NCBI RefSeq assembly: GCF_018709685.1
Contig: NZ_JABDHQ010000010.1
Coordinates: forward strand, 1-64,000
Direction of reading: 5' to 3'
DNA: 64,000 bases
DNA from: Akkermansia muciniphila
GTDB taxonomy: Bacteria > Verrucomicrobiota > Verrucomicrobiia > Verrucomicrobiales > Akkermansiaceae
In this document: positions 1 through 64,000 of the stretch, piece after piece
Numbering within the stretch: the stretch's first letter is position 1
Layout of the letters: the number at the start of each line of letters is the position of its first letter
Notes under the pieces: model-generated
The model's input: only the letters and a program-made list of their open reading frames with translations
Database searches by the model: none
Told to the model about the DNA's origin: nothing
Position numbers and translations under genes: made by a program

Positions 1-173
1 GTTATTGGAGTTGGCAATGCTAAGGATCAGCACTACAATTTCACTCTTGTTAGAATATTATTTTTTATATTTTTTTCAAATATATTTTCATATTGAAAAA
101 AATATCCATTGCATGAAAGGAAAAATCTAACAAATATTTATTACACATCTCCTTTATAATAAATCATCCTTAT
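1..173. other. AT-rich intergenic edge
   Basis: This stretch is dominated by A and T runs (for example around positions 58-95) and contrasts sharply with the GC-rich coding sequence that follows. I see no open frame with a recognisable product and no convincing stem followed by a T-tract for the minus-strand gene that ends at 174. It may be the promoter region of a gene lying to the left of the window. Confidence 0.5.
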
Positions 174-1187
174 CTACCTTAATTCCACCCATACGCCGCG
201 GTGGTCGCTGGCCTGGCGGGAGGGGGGAGAGTCCAGGATGCCCATGGGGGGGTTGCGGCCGAGGCGCTTTTTCAGGGTATTGTTCAGGAAGAGGTGGTCA
301 AAGGAGTGGTAGGTGTCTCCGTCTTCGTAGTAGATGGTCCAGGTTTCTCCGCGGGAATCCCTGGGTTTCAGGCGGTTTAAACGGTATTCCGTTTTCGCCG
401 GGCCCTGGATAACCTGCACGGCGCTGTCCGCCGGACCGTCATTGAAGTCTCCGTACAAAAGCAGCGGCATGCCGTCCTGGGAGGCGATGACTTTATTCAA
501 GTAGTCCCGCAAGGCGTAGGCCTCCCTGCGCCGCGTGTCTTCCGCAGAGCCGTCGCGGCTGAGGCGGGATTTCAAATGAATGCCCATCAGGCGGAAGAGG
601 CGCCCATCCGGCGTTTTCACCGTGGCGTCCAGAATGCCGCGCAGCATTGTTTTTTTCCTCTTCGTTTCTCCAGATACAGGCATGTCCGTCACAGAACGGT
701 TGTCCACGATGGGATATTTGGAGAGGAGGGCCAGCCCCCGGTCTTCCCCGTTCCGCATGACCAGCACCTTGTGCGGCAGTTGAACGCCTTTTCTTTTCAG
801 CCGCATCTGCAAGTCGCGCACGGCGGCTTCTCCACCCATTTCAGACAGCCCCACTATTTCCGCCCCGGATTGCCGGACCAGTTCCGCCAGGGCTTCCCGC
901 GCCTCCACGGGCTTGTATTTTACCTGGAAGTTGCTTCTCCGCGGGTCTTCCGGAACAAAGTAGTTGCCCGCGTTCATGGTCAGCATCCGGACAGGCTCCC
1001 CTTTGTCCGGGATTTCCACTTTTTCCGGAACAGATGACTGTCGCGCTTCCCCCGGCTGGGCAGGGACGGCCTCCGGCATATCCAGAAGCGGTTTCCATTC
1101 CGTCAGCCCGTAGCCCAGCACCGCACATAGTACAATCAGGGCGGCAATGACGGAGGATCCCCTGCGTTTTGACGTTTTCCTGATCAT
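174..1187 (-). CDS. Endonuclease/exonuclease/phosphatase family protein, membrane-anchored or secreted
   Basis: The 337-residue product has a basic N-terminus and a hydrophobic segment at about residues 12-27, so it is probably anchored in the inner membrane or exported. The rest matches the EEP (DNase I/exonuclease III-like) fold: a Glu in GLSEMGG (E116), GIHLKS (H204), YGDFND (D247, N249), FDH (D297, H298) and a terminal SDH (D328, H329). These are the metal-binding and catalytic positions of the superfamily and all are present. The substrate (nucleic acid, phospholipid or other phosphodiester) cannot be decided from sequence. It diverges from the sigma factor gene at 1310 and shares a 120-bp intergenic region with it. 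Confidence 0.85.
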   Translation of the reverse strand: MIRKTSKRRGSSVIAALIVLCAVLGYGLTEWKPLLDMPEAVPAQPGEARQSSVPEKVEIPDKGEPVRMLTMNAGNYFVPEDPRRSNFQVKYKPVEAREALAELVRQSGAEIVGLSEMGGEAAVRDLQMRLKRKGVQLPHKVLVMRNGEDRGLALLSKYPIVDNRSVTDMPVSGETKRKKTMLRGILDATVKTPDGRLFRLMGIHLKSRLSRDGSAEDTRRREAYALRDYLNKVIASQDGMPLLLYGDFNDGPADSAVQVIQGPAKTEYRLNRLKPRDSRGETWTIYYEDGDTYHSFDHLFLNNTLKKRLGRNPPMGILDSPPSRQASDHRGVWVELR

Positions 1188-1309
1188 GCCCGTTGTCTTG
1201 AAAGATTTTCTCCATGGAGGACGTAGTGAATATACAGGTCCAGCCTCGTAAAATTTTCAGCTTATTACTCGGCTTTCACTTCACTTTCATCCGTAATTCA
1301 TGATAAACC

Positions 1310-1996
1310 ATGAATGTGCCTCCATTGCAACCCCAGAACGAGTCCCAGCCTGACGAACAGTCACTTTCCCAATACGCGGAACATACCAGGAAAAGCCTGA
1401 TTGCGCGCCTGGAGAATTGGGAGGACCAGCGCACGTGGGATGAATTTTACCGCACCTACTGGCGGCTGATTTATTCCGTGGCCCTGAAGGCCGGTTTGAG
1501 GGAGGACGAAGCCTGGGACGTGGTGCAGGAGACCATCCTTTCCATTGCCAAGCAGAGCAAGAAGAATATTTACAAGCCGGAACAGGGTTCCTTCAAGCTT
1601 TGGCTCTGGAATATGACCCGCTGGCGCATCAACGACCAGTTCCGCAAACGGAAGAAGGATACGGCCATGCTGATGAGTCCGGACGCCACAGAGACCCAGG
1701 AACACCCCATTGACAAGATTCCGGACGAAGGGAAGAATAATTTTGACCAGGTGTGGGAACGGGAGTGGCAGAATAACCTGCTGCAGGCGGCTCTGGAGCG
1801 CGTCAAGGCGAAGGTATCCCCCAAGCAGTTCCAGATTTTTGATTATTACGTGCTGCGGGAGTGGGATGCTGCCAAAGTCCGCAGGCAGCTTGGCGTCACC
1901 ATCGCCCAGGTGTACCTGGCGAAGCACCGCGTGGGGAGCGCGCTGAAGAAAGAGCTGCAATTCCTTCAATACCAGGAAGAAGAGAAGGAGAGGTAG
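1310..1996 (+). CDS. ECF-type RNA polymerase sigma factor
   Basis: The 228-residue protein has the two-domain layout of extracytoplasmic-function sigma factors. Region 2 is at about residues 40-110, with the aromatic, acidic helix (WDEFYRTYWRLIY, then AWDVVQETILSI). A charged linker follows, and region 4 is at about 160-222, ending in a helix-turn-helix (VRRQLGVTIAQVYLAKHRV). No anti-sigma gene follows. Instead the next gene, 128 bp downstream on the same strand, encodes a PAS/SpoIIE-type phosphatase, so a partner-switching or stress-signalling link is an inference. The promoter set it recognises is unknown. Confidence 0.88.
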   Translation: MNVPPLQPQNESQPDEQSLSQYAEHTRKSLIARLENWEDQRTWDEFYRTYWRLIYSVALKAGLREDEAWDVVQETILSIAKQSKKNIYKPEQGSFKLWLWNMTRWRINDQFRKRKKDTAMLMSPDATETQEHPIDKIPDEGKNNFDQVWEREWQNNLLQAALERVKAKVSPKQFQIFDYYVLREWDAAKVRRQLGVTIAQVYLAKHRVGSALKKELQFLQYQEEEKER

Positions 1997-2124
1997 CCGC
2001 GGGCGCCTGCGCCGGGATTGGAGCATTCCCCGCTTTTCCCCTGCCGTCCGCCTTTTCAGGAATGATTCCTTTATTTTGCCTCTTGCCAAGGCAGACGTTT
2101 TGTCGTTAGATAACGGCAACTGCA

Positions 2125-3762
2125 ATGCCGCCCTCACGCAACAGACATTCCGCCCAGAAGGTTTTTACCTGGGATAAGATCAAGATGGCCCTGGCGGCGG
2201 CGGAAGAGGGTTTTTATATCTGGAATATCAAGACGGGCGTCATCCATTACACGGACCGCTGCCTGACGATGATGGGGGCCAGCCGCAAGGAGAAGGCTCC
2301 CAATATTTTTACCCAGCCGGAGCTGACCATTCATGAGGAGGACCAGGCGTTCTTTTCCCAGGAGGTGCGCCGTTATCTGGACGGCCATTCCCACATGCCC
2401 ATGCGCATTGAGATCCGGATGAAGAAGCTCAATTCCAAGAGCTGGAGCTGGGTCCGCATCAACGGACTGGCGCGCAGGGACAAGCAGCGCCGCCCCGTCA
2501 TGCTGGTGGGCGTATGGGTGAATATTACCCGGCGGAAAACGGCGGAGCTGCGCGCGGCGGAGGACAGGGACCTGTTCCACACCCTGATTGAGCACATTCC
2601 GGACAGCATTTATTTCAAGAACCGGGAATCGCGCTTCGTCCTGGCGAACACGGCCACGGCCAATAAATTGGGCGTCCCCACCCCGGCGGACCTGACGGGC
2701 CGGACGGACGGTTACTTTTTCGATCAGACGATGTCCGATATTTCCCGCAAGGAGGAGCTGGACATCATGGCGACCGGACGCCCCATCCGCGCGCGCCTGC
2801 ACCATGAGACATGGCTCCACAAGGATGATTCCTGGAGCCAGATCAGCAAGTTCCCGTGGTATGGCCGCAACGGAGACCTCAAGGGCATCGTGGGCATTTC
2901 CAGCGACGTCACCAAGCTGGTGAAGACGGAGATCAAGGCCACGGAGACAGCCCGCATTCTGGAAGAACGGAACAAGTCCCTGGAGAAGGAAATAGATTTG
3001 GCGCGGGAAATCCAGTTCGCGCTGCTCCCGTATGAAATTCCTTCCCGCTCCCATACGGAGCACGGCCTGACGCGCCATGTGGATTTCCACCACATTTTCA
3101 CTCCTTCAGAGGGGGTGGCGGGCGACTGGTTTGATGCTTTTCCCGTGGGCAATTCGGGCGTGGGGGCCATCGTCTGCGACGTGATGGGCCACGGTATCCG
3201 CGCCGCCCTCATTGCCTCCATGCTCCGCGGCCTGATGGAGCAGTTGTCCCATTTGGCGGATAATCCGGCGGCGTTCCTTACCTCCCTGAACCACCAGCTG
3301 GCCAAGATTCTGCAACGGGCTAACACCACCATGTTCGCCTCTGCCGTTTACGTTTACCTGGACCTGGAAACCGGCGTCATGACCGCCTCCACGGCGGGGC
3401 ATCCGCACCCCATCATCCTGGGGCCGGACGGCGTTGCCCGCAAGATGCCCTTGCCAAAAGGCATCGCCATGGGCCTGCTGGATGACGCCACCTACCAGAA
3501 CGCCCAGTTCCCGCTACTGGCAGGTTCCCGCGTCCTGATGTATACGGACGGCCTGACAGAAGCCGCCAACCCGGAAGGGGAGGAACTGGGCGTGCACAGG
3601 CTGATTGATTATTTCAACAGCTCCTCTCCCAGGAGCACCAAGGATTTCGTGCACCAGGCGCTCACCTGCGTGGCCAAATTCACGGGCTGCACCAATCAGG
3701 CGGACGATATCTGCATGCTGGGCATCAGCTATTCCGAGCACGGGGAAAAACCCGGTCACTGA
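2125..3762 (+). CDS. PAS-domain SpoIIE-family protein serine phosphatase
   Basis: The 545-residue cytoplasmic protein has two PAS domains with PAC tails (about 20-140 and 148-270), a short coiled-coil linker (about 272-300) and a PP2C-type SpoIIE/RsbU domain to the C-terminus. Metal-binding acidic residues are visible in AGDWFDAF (about residue 332), CDVMGHG (about 354), YTDGLTEA (about 473) and QADDICML (about 524). Known relatives dephosphorylate anti-sigma-factor antagonists after a PAS or other sensor input. No antagonist (STAS) or anti-sigma kinase gene is present nearby. The ligand or cofactor of the PAS domains is not evident. Confidence 0.9.
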   Translation: MPPSRNRHSAQKVFTWDKIKMALAAAEEGFYIWNIKTGVIHYTDRCLTMMGASRKEKAPNIFTQPELTIHEEDQAFFSQEVRRYLDGHSHMPMRIEIRMKKLNSKSWSWVRINGLARRDKQRRPVMLVGVWVNITRRKTAELRAAEDRDLFHTLIEHIPDSIYFKNRESRFVLANTATANKLGVPTPADLTGRTDGYFFDQTMSDISRKEELDIMATGRPIRARLHHETWLHKDDSWSQISKFPWYGRNGDLKGIVGISSDVTKLVKTEIKATETARILEERNKSLEKEIDLAREIQFALLPYEIPSRSHTEHGLTRHVDFHHIFTPSEGVAGDWFDAFPVGNSGVGAIVCDVMGHGIRAALIASMLRGLMEQLSHLADNPAAFLTSLNHQLAKILQRANTTMFASAVYVYLDLETGVMTASTAGHPHPIILGPDGVARKMPLPKGIAMGLLDDATYQNAQFPLLAGSRVLMYTDGLTEAANPEGEELGVHRLIDYFNSSSPRSTKDFVHQALTCVAKFTGCTNQADDICMLGISYSEHGEKPGH

Positions 3763-3821
3763 CGGGCGCACGTGGCCAGGAGTCCGCAAGCATTGTCCAT
3801 CCCGCCAACGGCAGGGAGAAG

Positions 3822-5084
3822 TCACGTTGTCCCGGGGCTTTCTTCCGGGGAGAACCTGAAGTTGCGCCAGAACGGGACGCTCAGCATCCAGACGGAGAAG
3901 AGGGCTTCCAGCCCTCCCGCCATGATGATCGTCGTGGAGACTCCCCAGGCATCCACCACCGCGCCCCAGCCCATGGCAGCCAGGGGCTGCACTCCGATGG
4001 TGACGATGCTGAACAACCCCAGAATGGCGGATTTGCGTTCCGGAGGGGCCAGAAGCTGCACGGCGGAAGAGGAGGTCACGAAGAGGGAGGATGTGGCCAG
4101 CCCGGCAAAGAAGAAACATACGGCCTGTATTTCCACCACGGGGATGATGCCCGCCACGCACAGCGCGCTTCCCATCCACAGCGTGCCTGAGGAGAGCTTG
4201 GCCCCCACCCTGTCACTTTTGCGCGCAAACGGCAGGACAAAGAGGATGCTGACCATGGCCCCGGCCCCTACAGCCCCCAGAATGAGGCCGGTATTCCGGG
4301 GGTTCCCGTGCATCAGCGCCGGAACAATTTGGTAAAGGGATTGCCCGCAGATGTTCTGAATCAGCGCGCTGATCATGATGAAGAGCAGGCTGCGTGAGGA
4401 GAGGACGGCCTTGAGCCCGGAGGCTTTTCTTCCGGCTCCGCGCTGTTTTCTGGGGGCGCAGGCATCCGTGATGCGCCCTTTCAGGGAAACCAGGCAGCCA
4501 ATCAACGGCAGGCTTGCCACCACGTTGCCGCCAAAAGCGGTTCCGGCCCCCCATTCCGCAATGATGTATCCGGCCAGCGCCGGGCCTATGGCGCGGCAGG
4601 TATTGAATACCAGGGAGTACATGCCCACGGCTTCCTGCAATTGCCTGCGGGGGATCAGGTCTCCCACAAAAGCCTGTTGCGTGGGGAAGCCCACCGTCTG
4701 GTTGACGCCCATCACCAGCCCGGCGGCATACAGGTGCCATAGCTGGAGCATGCCAAGAATCGTGAGCAGAAACAGGCCGACAGCCACCAGCCACTGGACG
4801 CACTGCACGGCGATCAGCAGTTTTCTGCGGTCAAAGCGGTCTCCCAGCCCCGCCAGCAGCATGCCGCCCAGAAAGAAGGGGAGCGCATTGAGCGCCGCCA
4901 GCAATCCTACCGCCGTAGCGGAGCCGCCGGAAATTTCATAGACGAGGATACCCATGGCCGTGACCTGCAGCCACATCCCGATCAGGGCGGCTGCCTGTCC
5001 GGACCAGAAGATTTGCAGGTTCCTTACCTGAAGGGGCTTGAAGAAGCCCAGCCAGTCATTCAGCCATTTCATCAGCCCCTTCAT
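3822..5084 (-). CDS. MFS transporter (MFS_3/enterobactin-exporter-like)
   Basis: The 420-residue integral membrane protein has about twelve hydrophobic segments and the MFS loop 2-3 signature GDRFDRRKLL. I chose the ATG at 5084 because upstream in-frame starts would overlap the preceding peptidase gene and prepend a non-hydrophobic stretch. From 5084 the product begins with the typical short N-terminal amphipathic region (FKPLQVRNLQIFWSGQ) of the DitE/EntS-like branch. It lies 71 bp downstream of the M60 peptidase gene on the same strand, so co-transcription is possible. The substrate is unknown; relatives include siderophore and drug exporters. Confidence 0.85.
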   Translation of the reverse strand: MKGLMKWLNDWLGFFKPLQVRNLQIFWSGQAAALIGMWLQVTAMGILVYEISGGSATAVGLLAALNALPFFLGGMLLAGLGDRFDRRKLLIAVQCVQWLVAVGLFLLTILGMLQLWHLYAAGLVMGVNQTVGFPTQQAFVGDLIPRRQLQEAVGMYSLVFNTCRAIGPALAGYIIAEWGAGTAFGGNVVASLPLIGCLVSLKGRITDACAPRKQRGAGRKASGLKAVLSSRSLLFIMISALIQNICGQSLYQIVPALMHGNPRNTGLILGAVGAGAMVSILFVLPFARKSDRVGAKLSSGTLWMGSALCVAGIIPVVEIQAVCFFFAGLATSSLFVTSSSAVQLLAPPERKSAILGLFSIVTIGVQPLAAMGWGAVVDAWGVSTTIIMAGGLEALFSVWMLSVPFWRNFRFSPEESPGTT

Positions 5085-5155
5085 CGTAGCCCCCGCCGCC
5101 GGAACCGTCCAGACGCGAGTGCGGCAACGGTCCCCTCTCCCCCTCTGGGTTCCGT

Positions 5156-7102
5156 TTATTCCCCAGCCGTGTAACAGGCCGGGTAGTCCTTGGAGGGCAG
5201 CCACACGGGGAGGTTTTTCATCCTGTCCATGGCGCGTTCGGAGACAGGCATGCGCCAGATTTTAAAGAAAGGCCCCATGTTCTTTCCCGTGACTTTGGAG
5301 AAAGCGTTCATGACCCATTCCCATTTCTTTTCATCGCTCAGCTTGCCGTTGTCATACGGCTTGTCATGGAACTGGAGAGCCACTTGCCGGAAGGCGTCAA
5401 AGCCCAGGTAGTACATCAGTTCCACCCAGAAGAAGAGCTGAACCTTGTTGGGCGCTTCATTGTAGGTCTGGCCGCCGGAGAAGTATTTTTTCATCTCCGC
5501 GCTCATTCCGTACGGCCCCATGCCGCCGCCCCAGCAGGATTCGAAGTTTTTCCCGGTTCCCATGACTTCACAGACCATGGAGAAGATGTTGACGGAGACT
5601 TCCGTCTGCCCCTCCATCGTAAACGGGGGGGACTGGTGGTTATGCCCCAGTTCATGCCACAGCCCCCAGCTTCCGGACTGGATGATGGAGCCGCTGGCTA
5701 TGGAGTCCGTCCAATCCTTCGTGCCCATGGCGGGGTACCCGGAATGCCCGGCCCCGGCGGAAATCTGCCTGTCCACGACAAAACGCATGGGGTGGTGCAG
5801 GCGGTCCGGCTTGGTGTCCCACCCCATGATCCAGTCCTGAAGCCCCATGTTTTTTTGCAGGAATTCAGCCGCTTTCTGAACGTCCGGGCACCGTTTCAAT
5901 TGCTCCAGGGGCATCGTGACAATGAGGCGGGGCATGGAGATTTCCCCCCACGGCGCCCTGGCGTTTTCCAATTGCGCGGCCCATTGTTCCGGAGTGGTTT
6001 TCCCCATGATGAAGAGGGGCGCCGGAACGGCTCCGGAAATCTGCACCTTGAAGACTTTCCCGCGCTTTGAACGCTGGCCCACATTCACGTATACCAGGCC
6101 GCCCATCGGGTTCGCCATTTTCACGCGGCCCCGGTCCGCCGGAACCTGCATGGTTATTTCCGGAACCCGCTTCCATTCATCCAGCTTATGCAGGCTGTCC
6201 GTATGGCACCCTATGCGGACGCTGATGGAGCTGTCCTTGGGCGCGCCGGACAGGGAGAAAGAGATTTCCGCCCCGGGAGGCGCATAAAGCCCCGTGCTGT
6301 GCCAGCCGCCGATGTTGGAGTCTATTTCCACCGTACGCCGGACAAGCTGGGCGCCATCTTCCGGAACGCCGGGGAAATCCTTTGCCGCCGGGCATGCCTT
6401 CAGCCCGGAGGGCTTGGCGTCCTTCCATTCACGGCATTTTTCCAGAAGCTCCTGCATGCGCCGGGCATCATTCCCACTCTTCCACGGGGCGGCGCCCGTG
6501 GGGAATTCCTCCATTCCCGCCATCTTTTCAGCTTTGTCCCATGACCAGGTTTCCAGCGGCTTGTCCGCATCCATGGGGATTTCATCCTTGCTGGGGGTGG
6601 CGTAGACGGAAAGCTCCGGCATCACGTTTTTCACGGGCTGGGGGAAGAGCCCTTCCGGTTCCGGCTCCTCTTCCTCCACGGGAACGGGCTCCTCCTGCCT
6701 GCGGGCCTGTTCCTCACGCTCGCGCCGTTCCAGCTCCTCCCTCCTCTGTTTCTCCCTTTCGTCCTGTGCCGCCTGCTCCCGGAGCTTCCGGGACGCTTCC
6801 GCGGACTCACGGGCTTTCTTCTCCAAGGCCGCATCCCTGGCCTTCTGCGCCTCCTGCCGTTCCTTTTCCTTCTTTTCCCGGATTTCCCGCTCCCGCTTTA
6901 TCCTCTGCTTTTCAGCAGCTTCCCTGGCCGCCTTTTCCTTCACTTTGCGTTCCGCCGCCAGTTCCCGGGCCGCTTCCCTTTTCTCCACATTATCCCGGTA
7001 CAGATAATACCCGGCTCCAGCCCCGCAAACCAGCAGCAGCACTAAAAACCACCCCACGGCGGAACCTCTGAATACGTTACGGGAGAAAGAAGGATTGTTC
7101 AT
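5156..7102 (-). CDS. Membrane-anchored M60-like (enhancin/gluzincin) metallopeptidase
   Basis: The 648-residue protein has one N-terminal transmembrane segment (about 16-34) with no signal-peptidase site after it. A very long Lys/Glu/Arg/Ala-rich, probably helical stalk follows (about 36-150), then a globular region and a peptidase M60 domain. The zinc motif HELGH is at residues 483-487, and the downstream GQTE places the third ligand and conserved Glu at 501, as required for HExxH(x)GxxE gluzincins. The family includes mucin O-glycopeptidases of Akkermansia and Bacteroides, so mucin glycoprotein is a reasonable but unproven substrate. The topology suggests the catalytic domain is held on a stalk in the periplasm. 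An MFS gene follows at 5084. Confidence 0.88.
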   Translation of the reverse strand: MNNPSFSRNVFRGSAVGWFLVLLLVCGAGAGYYLYRDNVEKREAARELAAERKVKEKAAREAAEKQRIKREREIREKKEKERQEAQKARDAALEKKARESAEASRKLREQAAQDEREKQRREELERREREEQARRQEEPVPVEEEEPEPEGLFPQPVKNVMPELSVYATPSKDEIPMDADKPLETWSWDKAEKMAGMEEFPTGAAPWKSGNDARRMQELLEKCREWKDAKPSGLKACPAAKDFPGVPEDGAQLVRRTVEIDSNIGGWHSTGLYAPPGAEISFSLSGAPKDSSISVRIGCHTDSLHKLDEWKRVPEITMQVPADRGRVKMANPMGGLVYVNVGQRSKRGKVFKVQISGAVPAPLFIMGKTTPEQWAAQLENARAPWGEISMPRLIVTMPLEQLKRCPDVQKAAEFLQKNMGLQDWIMGWDTKPDRLHHPMRFVVDRQISAGAGHSGYPAMGTKDWTDSIASGSIIQSGSWGLWHELGHNHQSPPFTMEGQTEVSVNIFSMVCEVMGTGKNFESCWGGGMGPYGMSAEMKKYFSGGQTYNEAPNKVQLFFWVELMYYLGFDAFRQVALQFHDKPYDNGKLSDEKKWEWVMNAFSKVTGKNMGPFFKIWRMPVSERAMDRMKNLPVWLPSKDYPACYTAGE

Positions 7103-7245
7103 GTGATCGGAACTTGGAATGAATCGTCATCATTTCCTCATTGCAGGCATTCCTTGTCAATCTGATTCTTCCTTTTCCACAGGCATTTTTCATGGAAGAA
7201 TACGCCAAACAGGCCTTCCCGGGATCAGCCTCCCGCGCCCGGTCT

Positions 7246-8121
7246 TCAGGAATCCGCCTCCGGAATATCCATGTTCATGCGGAAATGGGGGAGCGCCCCG
7301 TGCATCAGGCCGTCCAGCACGCCGCGGGTGCGCGGTTCCGGGCTGATGTATCCATGGCCGCAAGCGACCATGGCTTTCACCTCCGCCGCCGCATTGGAGG
7401 GACAGCACCGGAACGCCTCCGGCAAATGCCGCATGGCGTCCAGGTCATTGTGCCCGTCTCCGAAGATGGCGGCACGGACGGGCGGTACGCCGAACCGGGA
7501 GGCCACAAAAGCCAGCGCGGTTCCCTTGTTATAGTCACGGTGGCTGAAGCGCAGGTAGGGCCCGGCACGCTGCGTCACGATTTCCTCATACAGGCCCACC
7601 CTGTCCCGGATGACGCAGGAGACGTCGTCCAGACCGCAGGCGTCATTCACCACCAGGGAAAAGGCGTCATTGTCCTGCCTCCGCAGCTCCAGCCCGGAAA
7701 AACGGCCTTCCAGATGAGCCATCAGCTCCTCCAGCAAGCCGCCGTAACGGCTGAACAGGTCATCATGGGCCACCGCGCAGGCGTCATTCCACGGAAGGCC
7801 GGGCATCAGCCTTCCCTCCGCGTCAGCCAGATGCACGTTGCGCTCCATCGTAACCGTAAAGTCCGGGGCAAACGCCTCCGGGTCATCATGGAAGAGGTCC
7901 ATCAGCCCTTCCCTCAGGTAAACGGGGTCCCGCCCCGTATTGATGCCCCACAGCGCTCCGTACCGTGCCCGGAGTTCACGCATGATGCTGAAAAACACGC
8001 GCCTTTCCTCCACGGGACCGCCCATCGTGAACAGGGTATCGTCAAAGTCGAAGGAAAAAAGATACCGGGCCTGCTCCGGCAACGGGAGAGAGCGGACCGG
8101 CAGAAAACGCATCAATTCCAT
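7246..8121 (-). CDS. HAD-superfamily (Cof/IIB-like) phosphatase
   Basis: The 291-residue soluble protein has the HAD nucleophile motif FDFDDT (D25, D27, T29) near the N-terminus and the C-terminal metal motif GDGHNDLDAM. The large cap between them fits subclass IIB (Cof/sucrose-phosphatase-like). Known relatives dephosphorylate sugar phosphates and related metabolites; the substrate here is not predictable. It starts one base after the stop of the upstream OmpA-like gene and is therefore the last gene of a three-gene minus-strand operon. Confidence 0.85.
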   Translation of the reverse strand: MELMRFLPVRSLPLPEQARYLFSFDFDDTLFTMGGPVEERRVFFSIMRELRARYGALWGINTGRDPVYLREGLMDLFHDDPEAFAPDFTVTMERNVHLADAEGRLMPGLPWNDACAVAHDDLFSRYGGLLEELMAHLEGRFSGLELRRQDNDAFSLVVNDACGLDDVSCVIRDRVGLYEEIVTQRAGPYLRFSHRDYNKGTALAFVASRFGVPPVRAAIFGDGHNDLDAMRHLPEAFRCCPSNAAAEVKAMVACGHGYISPEPRTRGVLDGLMHGALPHFRMNMDIPEADS

Positions 8122-8122
8122 T

Positions 8123-9562
8123 TCAGGCCAGCCCTCCCTTCACCCCGGCATGGCTTTCCGCACGCACAACGGGTTCCGCCAGGGGAATATCCTCCTCCAC
8201 CGGCTCCGCCGAAGGGATATGCTCATCCACGGGCTCTGCGGACGGAATGGTTTCCGGAACAGGTTCCGCCTGGGGAATGTCTTCCTGCCGCGGCCGGGGC
8301 TTCTCCGGACGCGCAGGAGCGGGGCGCGCTGCCGGAACGGCAGACGGGGGACGGGCGGCGGGAACCTTCCTTTCTGCGGAGGAAGCGGGGACTTTAGCCC
8401 GGGCCCCCACTCCGGCACGCACCTGGCGTGCAATCGGAGTGTTCATGTCCACGGCATACGTGGCGGGCAGGCTTCCTGCGGGGATTTCCTCTCCCGGCTT
8501 GCGCATATGGATTTCCACCCTGCGGTTGGCCGCCTGCGCATTCTGGTCACCCCTGGTGGAGACCACCGGACGGGAAGCCCCGCACGCGCGGATGTACAGC
8601 CTGCTTTCCCCGTTCGGCCGCGTCAGGGCAATGCCGTTATCCTTCAGCCACTGGCGCACGGCATTAGCCCGCATCAGGGAGAGCACGGCGTTGTATTCTT
8701 CAGAACCGAAGCTGTCCGTGTGCCCTTCCACAATGAAGATCGTATCCGGATTTTTCATCATCAGCCCGGCGAGCTGGAGCATGCTGAGACGGGCGGAATT
8801 TTTCATCACCGCCTTGTTGTATTCAAACAGAAGGTCCGCGCCCAGCCTGCTGTATCCGCTGTCTTTCCCCAGGGAAGACTGGGCCATCAACTGGGAGAGG
8901 GACTTGCTGCCGTCCGGCAGGTGGGAATCATCCTGGCCGCCCGCACCCTTGAGCTTGTTGTTATACCATTCGTCCGGGTTGACCATGTCCGGCTCCGCCG
9001 TCTTGATCGTCGCCGGGCTGGGAGAGGTTTTCAATGCCTCCGGCGGAGAAGGCTCCGGCAGTCCCTGCGCGACGGCCTTCATATCCACCTGCGGCATTTT
9101 GGGGGAGAGTGATTCCGGCACGGACGGAGCTACCGGATCAGCGGAGAAGCTGGTTTCCCCGGGAGCGATCACCACGTCTTCCAGCACCATGTCCTCCAGG
9201 TCCGGCAATTCCGGGGGGGCATCCTCAAGCTGCTCGATGTCCGGCGTTTCAACGGCTTCCGCCACCTCCGGAGCCGGGCGGTCATCCGCTCTCAGCACAA
9301 TTTTCTCAGGCACGGGCATCCGGTCCGCCGGAAGCGCGGGCGCCTTATGCACATGGATGCCCAGGTCAAACCAGCTCAGAACGATGAAGCCCAGGTAGTG
9401 CACCAGCACGGCGGCAAGAAGGGCGCCCACCGCCACGGCGGCCAGATGGCGCGGCGCAGGCAGGATGAAACGGCTGCGCCTGCGGCGGTTCTCGCGGAGT
9501 TCACGGGTGTTTTCCTGATTGGCACTCACGGGATCATCAGCAAAGGGGAAGGCCCGGTTCAT
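8123..9562 (-). CDS. OmpA/MotB-domain protein with N-terminal TM anchor and IPxAEPV repeats
   Basis: The 479-residue protein has an N-terminal hydrophobic segment (about 41-64) and a Pro/Glu-rich spacer. An OmpA_C-like peptidoglycan-binding domain (about 240-360) carries VEGHTDSFGSEEYNAVLS, MRANAVRQWL and ANRRVEIHM. A Pro/Ala-rich tail holds four approximate 11-residue repeats of the form xIPxAEPVxE. The domain residues that bind diaminopimelate (the Asp of GHTD and the Arg of NRR) are present. Anchored in the inner membrane, it should contact peptidoglycan in the periplasm. Its ATG overlaps the stop of the upstream alpha/beta hydrolase gene by four bases (translational coupling), and the HAD gene follows at once. 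Confidence 0.87.
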   Translation of the reverse strand: MNRAFPFADDPVSANQENTRELRENRRRRSRFILPAPRHLAAVAVGALLAAVLVHYLGFIVLSWFDLGIHVHKAPALPADRMPVPEKIVLRADDRPAPEVAEAVETPDIEQLEDAPPELPDLEDMVLEDVVIAPGETSFSADPVAPSVPESLSPKMPQVDMKAVAQGLPEPSPPEALKTSPSPATIKTAEPDMVNPDEWYNNKLKGAGGQDDSHLPDGSKSLSQLMAQSSLGKDSGYSRLGADLLFEYNKAVMKNSARLSMLQLAGLMMKNPDTIFIVEGHTDSFGSEEYNAVLSLMRANAVRQWLKDNGIALTRPNGESRLYIRACGASRPVVSTRGDQNAQAANRRVEIHMRKPGEEIPAGSLPATYAVDMNTPIARQVRAGVGARAKVPASSAERKVPAARPPSAVPAARPAPARPEKPRPRQEDIPQAEPVPETIPSAEPVDEHIPSAEPVEEDIPLAEPVVRAESHAGVKGGLA

Positions 9563-10671
9563 GAACCGGAAGGCGCCGTGCCCGTAGCGGGCGCACTGTA
9601 GGATTCATGGGACAACACCCTGGGCATGGGCATGCGCGTATTCTCGTGAATCCATTCCGCAATGCCAGCCTGGAGCTCGTCATCCCCCGCGTAGACATTG
9701 ACCTTGTAGGTTTTCTCAAATTTCTCCCCCTTCTTTCCTTCAATGGAGTGAAGGAAGGTCCGTTCCCGGGTGCCGTAGGGCTCCCCTTCACGGATGGATT
9801 CATACAACTGTTTTTTCTCGTTTTTCAGGGAATCGTAAATGCTCAGGCAGTCCTCCAGGGTGGAGAAGAAGTACTGGTTCGTACAGACCACCATGACCGG
9901 ATAGTCCAGCTTCAGGGCGTCATCCACCGGAGCCACGTCAAACGTGCTGAAATTGGCCCGCCAGTCCACGCCGGCGTCCAGAAGCCAGTAGGCGGCGTAG
10001 CAGAGGGGTTTGCCCCAGTCCTGCTCCATCTCTCGCACAGCCACGGTTTTAAGGGACGGGAAGCAGTCCATGCTGACCATGCAGCGGATGCGCGGATCTT
10101 CAGACGCGGCTTTCAGCAGCACGGCGGCGCCAAAGCCCTGCCCCACGGCGGCCACGGGCGGCAGCCCCCCCTCTTTCCGGGAGACAGCGTCCAGCAGAGC
10201 CGTCACGTCCGCATATTCCTTCAATCCGTAAGTGCAGAATTTCCGGGCGTTATCCTTCCCGCGCGGATTCCATACCAGGCACGTGTACCCGGCCCCGGTC
10301 AGGCCTTCCGCCAGCGGCAGGGAACCTTTCACCCCCTGGTCCCAGGAAGTGGCTATCACGACCAGCTCCGGCTTTGCCTCCAGATGCGGCATGTTGCCGC
10401 GCAGTTTCAAGGCATCCCGCACGCGGCTCTGGCGCGGGGACAGGGCCTCCGGACGGCCCGGACGCACCAGATAGCCTTCAATGGCCGTGCCGTCCGCGGA
10501 GACGGCCTCCACAGGCTCCATCGCCAGGGAATCCGCCACAGGGGAATCGGCAGCCTCATCCCCGCCCACGGGAACGAGCAGCGGGGTGGACACATACCAG
10601 GCAAACCACACCAGGACGCCCACCGCCGCAAGAATGAGCAGAAAAAACAGTTGAACAAGACGTTTGAACAT
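9559..10671 (-). CDS. Alpha/beta-hydrolase-fold protein with degenerate nucleophile elbow
   Basis: The 370-residue protein has an N-terminal hydrophobic anchor (about 5-28) and an alpha/beta hydrolase fold. The oxyanion strand is recognisable (VVIATSWDQGVKGS), as are WNPRGKDNARKF and a nucleophile-elbow region. The elbow reads GQGFG (residues 177-181), so the catalytic Ser of GxSxG is Gly179. Unless another residue substitutes, it should not act as a serine hydrolase. It is the first gene of the operon with the OmpA-like and HAD genes, and its stop overlaps the OmpA-like start. A binding or structural role in the envelope is one possibility. Confidence 0.75.
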   Translation of the reverse strand: MFKRLVQLFFLLILAAVGVLVWFAWYVSTPLLVPVGGDEAADSPVADSLAMEPVEAVSADGTAIEGYLVRPGRPEALSPRQSRVRDALKLRGNMPHLEAKPELVVIATSWDQGVKGSLPLAEGLTGAGYTCLVWNPRGKDNARKFCTYGLKEYADVTALLDAVSRKEGGLPPVAAVGQGFGAAVLLKAASEDPRIRCMVSMDCFPSLKTVAVREMEQDWGKPLCYAAYWLLDAGVDWRANFSTFDVAPVDDALKLDYPVMVVCTNQYFFSTLEDCLSIYDSLKNEKKQLYESIREGEPYGTRERTFLHSIEGKKGEKFEKTYKVNVYAGDDELQAGIAEWIHENTRMPMPRVLSHESYSAPATGTAPSGS

Positions 10672-10850
10672 GAAAAGACGGTGCCTGCAAGGCAGTTATC
10701 GGAAAGGTTCTATCCCATCCTGCTTACGTTGACAACCCCCAACTTCTATCAGGCTAATATCCTCCGCCGTCCTGCCGCACCCTCCCGGCGGCCAAATAAC
10801 GCTTTATTTCCCTTCCCCGATCTGGCATCCTTGCCCCACCTTCCTTTTTC
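10672..10850. promoter_or_regulatory. Divergent intergenic region
   Basis: These 179 bases separate the divergent operon at 10671 (minus) and the LptF/G-type permease gene at 10851 (plus). Both promoters must lie here. I cannot fix a -35/-10 pair with confidence. Confidence 0.3.
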
Positions 10851-12245
10851 ATGGCAATCCAGGCCCGACATTTCCGCCAATGGTCCGCGTTCCTCCTCCT
10901 GCTTGCGCTGGGAGGAACGGCGGCCTGGTTCCTGATGCCCCGGGAGTGGTCCCAGATGCAGTGGGAGATTCCCGGCACGCCGTCCGAATATCCGCTGGCC
11001 CAGCTCCTGCGCCCCTGGCTCATCCTGGTGGGGTGTTTTCTTCCGGCGCTGGGCATGTTCCTGTACAACCGGGCGGGCATCATGGACAGGTACGTGGCGC
11101 GCACCTGGTTCACGGCCTTCATCATGTGCACGGCCATCCTGACGCTGATTTACATCATCGGGGATTTTGCGGACAACGTGGGGGACCTGATGAACCTGGA
11201 CTCCCCCCTCGCAGGCACCTTCCGCTTTTACCTGAGCCAGCTGCCCATGATCCTGAACCTGATCCTTCCCTATACGCTTCTTCTGGGAACGCTCTGGGCG
11301 CTTACCAAGCTCTCCTCCTCCTCGGAAATCACGGGCATGCTGCAATCCGGAAGGTCCCTGCTCCGGATCAACGCCCCGGTCATCATCGGCGCCGTGTTCG
11401 CGGCTATCTACTTCGGCATCTTCGGGTTCCACTGGGCGCCCAATTCCACGCTGTACAGGAAACTCATGTTCTCCTCCCTGAGCCAGAACAAAAATGACGA
11501 CTCCTCCCGCAGCTCCATCTACAAGAACGATGCGGAGTCCCGCATCTGGTACCTGGGCAATCCTCCCGGCATCGACTCCCCCGGAGAACCGTTCAGGCAG
11601 GTGCGCGTGGAACAGTTCAGCGCGCCCGGCAAGATGGAATACGAGCTGTTTGCAGATGAGGCCTCCTGGGACCCGGCTTCCAGAACATGGACGTTCCGCC
11701 ATGCCATCAGGAGAAATTATTCCCAGGAGGAGCCCCGGCAACTGAACGACGTGCCCGTTTTTGAAGGCCTGGAGTACCGGACGCTGAAAGAGCAGTATTC
11801 CGAAACTCCGTGGCAGCTGATCTCCCCCAACGTACGCGTGGACACCCAGGGAACTCCCGCCCTCCAGGAAATCCTCAAGGCCGGCACCATGAACGCCAAG
11901 TACCTCAGGAGCCTGCAAACGGAATGGCACGTCAGGATAGCCCGCATGTTCTCCTGCATCATCCTGACATTCATCGCCATCCCCTCCGCCATCACGTTCC
12001 AGAGGCGGTCCACCATGTCCGGCATCGGCATCGCCCTGTTCCTGGCGGCGGCCATGCTGTTCCTGTATGAGTTCTTCCCCACCCTGGCCTCCGCAGGCTA
12101 CCTCCCCACCTGGCTGGGAGCGTGGATGCCCAACATCATCTATACCATCATCGCCATCCGCCTGTTCCAGACCAAGCTGGCCCACAGAAGCTTCATGGAG
12201 ATGCTGAAAGGCTTGAAAAAGACGCCCGCCCATGACCAACCCTGA
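10851..12245 (+). CDS. LptF/LptG family (YjgP/YjgQ) permease
   Basis: The 464-residue membrane protein has an extra N-terminal TM pair (about 12-30 and 55-75) before the YjgP/YjgQ core, which begins at MDRYVARTWFTAF. After the first core TM segments comes a long periplasmic region (about 205-350), then three C-terminal TM segments. The family supplies the permease half of the LptB2FG ABC exporter that extracts lipopolysaccharide from the inner membrane. Only one permease gene is present in this window, so its partner must lie elsewhere. The 3' end overlaps the next gene by 14 bases, indicating coupling. Confidence 0.85.
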   Translation: MAIQARHFRQWSAFLLLLALGGTAAWFLMPREWSQMQWEIPGTPSEYPLAQLLRPWLILVGCFLPALGMFLYNRAGIMDRYVARTWFTAFIMCTAILTLIYIIGDFADNVGDLMNLDSPLAGTFRFYLSQLPMILNLILPYTLLLGTLWALTKLSSSSEITGMLQSGRSLLRINAPVIIGAVFAAIYFGIFGFHWAPNSTLYRKLMFSSLSQNKNDDSSRSSIYKNDAESRIWYLGNPPGIDSPGEPFRQVRVEQFSAPGKMEYELFADEASWDPASRTWTFRHAIRRNYSQEEPRQLNDVPVFEGLEYRTLKEQYSETPWQLISPNVRVDTQGTPALQEILKAGTMNAKYLRSLQTEWHVRIARMFSCIILTFIAIPSAITFQRRSTMSGIGIALFLAAAMLFLYEFFPTLASAGYLPTWLGAWMPNIIYTIIAIRLFQTKLAHRSFMEMLKGLKKTPAHDQP

Positions 12246-12915
12246 CCATCCTGCCGCCGTCCAAAAAGCCCGCGAACTGCTCCGGCAGGCAAAAGCCGTG
12301 ATTTTTGACTTCGACGGGCTGCTGGTGGATACGGAGTACGCCATTTATTCCTCCTGGGAACGCGTGTTCTCCTCCTGCGGCCATTCCCTGCCCCTGGATC
12401 TGTTCAACCAGTGCCTGGGCAGCGGCTACACCCACTGGAACCCCGGAGACCATCTGGAACAACTGACGGGACGCACCTACGACTGGGAAGACATCAACGC
12501 CCGCAGGCAGGAGGAAATCGTCCGCGACCTGGAGCACGCCGGCCTTCTGCCCGGCGCGTGTGAACTTATCCGCCGCCTGGCGGCAGCCGGAACGCCCATG
12601 GGGGTGGCCTCCAGCTCATCCCACCGCTGGGTGGACGGCTGGCTGAACAAACTGGGCATCATGTCCTTTTTCCAAACCGTCGTCTGCCGTGACGACGGCC
12701 TTCCCGTCAAGCCGGACCCGGCCCTGTTCCTGAAAGCGGCGGAAAACCTGGGCGTGCCGCCCGCACAATGCCTGGTGCTGGAAGACTCCCAGAACGGCAC
12801 CACGGCTGCGTTCCGTGCAGGCATTCCCGTCATCTCCATTCCGAACCGGGTGACGGAGCAAGCGGATTTTTCCCAGGCAACCAGCAAAATCCGTTCACTG
12901 GCAGAGCTTCTTTAG
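12232..12915 (+). CDS. HAD-superfamily IA hydrolase (beta-phosphoglucomutase-like)
   Basis: The 227-residue protein has all HAD motifs of the beta-phosphoglucomutase/phosphatase branch: FDFDGLLVDTE (about residues 24-34), ASSSSHRW (motif II Ser, about 124), KPDPALF (motif III Lys) and LEDSQNGTTAA (motif IV). The small helical cap after motif I fits subclass IA. Substrates of such proteins are sugar phosphates or related metabolites; the sequence does not decide between phosphatase and mutase. It starts inside the end of the upstream permease gene. Confidence 0.88.
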   Translation: MTNPDHPAAVQKARELLRQAKAVIFDFDGLLVDTEYAIYSSWERVFSSCGHSLPLDLFNQCLGSGYTHWNPGDHLEQLTGRTYDWEDINARRQEEIVRDLEHAGLLPGACELIRRLAAAGTPMGVASSSSHRWVDGWLNKLGIMSFFQTVVCRDDGLPVKPDPALFLKAAENLGVPPAQCLVLEDSQNGTTAAFRAGIPVISIPNRVTEQADFSQATSKIRSLAELL

Positions 12916-12965
12916 GAATCCGCTCCTTCTTTTCCCTGTTCTTGTTTCTTGACGGAATTCCCTCC

Positions 12966-13415
12966 ATGCCTTATGTAAGGAGGATGGCTTCCCAACGCAT
13001 TCCATTATATCACTACCGGGTCAAAGACAAGATTGTGGGCCCCGTCTCCCTGGCGGACCTCCATGCCCTGCTTACTTCCAAGAAGATTCTCCCTGACACC
13101 ATGATCCGGGAGGAGAATTCCCAGGGCTGGATGCCGCTCACGGCGGAACTGCGCCGGCATGAGCGCCTGGCGCGCCTCAGGGCCTCCGCATTCATGCTTT
13201 CCTGCCGGCCGCCCAAAAGCTGCCTTCTGTTTTACATCATTGCCCTTCTTCTTCTGGCGTGCGGCGTGGCGCACTCCATCATGCTCCGCTCCATTCTTTA
13301 CATGGAAGTGCTGTTCATCCCCGCCACGGCGTTTTTCATGGGGAAGGTGCTGATGTACCTGCACCTCCTCACCGGAGGCATGAGGAAGATGCCCGCGGAA
13401 GAACCGGAACGCTGA
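12966..13415 (+). CDS. GYF-domain (DUF4339-like) membrane protein
   Basis: The 149-residue product begins with a GYF_2-type domain: YHYRVKDKIVGPVSLADLHALL followed by a conserved W in QGWMPL. Two hydrophobic segments follow (about 83-103 and 112-135) and then a short polar tail. In Verrucomicrobiota and Planctomycetota this small domain precedes various membrane regions and is thought to bind proline-rich peptides. A second in-frame ATG at 12984 has a purine-rich AAGGAGG directly against it, too close to be an ideal ribosome-binding site, so I keep 12966. The gene ends before a bidirectional terminator. Confidence 0.75.
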   Translation: MPYVRRMASQRIPLYHYRVKDKIVGPVSLADLHALLTSKKILPDTMIREENSQGWMPLTAELRRHERLARLRASAFMLSCRPPKSCLLFYIIALLLLACGVAHSIMLRSILYMEVLFIPATAFFMGKVLMYLHLLTGGMRKMPAEEPER

Positions 13416-13506
13416 CCGGGCGGGAAATGTTCCCTGCTTTAAATCAAGCTTTCCCGTAGTTCCCCCTCGACCCCGCAGGACGCCGCCCCGGAAGCCTGAA
13501 ATGAAA

Positions 13507-13539
13507 AAACCGCCGGAACCCTGACGGTCCCGGCGGTTT
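13507..13539. terminator. Bidirectional rho-independent terminator
   Basis: A perfect 10-bp stem (AAACCGCCGG paired with CCGGCGGTTT) lies between two convergent genes, the GYF-domain gene and fabD. The A-run before it and T-run after it allow termination in both directions. Confidence 0.8.
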
Positions 13540-13560
13540 AAAATTTACCGTGCAGGAGAA

Positions 13561-14487
13561 TTACTTGTTCAGCTCCGCAACGGCCGCTTCCAGGCTGGGC
13601 ACGTCTTCAATGGAAATGACCGTGGCATCCTTGCAGATGCGCCCCATCATGCCGGCCAGCGTTTTGCCCGGCCCCAGTTCAATGAACAAGCGGTGCCCCT
13701 GATCCACCAGCTTCTGCATGGAGGCCGTCCAGCGCACGGAACCGCATACCTGGTGTTCCAGCACGTTGCGGATGTCGTCCGGGCCTTCCACCACGCGGGC
13801 TTCATAGTTGCAGTAAACGGGCATGGAGGGCGTGCCGAAGGAGACATTCTTAAGTTCCTCCGCCAGTTTCACCATGGCGCTGTGCATCAGGCGGGAGTGG
13901 TAGGCGCCCGCCACGTTGAGCTTCTTGGCGATCTTGCACCCGGCGGCTTTGGCTCCGGCAATGGCCTTGTCCACGCCTTCCTCCGTGCCGGAAACGACCG
14001 TCTGGCCCGGGCAGTTGAAGTTGGCTACGTCCACATCGCATTCCTGGGCGAGCTTGATGACGTTTTCATCCGTCCCGCCAATCATGGCGGCCATGGTGCC
14101 CTTTGTGGCGTTGCAGGCTTCCTCCATGAAAGCGCCGCGCTTCTGGACCAGGCGCAGGCCTTCCTCAAAGGAGTAGGTTCCGGCGGCGGCATGTGCCGTG
14201 AATTCACCCAGGGAAAGACCGGCGGCGGCCACGGGGTTCAGGGAAGGCACCAGTTCCTTCAGGACGGCCAGGCAGGCCAGGCCGTGCACGTAGAGAGCAG
14301 GCTGGCAGTTGCAGGTGCGCGTCAGTTCTTCGCCGGGGCCTTCAAACATGATGGAGGAGAGGGATTCCCCAAGCGCCTTGTCCGCCTGCTCAATCAGGGC
14401 CCTGGCGGCAGGATACTGGTCATACAAATCTTTACCCATGCCCACTTTCTGGGCACCTTGTCCGGAAAACAATAGTACTGCGTCCAT
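13561..14487 (-). CDS. fabD: Malonyl-CoA:ACP transacylase
   Basis: The 308-residue protein transfers malonyl groups from CoA to acyl carrier protein for fatty-acid elongation in the cytoplasm. The N-terminal GQGAQ, the nucleophile motif GLSLGE (S92), the Arg of QKRGAFM (R117) and AYHSRLM (H197) are all in place, and the length is normal for FabD. I use the ATG at 14487, which gives the classic FabD start (MDAVLLFSGQGAQ); an upstream extension is non-conserved. It is isolated from other fab genes here and follows a separate terminator downstream of rplQ. Confidence 0.95.
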   Translation of the reverse strand: MDAVLLFSGQGAQKVGMGKDLYDQYPAARALIEQADKALGESLSSIMFEGPGEELTRTCNCQPALYVHGLACLAVLKELVPSLNPVAAAGLSLGEFTAHAAAGTYSFEEGLRLVQKRGAFMEEACNATKGTMAAMIGGTDENVIKLAQECDVDVANFNCPGQTVVSGTEEGVDKAIAGAKAAGCKIAKKLNVAGAYHSRLMHSAMVKLAEELKNVSFGTPSMPVYCNYEARVVEGPDDIRNVLEHQVCGSVRWTASMQKLVDQGHRLFIELGPGKTLAGMMGRICKDATVISIEDVPSLEAAVAELNK

Positions 14488-14588
14488 AGTTAAGGCGTGA
14501 ATTATACCGTTCCGGGGAGAAAGAAGCAAGAGCGATCTTGACGCCTTAATCCCGGCTTAAATACCTTACGTTCAATGTGAATAAAAAT

Positions 14589-14619
14589 CCGCCCCGGTCT
14601 CAGCAGGAGGCCGGGGCGG
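14589..14619 (-). terminator. Terminator of the rpoA-rplQ unit
   Basis: A 9-bp GC-rich stem (CCGCCCCGG with CCGGGGCGG) stands just downstream of the rplQ stop, and on the minus strand it is followed by a T-rich run. It ends the rpoA-rplQ transcript before fabD. Confidence 0.8.
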
Positions 14620-14651
14620 AGGGTTAAACCGGATGGTTCAGGAGAACGGCC

Positions 14652-15062
14652 TTAGGCCGTGGCTTCCGTGGTAGCGGGAGCTTCTTCCTTTTCAGCCGTT
14701 TCACGGGGCAGATCGATGATTTCGATCATGGCCACGAGAGCGGAGTCCGTGAGGCGCTGGCCCAGCTTGATGATGCGGGTATAACCGCCCTTGCGTTCCG
14801 CACAGAGGGGAGCGATTTCATCAAACAGGCGCTTGACGGCGGTCGTGTTATGAATGGTGGCGGTAGCCAGGCGGCGGGAGTGCACGTCACCGCGCTTGGC
14901 AAGCGTAATGAGCTTTTCCACGTAGGGACGGAGGGCCTTGGCCTTCGCCAGGGTGGTGGTGATGCGTCCGTTGAGGATGAGGCTGCATGCCTGGTTGGCG
15001 AGCAAAGCCCTGCGGTGAGAAGCGTTGCGCTGAAGCTTGGAGGTTTTTACACCGTGTCTCAT
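14652..15062 (-). CDS. rplQ: 50S ribosomal protein L17
   Basis: The 136-residue product has the characteristic L17 start (MRHGVKTSKLQRNASHRRALLANQ) and core, with a short Ala/Glu-rich C-terminal tail. L17 is a component of the large ribosomal subunit near the exit tunnel. The gene lies 36 bp downstream of rpoA on the same strand, the order seen in most bacteria. Confidence 0.97.
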   Translation of the reverse strand: MRHGVKTSKLQRNASHRRALLANQACSLILNGRITTTLAKAKALRPYVEKLITLAKRGDVHSRRLATATIHNTTAVKRLFDEIAPLCAERKGGYTRIIKLGQRLTDSALVAMIEIIDLPRETAEKEEAPATTEATA

Positions 15063-15098
15063 GATGATATTTTTCTATGTGTGTTGGTTTTGTGAGAT

Positions 15099-16223
15099 TT
15101 AGTCGTCGTCGTCTTCGATGTTGGCGGCAATCAGGTCTGCCAGGCCCACGGGGCTTTCCTCTTCCAGACCCAGGCGCGGCTTGGCCTGCGGCACGGGGCC
15201 GGTAAGCAGGGAGGGATCCACCTGGACGCCCAGGGAAAGGCCCAGTTCCAGCAGCTTGTCCTTGATCTCGTTGAGGGATTTTTTGCCGAAGTTGCGGTAC
15301 TTGAGCATTTCGCTTTCGCTCTTCATGGCGAGCTGGCCAACGGTGGTAATGTTGGCGTTGTTGAGGCAGTTGGCGGCTCGCACGGAAAGCTCGATTTCGT
15401 TGACGCTCATGTTGAGCAGCTTGCGCAGGCGGGCCGTTTCCTCGTCCTGGACGGCGGAAGGCGCTTCTTCAAAGTTGACCTGCTTGTCGTCATAGTTGAC
15501 GAACACGTCCAGGTGGTGGCGCAGAATGGCGGAGGCCTGGAGCATGGCGTCTGCCGGGGCAATGCGGCCGTCCGTCCAGACTTCAAGCGTCAGCTTGTCA
15601 TAGTCGGTCATCTGGCCCACACGGGTATTCTGAACGGAATACTTCACACGGGTGACCGGGGAGAAAATAGAGTCGATCGGGATCACGCCGATGGGCATGT
15701 CCGGCACCTTGTTTTCGTCGCCGGTGGAGAAGCCGCGGCCGACGCGCACCTGGAATTCACATTCAAACAGGGTATCCTGGTCCAGGGTGCAGATGATCTG
15801 ATCGGGGTTGACCACCTGGTAGGTGGTGTCGTCGGCGATGTCGGCGGCGGTCACGACGCCCTGCTTGTGCACGCGCAGGGAGAGCAGGCGCGGTTCCTTG
15901 CCGTTGTGCTTGAACTTGACTTTTTTCAGGTTCAGCACAATTTCCGTCACGTCTTCCACCACACCGGGCAGAGAGGAGAATTCATGCTGCGCGCCGGCGA
16001 TGCGGACGGAGGTGATGGCGGCGCCTTCAAGAGAGCCCAGAAGAACGCGGCGCAGGGAGTTGCCGAGCGTGTGGCCGTAACCGTTTTCAAACGGTTCCGC
16101 GACGAAGGTCAGATGATTCGCATCATTCGGGTCTTCAATTTTTTCCAGACGGCTGGGGACTTCAAAGCGGGCCAGCGTGGTCACGGCCGTTTCTTCTGCA
16201 GTAGTGGTTTCGTTTTCCGACAT
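15099..16223 (-). CDS. rpoA: DNA-directed RNA polymerase alpha subunit
   Basis: The 374-residue protein has the alpha N-terminal assembly domain (GYGHTLGNSLRRVLLGS, about residues 50-66) and a C-terminal domain at about 260-330. The latter has the helix-hairpin-helix signature (ELSVRAANCLNNANITTVGQL and KSLNEIKDKLLELGLSLG) that binds UP elements and activators. It is longer than the E. coli subunit because of an N-terminal extension of about 25 residues and an acidic C-terminal tail ending in DDDD. Only rplQ follows. The usual upstream neighbours (rpsD, rpsK, rpsM) are absent, because the next gene upstream is divergent. Confidence 0.97.
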   Translation of the reverse strand: MSENETTTAEETAVTTLARFEVPSRLEKIEDPNDANHLTFVAEPFENGYGHTLGNSLRRVLLGSLEGAAITSVRIAGAQHEFSSLPGVVEDVTEIVLNLKKVKFKHNGKEPRLLSLRVHKQGVVTAADIADDTTYQVVNPDQIICTLDQDTLFECEFQVRVGRGFSTGDENKVPDMPIGVIPIDSIFSPVTRVKYSVQNTRVGQMTDYDKLTLEVWTDGRIAPADAMLQASAILRHHLDVFVNYDDKQVNFEEAPSAVQDEETARLRKLLNMSVNEIELSVRAANCLNNANITTVGQLAMKSESEMLKYRNFGKKSLNEIKDKLLELGLSLGVQVDPSLLTGPVPQAKPRLGLEEESPVGLADLIAANIEDDDD

Positions 16224-16433
16224 AATCGTATGTAATGTACCGGGTTTCCCTCCAGCACGGGCACGGCGGAGAACCCGCCTGAAGGACCTACGGCATGTTT
16301 TGGAAACGCCCGTGCGGGGAGCAATTTAACGATCTGTTTTCAACAATCAACTCTTTTCATGTCCTCCCGCAAATTTTCTGTGACTTAACGTGCGTCATCT
16401 GGCATAGTGGACGCAAACCTACACAACAATTGC

Positions 16434-17558
16434 ATGAAGCATCCTGATTTTTTGGACAATAGGGATTTCACGGGGGAAGACCAGCGGCGCCCGTCCACCA
16501 TGTCCATGGACAACAGCTACCAGGCTCTGGAAGGAATCGTCAAAAAGCTCTCCGAGATAGCCTCCACCCGGCACGATCCCCGCTACCTCCAGGAATATAT
16601 CAAGACCGGCATCAACATGGCGCAGTCCGCCGCTTCCGACCATGATTTCACCGTCCTGATCCGCTCCGGGCGGGAGATGTACCGCGCCAACTGCGTTTTT
16701 GCGCCGTACCGCCACATCCGCAAGATTTCCGTCTTCGGCTCCGCCCGCATCAGGGAGGACGAGCCTGCCTATGAAACGGCACGGGATTTTGCCAGGGAGG
16801 CCAGCGACCAGGGCTACCTGGTCATTACGGGGGGCGGCCCCGGCATCATGCAGGCGGCCAATGAAGGCGCCGGGGAGGAACGCTCCTTCGGCCTGAACAT
16901 CACCCTGCCGTATGAGCAAACCTCCAACCACGTGGTGGCCCACAGCGACAAGCTGATCAATTTTTACTATTTCTTTGTCAGAAAGCTGAATTTCGTGGCG
17001 GAAAGCGACGCCATGGTGGCGCTCCCCGGCGGCTTCGGCACCATGGACGAGGTGTTTGAAACCCTCACCCTGATCCAGACGGGAAAGGCCACCATTTACC
17101 CCGTCGTGCTGCTGGACTCCCCCGGCAAGACCTTCTGGCTGAACTGGCTGGCCTTCATCCGCGTGGAGCTGGTGGATTCCGGCCTGATTTCCGAGGATGA
17201 CCTGCACCTGATCCACGTCACCAAGAACCCGGCGGAGGCCATGGAGCACATTGACCGGTTCTACCGCATTTTCCACTCCTACCGTTTTATCAAGGATACC
17301 ATCGTCATCCGCCTGAACACGCACCTGCCCGCCCAGTGGGTGGAGCATCTGGAACGGGACTTCCAGGACCTTATCCTGCCCGGAGGAAAGATGGTGCAGA
17401 CCGGGCCTCTGCCCGACGAGGCGGACGAGCCCCATCTGAACCGCCTGCCGCGCCTCGTCTTCCCCATCAAACGCGGCAATTACGGCAGGCTGAGGCTGCT
17501 GATCGACCGCATCAACCAGACGCCCAGCAGGACTTATTCCCCCCCATCCCATGTCTGA
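16434..17558 (+). CDS. LOG-family protein (TIGR00730-type Rossmann fold)
   Basis: The 374-residue protein carries the two LOG motifs, GGGPGIMQAANEGA and PGGFGTMDEVFE, inside a Rossmann core at about residues 95-260. The family includes cytokinin phosphoribohydrolases and pyrimidine/purine nucleotide 5'-monophosphate nucleosidases (PpnN). The long N- and C-terminal extensions here resemble the PpnN-type longer proteins more than the short LOG enzymes. I place the start at the ATG at 16434; a GTG at 16407 in frame is less likely. The 3' end overlaps the prepilin peptidase gene by eight bases. Confidence 0.87.
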   Translation: MKHPDFLDNRDFTGEDQRRPSTMSMDNSYQALEGIVKKLSEIASTRHDPRYLQEYIKTGINMAQSAASDHDFTVLIRSGREMYRANCVFAPYRHIRKISVFGSARIREDEPAYETARDFAREASDQGYLVITGGGPGIMQAANEGAGEERSFGLNITLPYEQTSNHVVAHSDKLINFYYFFVRKLNFVAESDAMVALPGGFGTMDEVFETLTLIQTGKATIYPVVLLDSPGKTFWLNWLAFIRVELVDSGLISEDDLHLIHVTKNPAEAMEHIDRFYRIFHSYRFIKDTIVIRLNTHLPAQWVEHLERDFQDLILPGGKMVQTGPLPDEADEPHLNRLPRLVFPIKRGNYGRLRLLIDRINQTPSRTYSPPSHV

Positions 17559-18666
17559 AGCCTTTCCCGCGTGGCTGGTTCCCCTGGTCTTCGGCCTGAT
17601 GGGAGCGTGCATAGGTTCCTTCCTGAACGTGGTCATTTACCGGGTGCCCCTGGGCATCTCCGTGAATGACCCGGCGCGCTCCTTCTGCCCGGAATGCGGG
17701 GAACCCATCCCGTGGTACCTGAACATTCCGGTGCTGAGCTGGCTGGTTCTCAGGGGAAAATCCGCCTGCTGCGAAACCCCTGTCAGCTTCCGCTACTGCC
17801 TGGTGGAGCTGCTCACGGCCCTGCTCTTCGCGGCCATGGGATGGAAGTATGCGGATGCCTCCGCGGGGGCCGCCGTCCTGCTCTGCGCATGGAGCGCCAT
17901 GGCCATCGTCATCATCTTCATTGACGCGGAGCATCTGATCGTCTTCCGCACCCAGACGCTCATCGGCGCCGCGGCAGGGGTGGGGGCCTGCTCCCTTTAT
18001 CCTTTTCTCCTGCCGGACAATGACGTCATGACCTGGACAGACGCCTTCACGGCGGCGGTGCTGGGAGGCGCCGCCGGATATGCCGTCATCAGGCTGGTGA
18101 TTGAACTGGGCAAACTCCTGTTCGGGACCTGGAAGCAGCATTTTGACGCTCCGGCCCCGTGGAGCCTGAGGGAACCGGAATCAGAGCAGGAGGAATTGCA
18201 GCTCATCATTGACGGGCAGCCTCATGACTGGTCCATGCTTTTCCACCGCGCCTCGGACAAGGCCGTCATTTCCGGAGGCTCCGTCACCATTGACGGGAAA
18301 GTTCTTCCGCCCGGCGCCGTCACCCTGCGCCAGGACAGAATAGAGCTGGAGAACGGTGACGTTTTCCAGCTGGAAGACCTGGAAAGCGTGGAGGGGAGCC
18401 TGACGGATATTCATGCGCAGCGGGAGGCCATGGGGTCCGGAGACGCGTGGATTCTGATGATGGCCGGATGCATGGGCGGCTGGCAGGGCGCCGTGTTCTG
18501 CCTTTTCATCGGCTCCCTGCTGGGGATTGTGCAGGCGGTCATTTCACGCATGGGCTTCGGCCGGAATCTCCCCTTCGGCCCCGCGCTGCTCAGCGCCGCC
18601 TTCATCTGGCTGCTGGGAGGCGACCGGTGGTGGCTGGCCTATATCCGCTTCATTTCCGGAGAATAA
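17551..18666 (+). CDS. Prepilin peptidase (A24, PilD-like) with large cytosolic insertion
   Basis: The 371-residue membrane protein is a type IV prepilin leader peptidase/N-methyltransferase relative. The N-terminal DiscrimA domain contains CPECG (C46, C49) and a second pair at C73-C74, which would form the zinc site. The first catalytic Asp is D125 (FIDAEH). The second lies in GSGD (D298). Between the TM segments, about 110 hydrophilic residues (roughly 190-290) are inserted just before the GxGD motif, which makes the protein much longer than PilD (about 290). It is translationally coupled to the LOG gene. The target would be type IV pilin or type II secretion pseudopilins, none of which is encoded here. 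Confidence 0.88.
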   Translation: MSEAFPAWLVPLVFGLMGACIGSFLNVVIYRVPLGISVNDPARSFCPECGEPIPWYLNIPVLSWLVLRGKSACCETPVSFRYCLVELLTALLFAAMGWKYADASAGAAVLLCAWSAMAIVIIFIDAEHLIVFRTQTLIGAAAGVGACSLYPFLLPDNDVMTWTDAFTAAVLGGAAGYAVIRLVIELGKLLFGTWKQHFDAPAPWSLREPESEQEELQLIIDGQPHDWSMLFHRASDKAVISGGSVTIDGKVLPPGAVTLRQDRIELENGDVFQLEDLESVEGSLTDIHAQREAMGSGDAWILMMAGCMGGWQGAVFCLFIGSLLGIVQAVISRMGFGRNLPFGPALLSAAFIWLLGGDRWWLAYIRFISGE

Positions 18667-18691
18667 TTTTTCCCGCATGACACGGCTGTAG

Positions 18692-18722
18692 CCGCAACCT
18701 TCCGGGGTTGCGGTCTTTTTTT
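18692..18722 (+). terminator. Terminator after the prepilin peptidase gene
   Basis: A perfect 8-bp stem (CCGCAACC with GGTTGCGG) and a run of seven T residues follow the prepilin peptidase stop by about 25 bases. Confidence 0.88.
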
Positions 18723-18947
18723 ATCAATCTCTTTCATTCTCAGCCGCTTTCCAATCCGGCGCCAAAGCCGGATTGACGGCAATGCCCTAGCCTGTTCCGG
18801 CGTCCCTGCCGGGGGCGCATACGTTTTTATTTTGCAACCAGGACGGAAACCGGGTGTTCATCCTAGCAAAGGGAGGCGCCTCCGCCGTTCAAACCGCCGC
18901 AGGGCAGCGCTCCTTTCCGAAACGCATTAACCTCACCACTCAAAGAT
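18723..18947. other. Intergenic region upstream of EF-hand gene, with hairpin
   Basis: It contains an 8-bp hairpin at 18753-18774 (AATCCGGC with GCCGGATT) that has no T-tract. The promoter of the EF-hand gene must lie within it; I see no clear consensus. There is no credible open frame. Confidence 0.4.
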
Positions 18948-20108
18948 ATGACCAAGCAAATATTGATGGCCGCGGCCTTTGCCGCATGCTCCGCGTTCGC
19001 CCAGGACGCACCGCCGCCCCCGGCCCCGGTCTCCCCTTCCGACGCTCCGGGAATGCAGCCGCCCCCTGAACGAAGGGGAGGCCCCCGCAACCGGGCAGGA
19101 GGCCCGAACCGCCAGGGTCCCCGTCCGCAACAGGCCGAACTCCGGCTGAAGAGGATTGATCCCGGCATCATGATCATCGGTGAAGAACTGGTGATGGCCA
19201 AGTACGATACCGACAAGGACGGCAAGCTTTCCGACGAGGAAATAGCCGTTCTGCAGGCGGACGTCAAGAAAGCCCAGGAAGCGAAGAAAGCCGCCATCCT
19301 GAAGAAGTTTGACAAGGACGGAGACGGCAAACTTTCCAAGGAGGAGAGGAAGGCCATGCAGGACGAATGGCTGAAGGACAATCCGGAAGCCGCCAAGCGC
19401 ATGGAAGAGATGAAGGCCCGCCAGGAAGCCCGCAAGGCCGAGATGCTGAAGAAATATGACAAGGACGGCGACGGCAAGCTTTCCGACGAAGAAAAGAAAG
19501 CCATGCGTGACGACTGGGCCAAGGACCATCCGGAAGCCGCCAAGCGCATGGCGGAAATGAAGGCCCGCCAGGAAGTCCACGCCGCCAGAATGGTCAAGGA
19601 GTTTGACAAGGACGGCGACGGCAAGCTTTCCCCGGAAGAGCTCCAGGCCATTCCGCCCCATCACGGGCAGCCCGGTCCGCACCATGCGGCCCCCGGCGGT
19701 CCCAAGGGACCGGGAGCGCCCGGAATGGACGGTCCGCGCCGTCCCGGAGGCCCCAGGGCTGAAGGCCCCCGCGCGCCCAGGGGACCGGAAGGCCGCAGAG
19801 GCGGTGAAGGACGCCGTGGAGACGGAGACCGCGGCCCCCGCGGCAACCGTCCGGACGGCCCCCGCCCCCAATTGGACCCCAACCGCGCCCCGATCATGGC
19901 CGCCGGCTGGATCCTGATCGAAGAGAAGTATGACGCCGACAAGGACGGCAAGCTGAATGAAGCTGAAATGGCGCAGCTTAATGCGGACGCCTCCAAGGCT
20001 CTGGAAGCCCGCCGCGCCGCCCGCAGGGAAGCCAGAAAGGCGGCCCGCGGCAATAACGACATGCCTCCTCCTCCCGCCCCGGTGCAGGAAGACGGGGATG
20101 ATGAATAA
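18948..20108 (+). CDS. Secreted EF-hand protein with Gly/Arg/Pro-rich linker
   Basis: The 386-residue product begins with a signal peptide (MTKQILMAAAFAACSAFA). It then has at least five EF-hand-like DxDxDG loops: DTDKDGKLSDEE, DKDGDGKLSKEE, DKDGDGKLSDEE, DKDGDGKLSPEE and, near the C-terminus, DADKDGKLNEAE. Between the fourth and fifth lies a long stretch rich in Pro, Gly and Arg (about 240-310). Such proteins bind Ca2+ in the periplasm or outside the cell and are common in Planctomycetota and Verrucomicrobiota; the partner is unknown. The near-identical loops suggest recent internal duplication. A strong terminator follows. Confidence 0.82.
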   Translation: MTKQILMAAAFAACSAFAQDAPPPPAPVSPSDAPGMQPPPERRGGPRNRAGGPNRQGPRPQQAELRLKRIDPGIMIIGEELVMAKYDTDKDGKLSDEEIAVLQADVKKAQEAKKAAILKKFDKDGDGKLSKEERKAMQDEWLKDNPEAAKRMEEMKARQEARKAEMLKKYDKDGDGKLSDEEKKAMRDDWAKDHPEAAKRMAEMKARQEVHAARMVKEFDKDGDGKLSPEELQAIPPHHGQPGPHHAAPGGPKGPGAPGMDGPRRPGGPRAEGPRAPRGPEGRRGGEGRRGDGDRGPRGNRPDGPRPQLDPNRAPIMAAGWILIEEKYDADKDGKLNEAEMAQLNADASKALEARRAARREARKAARGNNDMPPPPAPVQEDGDDE

Positions 20109-20147
20109 GTTCACCCGCAGCAACGCATAGCAGAAACAGAGAGACGG

Positions 20148-20178
20148 CCCCGTCTGCCTTACGGCAGGCGGGGTTTTT
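20148..20178 (+). terminator. Terminator of the EF-hand gene
   Basis: An 11-bp GC-rich stem (CCCCGTCTGCC with GGCAGGCGGGG, one G-T pair) is followed by five T residues. Confidence 0.88.
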
Positions 20179-20196
20179 CTTATCAGGGAAAAGGAA

Positions 20197-20300
20197 TTAG
20201 GGGTTATAGGAATCATAGGGAACTTTAGGGATTATAGGGAATTCCCCTCTTACCCCTCTTACCCCTCTTACCCCTCTTACCCCTCTTACCCCTCTTACCC
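20197..20300. repeat. 9-bp tandem array with converging purine-rich arm
   Basis: Six full head-to-tail copies of CCCCTCTTA, plus a partial copy, run from 20244 to 20300. The region just to the left (about 20197-20240) holds degenerate TAGGG-spaced units with the opposite strand bias, and the junction is a perfect GGGAATTCCC palindrome. The element as a whole could fold into a long imperfect hairpin. It sits between a terminator and the 3' end of secDF, outside coding sequence. Confidence 0.85.
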
Positions 20301-20412
20301 AGCAAACTCTCGGACTTACTTAACCCTTCCCCTTCCTTCCACCAAGAAACGGACCGGGGGAGGCATGCAGCTTCCCCCGGTCAGAGTTAATGAATCAATT
20401 TCCTGCCGCCCC

Positions 20413-22845
20413 TCAGGCTCCGGCCTTCATGGCTTCCTTCACTTCCGCGTGCAGACCATGCTTCCTGGAGAACAGGAGGGCCGCCGGGGAGGCGATGAAG
20501 ATGGAGGAGTACGTGCCAATCAGGATGCCCGCGGAGATCGTCCAGGCGAAGTCTTCCATGGAAGGACCACCGAAGAAGTACAGGCACACCAGCACGGACA
20601 GCGTGGAGAGGGAGGTCAGAAGGGTACGGGAGAGCGTCTGGTTGATGGCCTCATTCATGATGTTTTCCGCACTTTCATTCGGGTCCGAGAACCGGAGGAA
20701 TTCACGGATGCGGTCAAACACGATGATTTTGTCATTGATGGAGTAGCCGGCCACCGTCAACAGCGCGCCGATGTGGATGACGTTCAGCTCCGTTCCGCTG
20801 ATGATCACCAGCCCCAGCACCAGCAGCACGTCATGCGTCAAGGCGATAACGGCACCGATGGCGAAGGTCCATTCAAACCGCACCGTCAGGTAAACCATGA
20901 TGCCCAGAATGCCGAAGAAGAGGGCCCAGGCGGAAGTGATGAGCGTGTCGTAACCCATGGACTGGCCAATGGTTTCTTCACTGAACGGGGCATCCTTCAA
21001 CACGGGGAAGGCTTTGTTCAGCGCGTTGGTGATGGCCGTCTTGTCCTGGGCGTTGTCAGAGAAGTTGACCAGGATGTTCACCTTGCTGCTGTCCGTGGAT
21101 TCAGCCACTTCCTGCACCGTGGCCTTCTGGGTCAGGGCCAGCTTGTTGACCACATTTTCCGCTTCCCGGAAGGGAACTTCATCCTTGTTCACCAGGTAGG
21201 AGATGGAGGAACCGCCGGTGAAGTCCATGCCCAGGCAGTCCTTGCCCTTCATGGCGCCCACGACCAGGCAGATTAACAGCAGGATGGCGGACAGGGAGCA
21301 GGACCATATCTTCTGGCCCATGAAGTTGATGTTGCTCTTGTTCTTGAAGAGGTTCAGGAATTTGACGTCCTTCATCAGGCCCACCGTATCCGCCCAGTAG
21401 AACAGGACGCGGGTGACCAGGATGGCCCCGATCATGGAGGTAATGACACCCACCGTCAGCGTAACCGCAAAGCCCTTGATGGTGCCGGTAGCCATCCAAT
21501 ACAGGATGACGGCGGTAATGAGGGAGGTGATGTTGGAGTCAAAAATGGCGGAGAAGGCCTTGTCAAAGGAATTGCGGATAGCCACGCGGAAGGGGCGCCC
21601 CGCTTCCTTTTCTTCCCGCAGGCGTTCATAAATCAGCACGTTCGCGTCCACCGCCACGCCCAGGGTCAGCACGATACCGGCAATGCCCGGCAGCGTCAGT
21701 TCAAAGCCGAAGATGGACATGGCCCCCAGCAGAAGCAGGGCGTTGATCGTCAGGCCCATGATAGCCACCAGCCCGGCAAAGCGGTAGTAGATGATCATCA
21801 TGATGAAGCACAGGATCAGGCCCGTAATGCCCGCATATTCCCCCTGAAGCAGGGCCGTACGGCCCAGGGAGGCGGAGATTTCACTGGCGGATTCAAAGTT
21901 GAGCTTGTTGGTCAGGGGATTGGAAAGCACTTTCGTCAGCGCTTCCGCCTCCCCTGGGGCGTCCAGCCCGCTGATTTCAAAGCTCTTGGAAAGAATGGCC
22001 TGGACCGTGGGGGCGCTCTTGACCACGTCATCCAGCACAATGGCCATGCGGTCATGGCCCAGCTGCATGCGGGAGGTGAGGTTGTACATCTTGTCCGCCC
22101 CCTCGTTGCTGAGGGTGACGTTGACATGGCCGGGACGGGCCAGGTCCACCCCGGCGCGGACAATGTCCTTGCCCGTCAGGGATTCACGCTTTTCCAGGAA
22201 GATTTTTTCCTTAACGTCCTCGCCCTTGCCGTTCTTGAAGGTGTATTCATACAGGCGGTAGCCGGGAACGCGGATGCGGCCCTCCGCCACCAGTTCATTG
22301 TTGCGCGGATGGACGGGGAGAATTTGCAGCTTGGCGACCTTCGTCAAAATGGCCTTGGTTTCCTCGCGCTTGGCGGGGTCCGCGGCGGGAATCTGCACTT
22401 CAATGAGGTTCAGGTTGTCCTTCTTCTTCGGGCGGATGATGACGTCATTGGCTCCGGTGCTGTTAAGGCGTTCCGTCAGGATGACGCACGCCTGTTCCAT
22501 GGCCTGGTCCGTCAGCGGAATGGGCTTGCCGTCATCCCCGATGTTCGGTTCCACGCTCAGCGTGAAGGAGACGCCCCCGGCAATGTCAATGCCGTACTTC
22601 AGGCCCTGCTGGAAGAGGGAGAAGAGGGAGAAGGACGCGATGCCGATGATGAAGATCGTCCCGGCGTTGCGCTTGACCCTGTCCTGGTCGGAACCCAGGT
22701 ACCAGAAAAACACGCCCAGCAATACCAGACCGCCGATGAAAATGAAAAGAGGGTTGCTGAAGAGATCGTAAATAAACGCAAGGGGAGCGGACGTTCCGCC
22801 GGCCGCGGGTAGAGTATCGGCAGATGCCAGGAGATTCATAGACAT
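20413..22845 (-). CDS. secDF: Fused protein-export membrane protein SecDF
   Basis: The 810-residue protein is SecD and SecF in one chain. Each half has a large periplasmic loop and six-TM RND-like core. SecD signatures include GIDIAGGVSFTL and GIAGIVLTLGVAVDANVLIYERLREE, and the SecF half includes LGMDFTGGSSISYLV and IHIGALLTVAGYSINDKIIVFDRIRE, with the proton-relay Asp and Arg residues in these stretches. SecDF uses the proton gradient to pull preproteins through SecYEG. A single-chain SecDF is known in Firmicutes and in the PVC group. I use the ATG at 22845; starts at 22839 or 22878 are also in frame. Confidence 0.95.
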   Translation of the reverse strand: MSMNLLASADTLPAAGGTSAPLAFIYDLFSNPLFIFIGGLVLLGVFFWYLGSDQDRVKRNAGTIFIIGIASFSLFSLFQQGLKYGIDIAGGVSFTLSVEPNIGDDGKPIPLTDQAMEQACVILTERLNSTGANDVIIRPKKKDNLNLIEVQIPAADPAKREETKAILTKVAKLQILPVHPRNNELVAEGRIRVPGYRLYEYTFKNGKGEDVKEKIFLEKRESLTGKDIVRAGVDLARPGHVNVTLSNEGADKMYNLTSRMQLGHDRMAIVLDDVVKSAPTVQAILSKSFEISGLDAPGEAEALTKVLSNPLTNKLNFESASEISASLGRTALLQGEYAGITGLILCFIMMIIYYRFAGLVAIMGLTINALLLLGAMSIFGFELTLPGIAGIVLTLGVAVDANVLIYERLREEKEAGRPFRVAIRNSFDKAFSAIFDSNITSLITAVILYWMATGTIKGFAVTLTVGVITSMIGAILVTRVLFYWADTVGLMKDVKFLNLFKNKSNINFMGQKIWSCSLSAILLLICLVVGAMKGKDCLGMDFTGGSSISYLVNKDEVPFREAENVVNKLALTQKATVQEVAESTDSSKVNILVNFSDNAQDKTAITNALNKAFPVLKDAPFSEETIGQSMGYDTLITSAWALFFGILGIMVYLTVRFEWTFAIGAVIALTHDVLLVLGLVIISGTELNVIHIGALLTVAGYSINDKIIVFDRIREFLRFSDPNESAENIMNEAINQTLSRTLLTSLSTLSVLVCLYFFGGPSMEDFAWTISAGILIGTYSSIFIASPAALLFSRKHGLHAEVKEAMKAGA

Positions 22846-22983
22846 TTCAATCCGGATTGGGTGTGAGTAATACGGCAAGGGATTGTGGAGAATTTCACCA
22901 GCAGGTCAAGCCTTCTGTGCGTGTACCCGTTAAGAGGAAGGGCGCCCCCGCGGAACGCCGGAAAAGGCGCCGCTCCACGGGCA

Positions 22984-23016
22984 TGAAAAACCCGGTTTCC
23001 GCAGGGAAACCGGGTT
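22984..23016 (-). terminator. Terminator of the polysaccharide deacetylase gene
   Basis: A perfect 12-bp stem (AACCCGGTTTCC with GGAAACCGGGTT) is followed on the minus strand by a T-run. It separates the deacetylase gene from secDF. Confidence 0.88.
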
Positions 23017-23041
23017 AAAGGGAAAACCGGAAACGCTGAAA

Positions 23042-24010
23042 TTACATGCCGGCCACCGTTTCCACGGGGACCGGGGCGGGCGTCACGGGAGTGACGATTA
23101 CAGGCGCGGAAAGAGGCGCGGAATCCGGAACAGCCGGGGAAGGAGGCATGGAAGGCGCGTGACCGGAGGCCGCGCGGCCGCGGCGCATGAGTTCGGAAAC
23201 GGTCACCAGTTCGTACCCGCGGTTTTTCAGCCCTTTCACTATGGCGTCAATAGCCGCTACCGTGGAGGCGTGGATGTCATGCACCAGGATGATGGAGCCG
23301 GGCTTGGCGCCGTTTACGGCGCGGGCGGCCACCACGGAGGAGCCGGGCTTGCGCCAGTCATTCGTATCCACATCCCACATGATGGTGGTGAAGCCGAAGC
23401 GCTGGCGCGCCCAGGAGGCCACGCCGGCGTTCGTGTAACCGCCGGGGGGGCGCATGACCACGGGAACCACGCCGCAGGCGTTGCGGATGGCTTCATTGGT
23501 GCTCTGGAGCTGGGATTCCGCCTTTTCACGGGAAACCTTGCTCAGGTAAACGTGGTTCCACGTATGGTTGCCCACTTCATGGCCTTCATTGACCATGCGC
23601 TGGACCACCTGCGGGTGGGCCTTGACGTTGCAGCCCTGCATGAAGAAGGTCCCTTTCACGTTGTTGGCGCGGAGGATGTCCAGCACCCTGGGGGTCAGCG
23701 TCCCGTGGGGGCCGTCGTCAAAGGTGAGGGCCACCACCTTGTCCGGCACGGCCACGCGGTTCACCGTAACGCCGGGAATGCGGGGGGAAAGGGGGGTGTC
23801 ATTGTAGGACGGGCTCACGGACGGCGGCGGCACGGACTTGTCAGGCAGTTTCACGGCGGGGCGGTCCGGCTTCTTTCCGGGGGCCGTCACCGGGGAAAAG
23901 GAGGTCTTCACCGGGGCGCCGGGCTGGACCGGCTGCTCAGTCTGGTCCTGATGGGAACAGGCGGACAGCCCAAGCGCCAGGGCGCATGCAAGGAATAAAC
24001 GTTTCTTCAT
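23042..24010 (-). CDS. Polysaccharide deacetylase (NodB-fold) lipoprotein
   Basis: The 322-residue product starts with a lipoprotein signal ending in LSAC (Cys at about residue 18). A Pro-rich spacer follows, then a carbohydrate-esterase 4 NodB domain (about 88-275). All five CE4 motifs are visible: TFDDGPHG, GNHTWNH (metal His pair), RPPGGYTNAG, WDVDTNDW and LVHDIH. Relatives N-deacetylate peptidoglycan or chitooligosaccharides. As a lipoprotein it would act in the periplasm or at the outer membrane. The C-terminal tail is Pro/Val-rich. It is monocistronic, with its own terminator. Confidence 0.9.
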   Translation of the reverse strand: MKKRLFLACALALGLSACSHQDQTEQPVQPGAPVKTSFSPVTAPGKKPDRPAVKLPDKSVPPPSVSPSYNDTPLSPRIPGVTVNRVAVPDKVVALTFDDGPHGTLTPRVLDILRANNVKGTFFMQGCNVKAHPQVVQRMVNEGHEVGNHTWNHVYLSKVSREKAESQLQSTNEAIRNACGVVPVVMRPPGGYTNAGVASWARQRFGFTTIMWDVDTNDWRKPGSSVVAARAVNGAKPGSIILVHDIHASTVAAIDAIVKGLKNRGYELVTVSELMRRGRAASGHAPSMPPSPAVPDSAPLSAPVIVTPVTPAPVPVETVAGM

Positions 24011-24083
24011 AACAGGTTTTTGGAGGATTTACGCCCATCCCGCCTACTTGTCACGTCCTAAATCATCCATCTGTGCGGCATGA

Positions 24084-24110
24084 AAAAGACGCCTCCCGGC
24101 TTGAGAGGCG
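24084..24110 (-). terminator. Terminator of the LolA-like gene
   Basis: A short GC stem (CGCCTC with GAGGCG) followed on the minus strand by five T residues, directly downstream of the LolA-like gene's stop. Confidence 0.75.
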
Positions 24111-24147
24111 CCATGCGTGCGGGAATACCCCGGAATGGAGGAGGGGC

Positions 24148-24879
24148 CTACTCCGGGCTGTCCATGTCAATGTAGCTGACGGATACCGTCCTGCGGGGGT
24201 TGGCGGGGTCCCTCACTTCCACCTTCATCCTCTTGAAGAACCAGGAGCCGTCCTTCAGCTTCATCACGGAATCAATCATGAACCGTTTGGCCAGCTCCCC
24301 GCGGCCGTCAATGCCGTCCACCTGCCACATGGCGCCGTTTTCCTTGTCAATCCAGACGCGCACCCAGGCATACTGCCCCACCTTGGGGTTGGGGTTCGGA
24401 ATCTGAACGATCCAGCAGTCCCGGCCCTTTACCGTGCTCGCCGCGTCATCCCGGACGATCTTGGCCTGGGGCCAGTACAGGTAGCGCATGGAGAGGTCTT
24501 CATACGTCACGTCCGTCCCGGCAATGGGGACCGCGTACTGGGAGACCGGCAGAACGCCGGATTTGCCGCCTTTCCAGGAGAGGATTTCCTGGCCACGGTC
24601 CTTGAACTTCAGGTCAAACCTGTTCCAGGCATTGTCCAGCTGGTACTGGAAGGCAATCAGGTTGCCGCGCAGGCTCATGGAAAAGGGAACCTTCACGCTG
24701 CGCCTGCGTATCTGCCCCTTCACGTCCTTGTTTTCCTGAAGGGTCGCCCCCTGGCGCACCCTTTTCAGCAGCTGCCCGGCATCCGGGGCCGCCTGCTGGG
24801 AGAATGAAGGAGCCAGGGAAAGGACCACGGCGGCCATCCCCGAAAGGAAAGCGGAAAATAAAGAACGTCTGCTCAGCAT
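24148..24879 (-). CDS. Outer-membrane lipoprotein-sorting (LolA-like) protein
   Basis: The 243-residue product has a signal peptide (SRRSLFSAFLSGMAAVVLSLAPSFS). Its beta-rich region is typical of the outer-membrane lipoprotein-sorting family found in Verrucomicrobiota (WNRFDLKFKDRGQEILSW, YEDLSMRYLYWPQAKIV, CWIVQIPNPN, YAWVRVWIDKENGAMWQVDG). Relatives share the LolA/LolB barrel that carries lipid-modified or hydrophobic cargo across the periplasm. The cargo is unknown, and it is not the canonical LolA gene by position. It is monocistronic. Confidence 0.75.
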   Translation of the reverse strand: MLSRRSLFSAFLSGMAAVVLSLAPSFSQQAAPDAGQLLKRVRQGATLQENKDVKGQIRRRSVKVPFSMSLRGNLIAFQYQLDNAWNRFDLKFKDRGQEILSWKGGKSGVLPVSQYAVPIAGTDVTYEDLSMRYLYWPQAKIVRDDAASTVKGRDCWIVQIPNPNPKVGQYAWVRVWIDKENGAMWQVDGIDGRGELAKRFMIDSVMKLKDGSWFFKRMKVEVRDPANPRRTVSVSYIDMDSPE

Positions 24880-24950
24880 GAACTGCTCATATCACTCCGG
24901 AAACGCGGAAAAAAACCTTTTCTCAGTCACCGGACGGCGTCCATGACATT

Positions 24951-24980
24951 TTGCGCCGATTTTGCTCGACTAGGTTATAC
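24951..24980 (+). promoter_or_regulatory. Possible sigma-70 promoter of the pgeF-like gene
   Basis: TTGCGC at 24951 and TTATAC at 24975 are separated by 18 bases, close to the sigma-70 consensus. The distance to the ATG at 24992 is short, so initiation may favour the in-frame ATG at 25025. Confidence 0.3.
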
Positions 24981-24991
24981 AAAACGACAAG

Positions 24992-25714
24992 ATGTGCCCA
25001 ACGACATCTATTGATCCATCAATTATGGAAACGCCTGCATTCTTGAAGCCCATCCAGTCCTACCCTGGGGAAATCGTCCAGTTCATTGAAAGAATTCCGG
25101 GAGTGGACGTAACCGGAGACCGGGAAACCGTGCTGGAACGGCTGGAACCGTACCACCGCGCGGAAGTGGAAGCCCTGGGCTGGCGGTGGAAGGACCTGCG
25201 CCGCGCCGAGCAGGTGCACGGCACCAAGGCGGCCCTGGTGGGGGACATCGGCTCCAATTATCCCGTAGAGGGCGCGGACAGCCTGATCTGTTCCGGGGTT
25301 TCCGACTGCGTGCTTGCCATTTACGTGGCGGACTGCGCCGCCGTCTGGCTGTATGACAAGGAACACTGCCACCGCTCCCTGATCCATTCAGGAAAGGCGG
25401 GAACCGCCGGCAACATTGTGGCCAACACCATCAAGTCCATGAAAAAATGCCTGGGGGTGGACCCGGCCAACCTGATCGCCGTCATTTCCCCCTGCATCCG
25501 TCCCCCCCACTACGAGGAAGACATCCCCACGGCCATCAAGACCCAGCTTCTGGAGGAAGGGGTGCCGGAAGACCAGATTCATGACTCCGGCCTGGACACG
25601 GCGTCCGATACCAAGCGTTTTTATTCCTACCGCGTGGAAAAAGGCCAGACGGGCCGCATGCTGGCCCTTTTCGGTCCGGACCACGCCACGCGCCCGCACC
25701 CGATCATTCTTTAA
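24992..25714 (+). CDS. Polyphenol oxidase family/purine nucleoside phosphorylase (YfiH/PgeF-like)
   Basis: The 240-residue protein belongs to the DUF152/YfiH (laccase-domain) family. The zinc site is visible as the His of EQVHGTK, the Cys of VADCAAVW and the His of LIHSGKAG; the usual HAGWRG motif is altered to HSGKAG. Characterised members are cytosolic purine nucleoside phosphorylases/adenosine deaminases, or PgeF-like enzymes that edit peptidoglycan precursors. A second in-frame ATG lies at 25025. The gene ends with a strong terminator, so the capsid-like gene downstream is not in the same unit. Confidence 0.85.
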   Translation: MCPTTSIDPSIMETPAFLKPIQSYPGEIVQFIERIPGVDVTGDRETVLERLEPYHRAEVEALGWRWKDLRRAEQVHGTKAALVGDIGSNYPVEGADSLICSGVSDCVLAIYVADCAAVWLYDKEHCHRSLIHSGKAGTAGNIVANTIKSMKKCLGVDPANLIAVISPCIRPPHYEEDIPTAIKTQLLEEGVPEDQIHDSGLDTASDTKRFYSYRVEKGQTGRMLALFGPDHATRPHPIIL

Positions 25715-25751
25715 CCGCGGGAAGGCCCGGCCTTCCCCTCCCCTTTTATCC

Positions 25752-25787
25752 AGCGCATCACGGTTCCGCCGTGGTGCGCTTTTTTTC
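25752..25787 (+). terminator. Terminator of the pgeF-like gene
   Basis: A 12-bp stem (AGCGCATCACGG with CCGTGGTGCGCT) followed by seven T residues. Confidence 0.9.
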
Positions 25788-25941
25788 CGTATGCCCCATA
25801 CCCGTTGGCGCTGGAGGGCACGGCCGCGCAATCCCGCAGGGGACAAGGCCGCAGCCCGCCGCGGCAGGACCGTTCCGGTTACGCCGGACCCGACAATCCG
25901 AGTTGCCGTTCCCGCATTCAAACATCATTACATTTGCAATC

Positions 25942-26862
25942 ATGGCAGTAACAATCAGCGACAACTATCAGGTAAAATACACCAGGAAATGGGGCACCCT
26001 GCTCCAGCAGCACGCCTCCCGGCTGGACAAGTACGTCAGCGTCATGCGCGACTTGAGCGGCAAGGTGGTCTTTCTGGACCAATTCGGCGTTCTGGACTTC
26101 ACGGAAAAAACAACCCGCGTGGGCCAGACCGTTCTGAACGAGGCGCCCACCACGCGCCGCTCCATGCGTCCGCGCACCTTCACCAAGGCCATCGGCTACG
26201 ATGAATTTGACGCAACCCGCCTGGGCGACATGGACCTTCCCGTCAGCAAGACGATCGAAGGCCTCCAGGCCGCCGCCGGGCGCCGCATGGACGACGTGAT
26301 GATTTCCGGCTTCCTGGACACGAATTACGTGGGCGAGGACGGCATGACCGCCGTTCCGTTCAAGGAAAGCCAGCAGATCCCCGTGGACCACGTGGACAGC
26401 GGCACCAAGGGAGCCAGCAACCTCACCGTGGCCAAGCTGCGCGCGGCTCTCCAGCTTTTTGAGGAAAATGAAGCCTGGAACCAGGACGCCCCGCAGTTCG
26501 GCGACCAGCTCGTCATTGCGGTCACCAGTTCCCAGATCATGAGCCTGCTGCGGGAAACGGAGGTCAGCAGTTATGACTTCAATAACGTGAAAGCCCTGGT
26601 GGAAGGGAAGATAGATACCTTCATGGGCTTCAAGTTCATCCGCACCCAGCGGCTGCCCAAGGCGGACAACGGCACCCGTTCCTGCCTGGCCTGGGTGAAG
26701 AGCAAGGCGCAGTTCGGTATCTGGAACGACTTCAAGGTGAAGCTTTCCGTGCGTGACGACATGGAGGAAGCCCTCCAGATCCGCGCCAAATTCGCCTGCG
26801 GAGCCACCCGCCTCCAGGAAGAAGGCTTTGTCAAAATCCTGTGTGACGAAGGGGTTAGTTAA
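25942..26862 (+). CDS. Orphan phage major capsid-like protein (HK97-fold, Phage_capsid_2 type)
   Basis: The 306-residue product resembles major capsid proteins of podovirus-like phages and prophages. The strongest stretch is the segment FNNVKALVEGKIDTFMGFKF, followed by an aromatic IRTQRLP and a C-terminal ATRLQEEGFVKILCDE. The second half also keeps the SCLAWVKSKAQFGIW pattern of such proteins. No portal, terminase, scaffold, protease, tail or integrase gene lies on either side. It stands alone between two terminators (25787 and 26914), flanked by pgeF and a ThuA lipoprotein gene, both of chromosomal type. Codon use looks like that of its neighbours. It may be a phage relic or a domesticated shell protein; nothing adjacent looks like encapsulin cargo. 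Confidence 0.75.
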   Translation: MAVTISDNYQVKYTRKWGTLLQQHASRLDKYVSVMRDLSGKVVFLDQFGVLDFTEKTTRVGQTVLNEAPTTRRSMRPRTFTKAIGYDEFDATRLGDMDLPVSKTIEGLQAAAGRRMDDVMISGFLDTNYVGEDGMTAVPFKESQQIPVDHVDSGTKGASNLTVAKLRAALQLFEENEAWNQDAPQFGDQLVIAVTSSQIMSLLRETEVSSYDFNNVKALVEGKIDTFMGFKFIRTQRLPKADNGTRSCLAWVKSKAQFGIWNDFKVKLSVRDDMEEALQIRAKFACGATRLQEEGFVKILCDEGVS

Positions 26863-26913
26863 TCCCCGGACCACGTTAACCCTGAACCCCTCCCCTCTTT
26901 CATGAAGGGAGGC

Positions 26914-26951
26914 GCCCCGGACCCGCCCTGCGGTCCGGGGCTTTCGTTTTT
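26914..26951 (+). terminator. Terminator of the capsid-like gene
   Basis: A 10-bp stem (GCCCCGGACC with GGTCCGGGGC) followed by TTTCGTTTTT, about 50 bases after the stop. A weaker CCTCCC/GGGAGG hairpin lies just upstream. Confidence 0.88.
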
Positions 26952-27020
26952 CCGCCGGTACGCGCGCACGCTCCCAAAACGTAAATTTGACTTTCCCGGC
27001 ATACCGGATACATTGCCCGG

Positions 27021-27947
27021 ATGAACTGGAAACGCTTTCATCTGGTACTCTGCATGCTCCTGCTGGCGGCATGCGCCACGGCACGCGGAGAGAAAACACG
27101 CGTTCTGATCGTGGACGGCTTTTCCAACCACGACTGGCAGCGCACGACCGCCTGCCTCCGGATGCTGCTGGAGAAGGAGGGCAGCTATTCCGTGGACGTG
27201 AGCACCTTCCCGGCCCGGGCTCCGGAGGCGGAGCGGGAGGCATGGAAGCCGGATTTCAAAAGCTACGACGTGGTCATCCAGAATACCAATGGCGGAACGA
27301 ACGGCCCCGAATGGGGCGCCGGAGCGAAAAAAGCCCTGGAGCAGTACCTCACGGACGGAGGCGGCATGCTGGCCTTTCATTCCGCCAACAACGCCTTTCC
27401 CCGGTGGCCGGAATACAACCGCATGATCGGGCTGGGATGGAGGCCGCGGGATTACGGTACATCCCTGGTCATTACGGATGATGAAACCATCCTGCGCCTT
27501 CCACCTGGCGAGGGGGGCCCCACGTCCCACGGCGACCGCGTGGATGCGCTGGTCACGCGCCTGGGAGAACACCCCATCCATGCGGAACTGCCGCGCCGCT
27601 GGAGAACGGCGGACATTGAAGTGTACCGCTACGTACGCGGCCCGGCGGAACAAGTCCAGGTGCTTTCCTATGCGCGCGACCCGCTGACGGGCCTCAATTT
27701 CCCGGTGGAATGGACGGTCCAATACGGAAAAGGGCGCGTGTACACCTCCACGCTGGGCCACGTCTGGCCGGGAGACGCCAATCTGAAGGGGATTCAATGC
27801 GCCGCCTTCCAGACCCTGCTGTTCCGCGCCCTGGACTGGCTGGCGGGAAAACCGGTCCACTACGCCGTTCCCGGAGATTTTCCGGACCGGGAAAAACCTT
27901 CCCTGCGCCCCCTCCCCCATATCCTCCTTCAGATGGTTTCCCCCTGA
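27021..27947 (+). CDS. ThuA-domain lipoprotein
   Basis: The 308-residue product begins with a lipoprotein signal (LLLAAC, Cys at about residue 17). It continues as a ThuA/trehalose-utilisation-like Rossmann domain: KTRVLIVDGFSNHDW, a central VVIQNTNGG, and GGGMLAFHSANNAF. ThuA-family proteins are glutamine-amidotransferase-fold proteins. In Verrucomicrobiota and Planctomycetota they are often secreted and tied to sugar metabolism. The enzymatic reaction is not established for the family in general. The gene is transcribed alone after the capsid-like gene's terminator. Confidence 0.85.
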   Translation: MNWKRFHLVLCMLLLAACATARGEKTRVLIVDGFSNHDWQRTTACLRMLLEKEGSYSVDVSTFPARAPEAEREAWKPDFKSYDVVIQNTNGGTNGPEWGAGAKKALEQYLTDGGGMLAFHSANNAFPRWPEYNRMIGLGWRPRDYGTSLVITDDETILRLPPGEGGPTSHGDRVDALVTRLGEHPIHAELPRRWRTADIEVYRYVRGPAEQVQVLSYARDPLTGLNFPVEWTVQYGKGRVYTSTLGHVWPGDANLKGIQCAAFQTLLFRALDWLAGKPVHYAVPGDFPDREKPSLRPLPHILLQMVSP

Positions 27948-28126
27948 ACGGGCACGCATTTACGCATGCCGCCCCGCGCTTTTACACCCGGAGCCGGCCC
28001 ATGTTCCCGCTCCGGTGGCGTAGCGTTGCGCCTCCATGGAAAAGCTGACATTTTCCGTGCGCCAAAATGGGGTAATGTCATCAATAGAAGATTGACCTTC
28101 CTTCCTTAGCTGGGATAGTAGGATGT

Positions 28127-28834
28127 ATGCAGCAGATTTTACGTGAACATCAAACCTATCCGCCGAAAATCGTTGCGTCCGTTACCTCCTGGGAGCTGTG
28201 GAAAACGCTGAAAGGAAAAGATTTAACGGACCAGTGCGACTGTGTGGAACTGCGTGTGGACGCCCTTCCTCCGGAACTCGCGCCTGAGGAGGTCATGAAG
28301 TTCAGGCCGGAAATGCCCCTGCTGGTCACCGTACGCTGCCATGAGGAAGGGGGGCTGCGCCGCATTCCGGAGGAAGAACGTTTCTCCCTGCTGCGGGCGT
28401 ACCTGCCGTACGCTACCGCCATTGACATTGAAATCAAGGCCATGCGCCACGCCAGGGAACTGATTATGGAAGCCGGGGAGCGGGACGTGCTCGTCATCGG
28501 CTCCACCCATGACTTCCAGATTACGCCCGGCGTGGACTACCTGCGGGAGCTGGAAAAAAGGGCGCGCGCGCATAAGGCGGACATCGTCAAATTCGCGTTC
28601 ACGCCCTGCCTTGCCTCGGACATCCAGACGGGCGTGCAGCTTTTCACCAAGCCAAAGGGGCCTATTGCCGTGATGGGCATGGGACCCATGGGGCCCGTAT
28701 CCCGCCTGCTGTACTCCCAGCTTGGCAGCCGCCTGGTATACGGCTACCTGGGAGACCGGGAAACGGCTCCGGGCCAGTGGCACGTCTCCCTCATCAAGGA
28801 AACCCTCCGCCATCTCGGCCCCATTCTCCGCTGA
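28127..28834 (+). CDS. aroD: Type I 3-dehydroquinate dehydratase
   Basis: The 235-residue protein catalyses the third shikimate-pathway step, dehydration of 3-dehydroquinate through a Schiff base. The substrate-binding ELRVD is at 41-45, the general base is His128 (GSTHDFQ) and the Schiff-base Lys is K155 (VKFAFTP). A C-terminal Gln/Ser-rich loop (SRLLYSQ) is also present. The length fits type I enzymes. It heads a compact plus-strand run with the menA-like gene 27 bp downstream. Confidence 0.93.
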   Translation: MQQILREHQTYPPKIVASVTSWELWKTLKGKDLTDQCDCVELRVDALPPELAPEEVMKFRPEMPLLVTVRCHEEGGLRRIPEEERFSLLRAYLPYATAIDIEIKAMRHARELIMEAGERDVLVIGSTHDFQITPGVDYLRELEKRARAHKADIVKFAFTPCLASDIQTGVQLFTKPKGPIAVMGMGPMGPVSRLLYSQLGSRLVYGYLGDRETAPGQWHVSLIKETLRHLGPILR

Positions 28835-28861
28835 TACCCGCGCCTCTTCTTACGCTCTCTC

Positions 28862-29788
28862 ATGAACATCATTACTTCCGCCTTTCTGGCGGCACGCCCC
28901 AAGACGCTCACCGCCTCCCTGATTCCGGTGTGGGCAGGCTGCATGGTGGTGCAGAAACTGACGGGTAACTGGGACCTGCGCCTGGCCCTCCTGACCTTTG
29001 CCGCGTGCCTGTGCCTCCAGATTGCCTGCAATTTTTTCAATGACGCCATTGACAACGCCAAGCACGCGGACACGGACAAGCGCACCGGCCCCGTGCGCAT
29101 GACGGCCAGCGGGGCGCTCTCCCACGGAACGGTCATGCTCACAGGCGCCGCCTTCCTGCTGGGGGCCTGCCTGCTGGCCCTTCCCCTCATTGAACTGCGC
29201 GGATGGCCCATCGTCGCCATCGGCATTCCCTCCCTCTACTTCACCTACGGGTATACGGGCGGCCCGTGGCCGCTGGCTTACAAGGGGCTGGGGGAAATAT
29301 TCGTCATCCTCTTCTTCGGCCTGGTGGCCGTTCTGGGCACCATCCTGGTGCAGATTGGCACGGCGCCGGTAGTTCCCGGCACGCTGGTGGAATCCCTGGC
29401 GGTGTACAACGCCGGCATCGTGGTGGGCATTCAATGCGGCCTCCTGTGCGCCGTCATGATCGCCGTCAACAACATACGCGACAGGAAGGAGGACCTTACC
29501 ACGGGCAAGCGCACGCTGGCCGTCCGGCTGGGGGAGGGAAAGGCGCGCGCCATGGCCCAGTCCTTCATTCTGGCGGCGTACATCACGCTGCCCACCTCCA
29601 GCCGGGCTCTTCACCTGAACCTGTCCCACACGTGGTGGATGTGGATTCCCTCCATCCTCTTCGGCGGCTACCTGATGCTCCTGATCCGCAAAACGCCCGC
29701 GGACAAACGCATGAACAAGGTCCTGGCCCTCTCCTCCGTGCACCTGCTCCTGTACCTGGCTACATACACAATTCTGCCCCCGCACTGA
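28862..29788 (+). CDS. menA: 1,4-dihydroxy-2-naphthoate polyprenyltransferase (UbiA family)
   Basis: The 308-residue membrane protein has eight to nine TM segments and the two UbiA Asp-rich motifs: NDAIDNAKHADTD (about residues 61-73) and NNIRDRKEDLTTGKRT (about 202-217). The start AARPKTLTASLIPVW is typical of MenA, which attaches an isoprenoid tail to DHNA in menaquinone synthesis. Other men genes are not in this window. It probably forms an operon with aroD and the two small envelope genes downstream. Confidence 0.9.
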   Translation: MNIITSAFLAARPKTLTASLIPVWAGCMVVQKLTGNWDLRLALLTFAACLCLQIACNFFNDAIDNAKHADTDKRTGPVRMTASGALSHGTVMLTGAAFLLGACLLALPLIELRGWPIVAIGIPSLYFTYGYTGGPWPLAYKGLGEIFVILFFGLVAVLGTILVQIGTAPVVPGTLVESLAVYNAGIVVGIQCGLLCAVMIAVNNIRDRKEDLTTGKRTLAVRLGEGKARAMAQSFILAAYITLPTSSRALHLNLSHTWWMWIPSILFGGYLMLLIRKTPADKRMNKVLALSSVHLLLYLATYTILPPH

Positions 29789-29827
29789 AAAAGCCTCCCT
29801 TTTTCCAACGTAGTAACCTGCGTATTC

Positions 29828-30259
29828 ATGAATCTGCTAAAATTCATTCCCGTTTTTCTCATTCTGCCCGTCTTCTTCTCCTGCACTCAAAAAAGCACCC
29901 TGGAAATCGCCACCGGCAAGGTGACGACAATCAAGCTGGGCAACGTGGTCCGCATCAAGGAAATCAACGTGCTGACCTCCGCTGATGACGGCACCTTCGC
30001 CAACATGGCGGGCACGGCGGCGGAAGCCATGACGCCCGGCATCATCGGCATGGGCACCTCCAAGCTGGCGTCCGCCACCGGCTCCATCGTGGACGGCAGG
30101 GTGGAAGCCACCAAAATGATCCGCGTGCGCGTCAAGCTCAAGGACACGAACGAGCTGGTGGAAGTCCAGCAGGAAGTAACGCCCACCTTCACCTTGAAAA
30201 TAGGCCAGGAAGTAGTCATCACGCAGGGCAGCACGCCCGGCAACGTCTGGCCTGATTAA
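29828..30259 (+). CDS. Small lipoprotein with glycine-rich segment, SlyB-like
   Basis: The 143-residue product has a lipoprotein signal ending in FFSC (Cys at about 19). A Gly/Ala/Met-rich stretch follows (about 65-95), and then a beta-like segment (VRVKLKDTNELVEVQQEV, then FTLKIGQEVVIT). This layout resembles the glycine-zipper plus SH3-like tail of SlyB/17-kDa surface lipoproteins, but the match is by pattern only. It would sit in the outer membrane. It lies 39 bp after the menA-like gene and six bases before the next gene. Confidence 0.55.
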   Translation: MNLLKFIPVFLILPVFFSCTQKSTLEIATGKVTTIKLGNVVRIKEINVLTSADDGTFANMAGTAAEAMTPGIIGMGTSKLASATGSIVDGRVEATKMIRVRVKLKDTNELVEVQQEVTPTFTLKIGQEVVITQGSTPGNVWPD

Positions 30260-30265
30260 ACGGAG

Positions 30266-30751
30266 ATGAACCACGCCGCGGCATCCGCCCCGCCGCAACG
30301 GGGCCTTCTGGTTAAAAGCGCCGGCATCCTGGCGGCCGCCTCCCCCCTGTGCGCATGGAGCTATTGGAACAGCCTGCCCTCCGCAGCCCTGCTGGCCCCG
30401 CTGTTTTTCACAGCCCTGCTTGCCGGAACCATCCGGGCCATGGGAAAAAACGTCCGGGAAACGCTGGGCCCCGTTCTTCCGGCGGTACGGCTCTCCCTGG
30501 CCGCAGGACTGGCCTTCACGGCTGTCCTCCTGCTTTCCCAGAGCGCCTTTGCGTGGCTGCCGGAGGTACTGGCCGGCATGGGACTCATGCCGCCCGCGTG
30601 GATCATCCCGCTGGGGCACCTGAACCTGCTGGTCTCCTTCTGCGCGCTTCTCCTGCTTACCCTGGCGGCGGCCTGGGCGTGCCTTCTCTGCATGGGAAAA
30701 GGCGGAATACGCCCCGTCGCGGGAAAACCGCGGCCGGAATCCCGCGCCTGA
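30266..30751 (+). CDS. Hypothetical integral membrane protein
   Basis: The 161-residue protein has about four hydrophobic segments (roughly 17-33, 40-56, 72-92 and 112-146) and a basic C-terminal tail. I recognise no family. It begins six bases after the lipoprotein gene and is probably the last gene of the aroD-menA run. Confidence 0.6.
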   Translation: MNHAAASAPPQRGLLVKSAGILAAASPLCAWSYWNSLPSAALLAPLFFTALLAGTIRAMGKNVRETLGPVLPAVRLSLAAGLAFTAVLLLSQSAFAWLPEVLAGMGLMPPAWIIPLGHLNLLVSFCALLLLTLAAAWACLLCMGKGGIRPVAGKPRPESRA

Positions 30752-30800
30752 CTCCCCCTCCGGAACACGGCGCCCCGGCCAAGGAAACGCGGCGGCATTC

Positions 30801-31646
30801 TCAGCTCTCCCGCATCAGGCGGAACACGTCCTCCGGCTTCATGCCCGCGGCGCGCATCTCCTGAAGGCTCAGGCTCCGGTCTCTCTTGGCAAGCCTCTTT
30901 CCGGCGGCATCCTTCACCAGCCGGTGATGGTACCACTGCGGCACGGGGAGCCCCAGCAGGGCCTGGAGCGTACGGTGAATACCGGTAACGGGGAGCAAAT
31001 CCTCCCCCCGGCTCACATGGGTGACCCCCTGCGCCGCATCATCCACCACCACGGCAATGTGGTAGCTGGCCGGGCAATCCTTGCGCCCCAGAATCACGTC
31101 CCCCAGCTCCTCCGGGCGGCAAACCTGGCCGCCGAACCGCATGTCCCTCCACAACAGAGGTCCCGTAATACGCGCGGCGGCGCGGCAGTCCAGCCGCCAT
31201 GAAAAGGGCCTGCCGGACTTGAGAAGCTCCTTCCTGCGCCCCTTGTCAAGCTGGCGGCAGGTTCCCGGATAAATATCCACCTGCCCCCCCTGCGGCGCGC
31301 CGCCCATGGCGGCCACTTCTTCCGCAATCTCCCGGCGCGTGCAGAAACAGGGGTAAAGCACCCCGCGGTCCTTCAGCACCTGGAGGGCGTTTTCATAAGC
31401 GCTGAAGCGGGAGGACTGGACCATCATGGGGCCGTCAAAACGGATGCCCAGCCAATCCAGGTCTTCCAGAATCCCCTCCACAAAACCGGGACGGCACCGC
31501 GTCTGGTCAATATCCTCCATCCTCAGCACGCACCTTCCGGAAAAACGGTCCGCCAGGGAACGGGCCTCCCACGCGGCCAGGGCATGCCCCAAATGAAGAC
31601 GCCCCGTAGGGCTGGGGGCAAACCTTGTTACTATGGGGGATTCCAT
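30801..31646 (-). CDS. gluQRS: Glutamyl-Q tRNA(Asp) synthetase
   Basis: The 281-residue protein is the truncated glutamyl-tRNA synthetase paralogue that attaches Glu to queuosine-34 of tRNA(Asp). The HIGH-like HLGHA follows RFAPSPTGR, zinc-binding Cys residues lie in YPCFCTRRE and YPGTC, and the KMSKS counterpart is KRLAKRD near the C-terminus. The anticodon-binding domain of full GluRS is absent, as expected. I start at the ATG at 31646 (MESPIVTRF); an ATG at 31655 is equally in frame. The open frame continues far upstream but that part overlaps the divergent transporter gene and is not coding. Confidence 0.92.
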   Translation of the reverse strand: MESPIVTRFAPSPTGRLHLGHALAAWEARSLADRFSGRCVLRMEDIDQTRCRPGFVEGILEDLDWLGIRFDGPMMVQSSRFSAYENALQVLKDRGVLYPCFCTRREIAEEVAAMGGAPQGGQVDIYPGTCRQLDKGRRKELLKSGRPFSWRLDCRAAARITGPLLWRDMRFGGQVCRPEELGDVILGRKDCPASYHIAVVVDDAAQGVTHVSRGEDLLPVTGIHRTLQALLGLPVPQWYHHRLVKDAAGKRLAKRDRSLSLQEMRAAGMKPEDVFRLMRES

Positions 31647-31778
31647 GCGGCGCATTCCACCATAAAAAAGCGCAGGCGCCTTTTCAAACCCTTTCCGGAA
31701 AATTATTGCGGCTTGACAGAAAGGGGCCGGGAAAGTAGGAGAGTTGGGCCCTCTCCCGGTAAATTCACCTTTCACTAC

Positions 31779-33653
31779 ATGCCTTCCCTCTTCAACTTCA
31801 ACTCCGCCGCCGTCATGGGCTGGATGGAGACGGCAGCCGCCCAGCAATGGATTGTGGGTATTCTGCTCCTCCTCCTCTTCATCTGCTTCATCAAGGAATG
31901 GATGCCCGTGGAAATAACCGCCCTGGCCGGCACCGCCGTGCTCATGCTTACGGGCATCCTGAGCACCAGCGACGTTCTGTCCAGCTTTGCCAACAGCGGC
32001 CCGCTGACCGTGGTATGCATGTTCATCCTGAGCGCCTCCCTGGAAAGAACGGGGCTCATCGGAGACCTCTCCAAACTCTTCAACAAGGTAGCCAAAGGCA
32101 GGGAACTGACCGCCCTGCTGGTCATCACGCTGGGAGCGTTCATGGTCTCCCCCTTCGTCAACAACACGCCCGTGGTCGTCATCCTGATGCCCATTGTCCT
32201 GGCCTTCTGCCGGGACCACAACATCGCGGCCTCCAAACTGCTCATCCCCCTTTCCTACGCCACCATCCTGGGAGGCACCTGCTCCGTGGTGGGCACCTCC
32301 ACCAACGTCGTGGTGCTGGGCCAGGTGCAGAAACTGGGCTATGAAGGCATCCAGATGTTCACGGTGACGCCCATGGGGCTTATTTATGCGGCGGCTGGGC
32401 TGCTCTACCTCTGGACGGTGGGCCGCAAATGGCTGCCCTCCCGCCCCACCCTGTCCACCATGTTGCCGGGCGGCATCCAGCGGGACTTCCTGCTCCAGGT
32501 CAGAATTCCCGCAGGCTCCCCCCACATCGGCACCACTCCCATCAGCCTGATGCAATCCGAACTGCTGGGCACCAAAATCGTGGAAGTGCGCCGCAAGGGC
32601 TTCTCCATGCAGGAGGAACTACAGCACATCAACCTGGAGGAAGGCGACCGCATCCTCTTCCTCTGCAACGCCAGGAAAGTCAACCAGGTCCGGGAGGCCA
32701 AGGGCGTGGACCTGGGCTGGGACGACAGCCGCGGCCTGGAAACCCTGGAACAGCGCGACGTGCAAATCGTGGAAGGCATGATCGCCAACAACTCGGAATT
32801 CGCCGGGCTTTCCCTGTCCGAGCTCAAACTGCGCCAGCGGTTCAACATCTTCGTGCTCGCCATCCACAGGCAGGGCAGGAACATCACGGACATGGGGCCG
32901 GACACCAAGCTGGCCGCCGGGGACACCCTGCTGCTGGAAGGGCCGCAGGAAGGCATGAACCGCATCCTGACCAAGCAGCGCATCATCCCCCTGAGCCAGC
33001 GCCCCGCGGATGCGCATAACCGCAGCAAGCAGGGCTGGGCCATCTTTGCCATGGGGTTGTTCATCCTCATCGGCCTGCTGGGTTCCTTTGAACAATACGG
33101 GGACTTCTTCAAATTCTTCGCCCGCTTCAACCCCTTCTACCTGGCGTTCATCGGCGCCCTGATCGTCGTCATCTCCGGCTGCATCAAGCCCAAGGAAGCA
33201 TACCAGGCCGTGGACTGGGGCATCATCTTCCTGATTCTGGGCATGCTCTGCGTGGGGGACGCCATGAGCAAAACCGGGCTCGCCAAGGCCATCGCCTTCG
33301 GCGTAGTGGACAACATAGGGCCCATGGGGTGCCTGGTGGCCATCTCCGGCCTGTACCTGATCTGCTCCATCATGACGGAAATGATCTCCAACAACGCCGT
33401 GGCCGCCGTCATGGGGCCGCTGGCCTATGAAATGGCCCTGCAATTTGACGCCAACCCCATCCCCTTCATCCTTGCCGTCATGTTCGGCGCCAGCGCCAGC
33501 TTCTCCACCCCCATCGGCTACCAGACCAATACCTACGTCTACAACGCCGGCGGTTACAAATTCAAGGACTTCGTCAAGGTGGGCCTCCCCCTCAACATCC
33601 TCCTGTGGATCATCTTCACCTGCACCGTCGGCTGGCTGTACCCTCTTAAATAG
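31779..33653 (+). CDS. SLC13/DASS-type transporter with RCK_C (TrkA-C) domains
   Basis: The 624-residue membrane protein has an ion-transporter-superfamily fold with TM segments in the N-terminal (about 20-220) and C-terminal (about 425-620) parts. Two TrkA-C-like regulatory domains lie between them (about 228-315 and 320-410). The conserved SFANSGPLTV and NNTPVVVILMPIV motifs sit in the N-terminal half, and MISNNAVAAVMGP in the C-terminal half. Such proteins are annotated as sodium/sulfate or di-/tricarboxylate symporters; the substrate is not clear here. I place the start at 31779, since codons upstream overlap the divergent gluQRS start. A terminator follows. Confidence 0.9.
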   Translation: MPSLFNFNSAAVMGWMETAAAQQWIVGILLLLLFICFIKEWMPVEITALAGTAVLMLTGILSTSDVLSSFANSGPLTVVCMFILSASLERTGLIGDLSKLFNKVAKGRELTALLVITLGAFMVSPFVNNTPVVVILMPIVLAFCRDHNIAASKLLIPLSYATILGGTCSVVGTSTNVVVLGQVQKLGYEGIQMFTVTPMGLIYAAAGLLYLWTVGRKWLPSRPTLSTMLPGGIQRDFLLQVRIPAGSPHIGTTPISLMQSELLGTKIVEVRRKGFSMQEELQHINLEEGDRILFLCNARKVNQVREAKGVDLGWDDSRGLETLEQRDVQIVEGMIANNSEFAGLSLSELKLRQRFNIFVLAIHRQGRNITDMGPDTKLAAGDTLLLEGPQEGMNRILTKQRIIPLSQRPADAHNRSKQGWAIFAMGLFILIGLLGSFEQYGDFFKFFARFNPFYLAFIGALIVVISGCIKPKEAYQAVDWGIIFLILGMLCVGDAMSKTGLAKAIAFGVVDNIGPMGCLVAISGLYLICSIMTEMISNNAVAAVMGPLAYEMALQFDANPIPFILAVMFGASASFSTPIGYQTNTYVYNAGGYKFKDFVKVGLPLNILLWIIFTCTVGWLYPLK

Positions 33654-33675
33654 AGGCGCGTGTTTTCTGGAAAAA

Positions 33676-33703
33676 AGCCAGGGAAAATACCCCTGGCTTC
33701 TTT
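33676..33703 (+). terminator. Terminator of the SLC13 gene
   Basis: An 8-bp stem (AGCCAGGG with CCCTGGCT) after the stop, followed by a T-rich stretch. Confidence 0.75.
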
Positions 33704-33853
33704 ATGGATGAGGAAAAGGACGAACCGGTTTTTCCGGGTCATGGGACCCTGACCGCAGAACAAGGAGAAAGCATCCCGTCCAATCTTTCCAGAACAACCG
33801 GAAAGCGGAGAAAAAAGGCACACGGGATTTCGGGAATCCAGCACCCAGGAGTC

Positions 33854-34459
33854 CTATTCCCGCATCAGCGCCACGCGCATGGACTGGCACTTGAGCAGGG
33901 CGGCAAAGGCGGCGTAGTCCGTTTCCCGGTCGGAGGAAACCAGGCAATACTGGTACCGGGGCAGGCAGGCGTCCTCCTGCGCGGCATTGCGCAGGCGCAG
34001 GGAGATCACCTCGTCTTCATCCGTCTGGCGGCCGCAGAGGCGGTTTCTCAGCTCCTCCTGCGGCACGTAGATATAAACGTCCGTATAGCATTTGGGAAGA
34101 ATGCCGTCCACACAGGCGCGGATCTGCTCCGCCCCCTGAACGTCAATGTCCATCACCACGCTTTTACCCTGCTCCAGAAGGTTCAGGATGTCCGCCTTCA
34201 ATGTCCCGTAATGGTTGCCGTGTACCTCCGCATGTTCCAGAAAATGCCCTTTCTGCACCCTGTCCGTGAATTCTTCAGGAGTCAGGAAGTGGTAGTCCAC
34301 CCCGTCCGCCTCACCCTGCCGGGGCTGGCGCGTGGTGCAGGAGATGCTGTACACGCACAGCCCGTCTTCCGTCGCGCGGCGGCACAGGGTCGTTTTCCCG
34401 GAACCGGACGGTCCGGACACTACCAGCAAAGATCCCAATGGCTGTTTCATGGCTGTCAT
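33854..34459 (-). CDS. gmk: Guanylate kinase
   Basis: The 201-residue enzyme phosphorylates GMP to GDP. The P-loop is GPSGSGKTT (about 16-24), the GMP-binding region has TTRQPRQGEADGVDYHF, and the lid helix and MDIDVQGAEQIR are intact. The ATG overlaps the stop of yicC by four bases (ATGA), so the genes are coupled; the pair yicC-gmk is widely conserved. Confidence 0.96.
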   Translation of the reverse strand: MTAMKQPLGSLLVVSGPSGSGKTTLCRRATEDGLCVYSISCTTRQPRQGEADGVDYHFLTPEEFTDRVQKGHFLEHAEVHGNHYGTLKADILNLLEQGKSVVMDIDVQGAEQIRACVDGILPKCYTDVYIYVPQEELRNRLCGRQTDEDEVISLRLRNAAQEDACLPRYQYCLVSSDRETDYAAFAALLKCQSMRVALMRE

Positions 34460-35331
34460 TCGATGTTCTGAACCTGTTCCCTGATTTTTTCCAGTTCCGT
34501 CTTGGCGGAAACCACCAGATGGGACAGCGTGGAGTCATTCGCCTTGGAACCGATGGTGTTGAATTCCCGGAAGATTTCCTGGCAGAGGAAGTCCAGGGGC
34601 CTGCCCGCGGGAGCGGAGGACGCGCACAGGGTGCGGAACTGGTCAAAGTGGGAGGAAAGACGCGTGATTTCCTCGGAAATGTCGCACTTGTCCGCAAACA
34701 GGGCCACCTCCCGGATGATGCGTTCATCGTCCGCAGAGACGGACAGGTCGGCATCCGCCAGGCGCTTGAGCATGGCTTCACGCAATCTTGCGGGGACGGA
34801 CGGGGCGTGTTCCGCAATCTTGAGACGGAATTGTTCCAGCGTGTCCAGCTTGCCCAGCACATCCGTTTTCAGGTTGGCGCCTTCCGCCGCGCGCATGGCG
34901 ATGAAGTCTTTCAGGGCACCCTTGAGAGCCTCTTCCACCACCGGCCACGCTTCTTCCGGAGACAGGGCGGTTTCCGCCGCGGAGGTGATGATTTCCAGCC
35001 TCAGCAGGTCGGACGCCTGAAGGGGCATGGGCTGCCCGGCCAGGTCAGCCGCGCGGTTCAGGAGCCCCGCCAGGGAAGCCAGTTTTTTTTCATCAAGCTG
35101 GAGGGAGCCGTCCGCTTCCTCCAGCCGTTCCACGGAGACGGAAACACCTACGCGGCCGCGGGAAACGGCCCCCTGGACAATGGAGCGCACGGAGGCGTCC
35201 CATTCCGCATAGCTGCGGGGCACGTTGACGGCAATTTCCGTCTGCTTGCGGTTTACTCCGGAGATTTCAACAAGGATGTTGTAACGGTCTGTCTGGGCAA
35301 CGGCTCTACCAAAGCCGGTCATGCTGTTCAT
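34456..35331 (-). CDS. yicC: YicC-family endoribonuclease-type protein
   Basis: The 291-residue protein matches the YicC/YloC family: MNSMTGFGRA at the start, and the C-terminal DUF1732 region (FDQFRTLCASSAPAGRPLDFLCQEIFREFNTIGSKAND). Characterised members are small ring-forming RNases. It lies 20 bp downstream of an aminotransferase gene on the same strand and overlaps gmk at its 3' end. Confidence 0.93.
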   Translation of the reverse strand: MNSMTGFGRAVAQTDRYNILVEISGVNRKQTEIAVNVPRSYAEWDASVRSIVQGAVSRGRVGVSVSVERLEEADGSLQLDEKKLASLAGLLNRAADLAGQPMPLQASDLLRLEIITSAAETALSPEEAWPVVEEALKGALKDFIAMRAAEGANLKTDVLGKLDTLEQFRLKIAEHAPSVPARLREAMLKRLADADLSVSADDERIIREVALFADKCDISEEITRLSSHFDQFRTLCASSAPAGRPLDFLCQEIFREFNTIGSKANDSTLSHLVVSAKTELEKIREQVQNIE

Positions 35332-35351
35332 GGATACGGTTCAGATTGGGA

Positions 35352-36626
35352 TTAAGAATGGGAGTAGGCTTTTTTCACCTCGTCAGCCACGATGGAGAGG
35401 CCCTTGCGCAGCAAGTCCTCCGCCTGGGTGAAGCTGATGCGGATGCATTCATGCCGGTGCGGCCAGGGTTCCCCTTCTTCCGGAAGGGCAAAGAAGAAGT
35501 GATGGCCCGGATTCACAAAGCAGCCGCGCGCCTTGCACCGTTCATAGAGTTCCTGGCACGTGATGGGCAACCCCTCAAACCAGAGCCACAGGAACATGGC
35601 TCCTTCACTCTTGTGGACGCGCCACGGGATGGATTCTCCAAAGAGTTCAGGCAGCAGGGAGAGGGCGAATTCCACCTGGCGGCGGTAGAACGGCGTGAGG
35701 GTTTCACGGCACACGCGTTCCAGCGTGCCGTCTTCCAGATAAGGGGTTACCAGCGCCTGGCCCAGGTTGTTCGGGCACAGGGAGGAGGTGGTGACCATGC
35801 TGACCACCGCCCGGATGATGTCCGGACGCGCAATGACAATTCCGGTGCGCGTGCCGGGCAATCCGATCTTGGACAGGCTCATGGTCAGGATCATGTTTTC
35901 GTCCCACGCCGGATTTACGGGCACAAAGCAGATGTTGGGCAGCGGCGGTCCGTACGCGTTGTCAATCATCAGGGGCACCCCGGCACGGGCGGCCATTTCC
36001 CGCAGGCGGTCCAGCTCTTCATCCGTCACCACGTTGCCGGTGGGATTGGTGGGGCGGGACATGCAGATGGCGGCCGTTTCCGGGCGGATGTCCAGGCGGT
36101 CAAAGTCAATCACGTACTTGAACGTATGGCCGTCCAGCATGCGGATGCCGGGCCGGATGCCCCGGAACATCATGCCGCCGCACAGGGACTGGGACTGGTA
36201 GCCCACATAATCCGGGCACAGGGGGAAGAGGATTTCACGCACGCAACCATTCTTGCAGGGACCCGCGAGCATGTTGAAGAGCGTGAAGCAGGCCATCTGG
36301 CCGCCCTGGGTGATCGCCACGTTCTCCGGCTTCAGGTTCCAGCCGCAGCGTTCATTGAGGAAGCGGACCAGGGCGCGGATGAAGCCGGGGTCCCCGCCCG
36401 GATGGGCGTAATGCCCTACTAGCACGTCAAATTTTCCATTCCGCACCAGCTCCGCCATGCTGCGGCGCCAGAGTTCCGTTACTTCCGGAATGACGGCGGG
36501 GCTGCCGCCGTTCAGCTGGCACAGGCCGGCATCCCCCGAATGGAGGGCCTTGAATAAATCCTCCATCAAATCATCAATACCCGTTCTGGCCGTCAGGTGG
36601 CCTCCGATCTCCGATAATTGCATCAT
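35352..36626 (-). CDS. Class I/II aminotransferase, valine-pyruvate transaminase-like
   Basis: The 424-residue PLP enzyme resembles AvtA: the N-terminal LSEIGGHLTARTGIDDLMEDLF and GGSPAVIPEVTELW are typical of that group. The PLP lysine lies in SLSKIGLPGTRTGI, and the aromatic and Asp residues of the fold I cofactor site are found in PTNPTGN and MIDNAYGPP. The reaction is probably alanine/valine-pyruvate transamination, though substrate assignments in this branch are weak. It precedes yicC and gmk on the same strand and may form one unit with them. Confidence 0.85.
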   Translation of the reverse strand: MMQLSEIGGHLTARTGIDDLMEDLFKALHSGDAGLCQLNGGSPAVIPEVTELWRRSMAELVRNGKFDVLVGHYAHPGGDPGFIRALVRFLNERCGWNLKPENVAITQGGQMACFTLFNMLAGPCKNGCVREILFPLCPDYVGYQSQSLCGGMMFRGIRPGIRMLDGHTFKYVIDFDRLDIRPETAAICMSRPTNPTGNVVTDEELDRLREMAARAGVPLMIDNAYGPPLPNICFVPVNPAWDENMILTMSLSKIGLPGTRTGIVIARPDIIRAVVSMVTTSSLCPNNLGQALVTPYLEDGTLERVCRETLTPFYRRQVEFALSLLPELFGESIPWRVHKSEGAMFLWLWFEGLPITCQELYERCKARGCFVNPGHHFFFALPEEGEPWPHRHECIRISFTQAEDLLRKGLSIVADEVKKAYSHS

Positions 36627-36734
36627 GCCGCGGGCATTGTAGCCGCATGCGCGTTTTATGCGAGAAAAATCATTGTTCGGCAGGGCGCATGAACAGTTTG
36701 ACTTTCCCCCCCGTTAATGTTCATAATCCCCGGC

Positions 36735-37196
36735 ATGTTCAACATCGTGCGATTTACCAGGCGTACCTGTCCGGCGCTGGCCCTTGCGCTGGCCCTTACC
36801 TCATGCGACAGCGGCACGAATGAAGCCCTGACCTCCTTCATTACGGGCAATTCCTCTTCGGAACACCAGCAGCTCCAGGCCCAGCTCCAGCAGACGAAGG
36901 ACGCCCTGGCCCAGCTTGACCAGGAGATCAGCCAGGCGGAATCCCATGACGCGCGCGTGAATTACAATCTTCAAAAGCGCCTTTCCAATCCGGGCAAAAT
37001 CACCACTCCCTTCACGGTGAAGGATATTGACGTCCTGCCGTCCAAGCGGCGCGACTTCGAGCACCTGTGCTTTGACATTGAAGACATGCGCAAGACGCTG
37101 GCGCAGCGCAAGCAGGAGTTCCACGCCCTGCAATACCAGTACAACGCGTATGCCGCCAAACTGGCGGAATTCAAGCAGTCCCACCCGGTAGACTAA
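36735..37196 (+). CDS. Small coiled-coil lipoprotein
   Basis: The 153-residue product has a lipoprotein signal (ALALALALTSC, Cys at about residue 24) followed by a heptad-rich helical region (about 43-150). I recognise no family. I use the ATG at 36735, which gives the usual short charged start; the upstream ATG at 36717 is also in frame. It begins a compact plus-strand run of envelope genes (37219, 38242, 39316). Confidence 0.6.
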   Translation: MFNIVRFTRRTCPALALALALTSCDSGTNEALTSFITGNSSSEHQQLQAQLQQTKDALAQLDQEISQAESHDARVNYNLQKRLSNPGKITTPFTVKDIDVLPSKRRDFEHLCFDIEDMRKTLAQRKQEFHALQYQYNAYAAKLAEFKQSHPVD

Positions 37197-37218
37197 TCCC
37201 ACTCCCCTGACCCATCCC

Positions 37219-38223
37219 ATGACTGACTCACCTTCCCCGCAACAGCCGTCCGGCGAAACGCTCCCGCCTTCCGAAGATGAAACCCGCTTCGCCCCCAGGG
37301 AGGACAGGAACGGCGACGGAGAAAACAAGGACGGCGCTTCCGCCCCTAAAAAACGCCTGAAAACATCCATGGACGTCGTCTCCGAACACGCCGCGGAAGA
37401 GGAATCAGCCCAGCAGGAGGAGGCGCAGAAGAAAGCCAGGGGGGACGCCCTGTTCTGGAACCTGTGCCTGGGACTGTTCGGCATCATCGTCATCGGGGCC
37501 GGATACATCGTTTATGAAAAATTTTCCCAGCTTCCCGATCCGGTAAGGGACACCCGGGAAGCGCTGGAAGCCAACCATGCCGCCCTCCTGAAAAAGCAGG
37601 AACAGTTCAGGGAAATACGGAATAAGACCGCTCCCAAGGAACAGCTTCTCAGCCTGCTGGACATTTTTGAAAACACGGCGACCGACCTGGATGAGACGCA
37701 GAAGTCCATTGAGAAGGAAAAAATGCGCGTGGCCGGCATCCGGGGGGAAATCCGCTCCTACTTTGAACGCTACCGCCAGGATGCCCGCGCGAAGGCCCGC
37801 GGCCGCAAGTTTGACATCCTCAGAACGGCCCATTCCGGAAAGACCTATCTGAACGTTGAAATCACCCGCGTGGAGAATGAGTTTGTGCGCATCATGCACG
37901 AGCAGGGCAGCACTTCCATTCCCGCCGGAGACCTTCCGGACGATATCCGGGAAATGCTGGCTTACGGCGACCCGCTGAACATTACGGCCATGAACCAGAC
38001 GGACGCCTCCCTTCAGGCCCCCGTCATCCGCCGGGCTCCCATCCCGGCTCCCGCTCCCGCCCCGGATCCCCAGCCCGCCAAGAAGAAAGTGGTGGTGGAA
38101 GACCTGGACCCGCCTTCCGGCAAGCCGCAGATTGAAACGCCCACCCATACGGGAGATTCGGACTCCTCCTCTTCCGGCGGCATGTGGGTGCCTCCTGCCC
38201 ATTCTCCGCTACCCCCCATGTAA
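37219..38223 (+). CDS. Single-pass membrane protein with GK-Y...H..G...LP module
   Basis: The 334-residue product has a polar N-terminus (about 1-75), one TM segment (about 79-100) and a coiled-coil-like stretch (about 110-190). A short module follows: SGKTYLNVEITRVENEFVRI, then a His/Gly pair and IPAGDLPDDIREM. Its tail is rich in Pro, Ala, Lys and Ser. The module recurs in many Verrucomicrobiota proteins of unknown function and has a cousin in the gene at 50353. It starts 22 bases after the small lipoprotein and is followed 18 bases later by the thioredoxin-like gene, so an operon is likely. Confidence 0.65.
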   Translation: MTDSPSPQQPSGETLPPSEDETRFAPREDRNGDGENKDGASAPKKRLKTSMDVVSEHAAEEESAQQEEAQKKARGDALFWNLCLGLFGIIVIGAGYIVYEKFSQLPDPVRDTREALEANHAALLKKQEQFREIRNKTAPKEQLLSLLDIFENTATDLDETQKSIEKEKMRVAGIRGEIRSYFERYRQDARAKARGRKFDILRTAHSGKTYLNVEITRVENEFVRIMHEQGSTSIPAGDLPDDIREMLAYGDPLNITAMNQTDASLQAPVIRRAPIPAPAPAPDPQPAKKKVVVEDLDPPSGKPQIETPTHTGDSDSSSSGGMWVPPAHSPLPPM

Positions 38224-38241
38224 CTGATTTATTTCCAAATC

Positions 38242-39264
38242 ATGAAAACTATCATCATCCCCGTCGTGGCCGCGCTCGTTGCCGGAATTGCCGGAGCTTC
38301 CGAAGCGTGGAGCACCAATCCTGCGGAAGCCATGCAGCAGGCCGCGGCCCAGAAGAAGGGCGTTATGCTGGAATTCACCGGTTCCGACTGGTGCGGCGCC
38401 TGCATCATGCAGAAGAAGCAGGCCCTTTCCCTCCCCAAGGTGCAGGAAGGCATCACCGCCGCCTTTATTCCCGTGGAACTGGATTTCCCGCGTAAAAAGC
38501 AGCAGGACGAACAGACCAAGGCCATGCTGGAAACCTACAAGAAGTCCTACGGCATCACCGGCTTCCCCACGCTGGTCTTTGCAGACGCCCAGGGACGCCC
38601 CGTCCACACCGTCGTAGGCTACGCCAACCCGGACCAGGTCATGAAAGATGCGGCCAAGGCGGCGGAAGCCCTGAAAACCCAGCAGGCCCTGACAAACAAG
38701 CTGGCGGGCAGCCTCACGGACGAGCAGCGCCGGGACGCCTTGGTCCAATTGCTGAAAACGGTTCCCCAGTCCAGCATCCCCGCTTTCTACAAGCCGTCCC
38801 TGGAAGAACTGGCAAAACTTGACCCGGAGGATGCTTCCGGCATCCGTGCCGAACTGAACAGAAAAGAACTGCTCAATACCCAGAGAGAAGAGCTGGCCGA
38901 TACGTTCCGGCAGAAAAACGTCCACATCCTGGCGGAACAAAAGCCTGACGAAGCCCTTTCCCTTATGGACGGCTACCTGAAGAAGGACGGGCTTCTTCCG
39001 GAAGTCAAACAGGCCGTCCTCATGCAAAAGGTAAACCTGCTCATGCAGCAGAACAGGGTGAATGAACTGGAGCAGCCCCTTAAAGAATCCGTCGCGCTTC
39101 TTCCGGACAGCTTTGAAGGAAAGATGTGCGGCAGGCTCCTGGAAAAGCTGCCAGAGATCAAGAAGGAACGGGGCCAGTTGAAGCCGGGGGAAGAACCCCC
39201 GCTCCCCCCCGGAGCCATCCGGGCCACTAAAATGATCATTCCCCCGGCCCCCGCAAAAAAATAA
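38242..39264 (+). CDS. Secreted thioredoxin-fold protein with C-terminal helical repeats
   Basis: The 340-residue product has a signal peptide (MKTIIIPVVAALVAGIAGA) and a thioredoxin domain (about 30-150) whose active site is WCGAC in TGSDWCGAC; the cis-Pro is present in GFPTLVF. The rest (about 150-330) is helical and may form TPR-like repeats. It should act as a periplasmic thiol oxidoreductase. The substrate is unknown. The operon partners upstream are envelope proteins. Confidence 0.8.
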   Translation: MKTIIIPVVAALVAGIAGASEAWSTNPAEAMQQAAAQKKGVMLEFTGSDWCGACIMQKKQALSLPKVQEGITAAFIPVELDFPRKKQQDEQTKAMLETYKKSYGITGFPTLVFADAQGRPVHTVVGYANPDQVMKDAAKAAEALKTQQALTNKLAGSLTDEQRRDALVQLLKTVPQSSIPAFYKPSLEELAKLDPEDASGIRAELNRKELLNTQREELADTFRQKNVHILAEQKPDEALSLMDGYLKKDGLLPEVKQAVLMQKVNLLMQQNRVNELEQPLKESVALLPDSFEGKMCGRLLEKLPEIKKERGQLKPGEEPPLPPGAIRATKMIIPPAPAKK

Positions 39265-39315
39265 CCCGTCCTTTCCTGCCGGGTACCGGAGTCTCCGTGC
39301 CCGGCAGGTCCGCAC

Positions 39316-40128
39316 ATGGATCTTTCCACCAACCACATCCTCACCGTCTTTCTGCTCACCACGCTGGCAGGTCTTGCCACCGGGATAGGGGGCTTCATCG
39401 CCTTCTTCATGAAGAGGACGGATACGAAGACGCTTACCTTCGCCCTTGGGTTTTCCGGGGGAGTCATGGTGTACATTTCCCTGGTGGAGCTGCTGGGGGA
39501 GGCCCGGCACCGGCTGATGGAATTTGAAGGCCACACGGCAGGCGCCTGGATCGCCATTGCCTCCTTCTTCGGAGGCATCGCCGTGGCGGCCCTAATTGAC
39601 TACCTGGTGCCGGAAGACGAAAACCCTCACGAAGCGCGCGGCCCGGAGGATATCCACGGACAGGCCAGCGGGGAATTCTCCTCCGCCAAGATTAAAAGGT
39701 CCGGCATCCTCTTTGCCCTGGCCATCGGCATCCATAACTTCCCGGAAGGGATCGCCACCTTTGCCGCCGGGCTGGATTCCCTGACGCTGGGCACGTCCAT
39801 CGCCCTGGCCGTGGCCGTCCACAACATTCCGGAAGGAGTCGCCGTAGCGGTTCCCCTTTACTACGGCACGGGCAACCGTAAAAAGGCCCTCTTCTACTCC
39901 TTCCTGTCCGGGCTGGCGGAACCGGTGGGCGCGGCCATCGCCATGCTCTTCCTGTTCCACTTCCTCACGCCCACCGTGCTGGCCATCCTCTTTGCCTCCG
40001 TGGCGGGTATCATGGTGTTCATTTCCTTTGATGAACTGCTGCCTATGGCGGAACGCTGGGGCCACCATCACATTTCCATCATGGGCATCATTGCCGGCAT
40101 GCTGCTGATGGCTGTCGTGCTGATCTGA
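39316..40128 (+). CDS. zupT: ZIP-family metal transporter (ZupT-like)
   Basis: The 270-residue membrane protein has eight TM segments and the two metal-site signatures: HNFPEGIATF in TM4 and HNIPEGVAVA in TM5. A cytoplasmic Glu/His-rich loop lies between TM3 and TM4. ZIP proteins import Zn2+ and other divalent metals. It lies 51 bp after the thioredoxin-fold gene on the same strand. Confidence 0.92.
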   Translation: MDLSTNHILTVFLLTTLAGLATGIGGFIAFFMKRTDTKTLTFALGFSGGVMVYISLVELLGEARHRLMEFEGHTAGAWIAIASFFGGIAVAALIDYLVPEDENPHEARGPEDIHGQASGEFSSAKIKRSGILFALAIGIHNFPEGIATFAAGLDSLTLGTSIALAVAVHNIPEGVAVAVPLYYGTGNRKKALFYSFLSGLAEPVGAAIAMLFLFHFLTPTVLAILFASVAGIMVFISFDELLPMAERWGHHHISIMGIIAGMLLMAVVLI

Positions 40129-40228
40129 ACCGGCTCCTGACGGGGAAAATTTTCCGTGTCCTGAAAACACGCCGCATTGAGCATTTCCCGGCATCAGGGG
40201 GTCTAACCGGAAACCCCCTTTCTCCTCC

Positions 40229-41437
40229 ATGCCGGACTCCCCTGCTACCCCTGCTACCCCTGCTACTCCTGCTACTCCTGCTACTCCTGCTACTCCTGCT
40301 ACTCCTGCTACTCCTGCTACTCCTGCTACCCCTGTTACCCCTGCTACCCCTGCTCCCGCCGCTCCGGCACCTTCCCCCGCCCTTCCTTCCCCTTCATCCC
40401 CCCTTGCCTGCTGGAAAAAAGGGTTCCGGCATTATGCGGATTTCCGGGGCTGCGCCTCCCGCGCGGAATTCTGGTGGTTCATGGCGCTTCCCCTTCTGGC
40501 CCTGATTCCGGCCCTGGCGGGGTACATCCTGACGGATTGGCTCCATATTCCGGATACAAGGTTGAGCATTTACGGAGACGCGCTGACCATCCTCCTGTGG
40601 GCGGCCCTGATCGTTCCCTGCGCCGCGGCGGCATTCAGACGCCTGCATGACACGGGCAGAAGCGGCTTCTGGGTTCTTTCCCTGCTGCTTCCCTTCGGCC
40701 TGGGGCACCTGATCTTTTTCTACCTGACGCTGGGTGAAAGCAAGACGGCCGGCAATAAGTACTGCCGCCGTCCGGGCGCACCGCCCGCCAACGCTCCCGC
40801 CACTGCCGGAGACACGCCTGAAAAGCCCTTCACGCCGTTTTACCTTTACTGGCTCATCAGCCTCAGGAAGCTGACCACGCTGGCCGGACGCGCCTCCCGT
40901 GCGGAGTTCTGGTCCTTCTTCCTCCTTTCCGTGCTTCTGTTCCTGCCGCTGGGCTACAGCATGATCGACGTGGGCAGCAACCCGCTGGGGTTCTATGTTT
41001 CCCCGTCCCGGCAAATTCTGGCATACACCACCCATCCGCAGGATGCCCTCATCCTGCTGGCCCACGCCTGTTTCAATCCTACCTTTTACTTTTTCTACCA
41101 GTCCGGGGAGCTGAGCATGCTTTCCCTGGAGCTTCTGGCCACCGTGGCCGGGCTCAATATCTTGTTCAACATACCCGTGGCCGTACGGCGCCTGCATGAC
41201 AGCAACCTGAGCGGAAAATTCATCCTGATTCCCATCCTGATTTTCATCGTCACCTTTGTGCTGGTTTTCCTGCTGCGCCTGATTCCGGGGGATATGGCCC
41301 CCTACGTGGCCTATCTGGCCATGGCCTCCAACCTGATGGACCTGTTTTCCATCCTCTTCCTGTCCATGATGCTGCTCAAAAGCTCTTCCGGCGCCAATGA
41401 CTACGGCGTGCTTCCGCAAAAAATAACCGTATCCTGA
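40229..41437 (+). CDS. Tandem DUF805 membrane protein with N-terminal (PAT)n repeat
   Basis: The 402-residue protein starts with a low-complexity tract of Pro-Ala-Thr triplets (about residues 5-40). It then has two DUF805 units: the first (about 68-190) with FRGCASRAEFWWF and RRLHDTGRSGFW, the second (about 220-390) with LAGRASRAEFWSFF and RRLHDSNLSGKF. DUF805 proteins are integral inner-membrane proteins of unknown role. The repeat encodes a flexible N-terminal tail. The 3' end lies inside a stem that can also terminate the convergent pfkA transcript. Confidence 0.75.
   Translation: MPDSPATPATPATPATPATPATPATPATPATPATPVTPATPAPAAPAPSPALPSPSSPLACWKKGFRHYADFRGCASRAEFWWFMALPLLALIPALAGYILTDWLHIPDTRLSIYGDALTILLWAALIVPCAAAAFRRLHDTGRSGFWVLSLLLPFGLGHLIFFYLTLGESKTAGNKYCRRPGAPPANAPATAGDTPEKPFTPFYLYWLISLRKLTTLAGRASRAEFWSFFLLSVLLFLPLGYSMIDVGSNPLGFYVSPSRQILAYTTHPQDALILLAHACFNPTFYFFYQSGELSMLSLELLATVAGLNILFNIPVAVRRLHDSNLSGKFILIPILIFIVTFVLVFLLRLIPGDMAPYVAYLAMASNLMDLFSILFLSMMLLKSSSGANDYGVLPQKITVS
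40241..40348 (+). repeat. In-frame 9-bp tandem array encoding PAT repeats
   Basis: Twelve 9-bp units of the form CCTGCTACY run in the 5' end of the DUF805 gene, with one T change in the eleventh (giving Pro-Val-Thr). Because the unit is a multiple of three, copy-number changes would alter tail length but not the frame. The unit is similar in length and pyrimidine bias to the intergenic arrays at 20244 and 61190. Confidence 0.9.
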
Positions 41438-41452
41438 GAACAGGATACGGTT
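41416..41452 (-). terminator. Terminator of pfkA, embedded in the 3' end of the DUF805 gene
   Basis: A perfect 12-bp stem (AACCGTATCCTG with CAGGATACGGTT) contains the TGA stop of the DUF805 gene. On the minus strand it is followed by a T-run, so it should stop transcription coming from pfkA. Confidence 0.75.
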
Positions 41453-41463
41453 GAAAAGCAATC

Positions 41464-41487
41464 AAGCCGCACAGGCAGCGGCTTTTG
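41464..41487 (+). terminator. Terminator of the DUF805 gene
   Basis: A 7-bp stem (AAGCCGC with GCGGCTT) with a short T-run, 27 bases after the stop. Confidence 0.65.
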
Positions 41488-41504
41488 CCTGAAGGCGCGG
41501 AGCG

Positions 41505-42584
41505 TCAGTCCCCGAAGCACACGCCCAGGTCGCGAGCCGTGCGCACAAGCTGGCAGTCCGGGTCCACCAGCTTCAGGGTCTTCACGGCCTCCTCAATGGG
41601 GACGGCCGTCATCTTGGTCCCCCGCAGGGCCACCATGCAGCTGAACTTGCCCTTTTCCACCAGTTCCACGGCGTAACTGCCGAACCGGACGCCCAGAATG
41701 CGGTCATAGGCGCAAGGGGAGCCGCCGCGCTGGATGTGGCCCAGCACGCAGGAGCGGGTTTCAATACCCGTGGCTTCTTCCAGTTTTTTAGAGATCACCT
41801 TGCCGATGCCTCCCAGGCGCACTTCCCCCTGGGTCTTTTCATCCAGCAGCACCAGTTCATCCGCCAGGCGCGCGCCTTCGGACACCACCACCAGGATTTC
41901 CCGCTGCCCGGCAGCCTTGCGCGCCTTGATGCATTCCACCACGTTTTCAATGGAGAACGGTATTTCCGGCAGCAGAATCACATCCGCGCTTCCGGCGATG
42001 CCGCCTTCCAGGGCAATCCACCCCGCATGGCGCCCCATCACTTCCACCACCATCATGCGCTGGTGCGCATTCGCCGTGGTTTCCAGGCGGTCCAGGGATT
42101 CGGAGACGATGGAAACGGCGCTGTAGAAGCCGAAGGTCACATCCGTCGCGCCCAGGTCGTTGTCAATGGTCTTGGGCACTCCCACCACGGGAAGGCCTAT
42201 TTCAGAAAGCAAAAGGGCCGTGGACTGGGAGCCGTCCCCGCCGACGACGATCAGGGCATCCAGGCCCAATCGCCGGATGGTGGCTTTTGTCTTTTCCAGC
42301 ACGGCGGGCTCAATCGCCCCTTTCTGGTCCACGCCCACCTTGATGGCGAAGTTTCCCTTGTTCACGGTTCCCAGGATGGTGCCTCCCTTGGCGCGCAATC
42401 CGCGGCATCCGGCAGGGGTCAGCCATTCAAACCGTTCATCATCCTCCGTGGACAGAAGTCCCTCAAACCCATCGTAAAAACCGACAACGTTCCAGCCGCG
42501 GCGGGAAGCCGCGCCCACGACACCTTCAATAACTGCATTCAACCCGGGAGAGTCACCCCCGCTATTCAAAACACCGATGTTCAT
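41505..42584 (-). CDS. pfkA: 6-phosphofructokinase (ATP-dependent type)
   Basis: The 359-residue protein phosphorylates fructose 6-phosphate. Visible motifs are NSGGDSPGLNAVI, GGDGS (which favours ATP over the PPi-type GGDD), PKTIDNDL with the Lys typical of the branch shared with PPi-dependent enzymes, and MGRHAGWIAL. The mixture places it with the group III ATP-PFKs, so ATP is the likely donor. The length is normal. It runs convergently with the DUF805 gene and shares the terminator described there. Confidence 0.93.
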   Translation of the reverse strand: MNIGVLNSGGDSPGLNAVIEGVVGAASRRGWNVVGFYDGFEGLLSTEDDERFEWLTPAGCRGLRAKGGTILGTVNKGNFAIKVGVDQKGAIEPAVLEKTKATIRRLGLDALIVVGGDGSQSTALLLSEIGLPVVGVPKTIDNDLGATDVTFGFYSAVSIVSESLDRLETTANAHQRMMVVEVMGRHAGWIALEGGIAGSADVILLPEIPFSIENVVECIKARKAAGQREILVVVSEGARLADELVLLDEKTQGEVRLGGIGKVISKKLEEATGIETRSCVLGHIQRGGSPCAYDRILGVRFGSYAVELVEKGKFSCMVALRGTKMTAVPIEEAVKTLKLVDPDCQLVRTARDLGVCFGD

Positions 42585-42628
42585 ATTCGGTGTCCCTTAT
42601 AGCAGAAAATTCCGGGGCCGTCTACTTC

Positions 42629-43600
42629 CTATCGCTTCTCTGCTCCAGATTTCACGGGAAGCTGGACGAACTCCTTGGGGTCCTTCATGTCCATGCCGGA
42701 AGCCTGCCAGTTTTCCCACACCCGCCAGCCGCTGGTCATCATCTGCTTGGCCAGGGGATAACGTTGCGCAGAGCCCAGCACCACAATGATCATGCGCTGG
42801 GGGTAAATCACCTCCGTGCCCGTCTGGGGACTGCGGCGGGAAATGGCGTTGCGCGTGACGCTGAGCAGCAGGCAGGGGCCGGCGGCGCGGGAGGTGCCCG
42901 CCTTGATGCCGTCCACGCCGGGGGAGCTCATGAGCTTGTTGTTGTTGGAGATGTCGTACATCGTCATTCCCTTGGTCTGGGACTGCACGCCGATGCGGCG
43001 GCTCGCCTGGGAGACAATGTAGCAGAAGGCCGGATTCTGCATGCTGTACGCGCCCAGCAGGGCCATGTCCAGCGCGCAGGATTCGGAAACGGAGTTGCCC
43101 GCGTCCAGCCCGTGGGGGGCGGTGAAGCGCGTCTTGGACATTTTCAGGGAGCGGGCCAGATTGTTCATTTCCGTCACGAAGGCGCCAATGGGGGAACCGC
43201 CGCCACGGCGGGAGACCAAATCACGGCCCACAAAGGAGGCGACCGTCAGGGCGGACACGTTGTCCGAGCCCAGCAGGGTGGAGTACAGCGCGTCCCGGAG
43301 CGTCAGGCGGTCGCCCGGCTGAAGGTCCATGGGATTGCCGGCGCGGAGTCCGAATGCCTCCTGGGGAACGGCGATGAAGGTGTCCAGCGGCAGGCGCGTG
43401 CGGGCCACCCAGTCCAGCGCGACCATGGCGGTGGCTACCTGGGAAAGGCTGGCTACTGGCCTTCTGGCTTCCGCATTGGAGCTGAAAAGGAGTTTGCCGG
43501 AATTGGCCTCAATGGCGATGTAACTGGGCTTTTCCTGCGCCCGGGCGGAGAACTGGAATACACAGGCCAGGGTCAGGAGGAATAGAGATAGCTTTTTCAT
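42629..43600 (-). CDS. D-alanyl-D-alanine carboxypeptidase (S11) homologue with altered active site
   Basis: The 323-residue protein has a signal peptide and the peptidase S11 fold. The second motif SDN (S112-N114) is intact. The nucleophile motif SxxK reads S51-L-S-Q54, so the general-base Lys is Gln. The third motif KTG reads KAG (233-235). With Lys missing, classic DD-carboxypeptidase activity is doubtful; it could bind peptidoglycan peptides or be a regulator. I use the ATG at 43600 (MKKLSLFLL), which gives a canonical signal peptide; earlier starts do not. Confidence 0.8.
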   Translation of the reverse strand: MKKLSLFLLTLACVFQFSARAQEKPSYIAIEANSGKLLFSSNAEARRPVASLSQVATAMVALDWVARTRLPLDTFIAVPQEAFGLRAGNPMDLQPGDRLTLRDALYSTLLGSDNVSALTVASFVGRDLVSRRGGGSPIGAFVTEMNNLARSLKMSKTRFTAPHGLDAGNSVSESCALDMALLGAYSMQNPAFCYIVSQASRRIGVQSQTKGMTMYDISNNNKLMSSPGVDGIKAGTSRAAGPCLLLSVTRNAISRRSPQTGTEVIYPQRMIIVVLGSAQRYPLAKQMMTSGWRVWENWQASGMDMKDPKEFVQLPVKSGAEKR

Positions 43601-43773
43601 GGCGGGACCGGCGGGATAGTGCCCGTTCCCCCCGCATTTGGAAAGTCTAAAATGTTTTCCATGCACCACTTATATGTCATGACACGGAAAAACGCATTGA
43701 CCTTTCGCCTCCTATCCTATTTGTTGGAGGAAGCCGTCCCCTCCAACGGGAGCGTTACGACCTGCCCAGCGCC

Positions 43774-44184
43774 ATGACCAGCATTCAATTCTTCTACAGC
43801 CGGGACTTCCCGGGAAACGCCCTGCGCTCCAACGCCCGCCAGGCGCTGGAGCATCTGGGCATGAATGTGGAAATACAGGAGACGGAAGCCTCTCCGGGAC
43901 AGGCTGAATGCACGCTGCCCGCCCTCGCCATTGACGGGGAAATCGTCGTTTCCGGCGTGGAGCCTTCCGTGCGTGAGCTGGAACTCCTCTTTGAAGACCG
44001 CGCGCGGATGCAGGAAGAGGAATCCTTCTGCGGAGCGTGCGGCATGGAGTGCGGCGGCATGAATGGTGCGGCGGGCTGCGCCGGGTGCGGGAAGAACGGA
44101 GGGAACCCCGGCATGGCGGGCAAAATCATCGGCTTTGTGATCCTGCTCATCATCCTGTTCACGGCGGTAAAAATCCTCTCCTGA
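43774..44184 (+). CDS. Cys-rich protein with thioredoxin-like N-terminus and C-terminal TM
   Basis: The 136-residue product has a small redox-like N-terminal region (LPALAIDGEIVVSGVEPS), a dense Cys/Gly stretch (about 88-108: CGACGMECGGM then CAGCGKN), and a hydrophobic C-terminal segment (about 114-134). It has no signal peptide, so it is probably a tail-anchored inner-membrane protein. The Cys pattern suggests metal or disulfide binding. I recognise no family beyond the thioredoxin-like beginning. Confidence 0.6.
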   Translation: MTSIQFFYSRDFPGNALRSNARQALEHLGMNVEIQETEASPGQAECTLPALAIDGEIVVSGVEPSVRELELLFEDRARMQEEESFCGACGMECGGMNGAAGCAGCGKNGGNPGMAGKIIGFVILLIILFTAVKILS

Positions 44185-44334
44185 CCATTCCCCGTGCGCA
44201 GAAAGCGCCGCGAATGGATGCGCCTTCCCCTCCCCACGGCGGCTTTCCAAGCGGCAGGCCCACTCTTATTCCGTCCACGTGAGCAGGCTTGATAATTTCT
44301 TGAATTCCCCTCTCCAGCAGGACACAGTAGCGGC

Positions 44335-44595
44335 ATGCGCTCCTTCTTCGGTTCCATTCTCCTGATCCTGGTGCTGGCCGCCCTTGGCGCCACCATTTAT
44401 TACCACTGGTCCACCAATTCCCACCTGGAATTCGAACTCCGCAATCCTGACGAACCGGAGAAAACCATCCAGGTCATCAACATGGAAAAGCGCGCCGCCT
44501 CTCCTCAACCCGCCCCTGCCGCGGAAGAACCCATCCCCTTTGCGGAAGAGATTCCGGCTCCCGCGCCCGCCCCGGCGGAAGCCGCGGAATCCTAA
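44335..44595 (+). CDS. Small single-pass membrane protein
   Basis: The 86-residue product has a TM segment (about 5-22), a short beta-like region and a Pro/Ala/Glu-rich C-terminus. It starts 150 bases after the Cys-rich gene and ends 22 bases before the pdxA-like gene on the same strand. Function unknown. Confidence 0.55.
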   Translation: MRSFFGSILLILVLAALGATIYYHWSTNSHLEFELRNPDEPEKTIQVINMEKRAASPQPAPAAEEPIPFAEEIPAPAPAPAEAAES

Positions 44596-44617
44596 CCCCT
44601 CCCCCCTGTTCCATTTC

Positions 44618-45487
44618 ATGAAACCGGTCATCGGATACACGCTGGGCGACCAGTCGGGCATAGGCCCGGAAGTCATTTCCGCCGCGCTCGCCTCCGGAGA
44701 ACTCCCGGAGGAAGCGGAATACCGCCTCATCGGCGCCAGAGCGGACGTTCCGGTGGGAAGGCCTAATTCTGAATCCGCCAAATACGCCTTTGAACATCTG
44801 GAACAGGCTGCACAAGCCCTCCGGGAAGGAGCCGTTGACGCCGTGGTCACCGCCCCCGTCTGCAAGGAGACCCTGCATGAAGCAGGGTTCCGCTGGCCCG
44901 GACAGACGGAATTCTTTGCGGAACGCCTGGAAACGGACAATTACGCCATGTGCCTGACCGGAAAACGGCTGACGGTGGGCCTGGCAACCATCCATACGTC
45001 CCTTCAACGCGTGCCGTCCCTGCTGAACACCGCGGAGCTGGTCCGCATCGGGACCCTGCTGAAGGATTTCTGCCTCCGCAAGGGAATCCGCCGCCCGCGC
45101 ATCGCCCTGGCGGCCCTGAACCCCCATGCGGGAGAGCACGGGGCTTTCGGGAATGAGGACGGAGCCATCATTGCCCCGGCCGTGGAACAACTGGGCATTT
45201 CATGCCCGGATGCCGTGTTTGACGGTCCTGCCGTCCCGGACTGCGTATACCGTGACGCCGTGGAAGGCTGCTATGACGCCGTGCTGGCCCCGTACCATGA
45301 CCAGGGTCTGATTCCGCTGAAACTGGTGGACTTCCATACCGCCGTCAACGTCACCCTGGGCCTTCCGCGTCCCCGGCTGAGTCCTGACCACGGAACCGCT
45401 TTCAACCTGGCGGGCACCGGAAAGGCCAATCCTTCCAGCACCATCCATGCCTTCCAACTGGCCGTCCGGATGGCGCAGCCGCGTTAA
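44618..45487 (+). CDS. pdxA: 4-hydroxythreonine-4-phosphate dehydrogenase
   Basis: The 289-residue product matches PdxA, which oxidises 4-phosphohydroxy-L-threonine in PLP synthesis. Motifs: GDQSGIGPEV at the start, VVTAPVCKETL, AALNPHAGEHGAFG (metal His), YHDQGLIPLKL (metal His) and SPDHGTAFNLAGTGKANP. It is about 40 residues shorter than typical PdxA (about 330), chiefly in the loop after residue 45, but all key residues are present. I start at the ATG at 44618, which gives the canonical N-terminus; the upstream frame is not conserved. Confidence 0.9.
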   Translation: MKPVIGYTLGDQSGIGPEVISAALASGELPEEAEYRLIGARADVPVGRPNSESAKYAFEHLEQAAQALREGAVDAVVTAPVCKETLHEAGFRWPGQTEFFAERLETDNYAMCLTGKRLTVGLATIHTSLQRVPSLLNTAELVRIGTLLKDFCLRKGIRRPRIALAALNPHAGEHGAFGNEDGAIIAPAVEQLGISCPDAVFDGPAVPDCVYRDAVEGCYDAVLAPYHDQGLIPLKLVDFHTAVNVTLGLPRPRLSPDHGTAFNLAGTGKANPSSTIHAFQLAVRMAQPR

Positions 45488-46458
45488 CGGCCCTCTTCCT
45501 TCCGGAGTTTTTCCCGCCACACCCGGGCGCGCCGGGCCGGAAAGGACATCCAGTATCGAATCGTTTCCTCCTCCAGCGGATCGGCCTTCTCTCCCTCCTC
45601 CTGCTTCAGCAGGAGAGGAAAGACCGTCAACAGGTCTCCGATGGAATTTTCCATCAACTGCGGGTCATGTTCCTGCTTTTGAAGCCAGCACCATTGTTCA
45701 GGAGTCAACGGAGGAAGTTTGGAAATTCTTTCCGTCTCCTCCACCTTACGATCCGCACTGCGCCGGATCAGCAGAAACTTCCTTTCCCGGGAAATCCGCG
45801 AAACCGCATCTTTCATCATCTCCAGAACCCCGTCATTCCAACAGCTTTCCAGGGCCTTCTCCAGGCGCCCGTTGACCAGCGGGTCATTCCTCAGCATGGA
45901 AGACAGGGAATATTCATGAGTCAATTTCCAGGCCAGCAATTTTTCATAGGAGTCACCGTCCGGGGAGGACGGCAAGGGCAATTCCGCGCCGGCGATCAGG
46001 TCATCCAGGGAATCAATCGCTGTCTTGGAGACCCACATCAGCCTGCCCAGCGCGGCAAATCCCTCTTCCGCCTCTTCATGGGTTATGACGCCGTCATTTT
46101 CAAGTTCCGATAGGGAGACGGTCTTCTCCTCCCCGTCCTTTTCCCACCTTTCCTCCAATTTCCTGTACAACCGGACTTCCGCGTCAGCCATTCGGCACCA
46201 CTCCCTCGTGGCAGGCTCACCGGACATGAACGCTTCCCGCCACGACTTTTCCAGCCGATCCGCCTCCCGGTTCAATTCCTCCACCACTTTTTTACAGGAG
46301 GCGGAGTCCTTCACCCGGCTGCTGATCGTCTCCACAGCCCTGGCAAATGCATCATCCTCTACCATGTCCTCCACCACATCCACCATCCGGACGCCGGAAC
46401 GGGCGCTACCGCAGCAAAGGCACCCGGCAAGAAGCGCCATGCAAAACAATTTCATCAT
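45484..46458 (-). CDS. Hypothetical helical lipoprotein
   Basis: The 324-residue product begins with a lipoprotein-like signal (MALLAGC, Cys at about residue 13). The rest is charged and largely helical, with conserved-looking Trp and Glu residues. I recognise no family. It is convergent with pdxA, overlapping its stop by four bases, and no terminator is visible between them. Confidence 0.6.
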   Translation of the reverse strand: MMKLFCMALLAGCLCCGSARSGVRMVDVVEDMVEDDAFARAVETISSRVKDSASCKKVVEELNREADRLEKSWREAFMSGEPATREWCRMADAEVRLYRKLEERWEKDGEEKTVSLSELENDGVITHEEAEEGFAALGRLMWVSKTAIDSLDDLIAGAELPLPSSPDGDSYEKLLAWKLTHEYSLSSMLRNDPLVNGRLEKALESCWNDGVLEMMKDAVSRISRERKFLLIRRSADRKVEETERISKLPPLTPEQWCWLQKQEHDPQLMENSIGDLLTVFPLLLKQEEGEKADPLEEETIRYWMSFPARRARVWREKLRKEEGR

Positions 46459-46599
46459 GAACGGATCATTGTCAACCGCGCACGGAAAGTCAACCCCTTC
46501 CGGGCTTTGCCTCCTTTATTCCCACCCAAGGCGGGAATAAAATGCGGGAAACGGGCCGTTCCCCAAAACAAGGTAAAAAATAGGCTTGCTTTCTGGCGG

Positions 46600-46640
46600 C
46601 AATCATTGCACCTTACTTGCCCGCAAGGTGCGCACCGTTC
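46600..46640 (+). ncRNA. Possible rpsF leader hairpin
   Basis: The 5' leader of rpsF can fold as GCACCTT paired with AAGGTGC (46608-46631), followed by a CACCGTT. This resembles in outline the S6:S18-binding leader that autoregulates some rpsF genes. The partner rpsR is not adjacent, and I can only suggest the match. Confidence 0.3.
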
Positions 46641-46670
46641 GCACGACACATTTCTAATTATCACAAGACC

Positions 46671-46955
46671 ATGAGAAATTACGAAGCTCTTATCGTATTC
46701 AACATGAAGGGTACGGAAACCCCCGTTGAGGAGTTGATCAATACCGTAGCCGCTACGATGAAGGAAGAAGGCGCCGACATCACCAAGACCGAAAACGCCG
46801 GACGCCGTGAATTCGCCTATGAATCCAACCACCTTTCCGCCGGCCAGTATGTGACCTACACGTTCTCCGCGGAACCTTCCGCCATCAGGACCATCCGCGA
46901 ACGCCTCCGCCTGAATCCCCAGATTCACCTTCAGTACTACAAGGTGATCGCCTAA
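46671..46955 (+). CDS. rpsF: 30S ribosomal protein S6
   Basis: The 94-residue product starts MRNYEALIVFNMKG, and the core (GRREFAYESNHLSAGQYVTYTFSA) is typical of S6, which binds S18 in the small subunit. It is not followed by ssb or rpsR as in many bacteria, but by a terminator, so rpsF is monocistronic here. Confidence 0.95.
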   Translation: MRNYEALIVFNMKGTETPVEELINTVAATMKEEGADITKTENAGRREFAYESNHLSAGQYVTYTFSAEPSAIRTIRERLRLNPQIHLQYYKVIA

Positions 46956-47000
46956 ATCCGGCACATGCGGACGAAGCATCTGCTCCTTGCTTTTTTACTG

Positions 47001-47037
47001 AAAGGACCGCCTCTTTACGGAGGCGGTCCTTTTCTTT
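47001..47037 (+). terminator. Terminator of rpsF
   Basis: A perfect 13-bp stem (AAAGGACCGCCTC with GAGGCGGTCCTTT) followed by T residues. Confidence 0.92.
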
Positions 47038-47077
47038 ACGGGTAATTTACTCTTCAAAAACGCACGCTTGCGCCTCT

Positions 47078-48718
47078 TTAATAGACATTGGCCGCTTTTG
47101 AGGCGATGTTCCGCAGCAACTGGCGGATGGGGGCAACAGGAGGCAGATTTTCCACGCCGTATTCCCTGGCAATTTTTTCCATGTGGGGAAAGCTGATCCA
47201 CGTGCTGCCTTCCTTATCTTCCCACACGGCAATGCGCAGGGGCAGTTCCGTAGCAATGCCCGGATTTCCGAGCATCAGATTGGTGCCTACCTTGGGGGAG
47301 CCAAAAATGACCACCTTGGAGGGAGGCATTTCCAGCCCCGCTTCACGGGCATTTTTTCCGTGGTCAATCCTGGCGAAGACGGGGATGGATTTTTCCTCCA
47401 GAATCTTTTCAATGCGTTCCATGGTTTCATCCACGCCGAACACGCTTTCATAAAGATACAGGGAATTGTCATCCAGCTGGCCGGAGCCGAGCTTGGGATC
47501 CAGCGCTCCGGCAATGCGGCGCGCCAGGTTGGTCAGGTCCACGCCTTCCTTGTTCGCCGTCAGGGTCACGCACACCAGTTCGGAAGGGGCCGTGAACCGG
47601 CAGATGTAGGAGGAAAAGCCGGGAACGCCGCCCTTGATGTCCATCAGGCCCTTGTGGTGCGGGAACTGCCAGCCCGCCATGGCCGGGACGATTTTTCCAT
47701 TGTCCAGGCGGATGGGCTTGTAAATCATGTCCCGGTGCTTTTCATCCTTCACCAGGATGGAGCCGGCCAGGCAAATGTCCCAGAAGCTGATTTCCTGCGG
47801 AGTGGACCAGATGTCGGAAAAGCCGCGCAGGGAGGAGCGCGCAGGCGGAGGAACGGATTTCACGGCCCCGTCCTTCACGGCATATCCCGCCGCCGTTTCC
47901 GCCGGGTTCACATATCCCACACGGGATTTGAAGAGGGTATGCTCATTGTCATGCCCACGCACGTTATCCTGCTGTACGGCTCCCAGATCCTTGCCGAACA
48001 CCGTGTGCTGAAGGCCCAGGGGCTGGAACTGGTTTTCCCGGACAAATTCTTCATAAGGCATGCCCGCTACCGCATCAATGACCATGGACAGGAGCAGGAA
48101 GTTCGTGGCGCTCTGGCGCACGTCCGTTCCGGAGGGGAATTCCAGGCCGTTCAGCCTGACCAGGGAAAGGAGTTCTCCCGGATCATAATCCCTACCCATG
48201 TCAAACTGGGGGGATTTCCTGTAATCCGGAATGCCGGAAGAGTGCTGCAACAGCTGGAGCACGGAGACGTTCTGCCAGGCTTCCGGCAGCCCCGCCACGT
48301 AGCGGGAAATCTTGTCATGGATGTCCATTTTCCCTTTCTCCACCAGCTGGAAGGCGGCTATGGCGGCATATCCCTGGGAGATTTCCGCCGCAGGCCACAG
48401 GGTGTTGGTGGAAGCGAGAAGGCCGGTTTCCGCATTGGACACGCCGTAACCCACTACGCGGGGAATGTAGGGGGCCTGGACAATCGCAAGGGTCATGCCG
48501 GGAATTTTTTCCTCCTGCATGAAATCGTAAATCAACTGGTCCATGGACTGGCCCAGGTATTCTACCCTGGAGTCTCCACGCCCCTGGGACGGGAGATGAA
48601 TGGCTGCTGAATCTTGAGTGGACATGTTATTGGGGGTTTTGTTTGCATGCGCGGGGATGCCGCCCAGCATGCACGCGCATGCGAGTATCTCCCCTGTTAA
48701 CCTGAACGAATTATTCAT
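47078..48718 (-). CDS. Degenerate beta-lactamase-fold protein fused to DUF302
   Basis: The 546-residue exported protein starts with a signal peptide (about 1-25). Residues about 55-410 align with class C beta-lactamase/serine hydrolases (for example QLVEKGKMDIHDKIS, LQLLQHSSGIPDY, FQPLGLQHT, KGGVPGFSS). The catalytic residues are lost: the SxxK position reads E112-I-S-Q115, and YxN reads Q202-S-A204. Residues about 420-530 are DUF302-like (FGVDETMERIEKILEEKSIP, IDHGKNAREAG, VVIFGSPKVGTNLM, LPLRIAVWED). I know of no described fusion of these two. I start at 48718, which begins the signal peptide. Confidence 0.8.
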   Translation of the reverse strand: MNNSFRLTGEILACACMLGGIPAHANKTPNNMSTQDSAAIHLPSQGRGDSRVEYLGQSMDQLIYDFMQEEKIPGMTLAIVQAPYIPRVVGYGVSNAETGLLASTNTLWPAAEISQGYAAIAAFQLVEKGKMDIHDKISRYVAGLPEAWQNVSVLQLLQHSSGIPDYRKSPQFDMGRDYDPGELLSLVRLNGLEFPSGTDVRQSATNFLLLSMVIDAVAGMPYEEFVRENQFQPLGLQHTVFGKDLGAVQQDNVRGHDNEHTLFKSRVGYVNPAETAAGYAVKDGAVKSVPPPARSSLRGFSDIWSTPQEISFWDICLAGSILVKDEKHRDMIYKPIRLDNGKIVPAMAGWQFPHHKGLMDIKGGVPGFSSYICRFTAPSELVCVTLTANKEGVDLTNLARRIAGALDPKLGSGQLDDNSLYLYESVFGVDETMERIEKILEEKSIPVFARIDHGKNAREAGLEMPPSKVVIFGSPKVGTNLMLGNPGIATELPLRIAVWEDKEGSTWISFPHMEKIAREYGVENLPPVAPIRQLLRNIASKAANVY

Positions 48719-48869
48719 GGCGCCTGTTTTATAAGACCCCATTTCCTGCATACGGTTCATTCAGCTTGTCATCAGCATTCCCAAAATGCCGCAGAAAAAA
48801 AATACAACACCACCCTCTCCCCTCCTCCGGGGAAGAGTTCCGCCAGGCCAGGTTCCCGCCACGGAAGGA

Positions 48870-49478
48870 TTACAGGGACACGAAGTTTTCCAGCAGCTTT
48901 ACGCCCAGCTTCTGGCTTTTTTCCGGATGGAACTGGGTGGCTACCAGATTCCCGCGCCTGATGGCGGCGGCAAAGCGCACGCCGTACGTGCAGAAGGCGG
49001 CCGCCAGGGAGTCATCCTCCGGACGGGGATAATAGGAATGCACAAAGTAGAAGTACGGGTCCTCCCCCATGCCCTTCCAGACGGGGTCCGCAGGATCGGA
49101 GAGGGTGAGCCGGTTCCATCCCATGTGGGGCACCTTGAGTTCCGATTCCGGGAAACGGACAACGCTTCCCTTGAAGATGCCCAGCCCGGGCACCTCCCCG
49201 TCTTCCTCACCGCTTTCAAAGAGGACCTGATAACCTACGCAGATACCCAGGAACGGCCTGTCCCGTTCTATCCAGGTCCGGATCAGCGGCACCAGCTCCT
49301 GGCGGCGCAGTTTTTCCGCACAGTCCCCAAAGGCTCCCACGCCCGGCAGCACCAGATGGGTGACGCCTGCCGCATCTTCCGGCGTGCGGACCAGATGCCC
49401 GTTCACGCCGGCGGCCTCAAAGGTGTTCAGAACGCTGCGGAGGTTGCCCGCGCCGTAATCAATCACGCCGAGTTTCAT
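48870..49478 (-). CDS. hisH: Imidazole glycerol phosphate synthase, glutaminase subunit
   Basis: The 202-residue protein provides ammonia from glutamine to HisF. The glutaminase nucleophile motif is ICVGYQVLFES (Cys), and the His-Glu pair is in FHPEKSQ. It starts MKLGVIDYGAGNLRS, typical of HisH. The start at 49478 is four bases downstream of the hisB stop, so the pair is coupled. hisF and hisA are not in the window. Confidence 0.93.
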   Translation of the reverse strand: MKLGVIDYGAGNLRSVLNTFEAAGVNGHLVRTPEDAAGVTHLVLPGVGAFGDCAEKLRRQELVPLIRTWIERDRPFLGICVGYQVLFESGEEDGEVPGLGIFKGSVVRFPESELKVPHMGWNRLTLSDPADPVWKGMGEDPYFYFVHSYYPRPEDDSLAAAFCTYGVRFAAAIRRGNLVATQFHPEKSQKLGVKLLENFVSL

Positions 49479-49482
49479 GGGC

Positions 49483-50073
49483 TTACAGCATTCCCTTGGT
49501 TGAAGGAAGGGTTCCGGCAGCCCTGGGATCAATGGCGGCAGCCTGGCGCAGCGCGCGGGCAATGCCCTTGAAGATGGATTCCGCGATGTGGTGGCCGTCC
49601 CGGCCGTAAAGCACTTCCACGTGCAGGTTGCAGCGCAGGTTGTTGGCCAGGGCGCGGCAGAATTCCTCACAGAGGGTCAGCGGAAAGTTGGGAGCGTCCG
49701 GCAGGCCGCCCTCCGGAATGCGGAAGACCACGTACGGGCGGTTGCTCAGGTCCATCACCACGCGCGTCAGGGTTTCATCCATGGGCAGGTAGGAACAGCC
49801 GTAACGGGCAATTCCCTTCTTGTCCCCCAGCGCGTTTTTGATGCATTCACCCAGAACGATTCCCACGTCCTCCACCGTGTGGTGGGCGTCCACGTCCAGG
49901 TCTCCCCTGGCTTGAAGAGTGAGGTCCGTCAGGGAATGGCGGGCCAGCAAATCCAGCATGTGGTCAAAAAACGCATGGCCCGTGGCGATAGCGGCGCATC
50001 CCGTGCCGTCCAGGTTCAGTTCCATGCTGATGTCCGTTTCACCGGTGACCCGTTTGCAAGAAGCGTTCCTCAT
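49483..50073 (-). CDS. hisB: Imidazoleglycerol-phosphate dehydratase
   Basis: The 196-residue monofunctional HisB catalyses the seventh step of histidine synthesis. The metal-binding motifs FFDHML and [11 protein letters not shown] are present, as are [10 protein letters not shown] and the rest of the repeat. The phosphatase half of the E. coli bifunctional enzyme is absent. It precedes hisH. Confidence 0.95.
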
Positions 50074-50153
50074 GCGACTCTTCTATACCGAAGCCGCTAC
50101 GGAAGAAAGCAGGAAATACCCCATGGGGAAAGATTTGCCCCCTTTTTTCCTCA

Positions 50154-50184
50154 AAAAACGGCATGGCCCGGTAAAAGGGCCATG
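50154..50184 (-). terminator. Probable terminator downstream of the coiled-coil gene
   Basis: A perfect 8-bp stem (CATGGCCC with GGGCCATG) followed on the minus strand by TTTTTT. It stands about 170 bases after the stop at 50353 and upstream of hisB; no other terminator is visible in this 279-base gap. Confidence 0.55.
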
Positions 50185-50352
50185 ACGCAGGGCCTCCGCC
50201 GTCAGAAAAAGTCCCGGGAGGATTTTGCAGGTTGAAGGAACGGAATGGACCCGACAAACAGGGCGGACTGAGTTTTTATTTAATCCGTCCTGTCCGTAAA
50301 GCCCGTTCCCGCGGCGCTTTCCGGAGGATGTTTTCTACGGGAAGGAGCCGGA

Positions 50353-51579
50353 TTATTTTTTCTTGGCCTTGGCGGCGGCAGCCCGCTCTTCCTGGCGTTT
50401 TTTGTCCCGGTCTTCACGGGCCTTGCGCGCGGCTTCCGCGCGTTCCGCGCGTTCGCGGGCGCGTTGTTCCTGAAGGCCCACGCGCACCGTTTCCGTCAGT
50501 TCCTCATAGTATTCCCGGGGAACCTGGGCGGTGCGTACATCCGCAAGGGCCTCCATGGCCTCGTCAAATTTCTTCTCGTCACACAGGCTCCAGGCCTTTT
50601 CCAGAGCGGCGGAGCCGGCGCCTTTTTCCGGTTCCTGGTTTTTCAGGCGTTCCGCATCCGTGTTGGCAACCAGCTTGACGTCCCTCATGGCTTCCAGGGA
50701 ACCTGCAGTAGGTTCATACCAGCGGTCCCCGCGCTCCTTGACCTTCTTGCGGTAGGCCCGGTACACTTCCGTGAGCTGGTTTTCACGCTCGCGGATGGCG
50801 GTCTGCTTTTTCTGGAAAGCTTCCATCAGGAGCTGGCGCTGTTCTTTCGTCAGCTTGGGATCCCCACGGCGCTTTTCCTCCTCTTTTCTCAACGTTTCAC
50901 GTTCCTTTTCCAGAGATTTTTCCTTGGCGGCTATCATGACCTCCAGCCTCCGGTTAAGCTGGCCGGAGATTCTAACAGCATCCGGATAGGCGTCCGCCAG
51001 GGCGGCGGAGCCGGGGTAGCCGTCGCGCATGCGGTCATACACGGCCATGGCCTGGTAGGGATTGCGGGCGGCAAGCGCCTTGAAGCGCTTCAGCAGTTTG
51101 CCGGCCTCATGGTCGTACTTGGTGCGCACGGTCACTTCCGCCTCATCTTTGGCTTCCTGCGCGGCCTGGGCGCCTTCCACCAGCTTCTTTTCCTCCAGCA
51201 GGACCACCACCCTGGCCCGCGCTTTCACGGCGGCGTCATGGGCCAGCCCCTGGGGATTCTTCTTGATGACCTTGTCCAGATCGGCCACGGCGCTCTCCAG
51301 CTCCTTGGCGTTCATGGCTTCCGGCTTGGCGTATGTCTTGGCGATCTTGGCGGCCTCCAGTTCATCCGGAGTCGCCTTCTTGATGGATTCAATCAATTCC
51401 CTCTTGATGGTCAGGGAATCCTTGATTCCTCCGGCCACGGGAACCAGGAGGCTCACGCTTTCCGGGGTTTCCACCTCCACGGTGCAATCCTTGTAAATGG
51501 TTCCATCCTTGAGTTTTACTTCATCCGCCGCAGCAAGCGGAACGAGTGCGGCCAGTGCCAACATGAGGGACTTGTTCAT
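50353..51579 (-). CDS. Secreted coiled-coil protein with KDG-Y module
   Basis: The 408-residue product has a signal peptide (MNKSLMLALAALVPLAAA), then a short beta module (VKLKDGTIYKDCTVEVETPESV) similar in plan to the one in the gene at 37219. The rest is a long Lys/Glu/Ala-rich helical region (about 60-400) ending in a highly basic tail (AAAKAKKK). I recognise no family. The start at 51579 gives the signal peptide; upstream codons are not conserved. Confidence 0.65.
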   Translation of the reverse strand: MNKSLMLALAALVPLAAADEVKLKDGTIYKDCTVEVETPESVSLLVPVAGGIKDSLTIKRELIESIKKATPDELEAAKIAKTYAKPEAMNAKELESAVADLDKVIKKNPQGLAHDAAVKARARVVVLLEEKKLVEGAQAAQEAKDEAEVTVRTKYDHEAGKLLKRFKALAARNPYQAMAVYDRMRDGYPGSAALADAYPDAVRISGQLNRRLEVMIAAKEKSLEKERETLRKEEEKRRGDPKLTKEQRQLLMEAFQKKQTAIRERENQLTEVYRAYRKKVKERGDRWYEPTAGSLEAMRDVKLVANTDAERLKNQEPEKGAGSAALEKAWSLCDEKKFDEAMEALADVRTAQVPREYYEELTETVRVGLQEQRARERAERAEAARKAREDRDKKRQEERAAAAKAKKK

Positions 51580-51652
51580 AAATCTAAGGCTTTTTCCAAA
51601 TTGATCTGACGAGTACGTATCCTGCACTTTACCAGAAGACACCATCTTGGCG

Positions 51653-51690
51653 ACAAAAAAAAGCCCGGAGCCGTAAAAACGGTTCCGGGC
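51653..51690 (-). terminator. Terminator of the prs-rplY unit
   Basis: A 12-bp stem (GCCCGGAGCCGT with ACGGTTCCGGGC, one G-T pair), and eight or more T residues on the minus strand, just after the rplY stop. Confidence 0.9.
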
Positions 51691-51718
51691 CCTGAGAGAT
51701 AAAATCAGGCTGTCAGGC

Positions 51719-52324
51719 TTACTTGGCAGCGGGGGCTTCTTCAGCAGCCGGAGCGGCTTCCTCCGTGGAAACGCGGGGGGCTTCCACGATGGCCACGATC
51801 ACGTCGCCGGCCAGTTCCGTGTTCACGCCGGAGGGCAGCTTGAGATCGGCAATGCGGAGGGTTTCACCCAGCTTCAGGCCGGAGATGTCAGCCGTGACGG
51901 CTTCAGGCAGGTTCTTCACCTGGCAGGTAATGGCCAGTTCATGAATGGTCTGGTCCAGCACGCCGCCCAGGGCCACGCCGGCAGCTTCACCTTCCAGAAT
52001 GACGGGAACGATGGAGTGGATGACCGTGGTATCGGTAACGGCCTGGAAGTCCACATGCACGCAGGAGTTGGTGATGGGGTTGTGCTGCACTTCCTTGAGA
52101 AGAGCCTTCACGATCTTGCCGTCGATGTCCAGAGCCACCAGAATGTGTTCGGAAACGGCGGAAGCCAGCATGCGGGAGAATTCGCGGGCGTCAACCTGTA
52201 CATTGACGTTGTCAAAACCGGGACCGTAAACCACGCCGGGGACCAGGCCCTGGCTGCGGAGTTGCTTCAGATTACCGGAGCCGCAGGCTCTCGTTTCGGC
52301 CTTGAGGGAATGGGATGTAGCCAT
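51719..52324 (-). CDS. rplY: 50S ribosomal protein L25 (CTC/long form)
   Basis: The 201-residue product has the 5S-rRNA-binding L25 domain (about 1-95) followed by the TL5 beta domain of the CTC-type long form, with an Ala/Glu-rich tail. L25 binds 5S rRNA in the central protuberance. It follows prs on the same strand, a common pairing, and ends with a terminator, so pth is not part of the unit. Confidence 0.94.
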   Translation of the reverse strand: MATSHSLKAETRACGSGNLKQLRSQGLVPGVVYGPGFDNVNVQVDAREFSRMLASAVSEHILVALDIDGKIVKALLKEVQHNPITNSCVHVDFQAVTDTTVIHSIVPVILEGEAAGVALGGVLDQTIHELAITCQVKNLPEAVTADISGLKLGETLRIADLKLPSGVNTELAGDVIVAIVEAPRVSTEEAAPAAEEAPAAK

Positions 52325-52457
52325 GTCTTATAGAGGCAATATTGAGTGTTGATTGATAATGTTTCCTAATCGGGTTCAGGCAGAGGCCCCGCCGGGATTT
52401 CTGAACCCGCGTAAACCGATACTCAGGTCAGGGCGCAGGACTCTGCACTAAAATTGT

Positions 52458-53387
52458 CTAAATGTCAAACAATGATGATACGGATTCTCCGTCATGAATG
52501 CGCCGCACGGCATGACCCAGCAGGTCTCCCACGCTGATGCAGTCCACCTTGGGGCCATGGGCCATGGGAACGGTGTCCGACGTGAGGACGCGTTCAATGC
52601 AGGAGCCGGCAATGCGCTCGCGGGCCATGTCTCCCAGCACGCCGTGGGACACGCATGCAAATACGCGCTGGGCGCCGCGTTCCTTCAGGATGTTGGCGGC
52701 GGCGCACAGGGTGCCGGCGGTTTCCGTCATGTCGTCAATGAGGACGGCGTCACGGCCTTCCACGTCACCAATGACGTTCATGGCTTCCACATGGGTGGCA
52801 TTGACGCGGTGCTTGGCTACGATGGCCAGTTCCGCGCCCAAGGCGTCCGAATAGGCGCGGGCCATTTTCACGCCGCCTACGTCCGGGGAGACGACGACGA
52901 GCTTCTGGAGGTCCTTCACGTAGTTTTCACGCAGGTGGCGGATCAGGACGGGAGCGGCGTAAAGGTGGTCCACCGGAATATCAAAGAAGCCCTGGATCTG
53001 GGCGGCGTGCAGGTCCATGGTGAGCACGCGGTCCACGCCGGCGGCGGTGAGGAGGTTGGCCACCAGCTTGGCGGTAATGGGAACGCGGGGCTGGTCCTTG
53101 CGGTCCTGCCGGGCGTACCCGAAGAAGGGCACCACCGCAGTGATGCGTCCGGCGCTAGCGCGGCGGGCGGCGTCCACCATCACGCACAATTCCATAATAT
53201 TATGGTTGGTGGGGGGGCAGGTGGGCTGAATGAGAAAGACATCCTTGCCGCGGATGTTTTCATTTATCTTTACAAAACTTTCCCCATCGGGGAAAGTGTT
53301 CACCGTGACGTCCGTCAACTGAATGCCTACGCTTTGCGAAATGCGCTCCGCAAGTTCTCTGTGTGCTGTACCGCTGATAATCTTCAT
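52458..53387 (-). CDS. prs: Ribose-phosphate pyrophosphokinase
   Basis: The 309-residue protein makes PRPP from ribose 5-phosphate and ATP. The ATP-binding PFFGYARQDRKDQPR, the PRPP loop VLIDDMTETAGTL and the N-terminal MKIISGTAHRELAERIS are all typical. I start at 53387, the conserved Met. It is upstream of rplY and divergent from the exosortase gene at 53470. Confidence 0.96.
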   Translation of the reverse strand: MKIISGTAHRELAERISQSVGIQLTDVTVNTFPDGESFVKINENIRGKDVFLIQPTCPPTNHNIMELCVMVDAARRASAGRITAVVPFFGYARQDRKDQPRVPITAKLVANLLTAAGVDRVLTMDLHAAQIQGFFDIPVDHLYAAPVLIRHLRENYVKDLQKLVVVSPDVGGVKMARAYSDALGAELAIVAKHRVNATHVEAMNVIGDVEGRDAVLIDDMTETAGTLCAAANILKERGAQRVFACVSHGVLGDMARERIAGSCIERVLTSDTVPMAHGPKVDCISVGDLLGHAVRRIHDGESVSSLFDI

Positions 53388-53469
53388 ACCGGAAACTGAA
53401 AAGCGGACGCATTCTGAACACAGGTCCACATAATCGCAATACTTAATTCTCACAATTTGATTTTTCTCC

Positions 53470-54420
53470 ATGATGGGTTCATCCGCTCCAGATGCAAAAG
53501 AGAGATTTCTAACCGTTCCCATGGCCGCCGTCCTGGCCGCCTGCGCCATCCTGCTGGCGTGGTCGTACCTGGCGTTTCCGGAATTCGGCTCCTCCGGGAA
53601 TGACAACAGCATCCAGTGGCTCATTTCCTCCTGGAACAAGCAGACGGATTATGAACACGGCTGGCTGGTAGTCCCCATCATCGCCTTCATGCTGTACCAC
53701 GCCAGGAAGAAGGTAGCGGAAGCCGCCAAGCGCATCGACTGGCGCGGACTGGTTCTTTTCATCCCGGCATGCCTGCTGCTGGCCCTCTCCTACCGTGTGG
53801 GGCAGCCCCGCGTGGCCGTAGGGGCGCTCCCCCTGATCCTGCTGGGAGGCGCCTGGTATCTTGCCGGGCCGCAGGTAGCCAGGCTGCTTGCCTTCCCCCT
53901 GCTTTTCTTCTGGCTGTGCATTCCCCTGCCTTCCTTCCAGCAGGCCACGGTGGAGCTGCAAATCCTCGCCACGGAGCTGGGGCACCTGGGGGGGGCCCTT
54001 TTCGGGGTGGATACATACCTGCAAGGCACCAATATCCGCTCCACGGACGGCCATTGGGACGCCTTCAACATTTCAGGGGGGTGCAGCGGCATGCGCTCCC
54101 TGATGGCCCTGCTCATGCTGTCCGCCGCGTGGGCCTACCTGTCCGACCTGAAGTTCTGGAAAAAATGCGTGCTTTTCCTCAGCGCCATTCCCCTGGCCGT
54201 CATCGGCAACGGCGTCCGCATCACCAGCATTGTGGTAATGGCGGAATACGGAGACCCCGAATTTGCGGCTAAAACCTGGCACGACTGGTCCGGCCTGCTG
54301 TTTTTCTTCCCCATCTGCCTGGCGGGCCTGGCGGCCGTCCACTCCCTGCTGGCCGGGGAGCTGATCTGGAAGCCGTCCCGGCGGAAAAAGCTGGTCGTTA
54401 AAATAAACAACTCCCACTAA
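53470..54420 (+). CDS. Exosortase (PEP-CTERM sorting transpeptidase)
   Basis: The 316-residue membrane protein has about eight TM segments and the exosortase triad: Cys205 in NISGGCSGMRSL, Arg250 in GNGVRI and His271 in TWHDWSG. Exosortases cleave PEP-CTERM tails and anchor the product at the surface or pass it to an exopolysaccharide context. It is followed 14 bases later by epsI, the usual partner. A PEP-CTERM protein is encoded at 60363-61061. Confidence 0.93.
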   Translation: MMGSSAPDAKERFLTVPMAAVLAACAILLAWSYLAFPEFGSSGNDNSIQWLISSWNKQTDYEHGWLVVPIIAFMLYHARKKVAEAAKRIDWRGLVLFIPACLLLALSYRVGQPRVAVGALPLILLGGAWYLAGPQVARLLAFPLLFFWLCIPLPSFQQATVELQILATELGHLGGALFGVDTYLQGTNIRSTDGHWDAFNISGGCSGMRSLMALLMLSAAWAYLSDLKFWKKCVLFLSAIPLAVIGNGVRITSIVVMAEYGDPEFAAKTWHDWSGLLFFFPICLAGLAAVHSLLAGELIWKPSRRKKLVVKINNSH

Positions 54421-54434
54421 GCGTTTCCGCCGCC

Positions 54435-55157
54435 ATGAATATTAAAAAGCTCAAGATTCTCATCCTTCCCTTTTTCCTGGCCGTCATGCTCGGCGGCATT
54501 TACCTGATGCCGCGCAAGGGAGAGGTGCAGGATTCATCCATCAGCATGAACCTCCCCACCGGCATGAATCCGGACGGCTGGCACGGCACGCGCCGGCAGG
54601 AGTCTGAACAGGAACGGGGCATTCTGGCCCCGGACACGGAATTCTCCAAGGCGGACTACGTGCAGGAAATCCCCATCAGCCTGGACACGCCGGAAACCGC
54701 GCCCGTGCTGTGCCGGGTCTCCATCGTCAAATCCGGCCACGACCTGAACAACTCCATCCACCGCCCGGAACGCTGCCTCCCGGCCCAGGGCCATTTCAAC
54801 CTGACGGGAACCAGGGTGGAGGTGCCCGTGGAAGGCCACGGAACCATCAGGATGACCAAGCTGAAGTCCCAGCAGAACATCACTCCGGGCCAGCCGCGGC
54901 CCATCATTCTGGACAGCATGCACTATTACGTCTTCATCGGCCACCGCCACATGACGGAAGACCACCTTGCCCGCACCCTGATGGACATGAAGGACAGGGT
55001 CCTGTACGGCGAGGACCAGCGCTGGTGCTATTTCCAGATATCCACCGCGTACGGGGACCAAATCAAGGTGCCGGAGGAGGAAGCCCGGAAACAGACGGAA
55101 CGCCTCATCAGCCAGCTTCTCTCCCGGCTGGTCAAGTGGAATGAACTGGACAGGTAG
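54435..55157 (+). CDS. epsI: EpsI-family exosortase-associated protein
   Basis: The 240-residue product has a signal/TM segment (about 8-25) and the DUF3485/EpsI core: CRVSIVKSGHDLNNSIHRPERCLPAQG and YVFIGHRHMTEDH. EpsI accompanies exosortases; its biochemical activity is not settled. Co-transcribed with the exosortase gene. Confidence 0.88.
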   Translation: MNIKKLKILILPFFLAVMLGGIYLMPRKGEVQDSSISMNLPTGMNPDGWHGTRRQESEQERGILAPDTEFSKADYVQEIPISLDTPETAPVLCRVSIVKSGHDLNNSIHRPERCLPAQGHFNLTGTRVEVPVEGHGTIRMTKLKSQQNITPGQPRPIILDSMHYYVFIGHRHMTEDHLARTLMDMKDRVLYGEDQRWCYFQISTAYGDQIKVPEEEARKQTERLISQLLSRLVKWNELDR

Positions 55158-55178
55158 CACATGCCCGGCCTGCGGCGG

Positions 55179-55832
55179 TCAGTCCGCAAGCCTGCCTTCC
55201 AGCCATGCGGAAGCCGCCTGAAAAAGGCTGGGCATTTCTTCCGCGGGGGCTTCATACAGCATGGGCGCGGGACGCCGGTGGGAGTAAAGATGCCCGGAGA
55301 GGTCCCGCCGGTATCCGGAGAAGGCCAGGTTCACGTCCGCTCCGGCGCAATGGCCCCAGCGGCCGCCAATCCTGGGCACCACGTCCATGAAACCGCCGCC
55401 GTCCCGCAGGTAGGCATTTCCCCACCATTCCACGCACGCCGGGCGCACGCTTTTCTGCCGCCGCGCCACGGCGTCTATCGTCAGGAGGCAGAGCGGAGCG
55501 GCCTGCACGGACTGCCTGCGGGCCACTTCCACCGCGCAGGAGCCGCCGTAACTGTGCCCGACCAGCACCACGGGCAGCCCGGGATGCTCCCGGCGCAGCG
55601 CTTCCAGCTCCTCCGCAATGTTCCCGCACCTGTCCCGGAACACGCCCCAGCCTCCACCGTCCCAGTGGTAATAGGCCGTAGCATGGGCCACCCCCGGCAG
55701 AAAGCCGGAAAACCTCCGTTCCACACGGCTCAGGCAGCCCGCCACCACGTCCCCGAAACCGCCGATGAACACGGCCAGATAACCGGGAACGCTTCCGCGC
55801 GGAAGCAGGTTTAACGTCCTTTGAGCATGCAT
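55179..55832 (-). CDS. Alpha/beta-hydrolase-fold protein
   Basis: The 217-residue soluble protein has the nucleophile elbow VGHSYGGS, an Asp after strand 7 (LTIDAVAR) and a His near the C-terminus (HLYSHRR), so a full catalytic triad is plausible. The size and GHSYGG suggest a lipase/thioesterase-like enzyme. The substrate is unknown. I start at 55832; 55844 is also in frame. It is convergent with epsI. Confidence 0.75.
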   Translation of the reverse strand: MHAQRTLNLLPRGSVPGYLAVFIGGFGDVVAGCLSRVERRFSGFLPGVAHATAYYHWDGGGWGVFRDRCGNIAEELEALRREHPGLPVVLVGHSYGGSCAVEVARRQSVQAAPLCLLTIDAVARRQKSVRPACVEWWGNAYLRDGGGFMDVVPRIGGRWGHCAGADVNLAFSGYRRDLSGHLYSHRRPAPMLYEAPAEEMPSLFQAASAWLEGRLAD

Positions 55833-55924
55833 GGCTGGCGCCATGATGGAGAAATCACGTCAATATCCAAGCCCATAGGACGTTCTGGCTTGATAAAACC
55901 GGAAAACTGTCCAAATGTGATGGT

Positions 55925-56509
55925 ATGCAAGTAATCATTCACCAATGGGCCTTCAACGGAAGCTTTGAACAGCTTGCCTCCCTGCCCCGCCAGGAACTCG
56001 TCAACGACTGGTTTGGATACGACGTGGAGCCAAGCGCGGAGTTCGCCTTTGCCACGGACGGCCAGTACCTCTGGTTCCTGGCTTCCCGGAGCAAGGAAGC
56101 TACCGTGCATCCGGACGCGCGGCCCGGCCAGTTCCAGCCGGAATTATGGCGGTATGACCTGGCTGAATGGTTCATGGCCGCCGGGGACGGCACCAATTAC
56201 TGGGAATTCAACCTTGCCCCCAACGGCGCCTGGTGGGCCTGCGCCTTTTCCGACACGCGCCGCGCCAATGAGGATATTCCGGCCCCGCTGGCCGTGGATA
56301 CCGAGTGCATCCTGACGGATGAAGGCTGGTGCGCCATGGCCCGCATTCCGCTGAACGAGTTGCGCGGCGTGGACGTCCGTGACTGCAAGCTGGCAGCCAC
56401 GTTCATTCTGGACACCCCGGACCAGATTTTCCTGACCACCGCGGACGACCTTTCCGGCACGCCGGATTTCCACCGCCCGGACAGCTTCTGCACCCCCATT
56501 CTCAAGTAA
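55925..56509 (+). CDS. CBM9/DOMON-like carbohydrate-binding protein
   Basis: The 194-residue protein resembles family 9-like carbohydrate-binding domains: FAFATDGQYLWFLA, LAEWFMAAGDGTNYWEFNLAPNGAWW and IPLNELRGVD. It has no signal peptide, so it would stay in the cytoplasm, unlike most CBM9 proteins. It ends four bases before the glcD-like gene, suggesting a link to that enzyme. Confidence 0.7.
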   Translation: MQVIIHQWAFNGSFEQLASLPRQELVNDWFGYDVEPSAEFAFATDGQYLWFLASRSKEATVHPDARPGQFQPELWRYDLAEWFMAAGDGTNYWEFNLAPNGAWWACAFSDTRRANEDIPAPLAVDTECILTDEGWCAMARIPLNELRGVDVRDCKLAATFILDTPDQIFLTTADDLSGTPDFHRPDSFCTPILK

Positions 56510-56513
56510 CTGC

Positions 56514-57890
56514 ATGTCTTTGGAAGAAGACATTTCCCGCATCCTGGGGCCTGAAAAGGTTTCCGGAGATCCGGAGGTGCTGGCCGCGCACGCCGGGGAC
56601 AAATGGTATGCCTCCGTGCTTCCGGAAGCGGTCGTTTTCCCGGAGAGCACGGAGGACGTCTCCCTGCTTCTGCGCTACGCCTCCTCCATGAACATTCCCG
56701 TCACGGCCCGCGGCGGCGGCGTGGGATATGTGGGGGGTTGCGTTCCCGTGCGCGGCGGCATCAGCCTTTCCCTGGAACGGATGAACCGCATTCTGGAAAT
56801 TTCCCCGGAAGACGGCGTGGCCGTGGTGGAACCCGGCGTCATCACGGCGGACCTTCAGCGGGAAGTCCGCGCCCTGGGGTGGTTCTACCCCCCGGACCCG
56901 GCTTCCAGGAAGGAATGCAGCCTGGGCGGGAACATCGCTACGAACGCCGGAGGCCCCCGGTGCCTGAAATACGGAGTCACCAAGGCCTATGTGCTGGGCC
57001 TCACCGTAGTCCTGGCCAGCGGGGAAGTGGTGGAATGCGGCGGACGCACCCACAAGAATAAAACGGGGTTTGACCTGGGGGACCTTTTCATCGGCTCGGA
57101 AGGGATGCTGGGCGTCATTACCCGGGCCATTCTGCGCATCATCCCCCATCCGGAAGCGTTCGGCGCGCTGAGCGCCAGCTTCCCGCAGTTTCCCATGGCC
57201 GCGGCGGCCGTGCAGCGCATCCTGAACAGCGGGCACCTTCCCTCCGCGCTGGAAATCACGGACAGCTTCACCCTCCGCGCCGCCCGAGCCTACCTGGGGG
57301 ACAGCGCCCTGCCCTCCGGCAGCCGCGGCCACCTGATTGTGGAAGTGGACGGCAGGCAGGCCGCCGTGAAGGAGGAGCTGGATTCCCTGTGCGCCCTGCT
57401 GGAGGAGTGCGGCGCCACGGACATCCTGCGCGCAGACACGGAGGCGGAGGCGGAAGCCGTCTGGCAGCTGCGGCGTGAATTTTCCTACAGCCTGAAAGCC
57501 ACCGGCATGACCAAGCTTAATGAAGACATCGTCATTCCCCGGTCCTGCCTGGTGGACCTGGTGGAGTTCTGCGAGGCCATGAACCGGGAGACCGGGCTGG
57601 ACATCGCGTGCTTCGGCCATTCCGGGGACGGCAACATCCACACCAACATCATGGTGGACGATTACACGGACCCGGGGAAGAAGGCCCTGGCGGACGCCTG
57701 CGTGGACAGGCTGTTCCACTGGGTGCTGGAACACGGGGGGACCATCACCGGGGAGCACGGCATCGGCCTAGCGAAGGCCAAATGGTTCCGGGAAGCCGTG
57801 GGGGAGGGCGCCTTCCATCTGCACGAGCTGGTGAAATCCGCCCTGGACCCCCGGAATTTGCTGAATCCGGGAAAAATGGGGCTCCCGTAA
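56514..57890 (+). CDS. FAD-linked oxidase, glycolate oxidase GlcD-like
   Basis: The 458-residue protein has a PCMH-type FAD-binding domain (about 30-215: PESTEDVSLLLRYAS, TARGGGVGYVGGCVP, SLGGNIATNAGGPRCLKYG) and the FAD_oxidase_C cap, ending in GEHGIGLAKAKWF and LDPRNLLNPGKM. It oxidises a 2-hydroxy acid such as glycolate or D-lactate. The Fe-S partner subunits (GlcE/GlcF) are not next to it. It follows the CBM9-like gene by four bases. Confidence 0.92.
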   Translation: MSLEEDISRILGPEKVSGDPEVLAAHAGDKWYASVLPEAVVFPESTEDVSLLLRYASSMNIPVTARGGGVGYVGGCVPVRGGISLSLERMNRILEISPEDGVAVVEPGVITADLQREVRALGWFYPPDPASRKECSLGGNIATNAGGPRCLKYGVTKAYVLGLTVVLASGEVVECGGRTHKNKTGFDLGDLFIGSEGMLGVITRAILRIIPHPEAFGALSASFPQFPMAAAAVQRILNSGHLPSALEITDSFTLRAARAYLGDSALPSGSRGHLIVEVDGRQAAVKEELDSLCALLEECGATDILRADTEAEAEAVWQLRREFSYSLKATGMTKLNEDIVIPRSCLVDLVEFCEAMNRETGLDIACFGHSGDGNIHTNIMVDDYTDPGKKALADACVDRLFHWVLEHGGTITGEHGIGLAKAKWFREAVGEGAFHLHELVKSALDPRNLLNPGKMGLP

Positions 57891-57945
57891 CGTAAAATAG
57901 GCTTCCAAGATGCTCCCGGACGGGGCATCATGGCCACCGCATTCC

Positions 57946-59229
57946 ATGAACAGCCCGCACAAGTCCATCCTAGCAGCCCTTTACGACCGTTTTCCGGCCG
58001 CAAACGCCGTCCTAGTGTTTATTCTGGACCATCCCCTGGCCTGGTTTACGCCCAAATGGCGCAGGAAAGGCCGCATGGCCCTGAAAGCGGTGCGCCGCTA
58101 CATCAATTACAACCGCGACCTTCTGCCGCCCGAACGCCTGGCGGAGTTTGAAGAAAGCCGCAACCTGCTGAAAACGGCCCTCCGCAGGGGGGACAGGCAG
58201 CAGGTAGAAACCACCACCTCAAAATTGGAATCCACACTGGAATCCATCCCCGGCGCGCTCCCCTCCGGCCTGGCGGAAAACGTGGAAGTCCTGTTCGTGA
58301 TCCTGGCCATTTTCCTGGGCCTGCGCTGTTACGTGGTGCAGCCCTTCCGCATCCCCACCGGCTCCATGCAACCCTCCCTGAACGGCATCCGGGCCGTCCC
58401 ACAGGAAGGAGACCCCACCCTGATGCAGAAAATAGGGGACATGGTGATGTACGGCGGCTCCTACGTGCATGAAACGGCTTCCAAGGAAAAGAAGATCGTC
58501 CGTTTTGAACCCGCCACCAAATACCTTCTTCTCACCGTCACCAACGTGGTGTTTGACGACGGCTCCAGGCTGGAAATTCCGGCGGCGGAGGCGGAAACAC
58601 GCCGCTATTTCCTCAACCAGGAACCGCGTTTCGAGTCCGAGCGTCACACGCCGTTCAGAAGCTACCTGCCGGGGGATACGATCGTCAACGCCCGCTTTGA
58701 CGCCGGGGACCTGATTGTGGTGAACAAGATGGCCTACCACTTCCGCAAGCCGGAACGCGGGGAAGTCTTCGTCTTTGACACGCGCGGCATTGAAGGCATT
58801 GCCAACAAGGGCAGCAGCACCGGACAGGAGGGCGGCACCCATTACGTCAAACGCCTCGCCGGCGTACCGGGGGATTCCCTGTCCATCCAGGATTCCCAGC
58901 TGATCGTGAACGGAAAGCCGGCCACGGAATGGACCATCCGGAGGGTGGCCTCCGGGCAGCCCCCCTACCAGCCCTGCGGCTATGTGGCCCTTCCCGCCCC
59001 GCTGAGCCTGCTGGACGGCAGGGCCTACATCACGGAAGGCGGTACCGTGCACCTTTCCAATGACAAAAAACGCCCCTACCTGCGCGAATACGTGGCCCTG
59101 GGCGACAATTCCACCCGTGAAAATTCCTTTGACTCCCGGTACTGGGGGCCCGTTCATCAATACAACATCGTAGGCCCCGCCAGTTTCTGCCTGTGGCCCT
59201 TTACCTCCCATTGGGGGCTTATCCCCTGA
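57946..59229 (+). CDS. lepB: Signal peptidase I (long form)
   Basis: The 427-residue protein is a type I signal peptidase. Its catalytic Ser140 is in PTGSMQPSL, the Lys302 base is in YVKRLAGVPGDSLSI, and the C-terminal box is GDNSTRENSFDSRYWG. It has a long N-terminal helical region before the TM segment (about 113-132) and about 100 residues between boxes (about 155-255) that include the substrate-binding strands plus extra sequence. I use the ATG at 57946. It is 55 bases after the glcD-like gene. Confidence 0.9.
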   Translation: MNSPHKSILAALYDRFPAANAVLVFILDHPLAWFTPKWRRKGRMALKAVRRYINYNRDLLPPERLAEFEESRNLLKTALRRGDRQQVETTTSKLESTLESIPGALPSGLAENVEVLFVILAIFLGLRCYVVQPFRIPTGSMQPSLNGIRAVPQEGDPTLMQKIGDMVMYGGSYVHETASKEKKIVRFEPATKYLLLTVTNVVFDDGSRLEIPAAEAETRRYFLNQEPRFESERHTPFRSYLPGDTIVNARFDAGDLIVVNKMAYHFRKPERGEVFVFDTRGIEGIANKGSSTGQEGGTHYVKRLAGVPGDSLSIQDSQLIVNGKPATEWTIRRVASGQPPYQPCGYVALPAPLSLLDGRAYITEGGTVHLSNDKKRPYLREYVALGDNSTRENSFDSRYWGPVHQYNIVGPASFCLWPFTSHWGLIP

Positions 59230-59268
59230 TTCCCCGCCCTTCCGCAGGCACGCTTTCCCCGTCAAGAC

Positions 59269-60189
59269 ATGACTCAAGCCCAGACTATCACCAGCAAGGC
59301 CAAATCCAACCTGGCCTTCGCTCTCATTGACCTTCCTGAAGAAGAACGCCGCCATATGGCGGAATTTTACGCCTTCTGCCGCACTGTGGACGACATCGTG
59401 GACGAACCGGGCATGACGCCCCGTGAACGCCATGACGCCCTGAACCGCTGGATAGAGGTCATCAACGGAGGGGAAGGCCTGGAACTGACGGAGCTGGAGG
59501 AAGACATCATCGCCCTGATTCAGGACCTGGAGCTGGACACCACCCCCATGCTGCACCTGATTGAAGGCTGCCGTTCCGACATCTGCCAGCAGCAGCCCCT
59601 GAACCGCGACGAATTGCTGGACTATACCTATTGCGTGGCCTGCTGCGTGGGCCTCACCTCCGCCCGCATCATGGGCGCGGGGGAAGCCTCCTACCCGTAC
59701 GCCATCGCCTTGGGGCATGCCCTCCAGATGGTGAACATCATCCGGGACGTGGCGGAAGACTGCAACAAATCCAACCGTATCTACCTGCCCAGGGAAGACA
59801 TGGACCGCTTCGGCTATTCCCTGGAAGACCTACGCGCCCGGGTGTACTCCCCCCAGCTCCGGGAACTGCTGCAATATGAAGCGGACCTGGCGGAAAAGTT
59901 TTTCACGGAAGCGGAGGAGGAATACAACCGCCTCAGCCCGGAGGACAAGGCGGCGCTCGTTCCCGCCCAGGCCATGGCGCTCATTTACCACACCATCCTG
60001 GATAAAATGAAGGCGGGAGGCTTCCGCGTCTTTGACATCCGCTACCACGTCAATACCTTCCACAAGCTCTGGCTTCTGTTCCGCATCAAGCTGGACATTG
60101 ACCCCCAATCCTATTACGACAAGTCCAAGGCGTACTATGACAAGCTCGTGGGCTTCCTCTCCAAGCCTATCAGGAAGGATGAGAAATAG
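59269..60189 (+). CDS. Squalene/phytoene synthase family protein
   Basis: The 306-residue protein has the two Asp-rich motifs of head-to-head prenyl synthases: FCRTVDDIVDE (about 38-48) and IRDVAEDCNKSNRIYLP (about 162-178). It condenses two farnesyl- or geranylgeranyl-diphosphates to squalene or phytoene. Sequence alone does not separate hopanoid from carotenoid roles, and no other pathway gene is nearby. It is 39 bases after lepB on the same strand. Confidence 0.88.
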   Translation: MTQAQTITSKAKSNLAFALIDLPEEERRHMAEFYAFCRTVDDIVDEPGMTPRERHDALNRWIEVINGGEGLELTELEEDIIALIQDLELDTTPMLHLIEGCRSDICQQQPLNRDELLDYTYCVACCVGLTSARIMGAGEASYPYAIALGHALQMVNIIRDVAEDCNKSNRIYLPREDMDRFGYSLEDLRARVYSPQLRELLQYEADLAEKFFTEAEEEYNRLSPEDKAALVPAQAMALIYHTILDKMKAGGFRVFDIRYHVNTFHKLWLLFRIKLDIDPQSYYDKSKAYYDKLVGFLSKPIRKDEK

Positions 60190-60301
60190 AAATTCCCTGC
60201 CCGCCCCGGCGGGAAGAAGACGGACGTAAAGGGAAAAGGCGCGGGAAAATCTTCCCGGTTTATGGAGCCGCCGTGTTCCGGTTTCCGGAGAATAAGACAT
60301 G

Positions 60302-60334
60302 AAAAAGGGCTGCCTCCCCCCAGGGAAACAGCCC
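60302..60334 (-). terminator. Terminator of the PEP-CTERM gene
   Basis: A GGGCTG/CAGCCC stem with a long loop; on the minus strand it is followed by TTTTTC, between the PEP-CTERM gene and the squalene synthase. Confidence 0.65.
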
Positions 60335-60362
60335 CATTCTCCTCATCGTGAGGCGCTCCTCA

Positions 60363-61061
60363 TCATGCCGCCCTTCGGCGTCTCAACAGGAGCCCGGCCA
60401 AACCCAGCAGGCCCAGCGAGGCCGCCGCCGGTTCGGGAACCATCAGTTCCCCGTCCACGGAAATGCCCACCCTGGCGTTATTATTATTGTTTCCTCCTCC
60501 CGCGCCCACTACGGCATAGAGTTTTCCATTGCCGTTCTTTTTCATGTCCTCCAGCTGTTCCGGGGTAAGGTCGTAATGGACGTCCCACGGATTGCCGTCA
60601 TTGTTTTTCGTACCCCGGCATAATTCCACCATCTCGCCGTCCCTGGTCTCATACCACACGGAGTACGTATACGTACCTCCCGTTCCGGAGGGAGAAAGGT
60701 TCATGCTGAAAGACAGGCCGGAATAATCCTGGATGTTTTCAATGGTCATTTTCAAGCCGAAGCATACCCCCGCCGTACCGGGCATGCTGGGAAGGCTGAT
60801 GGTCTGGTCTTCCGGATTGGCGGAAGCGCTGCCCCAGCGCATGTCTCCGTTCCCGGTAGTGGTATACCAGCCGTCATTGCGGGAACCGAGCCAGCTCTTG
60901 ACGTCGTTTCCCGTGATTCCGCTGCCGGACAGCCGGCCTGCGGAATTGTAGCCCTGGCCCGTAATCGTGTCGATTTCAGGAACCAGTTCAATGGTTGCTG
61001 CGGCGGCCATAGCCGTCAAGGCGGCCGCGGCCGTGCAGATCATGTATAGTAGCTTCTTCAT
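60363..61061 (-). CDS. PEP-CTERM sorting domain protein
   Basis: The 232-residue secreted protein has a signal peptide (about 1-22) and a beta-rich, Gly/Ser/Thr-rich body. Its C-terminus is a classic exosortase signal: VPEPAAASLGLLGLAGLLLRRRR (PEP motif, hydrophobic helix, Arg cluster). It is likely a substrate of the exosortase at 53470. Its function is unknown; the body lacks a recognisable domain. It runs opposite to the squalene synthase gene. Confidence 0.85.
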   Translation of the reverse strand: MKKLLYMICTAAAALTAMAAAATIELVPEIDTITGQGYNSAGRLSGSGITGNDVKSWLGSRNDGWYTTTGNGDMRWGSASANPEDQTISLPSMPGTAGVCFGLKMTIENIQDYSGLSFSMNLSPSGTGGTYTYSVWYETRDGEMVELCRGTKNNDGNPWDVHYDLTPEQLEDMKKNGNGKLYAVVGAGGGNNNNNARVGISVDGELMVPEPAAASLGLLGLAGLLLRRRRAA

Positions 61062-61580
61062 ATCCTGCTGAATAAGTGGATAACTGCATACTGCCGGATT
61101 TGGAATCCGTGATCAGTCAGAGCCGCCATCAAGGATGCCTATGATAGGGACCATAAGGATAATAGGAGCAAGAGGGCAATTTTGCCGTCCCCTATTATCC
61201 CTATTATCCCTATCATCCTTATATTCCCTATTACCCCTAAACAACTTTCCCCCAGATTTTTCCTTTGACTCCGGATTCCAAATCCGTTGAAAAATTTAAC
61301 TGATTGACTCTTTGGATATAACGTCATTATTTCCGAAGAATTCAGGAGAGAAAGCAGAGTGAGGCAGAGGCATTTTTTCATAAAAAATAACAATAAGAGC
61401 TTCTCGGCATCGTGAATACGCCATGAGAAGGAACGCCACCTTTCCCTTCCTCCCGCTACAGGAAGCCGGATTTGCCGATTCGCCCCCCATTCAACCAAAT
61501 TTCCGTTCCGGCGGAGGCAGGGGCAGAAAAAGGCCATTCCAGCCGGAAAGAGCCGGAAAATTATCCCGGCCCAGGAGTCT
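61062..61580. other. 519-bp gene-free region with nested hairpins and 9-bp arrays
   Basis: No credible gene is present. The left part (61095-61286) is built of inverted and tandem repeats described separately; the right part (about 61290-61580) is AT-richer with no clear motif. It lies upstream of the PEP-CTERM gene and downstream of the HAD-FolB gene, so it must hold the promoter of the former. Confidence 0.6.
61095..61286. repeat. Nested inverted-repeat element
   Basis: CGGATTTGGAATCCG at 61095-61109 recurs as its exact reverse complement at 61272-61286. Each arm is itself a 6-bp hairpin with a 3-base loop. Inside, purine-rich units (61138-61166) oppose pyrimidine-rich CCCTATTAT units of 9-bp period (61190-61239) around a small GGCAA/TTGCC hairpin. 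The whole may fold into a multi-branched cruciform. Confidence 0.8.
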
Positions 61581-62573
61581 TCAACGGTGCCGGGAAACAT
61601 GCACGGTCACGGAGACGCTGTCCGTGCGGGGCAGAATAAATTTGTGCAGGGTGACGACCACATGGCGCGCGCCGAACTCATGCAGGCAAACCTTCCCCAT
61701 GTCCTCCGCCAGTGTTTCCACCAGCTTGCGGGGGTGCGCCAGGGCCTCCTCCCTGAGGGCGCGGGCGATGGAATCATAACAGACGGTCTTTGAAAAATCG
61801 TCATTCAGGCCGGAAAGGGCTTCATCCGGGTAAAAGGTGATGTCCGCCTTCAGGGTCTGCATGGAAGCCCGCTCCTCCTCCGGCACGCCGATGAAGGTAT
61901 CCAGTTCCAGGCCGTTGATGTTGATGGAATCCTGCGTATCGGACGGCAGAGCATAACGGCGCATCAGCGTGCGCAGGACAAGCAGGTCCGGAACAATGAT
62001 GTCCGGCCTGACCTTGGAGAGCTGGGCCGCGTCATTGTAGCCCGTCAGCACGGCAATGGACGTGATGCCCGCATGGTGGGCCGTCTCCACGTCATGCTGC
62101 ATGTCCCCGATAAACGCCGTTTCATGGGCATGCAGGCCATGCTGGGCCAGCAGGGTGTGGATGTGGGTGTCCTTGTGGCGGATGCCCGCATGAATGGCTT
62201 CAAAATATTCCATCATGCCCAGGTCACGGCACTGGATGTCAAATTCCTTGGCGTCCACGCTGGTGAGAATAAAACAGCGCACGCCGCGCGCGCGGCAGAA
62301 TTCCAGGAATTCCCGCGCATGGGGGAGCACTTCCACCGGAGCATTGGAGACGCGGAAGGCGTACCGGAAATGGTCTTCCAGTTCATTCAGGTCCGCCTGG
62401 GGCAAAACGCGGGCATAATAGTCCGGGTAGGGAAGCTGGAACTCCGCACGGAATTCATCCCTGTTCATGCAGGGTTTTCCGTACTGGGAAAAAACGTAGT
62501 TGGAAGCGTCCAGCGTCAGGGCAAGGTCGTCCACCAGGGTGCCGGACCAGTCGAAAATGAGATTCTTGAACAT
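61581..62573 (-). CDS. HAD phosphatase-FolB (dihydroneopterin aldolase) fusion
   Basis: The 330-residue protein joins two enzymes. Residues 1-205 form a HAD domain: D8-W-S-G-T (the +2 Asp is Ser10), the TSVDAKE motif II, the Lys of RHKDTH and GDMQHDVETA. Residues about 214-330 form a FolB domain with the conserved Glu of GVPEEERA (E232/E233) and Lys311 of LHKF. Dihydroneopterin aldolase is a folate-pathway enzyme; the HAD part could remove phosphate from a dihydroneopterin phosphate, the missing step before FolB, which is an inference. It follows rsmE by 21 bases. Confidence 0.82.
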   Translation of the reverse strand: MFKNLIFDWSGTLVDDLALTLDASNYVFSQYGKPCMNRDEFRAEFQLPYPDYYARVLPQADLNELEDHFRYAFRVSNAPVEVLPHAREFLEFCRARGVRCFILTSVDAKEFDIQCRDLGMMEYFEAIHAGIRHKDTHIHTLLAQHGLHAHETAFIGDMQHDVETAHHAGITSIAVLTGYNDAAQLSKVRPDIIVPDLLVLRTLMRRYALPSDTQDSININGLELDTFIGVPEEERASMQTLKADITFYPDEALSGLNDDFSKTVCYDSIARALREEALAHPRKLVETLAEDMGKVCLHEFGARHVVVTLHKFILPRTDSVSVTVHVSRHR

Positions 62574-62594
62574 GGGAATGGTATCGGGTGAAAA

Positions 62595-63332
62595 TCAGTC
62601 CAGAGCGTACCGCATGGCGGCCAGGCCGAAGAAGGCGGCCGTCTCCACCCGCAAGACGATGGGCCCCAGCGTGACGGGGGCGAATCCGGCCTCCAGGGCC
62701 AGGACCGTTTCCCGGTCCGTAAAATCACCCTCCGGCCCCACCAGCAGGGAGGCGCGCCGCACGGAGCGGGCACGGGCTTCCTCCAGCACGTCCCTGACCG
62801 GGCGCACGCCGGGCACCAGGGAGGCAATTACATTCAGGCCTTCCGGTGCGCCGTGCCTCAGCCATTCCGCAAAAGGAACGGGCGCCGCCACCTCAGGCAG
62901 CGTGTTCTGGCCGCACTGCTTGCAGGCCTCCATGGCGATGCGCTGCCATTTCTGCTTTTTAGCCCCGGCTTCACGGGCATTCAACCGCACAATCGTACGG
63001 TCCGTCAGGAGCGGAACGATGGTGGAAACACCCAGTTCCACGGCCTTCTGGATGATGAGGTCCATATTGGCCCCCTTCGGGACGGCCTGGCACAGGGTCA
63101 GATGGGCCACCGCCGGAGAGGGAGGGCATTCCTCACCCGGAACCAGCAGCACGCCGGAGCTGCGGGGAGGCTCCGCCACCACGGCATGGGCGGCGCGGCC
63201 GCAGCCGTCAAAAACGATGCAGGAGTCCCCCTGTTTCAGGCGCAGGACCTTGGCGGCATGGTGCGCCTCATCCCCCCGCAGCTCCCAGGAGGGGGCTGTC
63301 CATTCAGAAGCAGGGAGATAAAAGCGGGCCAT
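62595..63332 (-). CDS. rsmE: 16S rRNA (uracil1498-N3)-methyltransferase
   Basis: The 245-residue protein has a PUA-like N-terminal domain and a SPOUT-knot methyltransferase domain with LVGPEGDFTDRE and LGPIVLRVETAA, typical of RsmE. It methylates U1498 of 16S rRNA. It lies 21 bases after dnaJ on the same strand, a pairing seen in many bacteria. Confidence 0.93.
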   Translation of the reverse strand: MARFYLPASEWTAPSWELRGDEAHHAAKVLRLKQGDSCIVFDGCGRAAHAVVAEPPRSSGVLLVPGEECPPSPAVAHLTLCQAVPKGANMDLIIQKAVELGVSTIVPLLTDRTIVRLNAREAGAKKQKWQRIAMEACKQCGQNTLPEVAAPVPFAEWLRHGAPEGLNVIASLVPGVRPVRDVLEEARARSVRRASLLVGPEGDFTDRETVLALEAGFAPVTLGPIVLRVETAAFFGLAAMRYALD

Positions 63333-63353
63333 GTGTTAAATGGAAAACGGGCC

Positions 63354-64000
63354 TTACTTGCTCTTCAGATAGCGCGCCGCCTTGTCGGCAAACGCCACGC
63401 AGGCCGGCTGGTTGCGCTTTTCATCCAAGGTGGAGGAGAAGGCATTCAGCTTGTCCATCTGGTCCTTGGTAAGCTTGGTGGGAACTTCCACCTCCACTTC
63501 CACCAGCATGTCTCCTACGTCCGAGCCGCGCAGGGCCTTCATCCCCTTGCCGCGCAGGCGGAAGATCATGCCGTTCTGCGTGCCTTCCGGCAGCTTGATG
63601 GTGGCGGCTCCTTCCAGCGTGGGGACTTTCAGCTTGCCGCCGGAAACGGCCAGGGAGAGCGGCACCGGAACCGTGCAGCTCAGGTCATTGCCCTCCCGCT
63701 GGAAAATATCATGCGGCTTCACGTCAATGAACACGTGCAGGTCCCCGGTGGGTCCCCCGTGCACGCCGGCATCCCCTTCCCCGGCAATGCGGAGCTGGCT
63801 GCCCGTGGCGACGCCCGCGGGAATGCGGATGGTGATGTGGGAGTCTTCCCTCACACGGCCTTCCCCGCGGCAGACGGGGCACGGGTCCGAGATGATTTCC
63901 CCGGTGCCGTGGCACGTGGGACAAGTGGATTGCTGGACGAAAAAGCCGCTCTGCTGGGTGATGATGCCGCGCCCCTGGCAGGTCGGGCACGTCTTGAAGG
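63354..64000 (-). CDS. dnaJ: Chaperone DnaJ, 3' part (truncated by the window edge)
   Basis: The frame runs off the right edge, so the J-domain and Gly/Phe region are missing. The visible part contains the last three CxxCxGxG zinc-binding repeats (CPTCQGRG, CPTCHGTG, CPVCRGEG, near 63850-63990), then the C-terminal substrate-binding domains and a short helical tail. DnaJ stimulates the DnaK ATPase in protein folding. rsmE and the HAD-FolB gene follow closely on the same strand. Confidence 0.95.
   Translation of the reverse strand, partial: FKTCPTCQGRGIITQQSGFFVQQSTCPTCHGTGEIISDPCPVCRGEGRVREDSHITIRIPAGVATGSQLRIAGEGDAGVHGGPTGDLHVFIDVKPHDIFQREGNDLSCTVPVPLSLAVSGGKLKVPTLEGAATIKLPEGTQNGMIFRLRGKGMKALRGSDVGDMLVEVEVEVPTKLTKDQMDKLNAFSSTLDEKRNQPACVAFADKAARYLKSK

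Follow-up and report, generated by a model that had tools for sequence, protein, structure and literature searches.

The stretch of DNA analysed here, referred to as the window, comprises 64,000 nucleotides from Akkermansia muciniphila and carries a single gene for a phage-type major capsid protein in a chromosomal setting. The gene and the elements on either side of it are as follows.

25752..25780, + strand, terminator-like hairpin of 13 pairs with a T tail at the end of the upstream laccase-family gene (hairpin scan)
25781..25941, + strand, intergenic leader/promoter region ahead of the capsid gene, with partial conservation across species
25942..26862, + strand, locus A, major capsid protein gene of the gene transfer agent (GTA) type, 306 aa, PF19821, HK97 fold, single-gene unit
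26914..26941, + strand, terminator-like hairpin of 10 pairs with a T-rich tail at the end of the capsid gene (hairpin scan)

The ATG at 25942 was taken as the start codon, because the open frame upstream of it varies among near-identical orthologues, spanning 321 to 425 codons; on the same ground, a GTG at 25771 was rejected as a longer in-frame start. The gene had been described as standing between two terminators, and the two hairpins agree with this description, the upstream one being retained among orthologues, with the reservation that the hairpin scan as a whole gave only a slight excess over shuffled sequences (4 versus 2.7, sd 1.9).

The original prediction likened the product to the major capsid proteins of podoviruses and prophages, and the profile searches bore this out. 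The protein matched the Pfam family PF19821 (Phage_capsid_2) along the whole profile (positions 1-293 of 293, E 7.5e-100, 334 bits with a cut-off of 25) and also matched PHROG 3437, a major head protein family (E 4.3e-57). We then compared a predicted structure with HK97-fold capsids and encapsulins, as had been proposed for this gene. The AlphaFold2 model, calculated from an alignment of 46 sequences (pLDDT 78.8, pTM 0.75), supports an HK97 fold, and the top solved structure in Foldseek and VIA-align comparisons was the capsid of phage LME-1 (VIA Z 20.5, rmsd 3.1 Å, 246 residues), with the T7, HK97 and RcGTA capsids and the encapsulins (Z about 15-16) all ranking below it. The nearest phages in the GenBank set were HTVC010P-type Pelagibacter podoviruses and unnamed Caudoviricetes, at 30-38% identity.

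No second head, portal or terminase family was recognised among the 58 window proteins in a PHROG scan at E 1e-10, which agrees with the earlier claim that no portal or terminase gene lies nearby, and the window capsid is the single copy of PF19821 in the source genome. Its codon use had been said to match that of the neighbours, and the synonymous codon choice indeed fell within the spread of the window (score -0.861 against a mean of -0.900, sd 0.079). The same scan matched one window protein to phrog_382, a minor tail protein with lysin activity (E 7e-30), presumably through a common cell-wall hydrolase domain in a housekeeping enzyme, and one to the DprA-like family phrog_23875, likewise presumed to be a housekeeping enzyme. 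DprA is required by recipients of GTA DNA in other systems.

Conservation of the gene at this place was assessed in 59 species genomes of the genus Akkermansia (denoted by G numbers, the source genome being G000), most of which are metagenome assemblies, and a few absences may be assembly gaps. A capsid match was present in 48 of the 59 genomes and was of the GTA type in 43 of these, the GTA and prophage classes being assigned by hand from the search tables according to the bit-score gap. Nine A. muciniphila-group genomes carried the capsid gene at the same place, in the order laccase family, capsid, ThuA and aroD, with ThuA not found in two of them. Within this group the capsid proteins were 96-100% identical, and the flanking proteins went down to 78-80%. 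The dN/dS value of the capsid gene was about 0.03, the lowest among the five genes compared at the locus (most comparisons of neighbours gave roughly 0.05-0.2), and its dS was similar to that of the neighbours or somewhat below. We read these values as vertical descent of the gene at this locus under strong constraint. A gene confined to one strain and surrounded by prophage genes would have spoken against the original prediction; instead, it was found in many genomes and in a shared chromosomal context.

About 30 more species carry capsid copies that are 61-79% identical and lie elsewhere on the chromosome, one of which (in G045) still adjoins aroD. When the surroundings of the copies were compared by self-trained gene calls on 38 stretches, the copies of 61-100% identity had no phage-family neighbours, nor any neighbour kept among distant species. 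The copies of at most 40% identity were mostly followed by a 126-162 aa protein, tail-tube A and tail-tube B, and with these tail genes of their own they are prophages. Two additional copies, 74% identical in G049 (a prophage remnant) and 70% in G053 (a prophage), form one group with the scattered copies in the capsid tree (87/94 support), in which the prophage copies are basal. In the G049 remnant (L034:8330-10402, on G049:C1), the capsid is accompanied by a tail-tube A that is 42% identical to the GTA protein, and this remnant may be a record of gene exchange between phages and the GTA. Outside Akkermansia, family-level matches of the capsid and the large terminase were few and weaker, and those of the capsid that we examined mostly had phage-type neighbours.

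For the missing phage parts, a search with the podovirus portal family PF12236 found one strongly conserved copy per genome, distant from the capsid gene and present in nearly the same genomes. The portal and the other parts found in the source genome occupy four further loci.

Locus B, L230 = G000:C34:144600-164500, conserved unit with two divergent arms
Locus B, arm 1, 71 aa protein, phrog_831
Locus B, arm 1, L230:9834-11468, - strand, portal, PF12236
Locus B, arm 1, Bbp19-like protein
Locus B, arm 1, 293 aa scaffold-like protein, phrog_3742
Locus B, divergent arm, L230:12008-12628, + strand, tail-tube A (TTPA), phrog_394
Locus B, divergent arm, wHTH protein
Locus B, divergent arm, 85 aa TerS-like protein
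Locus C, G000:C12, L288:9217-10848, - strand, large terminase (TerL)
Locus C, ahead of TerL in its unit, 423 aa protein and 1728 aa protein
Locus D, G000:C44, L308:8755-11223, + strand, tail-tube B (TTPB), alone, phrog_376
Locus E, G000:C8, L338, about 9733-10269, + strand, internal virion protein (IVP), alone, phrog_418

Several of these assignments drew on the G053 prophage. The homologue of the phrog_3742 protein lies directly upstream of the capsid gene there, i.e. in the scaffold position. The 423 aa and 1728 aa families of locus C each matched a protein of this prophage in hhalign (96%, E 4.5e-9 and 99.4%, E 1.3e-21, respectively, with all controls at 1.6% probability or less), and these two counterparts come right after the phrog_418 internal virion protein, a spot that we take to be that of the T7 ejection proteins gp15 and gp16. 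We regard the two locus C proteins as ejection-type. Within the A. muciniphila group, IVP was assigned from weak matches (E 2e-5 to 3e-4), and the orthologues share one conserved place. Among the GTA genes found, none was recognised as coding for lysis, a tail fibre or a regulator. A candidate regulatory motif shared by the GTA loci was equalled by 6 of 20 controls at k=10 and by 0 of 20 at k=14.

Between them, the five loci code for almost all parts of a podovirus virion and its packaging machinery. A functional prophage is a contiguous phage genome at one site, whereas these parts lie at five unlinked sites, and in the complete genome G057 (3055 kb) TerL is located at about 533 kb, the capsid at about 1950 kb, IVP at about 2071 kb, the portal at about 2405 kb and TTPB at about 2754 kb. 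The chromosomal genes that flank the loci in the A. muciniphila group include the laccase-family gene, ThuA, aroD, UbiA and truA.

Three further observations concern the surroundings of these loci and related genes. Three genes near locus B (L230:15537-17478, on G000:C34), which by eye resemble Cas2, Cas1 and Cas4, occur in G000, G057 and G049 and not in G053. Two near-identical rubrerythrin-like genes adjoin locus B (L230:6398-7369) in the A. muciniphila group only, with a weak EncFtn-like match below the cut-off. Finally, G015 contains a second set of TTPA, TTPB and internal virion protein (L348:7688-11518, on G015:C1), 23-27% identical to the GTA proteins, which is probably a prophage or a remnant of one.

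In TerL, a Walker A-type motif (KARQLGIST) and the conserved acidic residues of the nuclease half are preserved and line up with the prophage enzyme, and from this alignment the ATPase-type and nuclease-type motifs of TerL are judged to be intact. Since TerL and the portal together imply DNA packaging, they weigh against an empty shell, and a tail-only bacteriocin was rejected on the same basis. The TerS-like protein (73-91 aa) matches the prophage TerS only past its N-terminal Terminase_2-like region and appears to have lost the DNA-binding part, this homology being weak (one hhalign comparison gave E 8.7e-5 over 21 columns, and a profile search E 0.1-0.2). TerS proteins without a DNA-binding domain have been described for GTAs, including RcGTA (PMC11841831).

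We next considered whether the scattered loci are inherited as one set. Across the 59 genomes, capsid, portal, TerL and TTPB were all present in 39 and all absent from 13, and the 7 genomes with three of the four genes are mostly fragmented or incomplete assemblies. Pairwise co-occurrence of these four genes gave Fisher p values of 5e-11 to 1e-8, figures that kinship inflates, and a species tree was therefore built from ribosomal proteins. On this tree the set is present across the genus and its absence can be accounted for by about three changes, one in a clade of 11 species, one in G028 and one in G013, and each of these approximately three losses removed all of the unlinked loci tested. Such joint loss of unlinked loci, about three times, is hard to explain unless the loci work together. 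The IVP locus, checked in 20 genomes, occurred in 11 of 13 GTA-positive genomes and in 0 of 7 GTA-negative ones. G028, which is without other GTA genes, holds a C-terminal TerL fragment (residues 357-527; L349:9870-10382, on G028:C33) that is 43% identical to the GTA TerL compared with 31% to a prophage TerL; it looks like a decay relic and points to loss rather than original absence.

Identity matrices of eight GTA proteins correlated with those of ribosomal proteins (Mantel r 0.83-0.91; the permutation p of 0.003 is the floor at 300 permutations). The dN/dS values were 0.03-0.055 for the portal, 0.07 for TerL and 0.09-0.19 for TTPB, and no internal stops were found; by these measures the GTA components tested are under purifying selection. 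Evolution is slow in the head proteins and fast in TTPB and the ejection-type proteins, as would be expected for virion parts that meet the recipient cell. When nine GTA genes were scored for codon adaptation, the capsid gene came first (CAI 0.59 versus 0.27-0.50), a comparison of one gene that proves little.

GTAs have been characterised by six features, namely caudoviricete-derived proteins, an endogenised genome that often occupies multiple loci, mostly vertical inheritance, packaging of mostly random host DNA, an own genome too big for the head, and delivery of DNA to cells (PMC9662315). In Akkermansia, proteins of caudoviricete derivation were recognised by their similarity to PF19821, PF12236, phrog_394, phrog_376, phrog_2 and phrog_418, and the genes are fully endogenised at five loci or more. 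Mostly vertical inheritance and co-diversification with the host are borne out by the Mantel correlations, the approximately three losses and the fixed place in the A. muciniphila group. We infer from loci hundreds of kilobases apart that the own genome exceeds the packaging capacity; presumably no particle could hold the whole set, and the genes would thus be passed on vertically rather than spread as a phage. We consider it very likely that the capsid gene belongs to a domesticated short-tailed phage whose genes occupy at least five unlinked loci and which is most likely a GTA. The original prediction had listed a part of a GTA dispersed in the genome among its options, and this one received strong support: the portal, scaffold-like protein, terminase, both tail-tube proteins and three ejection-type proteins lie elsewhere, and the loci tested were gained or lost together with the capsid.

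If the set works as such an agent, an inducing condition would lead a few cells to express it. The scaffold would shape a procapsid built from the window capsid protein, and TerL together with TerS, apparently without its DNA-binding part, would fill this procapsid through the portal with headfuls of the host chromosome. The tail tube and the ejection proteins would then be added to the filled head, and lysis would free particles that inject chromosomal DNA into relatives.

Among known systems, the GTA of Faecalibacterium prausnitzii (FpGTA) is similar in that it belongs to a gut anaerobe, is most likely podovirus-like (PMC12946183, 2026) and comprises capsid, portal, scaffold, TerL and a TerS without an obvious DNA-binding domain, the TerS-like assignment being weak in Akkermansia. 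The FpGTA genes form two separate operons about 125 kb apart (PMC12946183), whereas Akkermansia, a member of another phylum, has at least five loci, with capsid, TTPB and IVP each alone. FpGTA is also documented by particle, proteomic and packaged-DNA evidence, unlike the Akkermansia set, which is known from its genes and was likened to FpGTA by descriptions. The Akkermansia set would be a second such case, in another phylum and more scattered. With RcGTA and the Rhodogtaviriformidae it shares vertical inheritance and an endogenised state, the known genes of the latter being spread over five loci (PMC9662315), and in alphaproteobacterial GTAs, too, the capsid is among the genes with the strongest codon adaptation (PMC9765227). 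RcGTA, however, has one main head-tail cluster, whereas the Akkermansia capsid lies apart from portal and scaffold in a gene set of podovirus type, with TTPA, TTPB and ejection proteins. The HTVC010P-type phages, at the capsid identity given above, and the Akkermansia prophages, with two capsid copies 70-74% identical, have portal, TerL, TTPA, TTPB and ejection-protein families in common with the set, but carry these genes in one phage genome, unlike the GTA genes, which are interspersed with truA, aroD and other housekeeping genes.

In a study of faecal viromes from three human donors, the GTA producers named were Faecalibacterium and others, and Akkermansia is absent from the text (PMC12946183). 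Among contigs with transduction patterns in virus-like particles from mouse gut, Verrucomicrobia were over-represented 3.5 times, with no assignment to Akkermansia specified (PMC7667829); for an Akkermansia GTA this is a lead only. The open-licence papers searched contained no description of a GTA in Akkermansia or Verrucomicrobiota.

A domesticated phage-like particle with another role, either a DNA-filled killer that does not transfer, like PBSX of Bacillus, or an anti-phage particle, would be expected to show an equal gene set and vertical inheritance, and prophages with the related capsids do occur in the genus; PBSX itself also packages host DNA at random, although the role described for it is killing and not transfer (PMC7667829). 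Nevertheless, we consider such a role unlikely, as DNA delivery is the simplest reason why the portal, the tail tube and all three ejection-type proteins have been kept, those tested being under purifying selection, and nothing bacteriocin-like was recognised adjoining the loci. A more doubtful alternative is the domesticated encapsulin-like shell of the original prediction, in which the capsid alone would enclose a cargo enzyme that is encoded alongside or carries a tag. The window capsid does have the HK97 fold and encapsulins among its structural matches, and it is a single shell gene with its own terminators. However, it is nearer to phage capsids, as the lead of LME-1 shows, no neighbour kept beside it among distant species offers a cargo candidate, and the rubrerythrin-like pair by locus B, confined to the A. 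muciniphila group, was not counted as cargo. The capsid travels instead with the portal and with a terminase of intact motifs at other loci, and a scaffold-like gene is retained, which makes a nanocompartment very improbable.

Elements such as capsid-forming islands and hijacking satellites are known, and a resident phage or satellite could likewise borrow a capsid, portal and terminase encoded by the host, given that Akkermansia genomes carry prophages. This arrangement of split helper genes is hardly to be expected, because G053, G057, G049 and G017 have prophage-type capsid, portal and terminase matches besides the scattered set, and in G000, which has the set, PF19821, PF12236 and prophage-type TerL gave no further match. 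Least probable of all, to the point of being practically ruled out, is a decaying prophage that was rearranged apart and has no function. The loci do look like one podovirus in pieces, and GTAs and relics are hard to separate by annotation (PMC11841831), but dN/dS values of 0.03-0.2 and intact frames over a long divergence led us to reject a non-functional relic, most species retain the set, and unlinked loci were lost jointly. The notion of an old phage relic kept for a function stood in a weak sense, given the strong purifying selection on the capsid, and failed for a lone relic.

Returning to the gene transfer agent, we think it probable that Akkermansia possesses a Verrucomicrobiota GTA of independent short-tailed-phage origin, which was already present in the ancestor of the genus, is encoded at five or more loci and forms particles that move host DNA among gut strains. 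As part of this reading, its scattering would be finer than in the GTAs compared, with capsid, portal-scaffold, terminase, tail tube and ejection proteins apart from one another. To our knowledge, few GTAs are known outside Alphaproteobacteria. GTAs elude genome searches because they resemble prophage relics split over several loci. As this case shows, one orphan capsid gene can betray a complete system scattered over the chromosome, and tracing which genes a genus gains and loses together offers a workable route to finding such systems. The naturally positive and negative species within one genus make it testable why selection keeps GTAs. Should particles be produced, then Akkermansia, a mucus-dwelling bacterium of the human gut that has been much studied, would own an inherited device for the exchange of chromosomal DNA, which would bear on its strain diversity and on the host DNA found in gut virus-like particle fractions.

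Follow-up and report, generated by a model that had tools for sequence, protein, structure and literature searches.

A catalytically dead S12 domain joined to DUF302 in Akkermansia muciniphila and in relatives from at least two phyla

Introduction

Enzymes with the S12 fold, which include the class C β-lactamases (PF00144), bind D-Ala-D-Ala-type ligands. Solved examples are Flp (4gdn) and a Pbp-related β-lactamase (2qmi). DUF302 (PF03625) is a domain with no known function, and our literature search found no biochemistry for it. The closest solved DUF302 chain to the one described here, 7tj1, was deposited as a 'putative fluoride ion transporter CrcB'. Published sox clusters of Acidithiobacillia and Sulfitobacter include stand-alone DUF302 genes (PMC5037610, PMC11034169). 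The thiosulfate dehydrogenase (TSD) of Acidithiobacillus ferrooxidans forms tetrathionate and is clustered with sbp/doxDA/rhd (PMC6335251).

A full-text search returned no paper on a pairing of S12 with DUF302; co-mentions of DUF302 and β-lactamase concerned DUF3025 or a metal-resistance cluster, and literature matches to the domain name mostly referred to DUF3023, DUF3025 or DUF3029. Here, we describe such a fusion in a 64,000-nucleotide stretch of A. muciniphila DNA (contig NZ_JABDHQ010000010.1, positions 1 to 64,000), which is referred to below as the window. We compare the fusion with S12 enzymes, with other DUF302 proteins and with its own relatives.

Results

The fusion retains the S12 fold but no catalytic residue

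The fusion gene lies on the reverse strand (47078-48718) and encodes 546 amino acids, from the ATG common to orthologues to the stop codon. A longer open reading frame (47078-48760, reverse strand, 560 amino acids) starts at the first ATG, at 48760, and residue numbers are counted from that codon. The gene is flanked by rpsF (46617-46955, forward strand) and by hisH/hisB (48870-50073, reverse strand). No sulfur genes were seen in the 10 kb examined. The segment 48644-48718 (reverse strand) encodes a leader, MNNSFRLTGEILACACMLGGIPAHA, that on inspection of the sequence is likely to be a Sec signal peptide. Comparable leaders are present in the alignment of other family members. The Akkermansia protein is probably exported.

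As had been predicted, a β-lactamase fold and a DUF302 domain are found in one chain, and both Pfam matches exceed the curated cut-offs. PF00144 matches residues 74-417 (47510-48541, reverse strand; E 3.9e-35, 122 bits, cut-off 27), and S12 structural motifs such as H-x-S-G are kept. PF03625 matches residues 465-524 (47189-47368, reverse strand; E 4.9e-19, 68.4 bits, cut-off 23). The best matches among solved structures were 2qmi and 4gdn for the S12 domain and 7tj1 for DUF302. The DUF302 domain is full and has the D-H, F-G-x-P, L-P-L and W positions that the family conserves. It contains no cysteine; cysteines are present in another DUF302 subgroup. This was the one DUF302 domain found in the window genome. 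Whereas most DUF302 open reading frames detected in this phylum are short and stand alone, this domain is joined to a dead S12 domain. Two genomes of the same family as Akkermansia (G255 and G266) encode proteins of ~306-327 amino acids with two tandem DUF302 domains (L074, L075).

To read the catalytic positions, we aligned the protein with 23 S12-type relatives; Ser and Lys are both present in 21 of them. In the window protein, the SxxK position is E-I-S-Q (residues 126-129; 48374-48385, reverse strand) and the YxN position is Q-S-A (residues 216-218; 48107-48115, reverse strand). Ser is replaced by E126, Lys by Q129, Tyr by Q216 and Asn by A218. The original prediction had given exactly this reading, with all four residues gone, and alignment with solved structures yields the same SxxK and YxN assignments. 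At the HxG/KTG position the sequence is I-K-G (residues 375-377; 47630-47638, reverse strand). AlphaFold2 was run on seven sequences with a mean pLDDT of 39, and the model was not used; arguments about the S12 pocket are drawn from alignment columns throughout.

Besides the lost residues and the extra C-terminal domain, the fusions differ from S12 enzymes in a family signature, A-I-V-Q-A-P-Y-I-P-R (residues 92-101; 48458-48487, reverse strand). The signature is invariant among fusions, and Q95-R101 are nearly missing from active S12 relatives. Further conserved residues specific to the family are H274, E288 and Cys397. The latter (47570-47572, reverse strand) is the sole cysteine invariant across all 14 fusions and is not conserved in active relatives.

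Elsewhere in the window, the product of 42629-43669 (reverse strand) resembles S11 D-Ala-D-Ala carboxypeptidases (PF00768, 8.7e-33). Its SxxK position is S-L-S-Q and its KTG position is K-A-G; SxN (S-D-N) is kept and the catalytic lysine is seemingly lost here too. A small thioredoxin-like protein, rich in cysteine along one stretch and hydrophobic in a C-terminal segment, is encoded at 43774-44184 (forward strand; PF13192, barely above the cut-off). The protein encoded at 45484-46458 (reverse strand) has no Pfam family, and two tandem copies occur at the same place in relatives (L061, L062, L071).

Loss of the catalytic residues is ancestral to the fusion family

The original prediction called for a search for other proteins with the same two domains. 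Full-length homologues, 40-51% identical, were found outside Akkermansia, both in relatives within the Verrucomicrobiota and in Alphaproteobacteria. Two (G104 and G112) are from another genus of the same order and are 41-45% identical; one (G435) belongs to a different class of Verrucomicrobiota and is 51% identical. Plasmids of Novosphingobium resinovorum, Novosphingobium sp. P6W and Rhizobium sp. 11515TR carry copies that are 44-47% identical, and a further alphaproteobacterial genome (G746) has a homologue at 40%. The fusion was present in 1 of 385 sampled alphaproteobacterial genomes. At E 1e-40, none was found in two further samples, of 247 genomes from the phylum of a Bacteroidales locus and of 246 from that of a Planctomycetia locus, in runs that had no positive control. 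Viral contigs scanned with the family alignment contained no relative, and the S12 matches among phage records were all weak.

No member of the family keeps any catalytic residue. The SxxK position reads EISQ, PISQ, PITQ/PVTQ, QMAR/QMTR or RMGE, such that Ser is replaced by E, P, Q or R and Lys by Q, R or E. YxN is QSA, LSA, DSA or DSR, with Q, D or L in place of Tyr. HxG/KTG is IKG, VKG, IEG or VTG, where Gly alone is kept. In the phylogenetic tree, all 14 fusions group together as one long-stemmed clade (support 100/100). Since every fusion is dead and all belong to a single clade, the inactivity is ancestral. Judged from the alignment and the tree, a single and ancient loss removed the catalytic machinery from the S12 domain of this family. 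Conservation is not especially high in the old catalytic columns; the Ser position lies in the 77th percentile of variability. Hence, these columns have not been turned into a new active site shared by the family. Separately, the Novosphingobium plasmids encode an S12-type protein outside the fusion clade (L129, L131) whose Ser and Lys positions are A and M; its catalytic loss appears to be independent.

The original prediction knew of no described protein with this pairing. That statement holds in so far as we found no paper, but the arrangement itself spans at least two phyla. Both plasmid copies that have an annotation bear the label 'serine hydrolase'. As far as we found, the pairing is apparently undescribed and known only under that name.

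The fusion is accessory but maintained in Akkermansia

The fusion gene is present in seven other Akkermansia genomes. The conspecific copy (G097) shares 99.3% identity and is just as devoid of catalytic motifs; the six others are 82-97% identical. In one genome (G017; L072/L004), an in-frame TAG interrupts the gene near residue 71 and the remainder is conserved. Pairwise dN/dS is ~0.05-0.14 across the protein and low in both domains, which argues that the chain is maintained. Sequence error and an intact SxxK in most orthologues had been named as outcomes that would overturn the prediction. Neither was found; the same-species copy lacks the motifs, as do all orthologues. A decaying pseudogene was likewise rejected, given conservation across species and the low dN/dS.

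Most of the Akkermansia genomes searched lack the gene, G101 included. A remnant of ~40 residues occupies the same place in G054, and hisH and rpsF adjoin in G053 with no fusion gene between them. Nor did G101 yield a match to hisH or hisB at the thresholds applied, although both genes are present in other Akkermansia genomes.

Sulfur genes adjoin the fusion in two lineages

In all three plasmid loci (both Novosphingobium and Rhizobium), the same conserved protein is encoded directly downstream of the fusion. Identity to the Rhizobium copy is 57-67%. Both of the copies that were scanned exceed the cut-off (300 bits) of the NCBIfam thiosulfate dehydrogenase model NF052225, with scores of 343.6 and 332.7 bits. 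An assignment of this neighbour as a DsrE protein was discarded; Pfam did not confirm it, and the NCBIfam name is thiosulfate dehydrogenase. NF052225 probably models the A. ferrooxidans-type enzyme, as both the name of the model and the sbp/doxD genes neighbouring its members suggest. The fusion is itself no TSD, and Akkermansia has no such neighbour. Relatives of the downstream protein on other plasmids occur together with DoxD, DsrE, TlpA-type thioredoxins and c-type cytochromes. In Methylocella, such a relative sits with a stand-alone DUF302. Because this was the sole case among the annotated neighbourhoods viewed, linkage between DUF302 and TSD-type proteins is only occasional.

The relative in G435 has a different sulfur partner. 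There, the gene order is ArsR-type regulator, fusion, rhodanese (PF00581, 4.1e-16). The G104 and G112 copies have no sulfur neighbours, and the G746 locus contains no clear sulfur partner. As the three plasmid loci represent one clade, the alphaproteobacterial sulfur linkage counts roughly once. No cell-wall gene was linked to the fusion in the loci examined.

Discussion

The statement best supported by our analysis is that the fusion is an ancestral, probably exported S12 pseudoenzyme joined to DUF302. Regarding function, we tentatively favour a periplasmic protein that handles sulfur compounds, with a pseudo-hydrolase scaffold carrying DUF302, and consider this nearly as probable as its contrary. 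A sulfur role is favoured because two lineages have different sulfur partners next to the fusion and because published contexts of DUF302 point the same way. The dead S12 domain would be a binding or scaffold module that bears the C-terminal DUF302, and DUF302 would be the part that handles the ligand or is catalytic; the original suggestion that DUF302 is the ligand or active part is plausible. The protein may act in the periplasm on reduced or intermediate sulfur compounds, such as thiosulfate, polythionate or sulfane sulfur. Its partner would be thiosulfate dehydrogenase in Alphaproteobacteria and rhodanese in one relative. We infer both the sulfur role and the part played by each domain, and the Akkermansia protein may keep the role of its relatives. 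Against a sulfur role stand the Akkermansia neighbours hisH, hisB and rpsF, the G104 and G112 loci, and a window DUF302 devoid of the cysteines of the other subgroup. A more specific version is improbable. This would place the fusion in periplasmic thiosulfate/tetrathionate metabolism, with sulfane sulfur carried by Cys397 or a DUF302 site, and gut Akkermansia would process host-derived thiosulfate or tetrathionate.

Other readings account for parts of these data. It is possible, if rather unlikely, that DUF302 has a non-sulfur function and that the pseudo-S12 domain serves structure or oligomerisation only, in which case horizontal transfer of mixed clusters would account for the sulfur neighbours. 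The patchy distribution, in 1/385 alphaproteobacterial genomes and a minority of Akkermansia, fits this, as do the Akkermansia, G104, G112 and G746 loci. However, different sulfur partners directly adjoin the fusion in two separate lineages, and stand-alone DUF302 is recurrent in sox clusters. The original prediction was of an exported sensor or binding protein, with peptidoglycan fragments or β-lactams as candidate ligands; on our reading of it, the dead domain would bind these without turnover. Inactivity, the exported look and the fusion to DUF302 agree with the general idea, and a complete S12 domain under selection would suit the D-Ala-D-Ala-type ligands of S12 enzymes. Conversely, Ser, Lys, Tyr, Asn and KTG, which contact such ligands, have been replaced; because the replacements vary across the family, the old binding site is not conserved. 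Nor does the protein have a signalling or membrane-sensor domain, and the only informative neighbourhoods point to sulfur compounds rather than the cell wall. The proposed ligands have found no support, and we regard a sensor of this kind as quite unlikely. Strong conservation elsewhere in the chain, including the signature, H274, E288 and C397, might instead reflect an S12 domain that is still an enzyme with a re-invented active site. Yet the columns that once held the nucleophile and the base are unremarkable or variable, which means that the old cleft was not merely refitted at these positions, and no new catalytic set is recognisable. This explanation is very improbable.

Our analysis shows that 'serine hydrolase' is a misleading name for this conserved family, which is a clear example of an S12 pseudoenzyme with ancestral inactivity and a distribution across at least two phyla. 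For DUF302, a domain of no known function, it offers a concrete and testable sulfur context, which may extend to a genus of the human gut.
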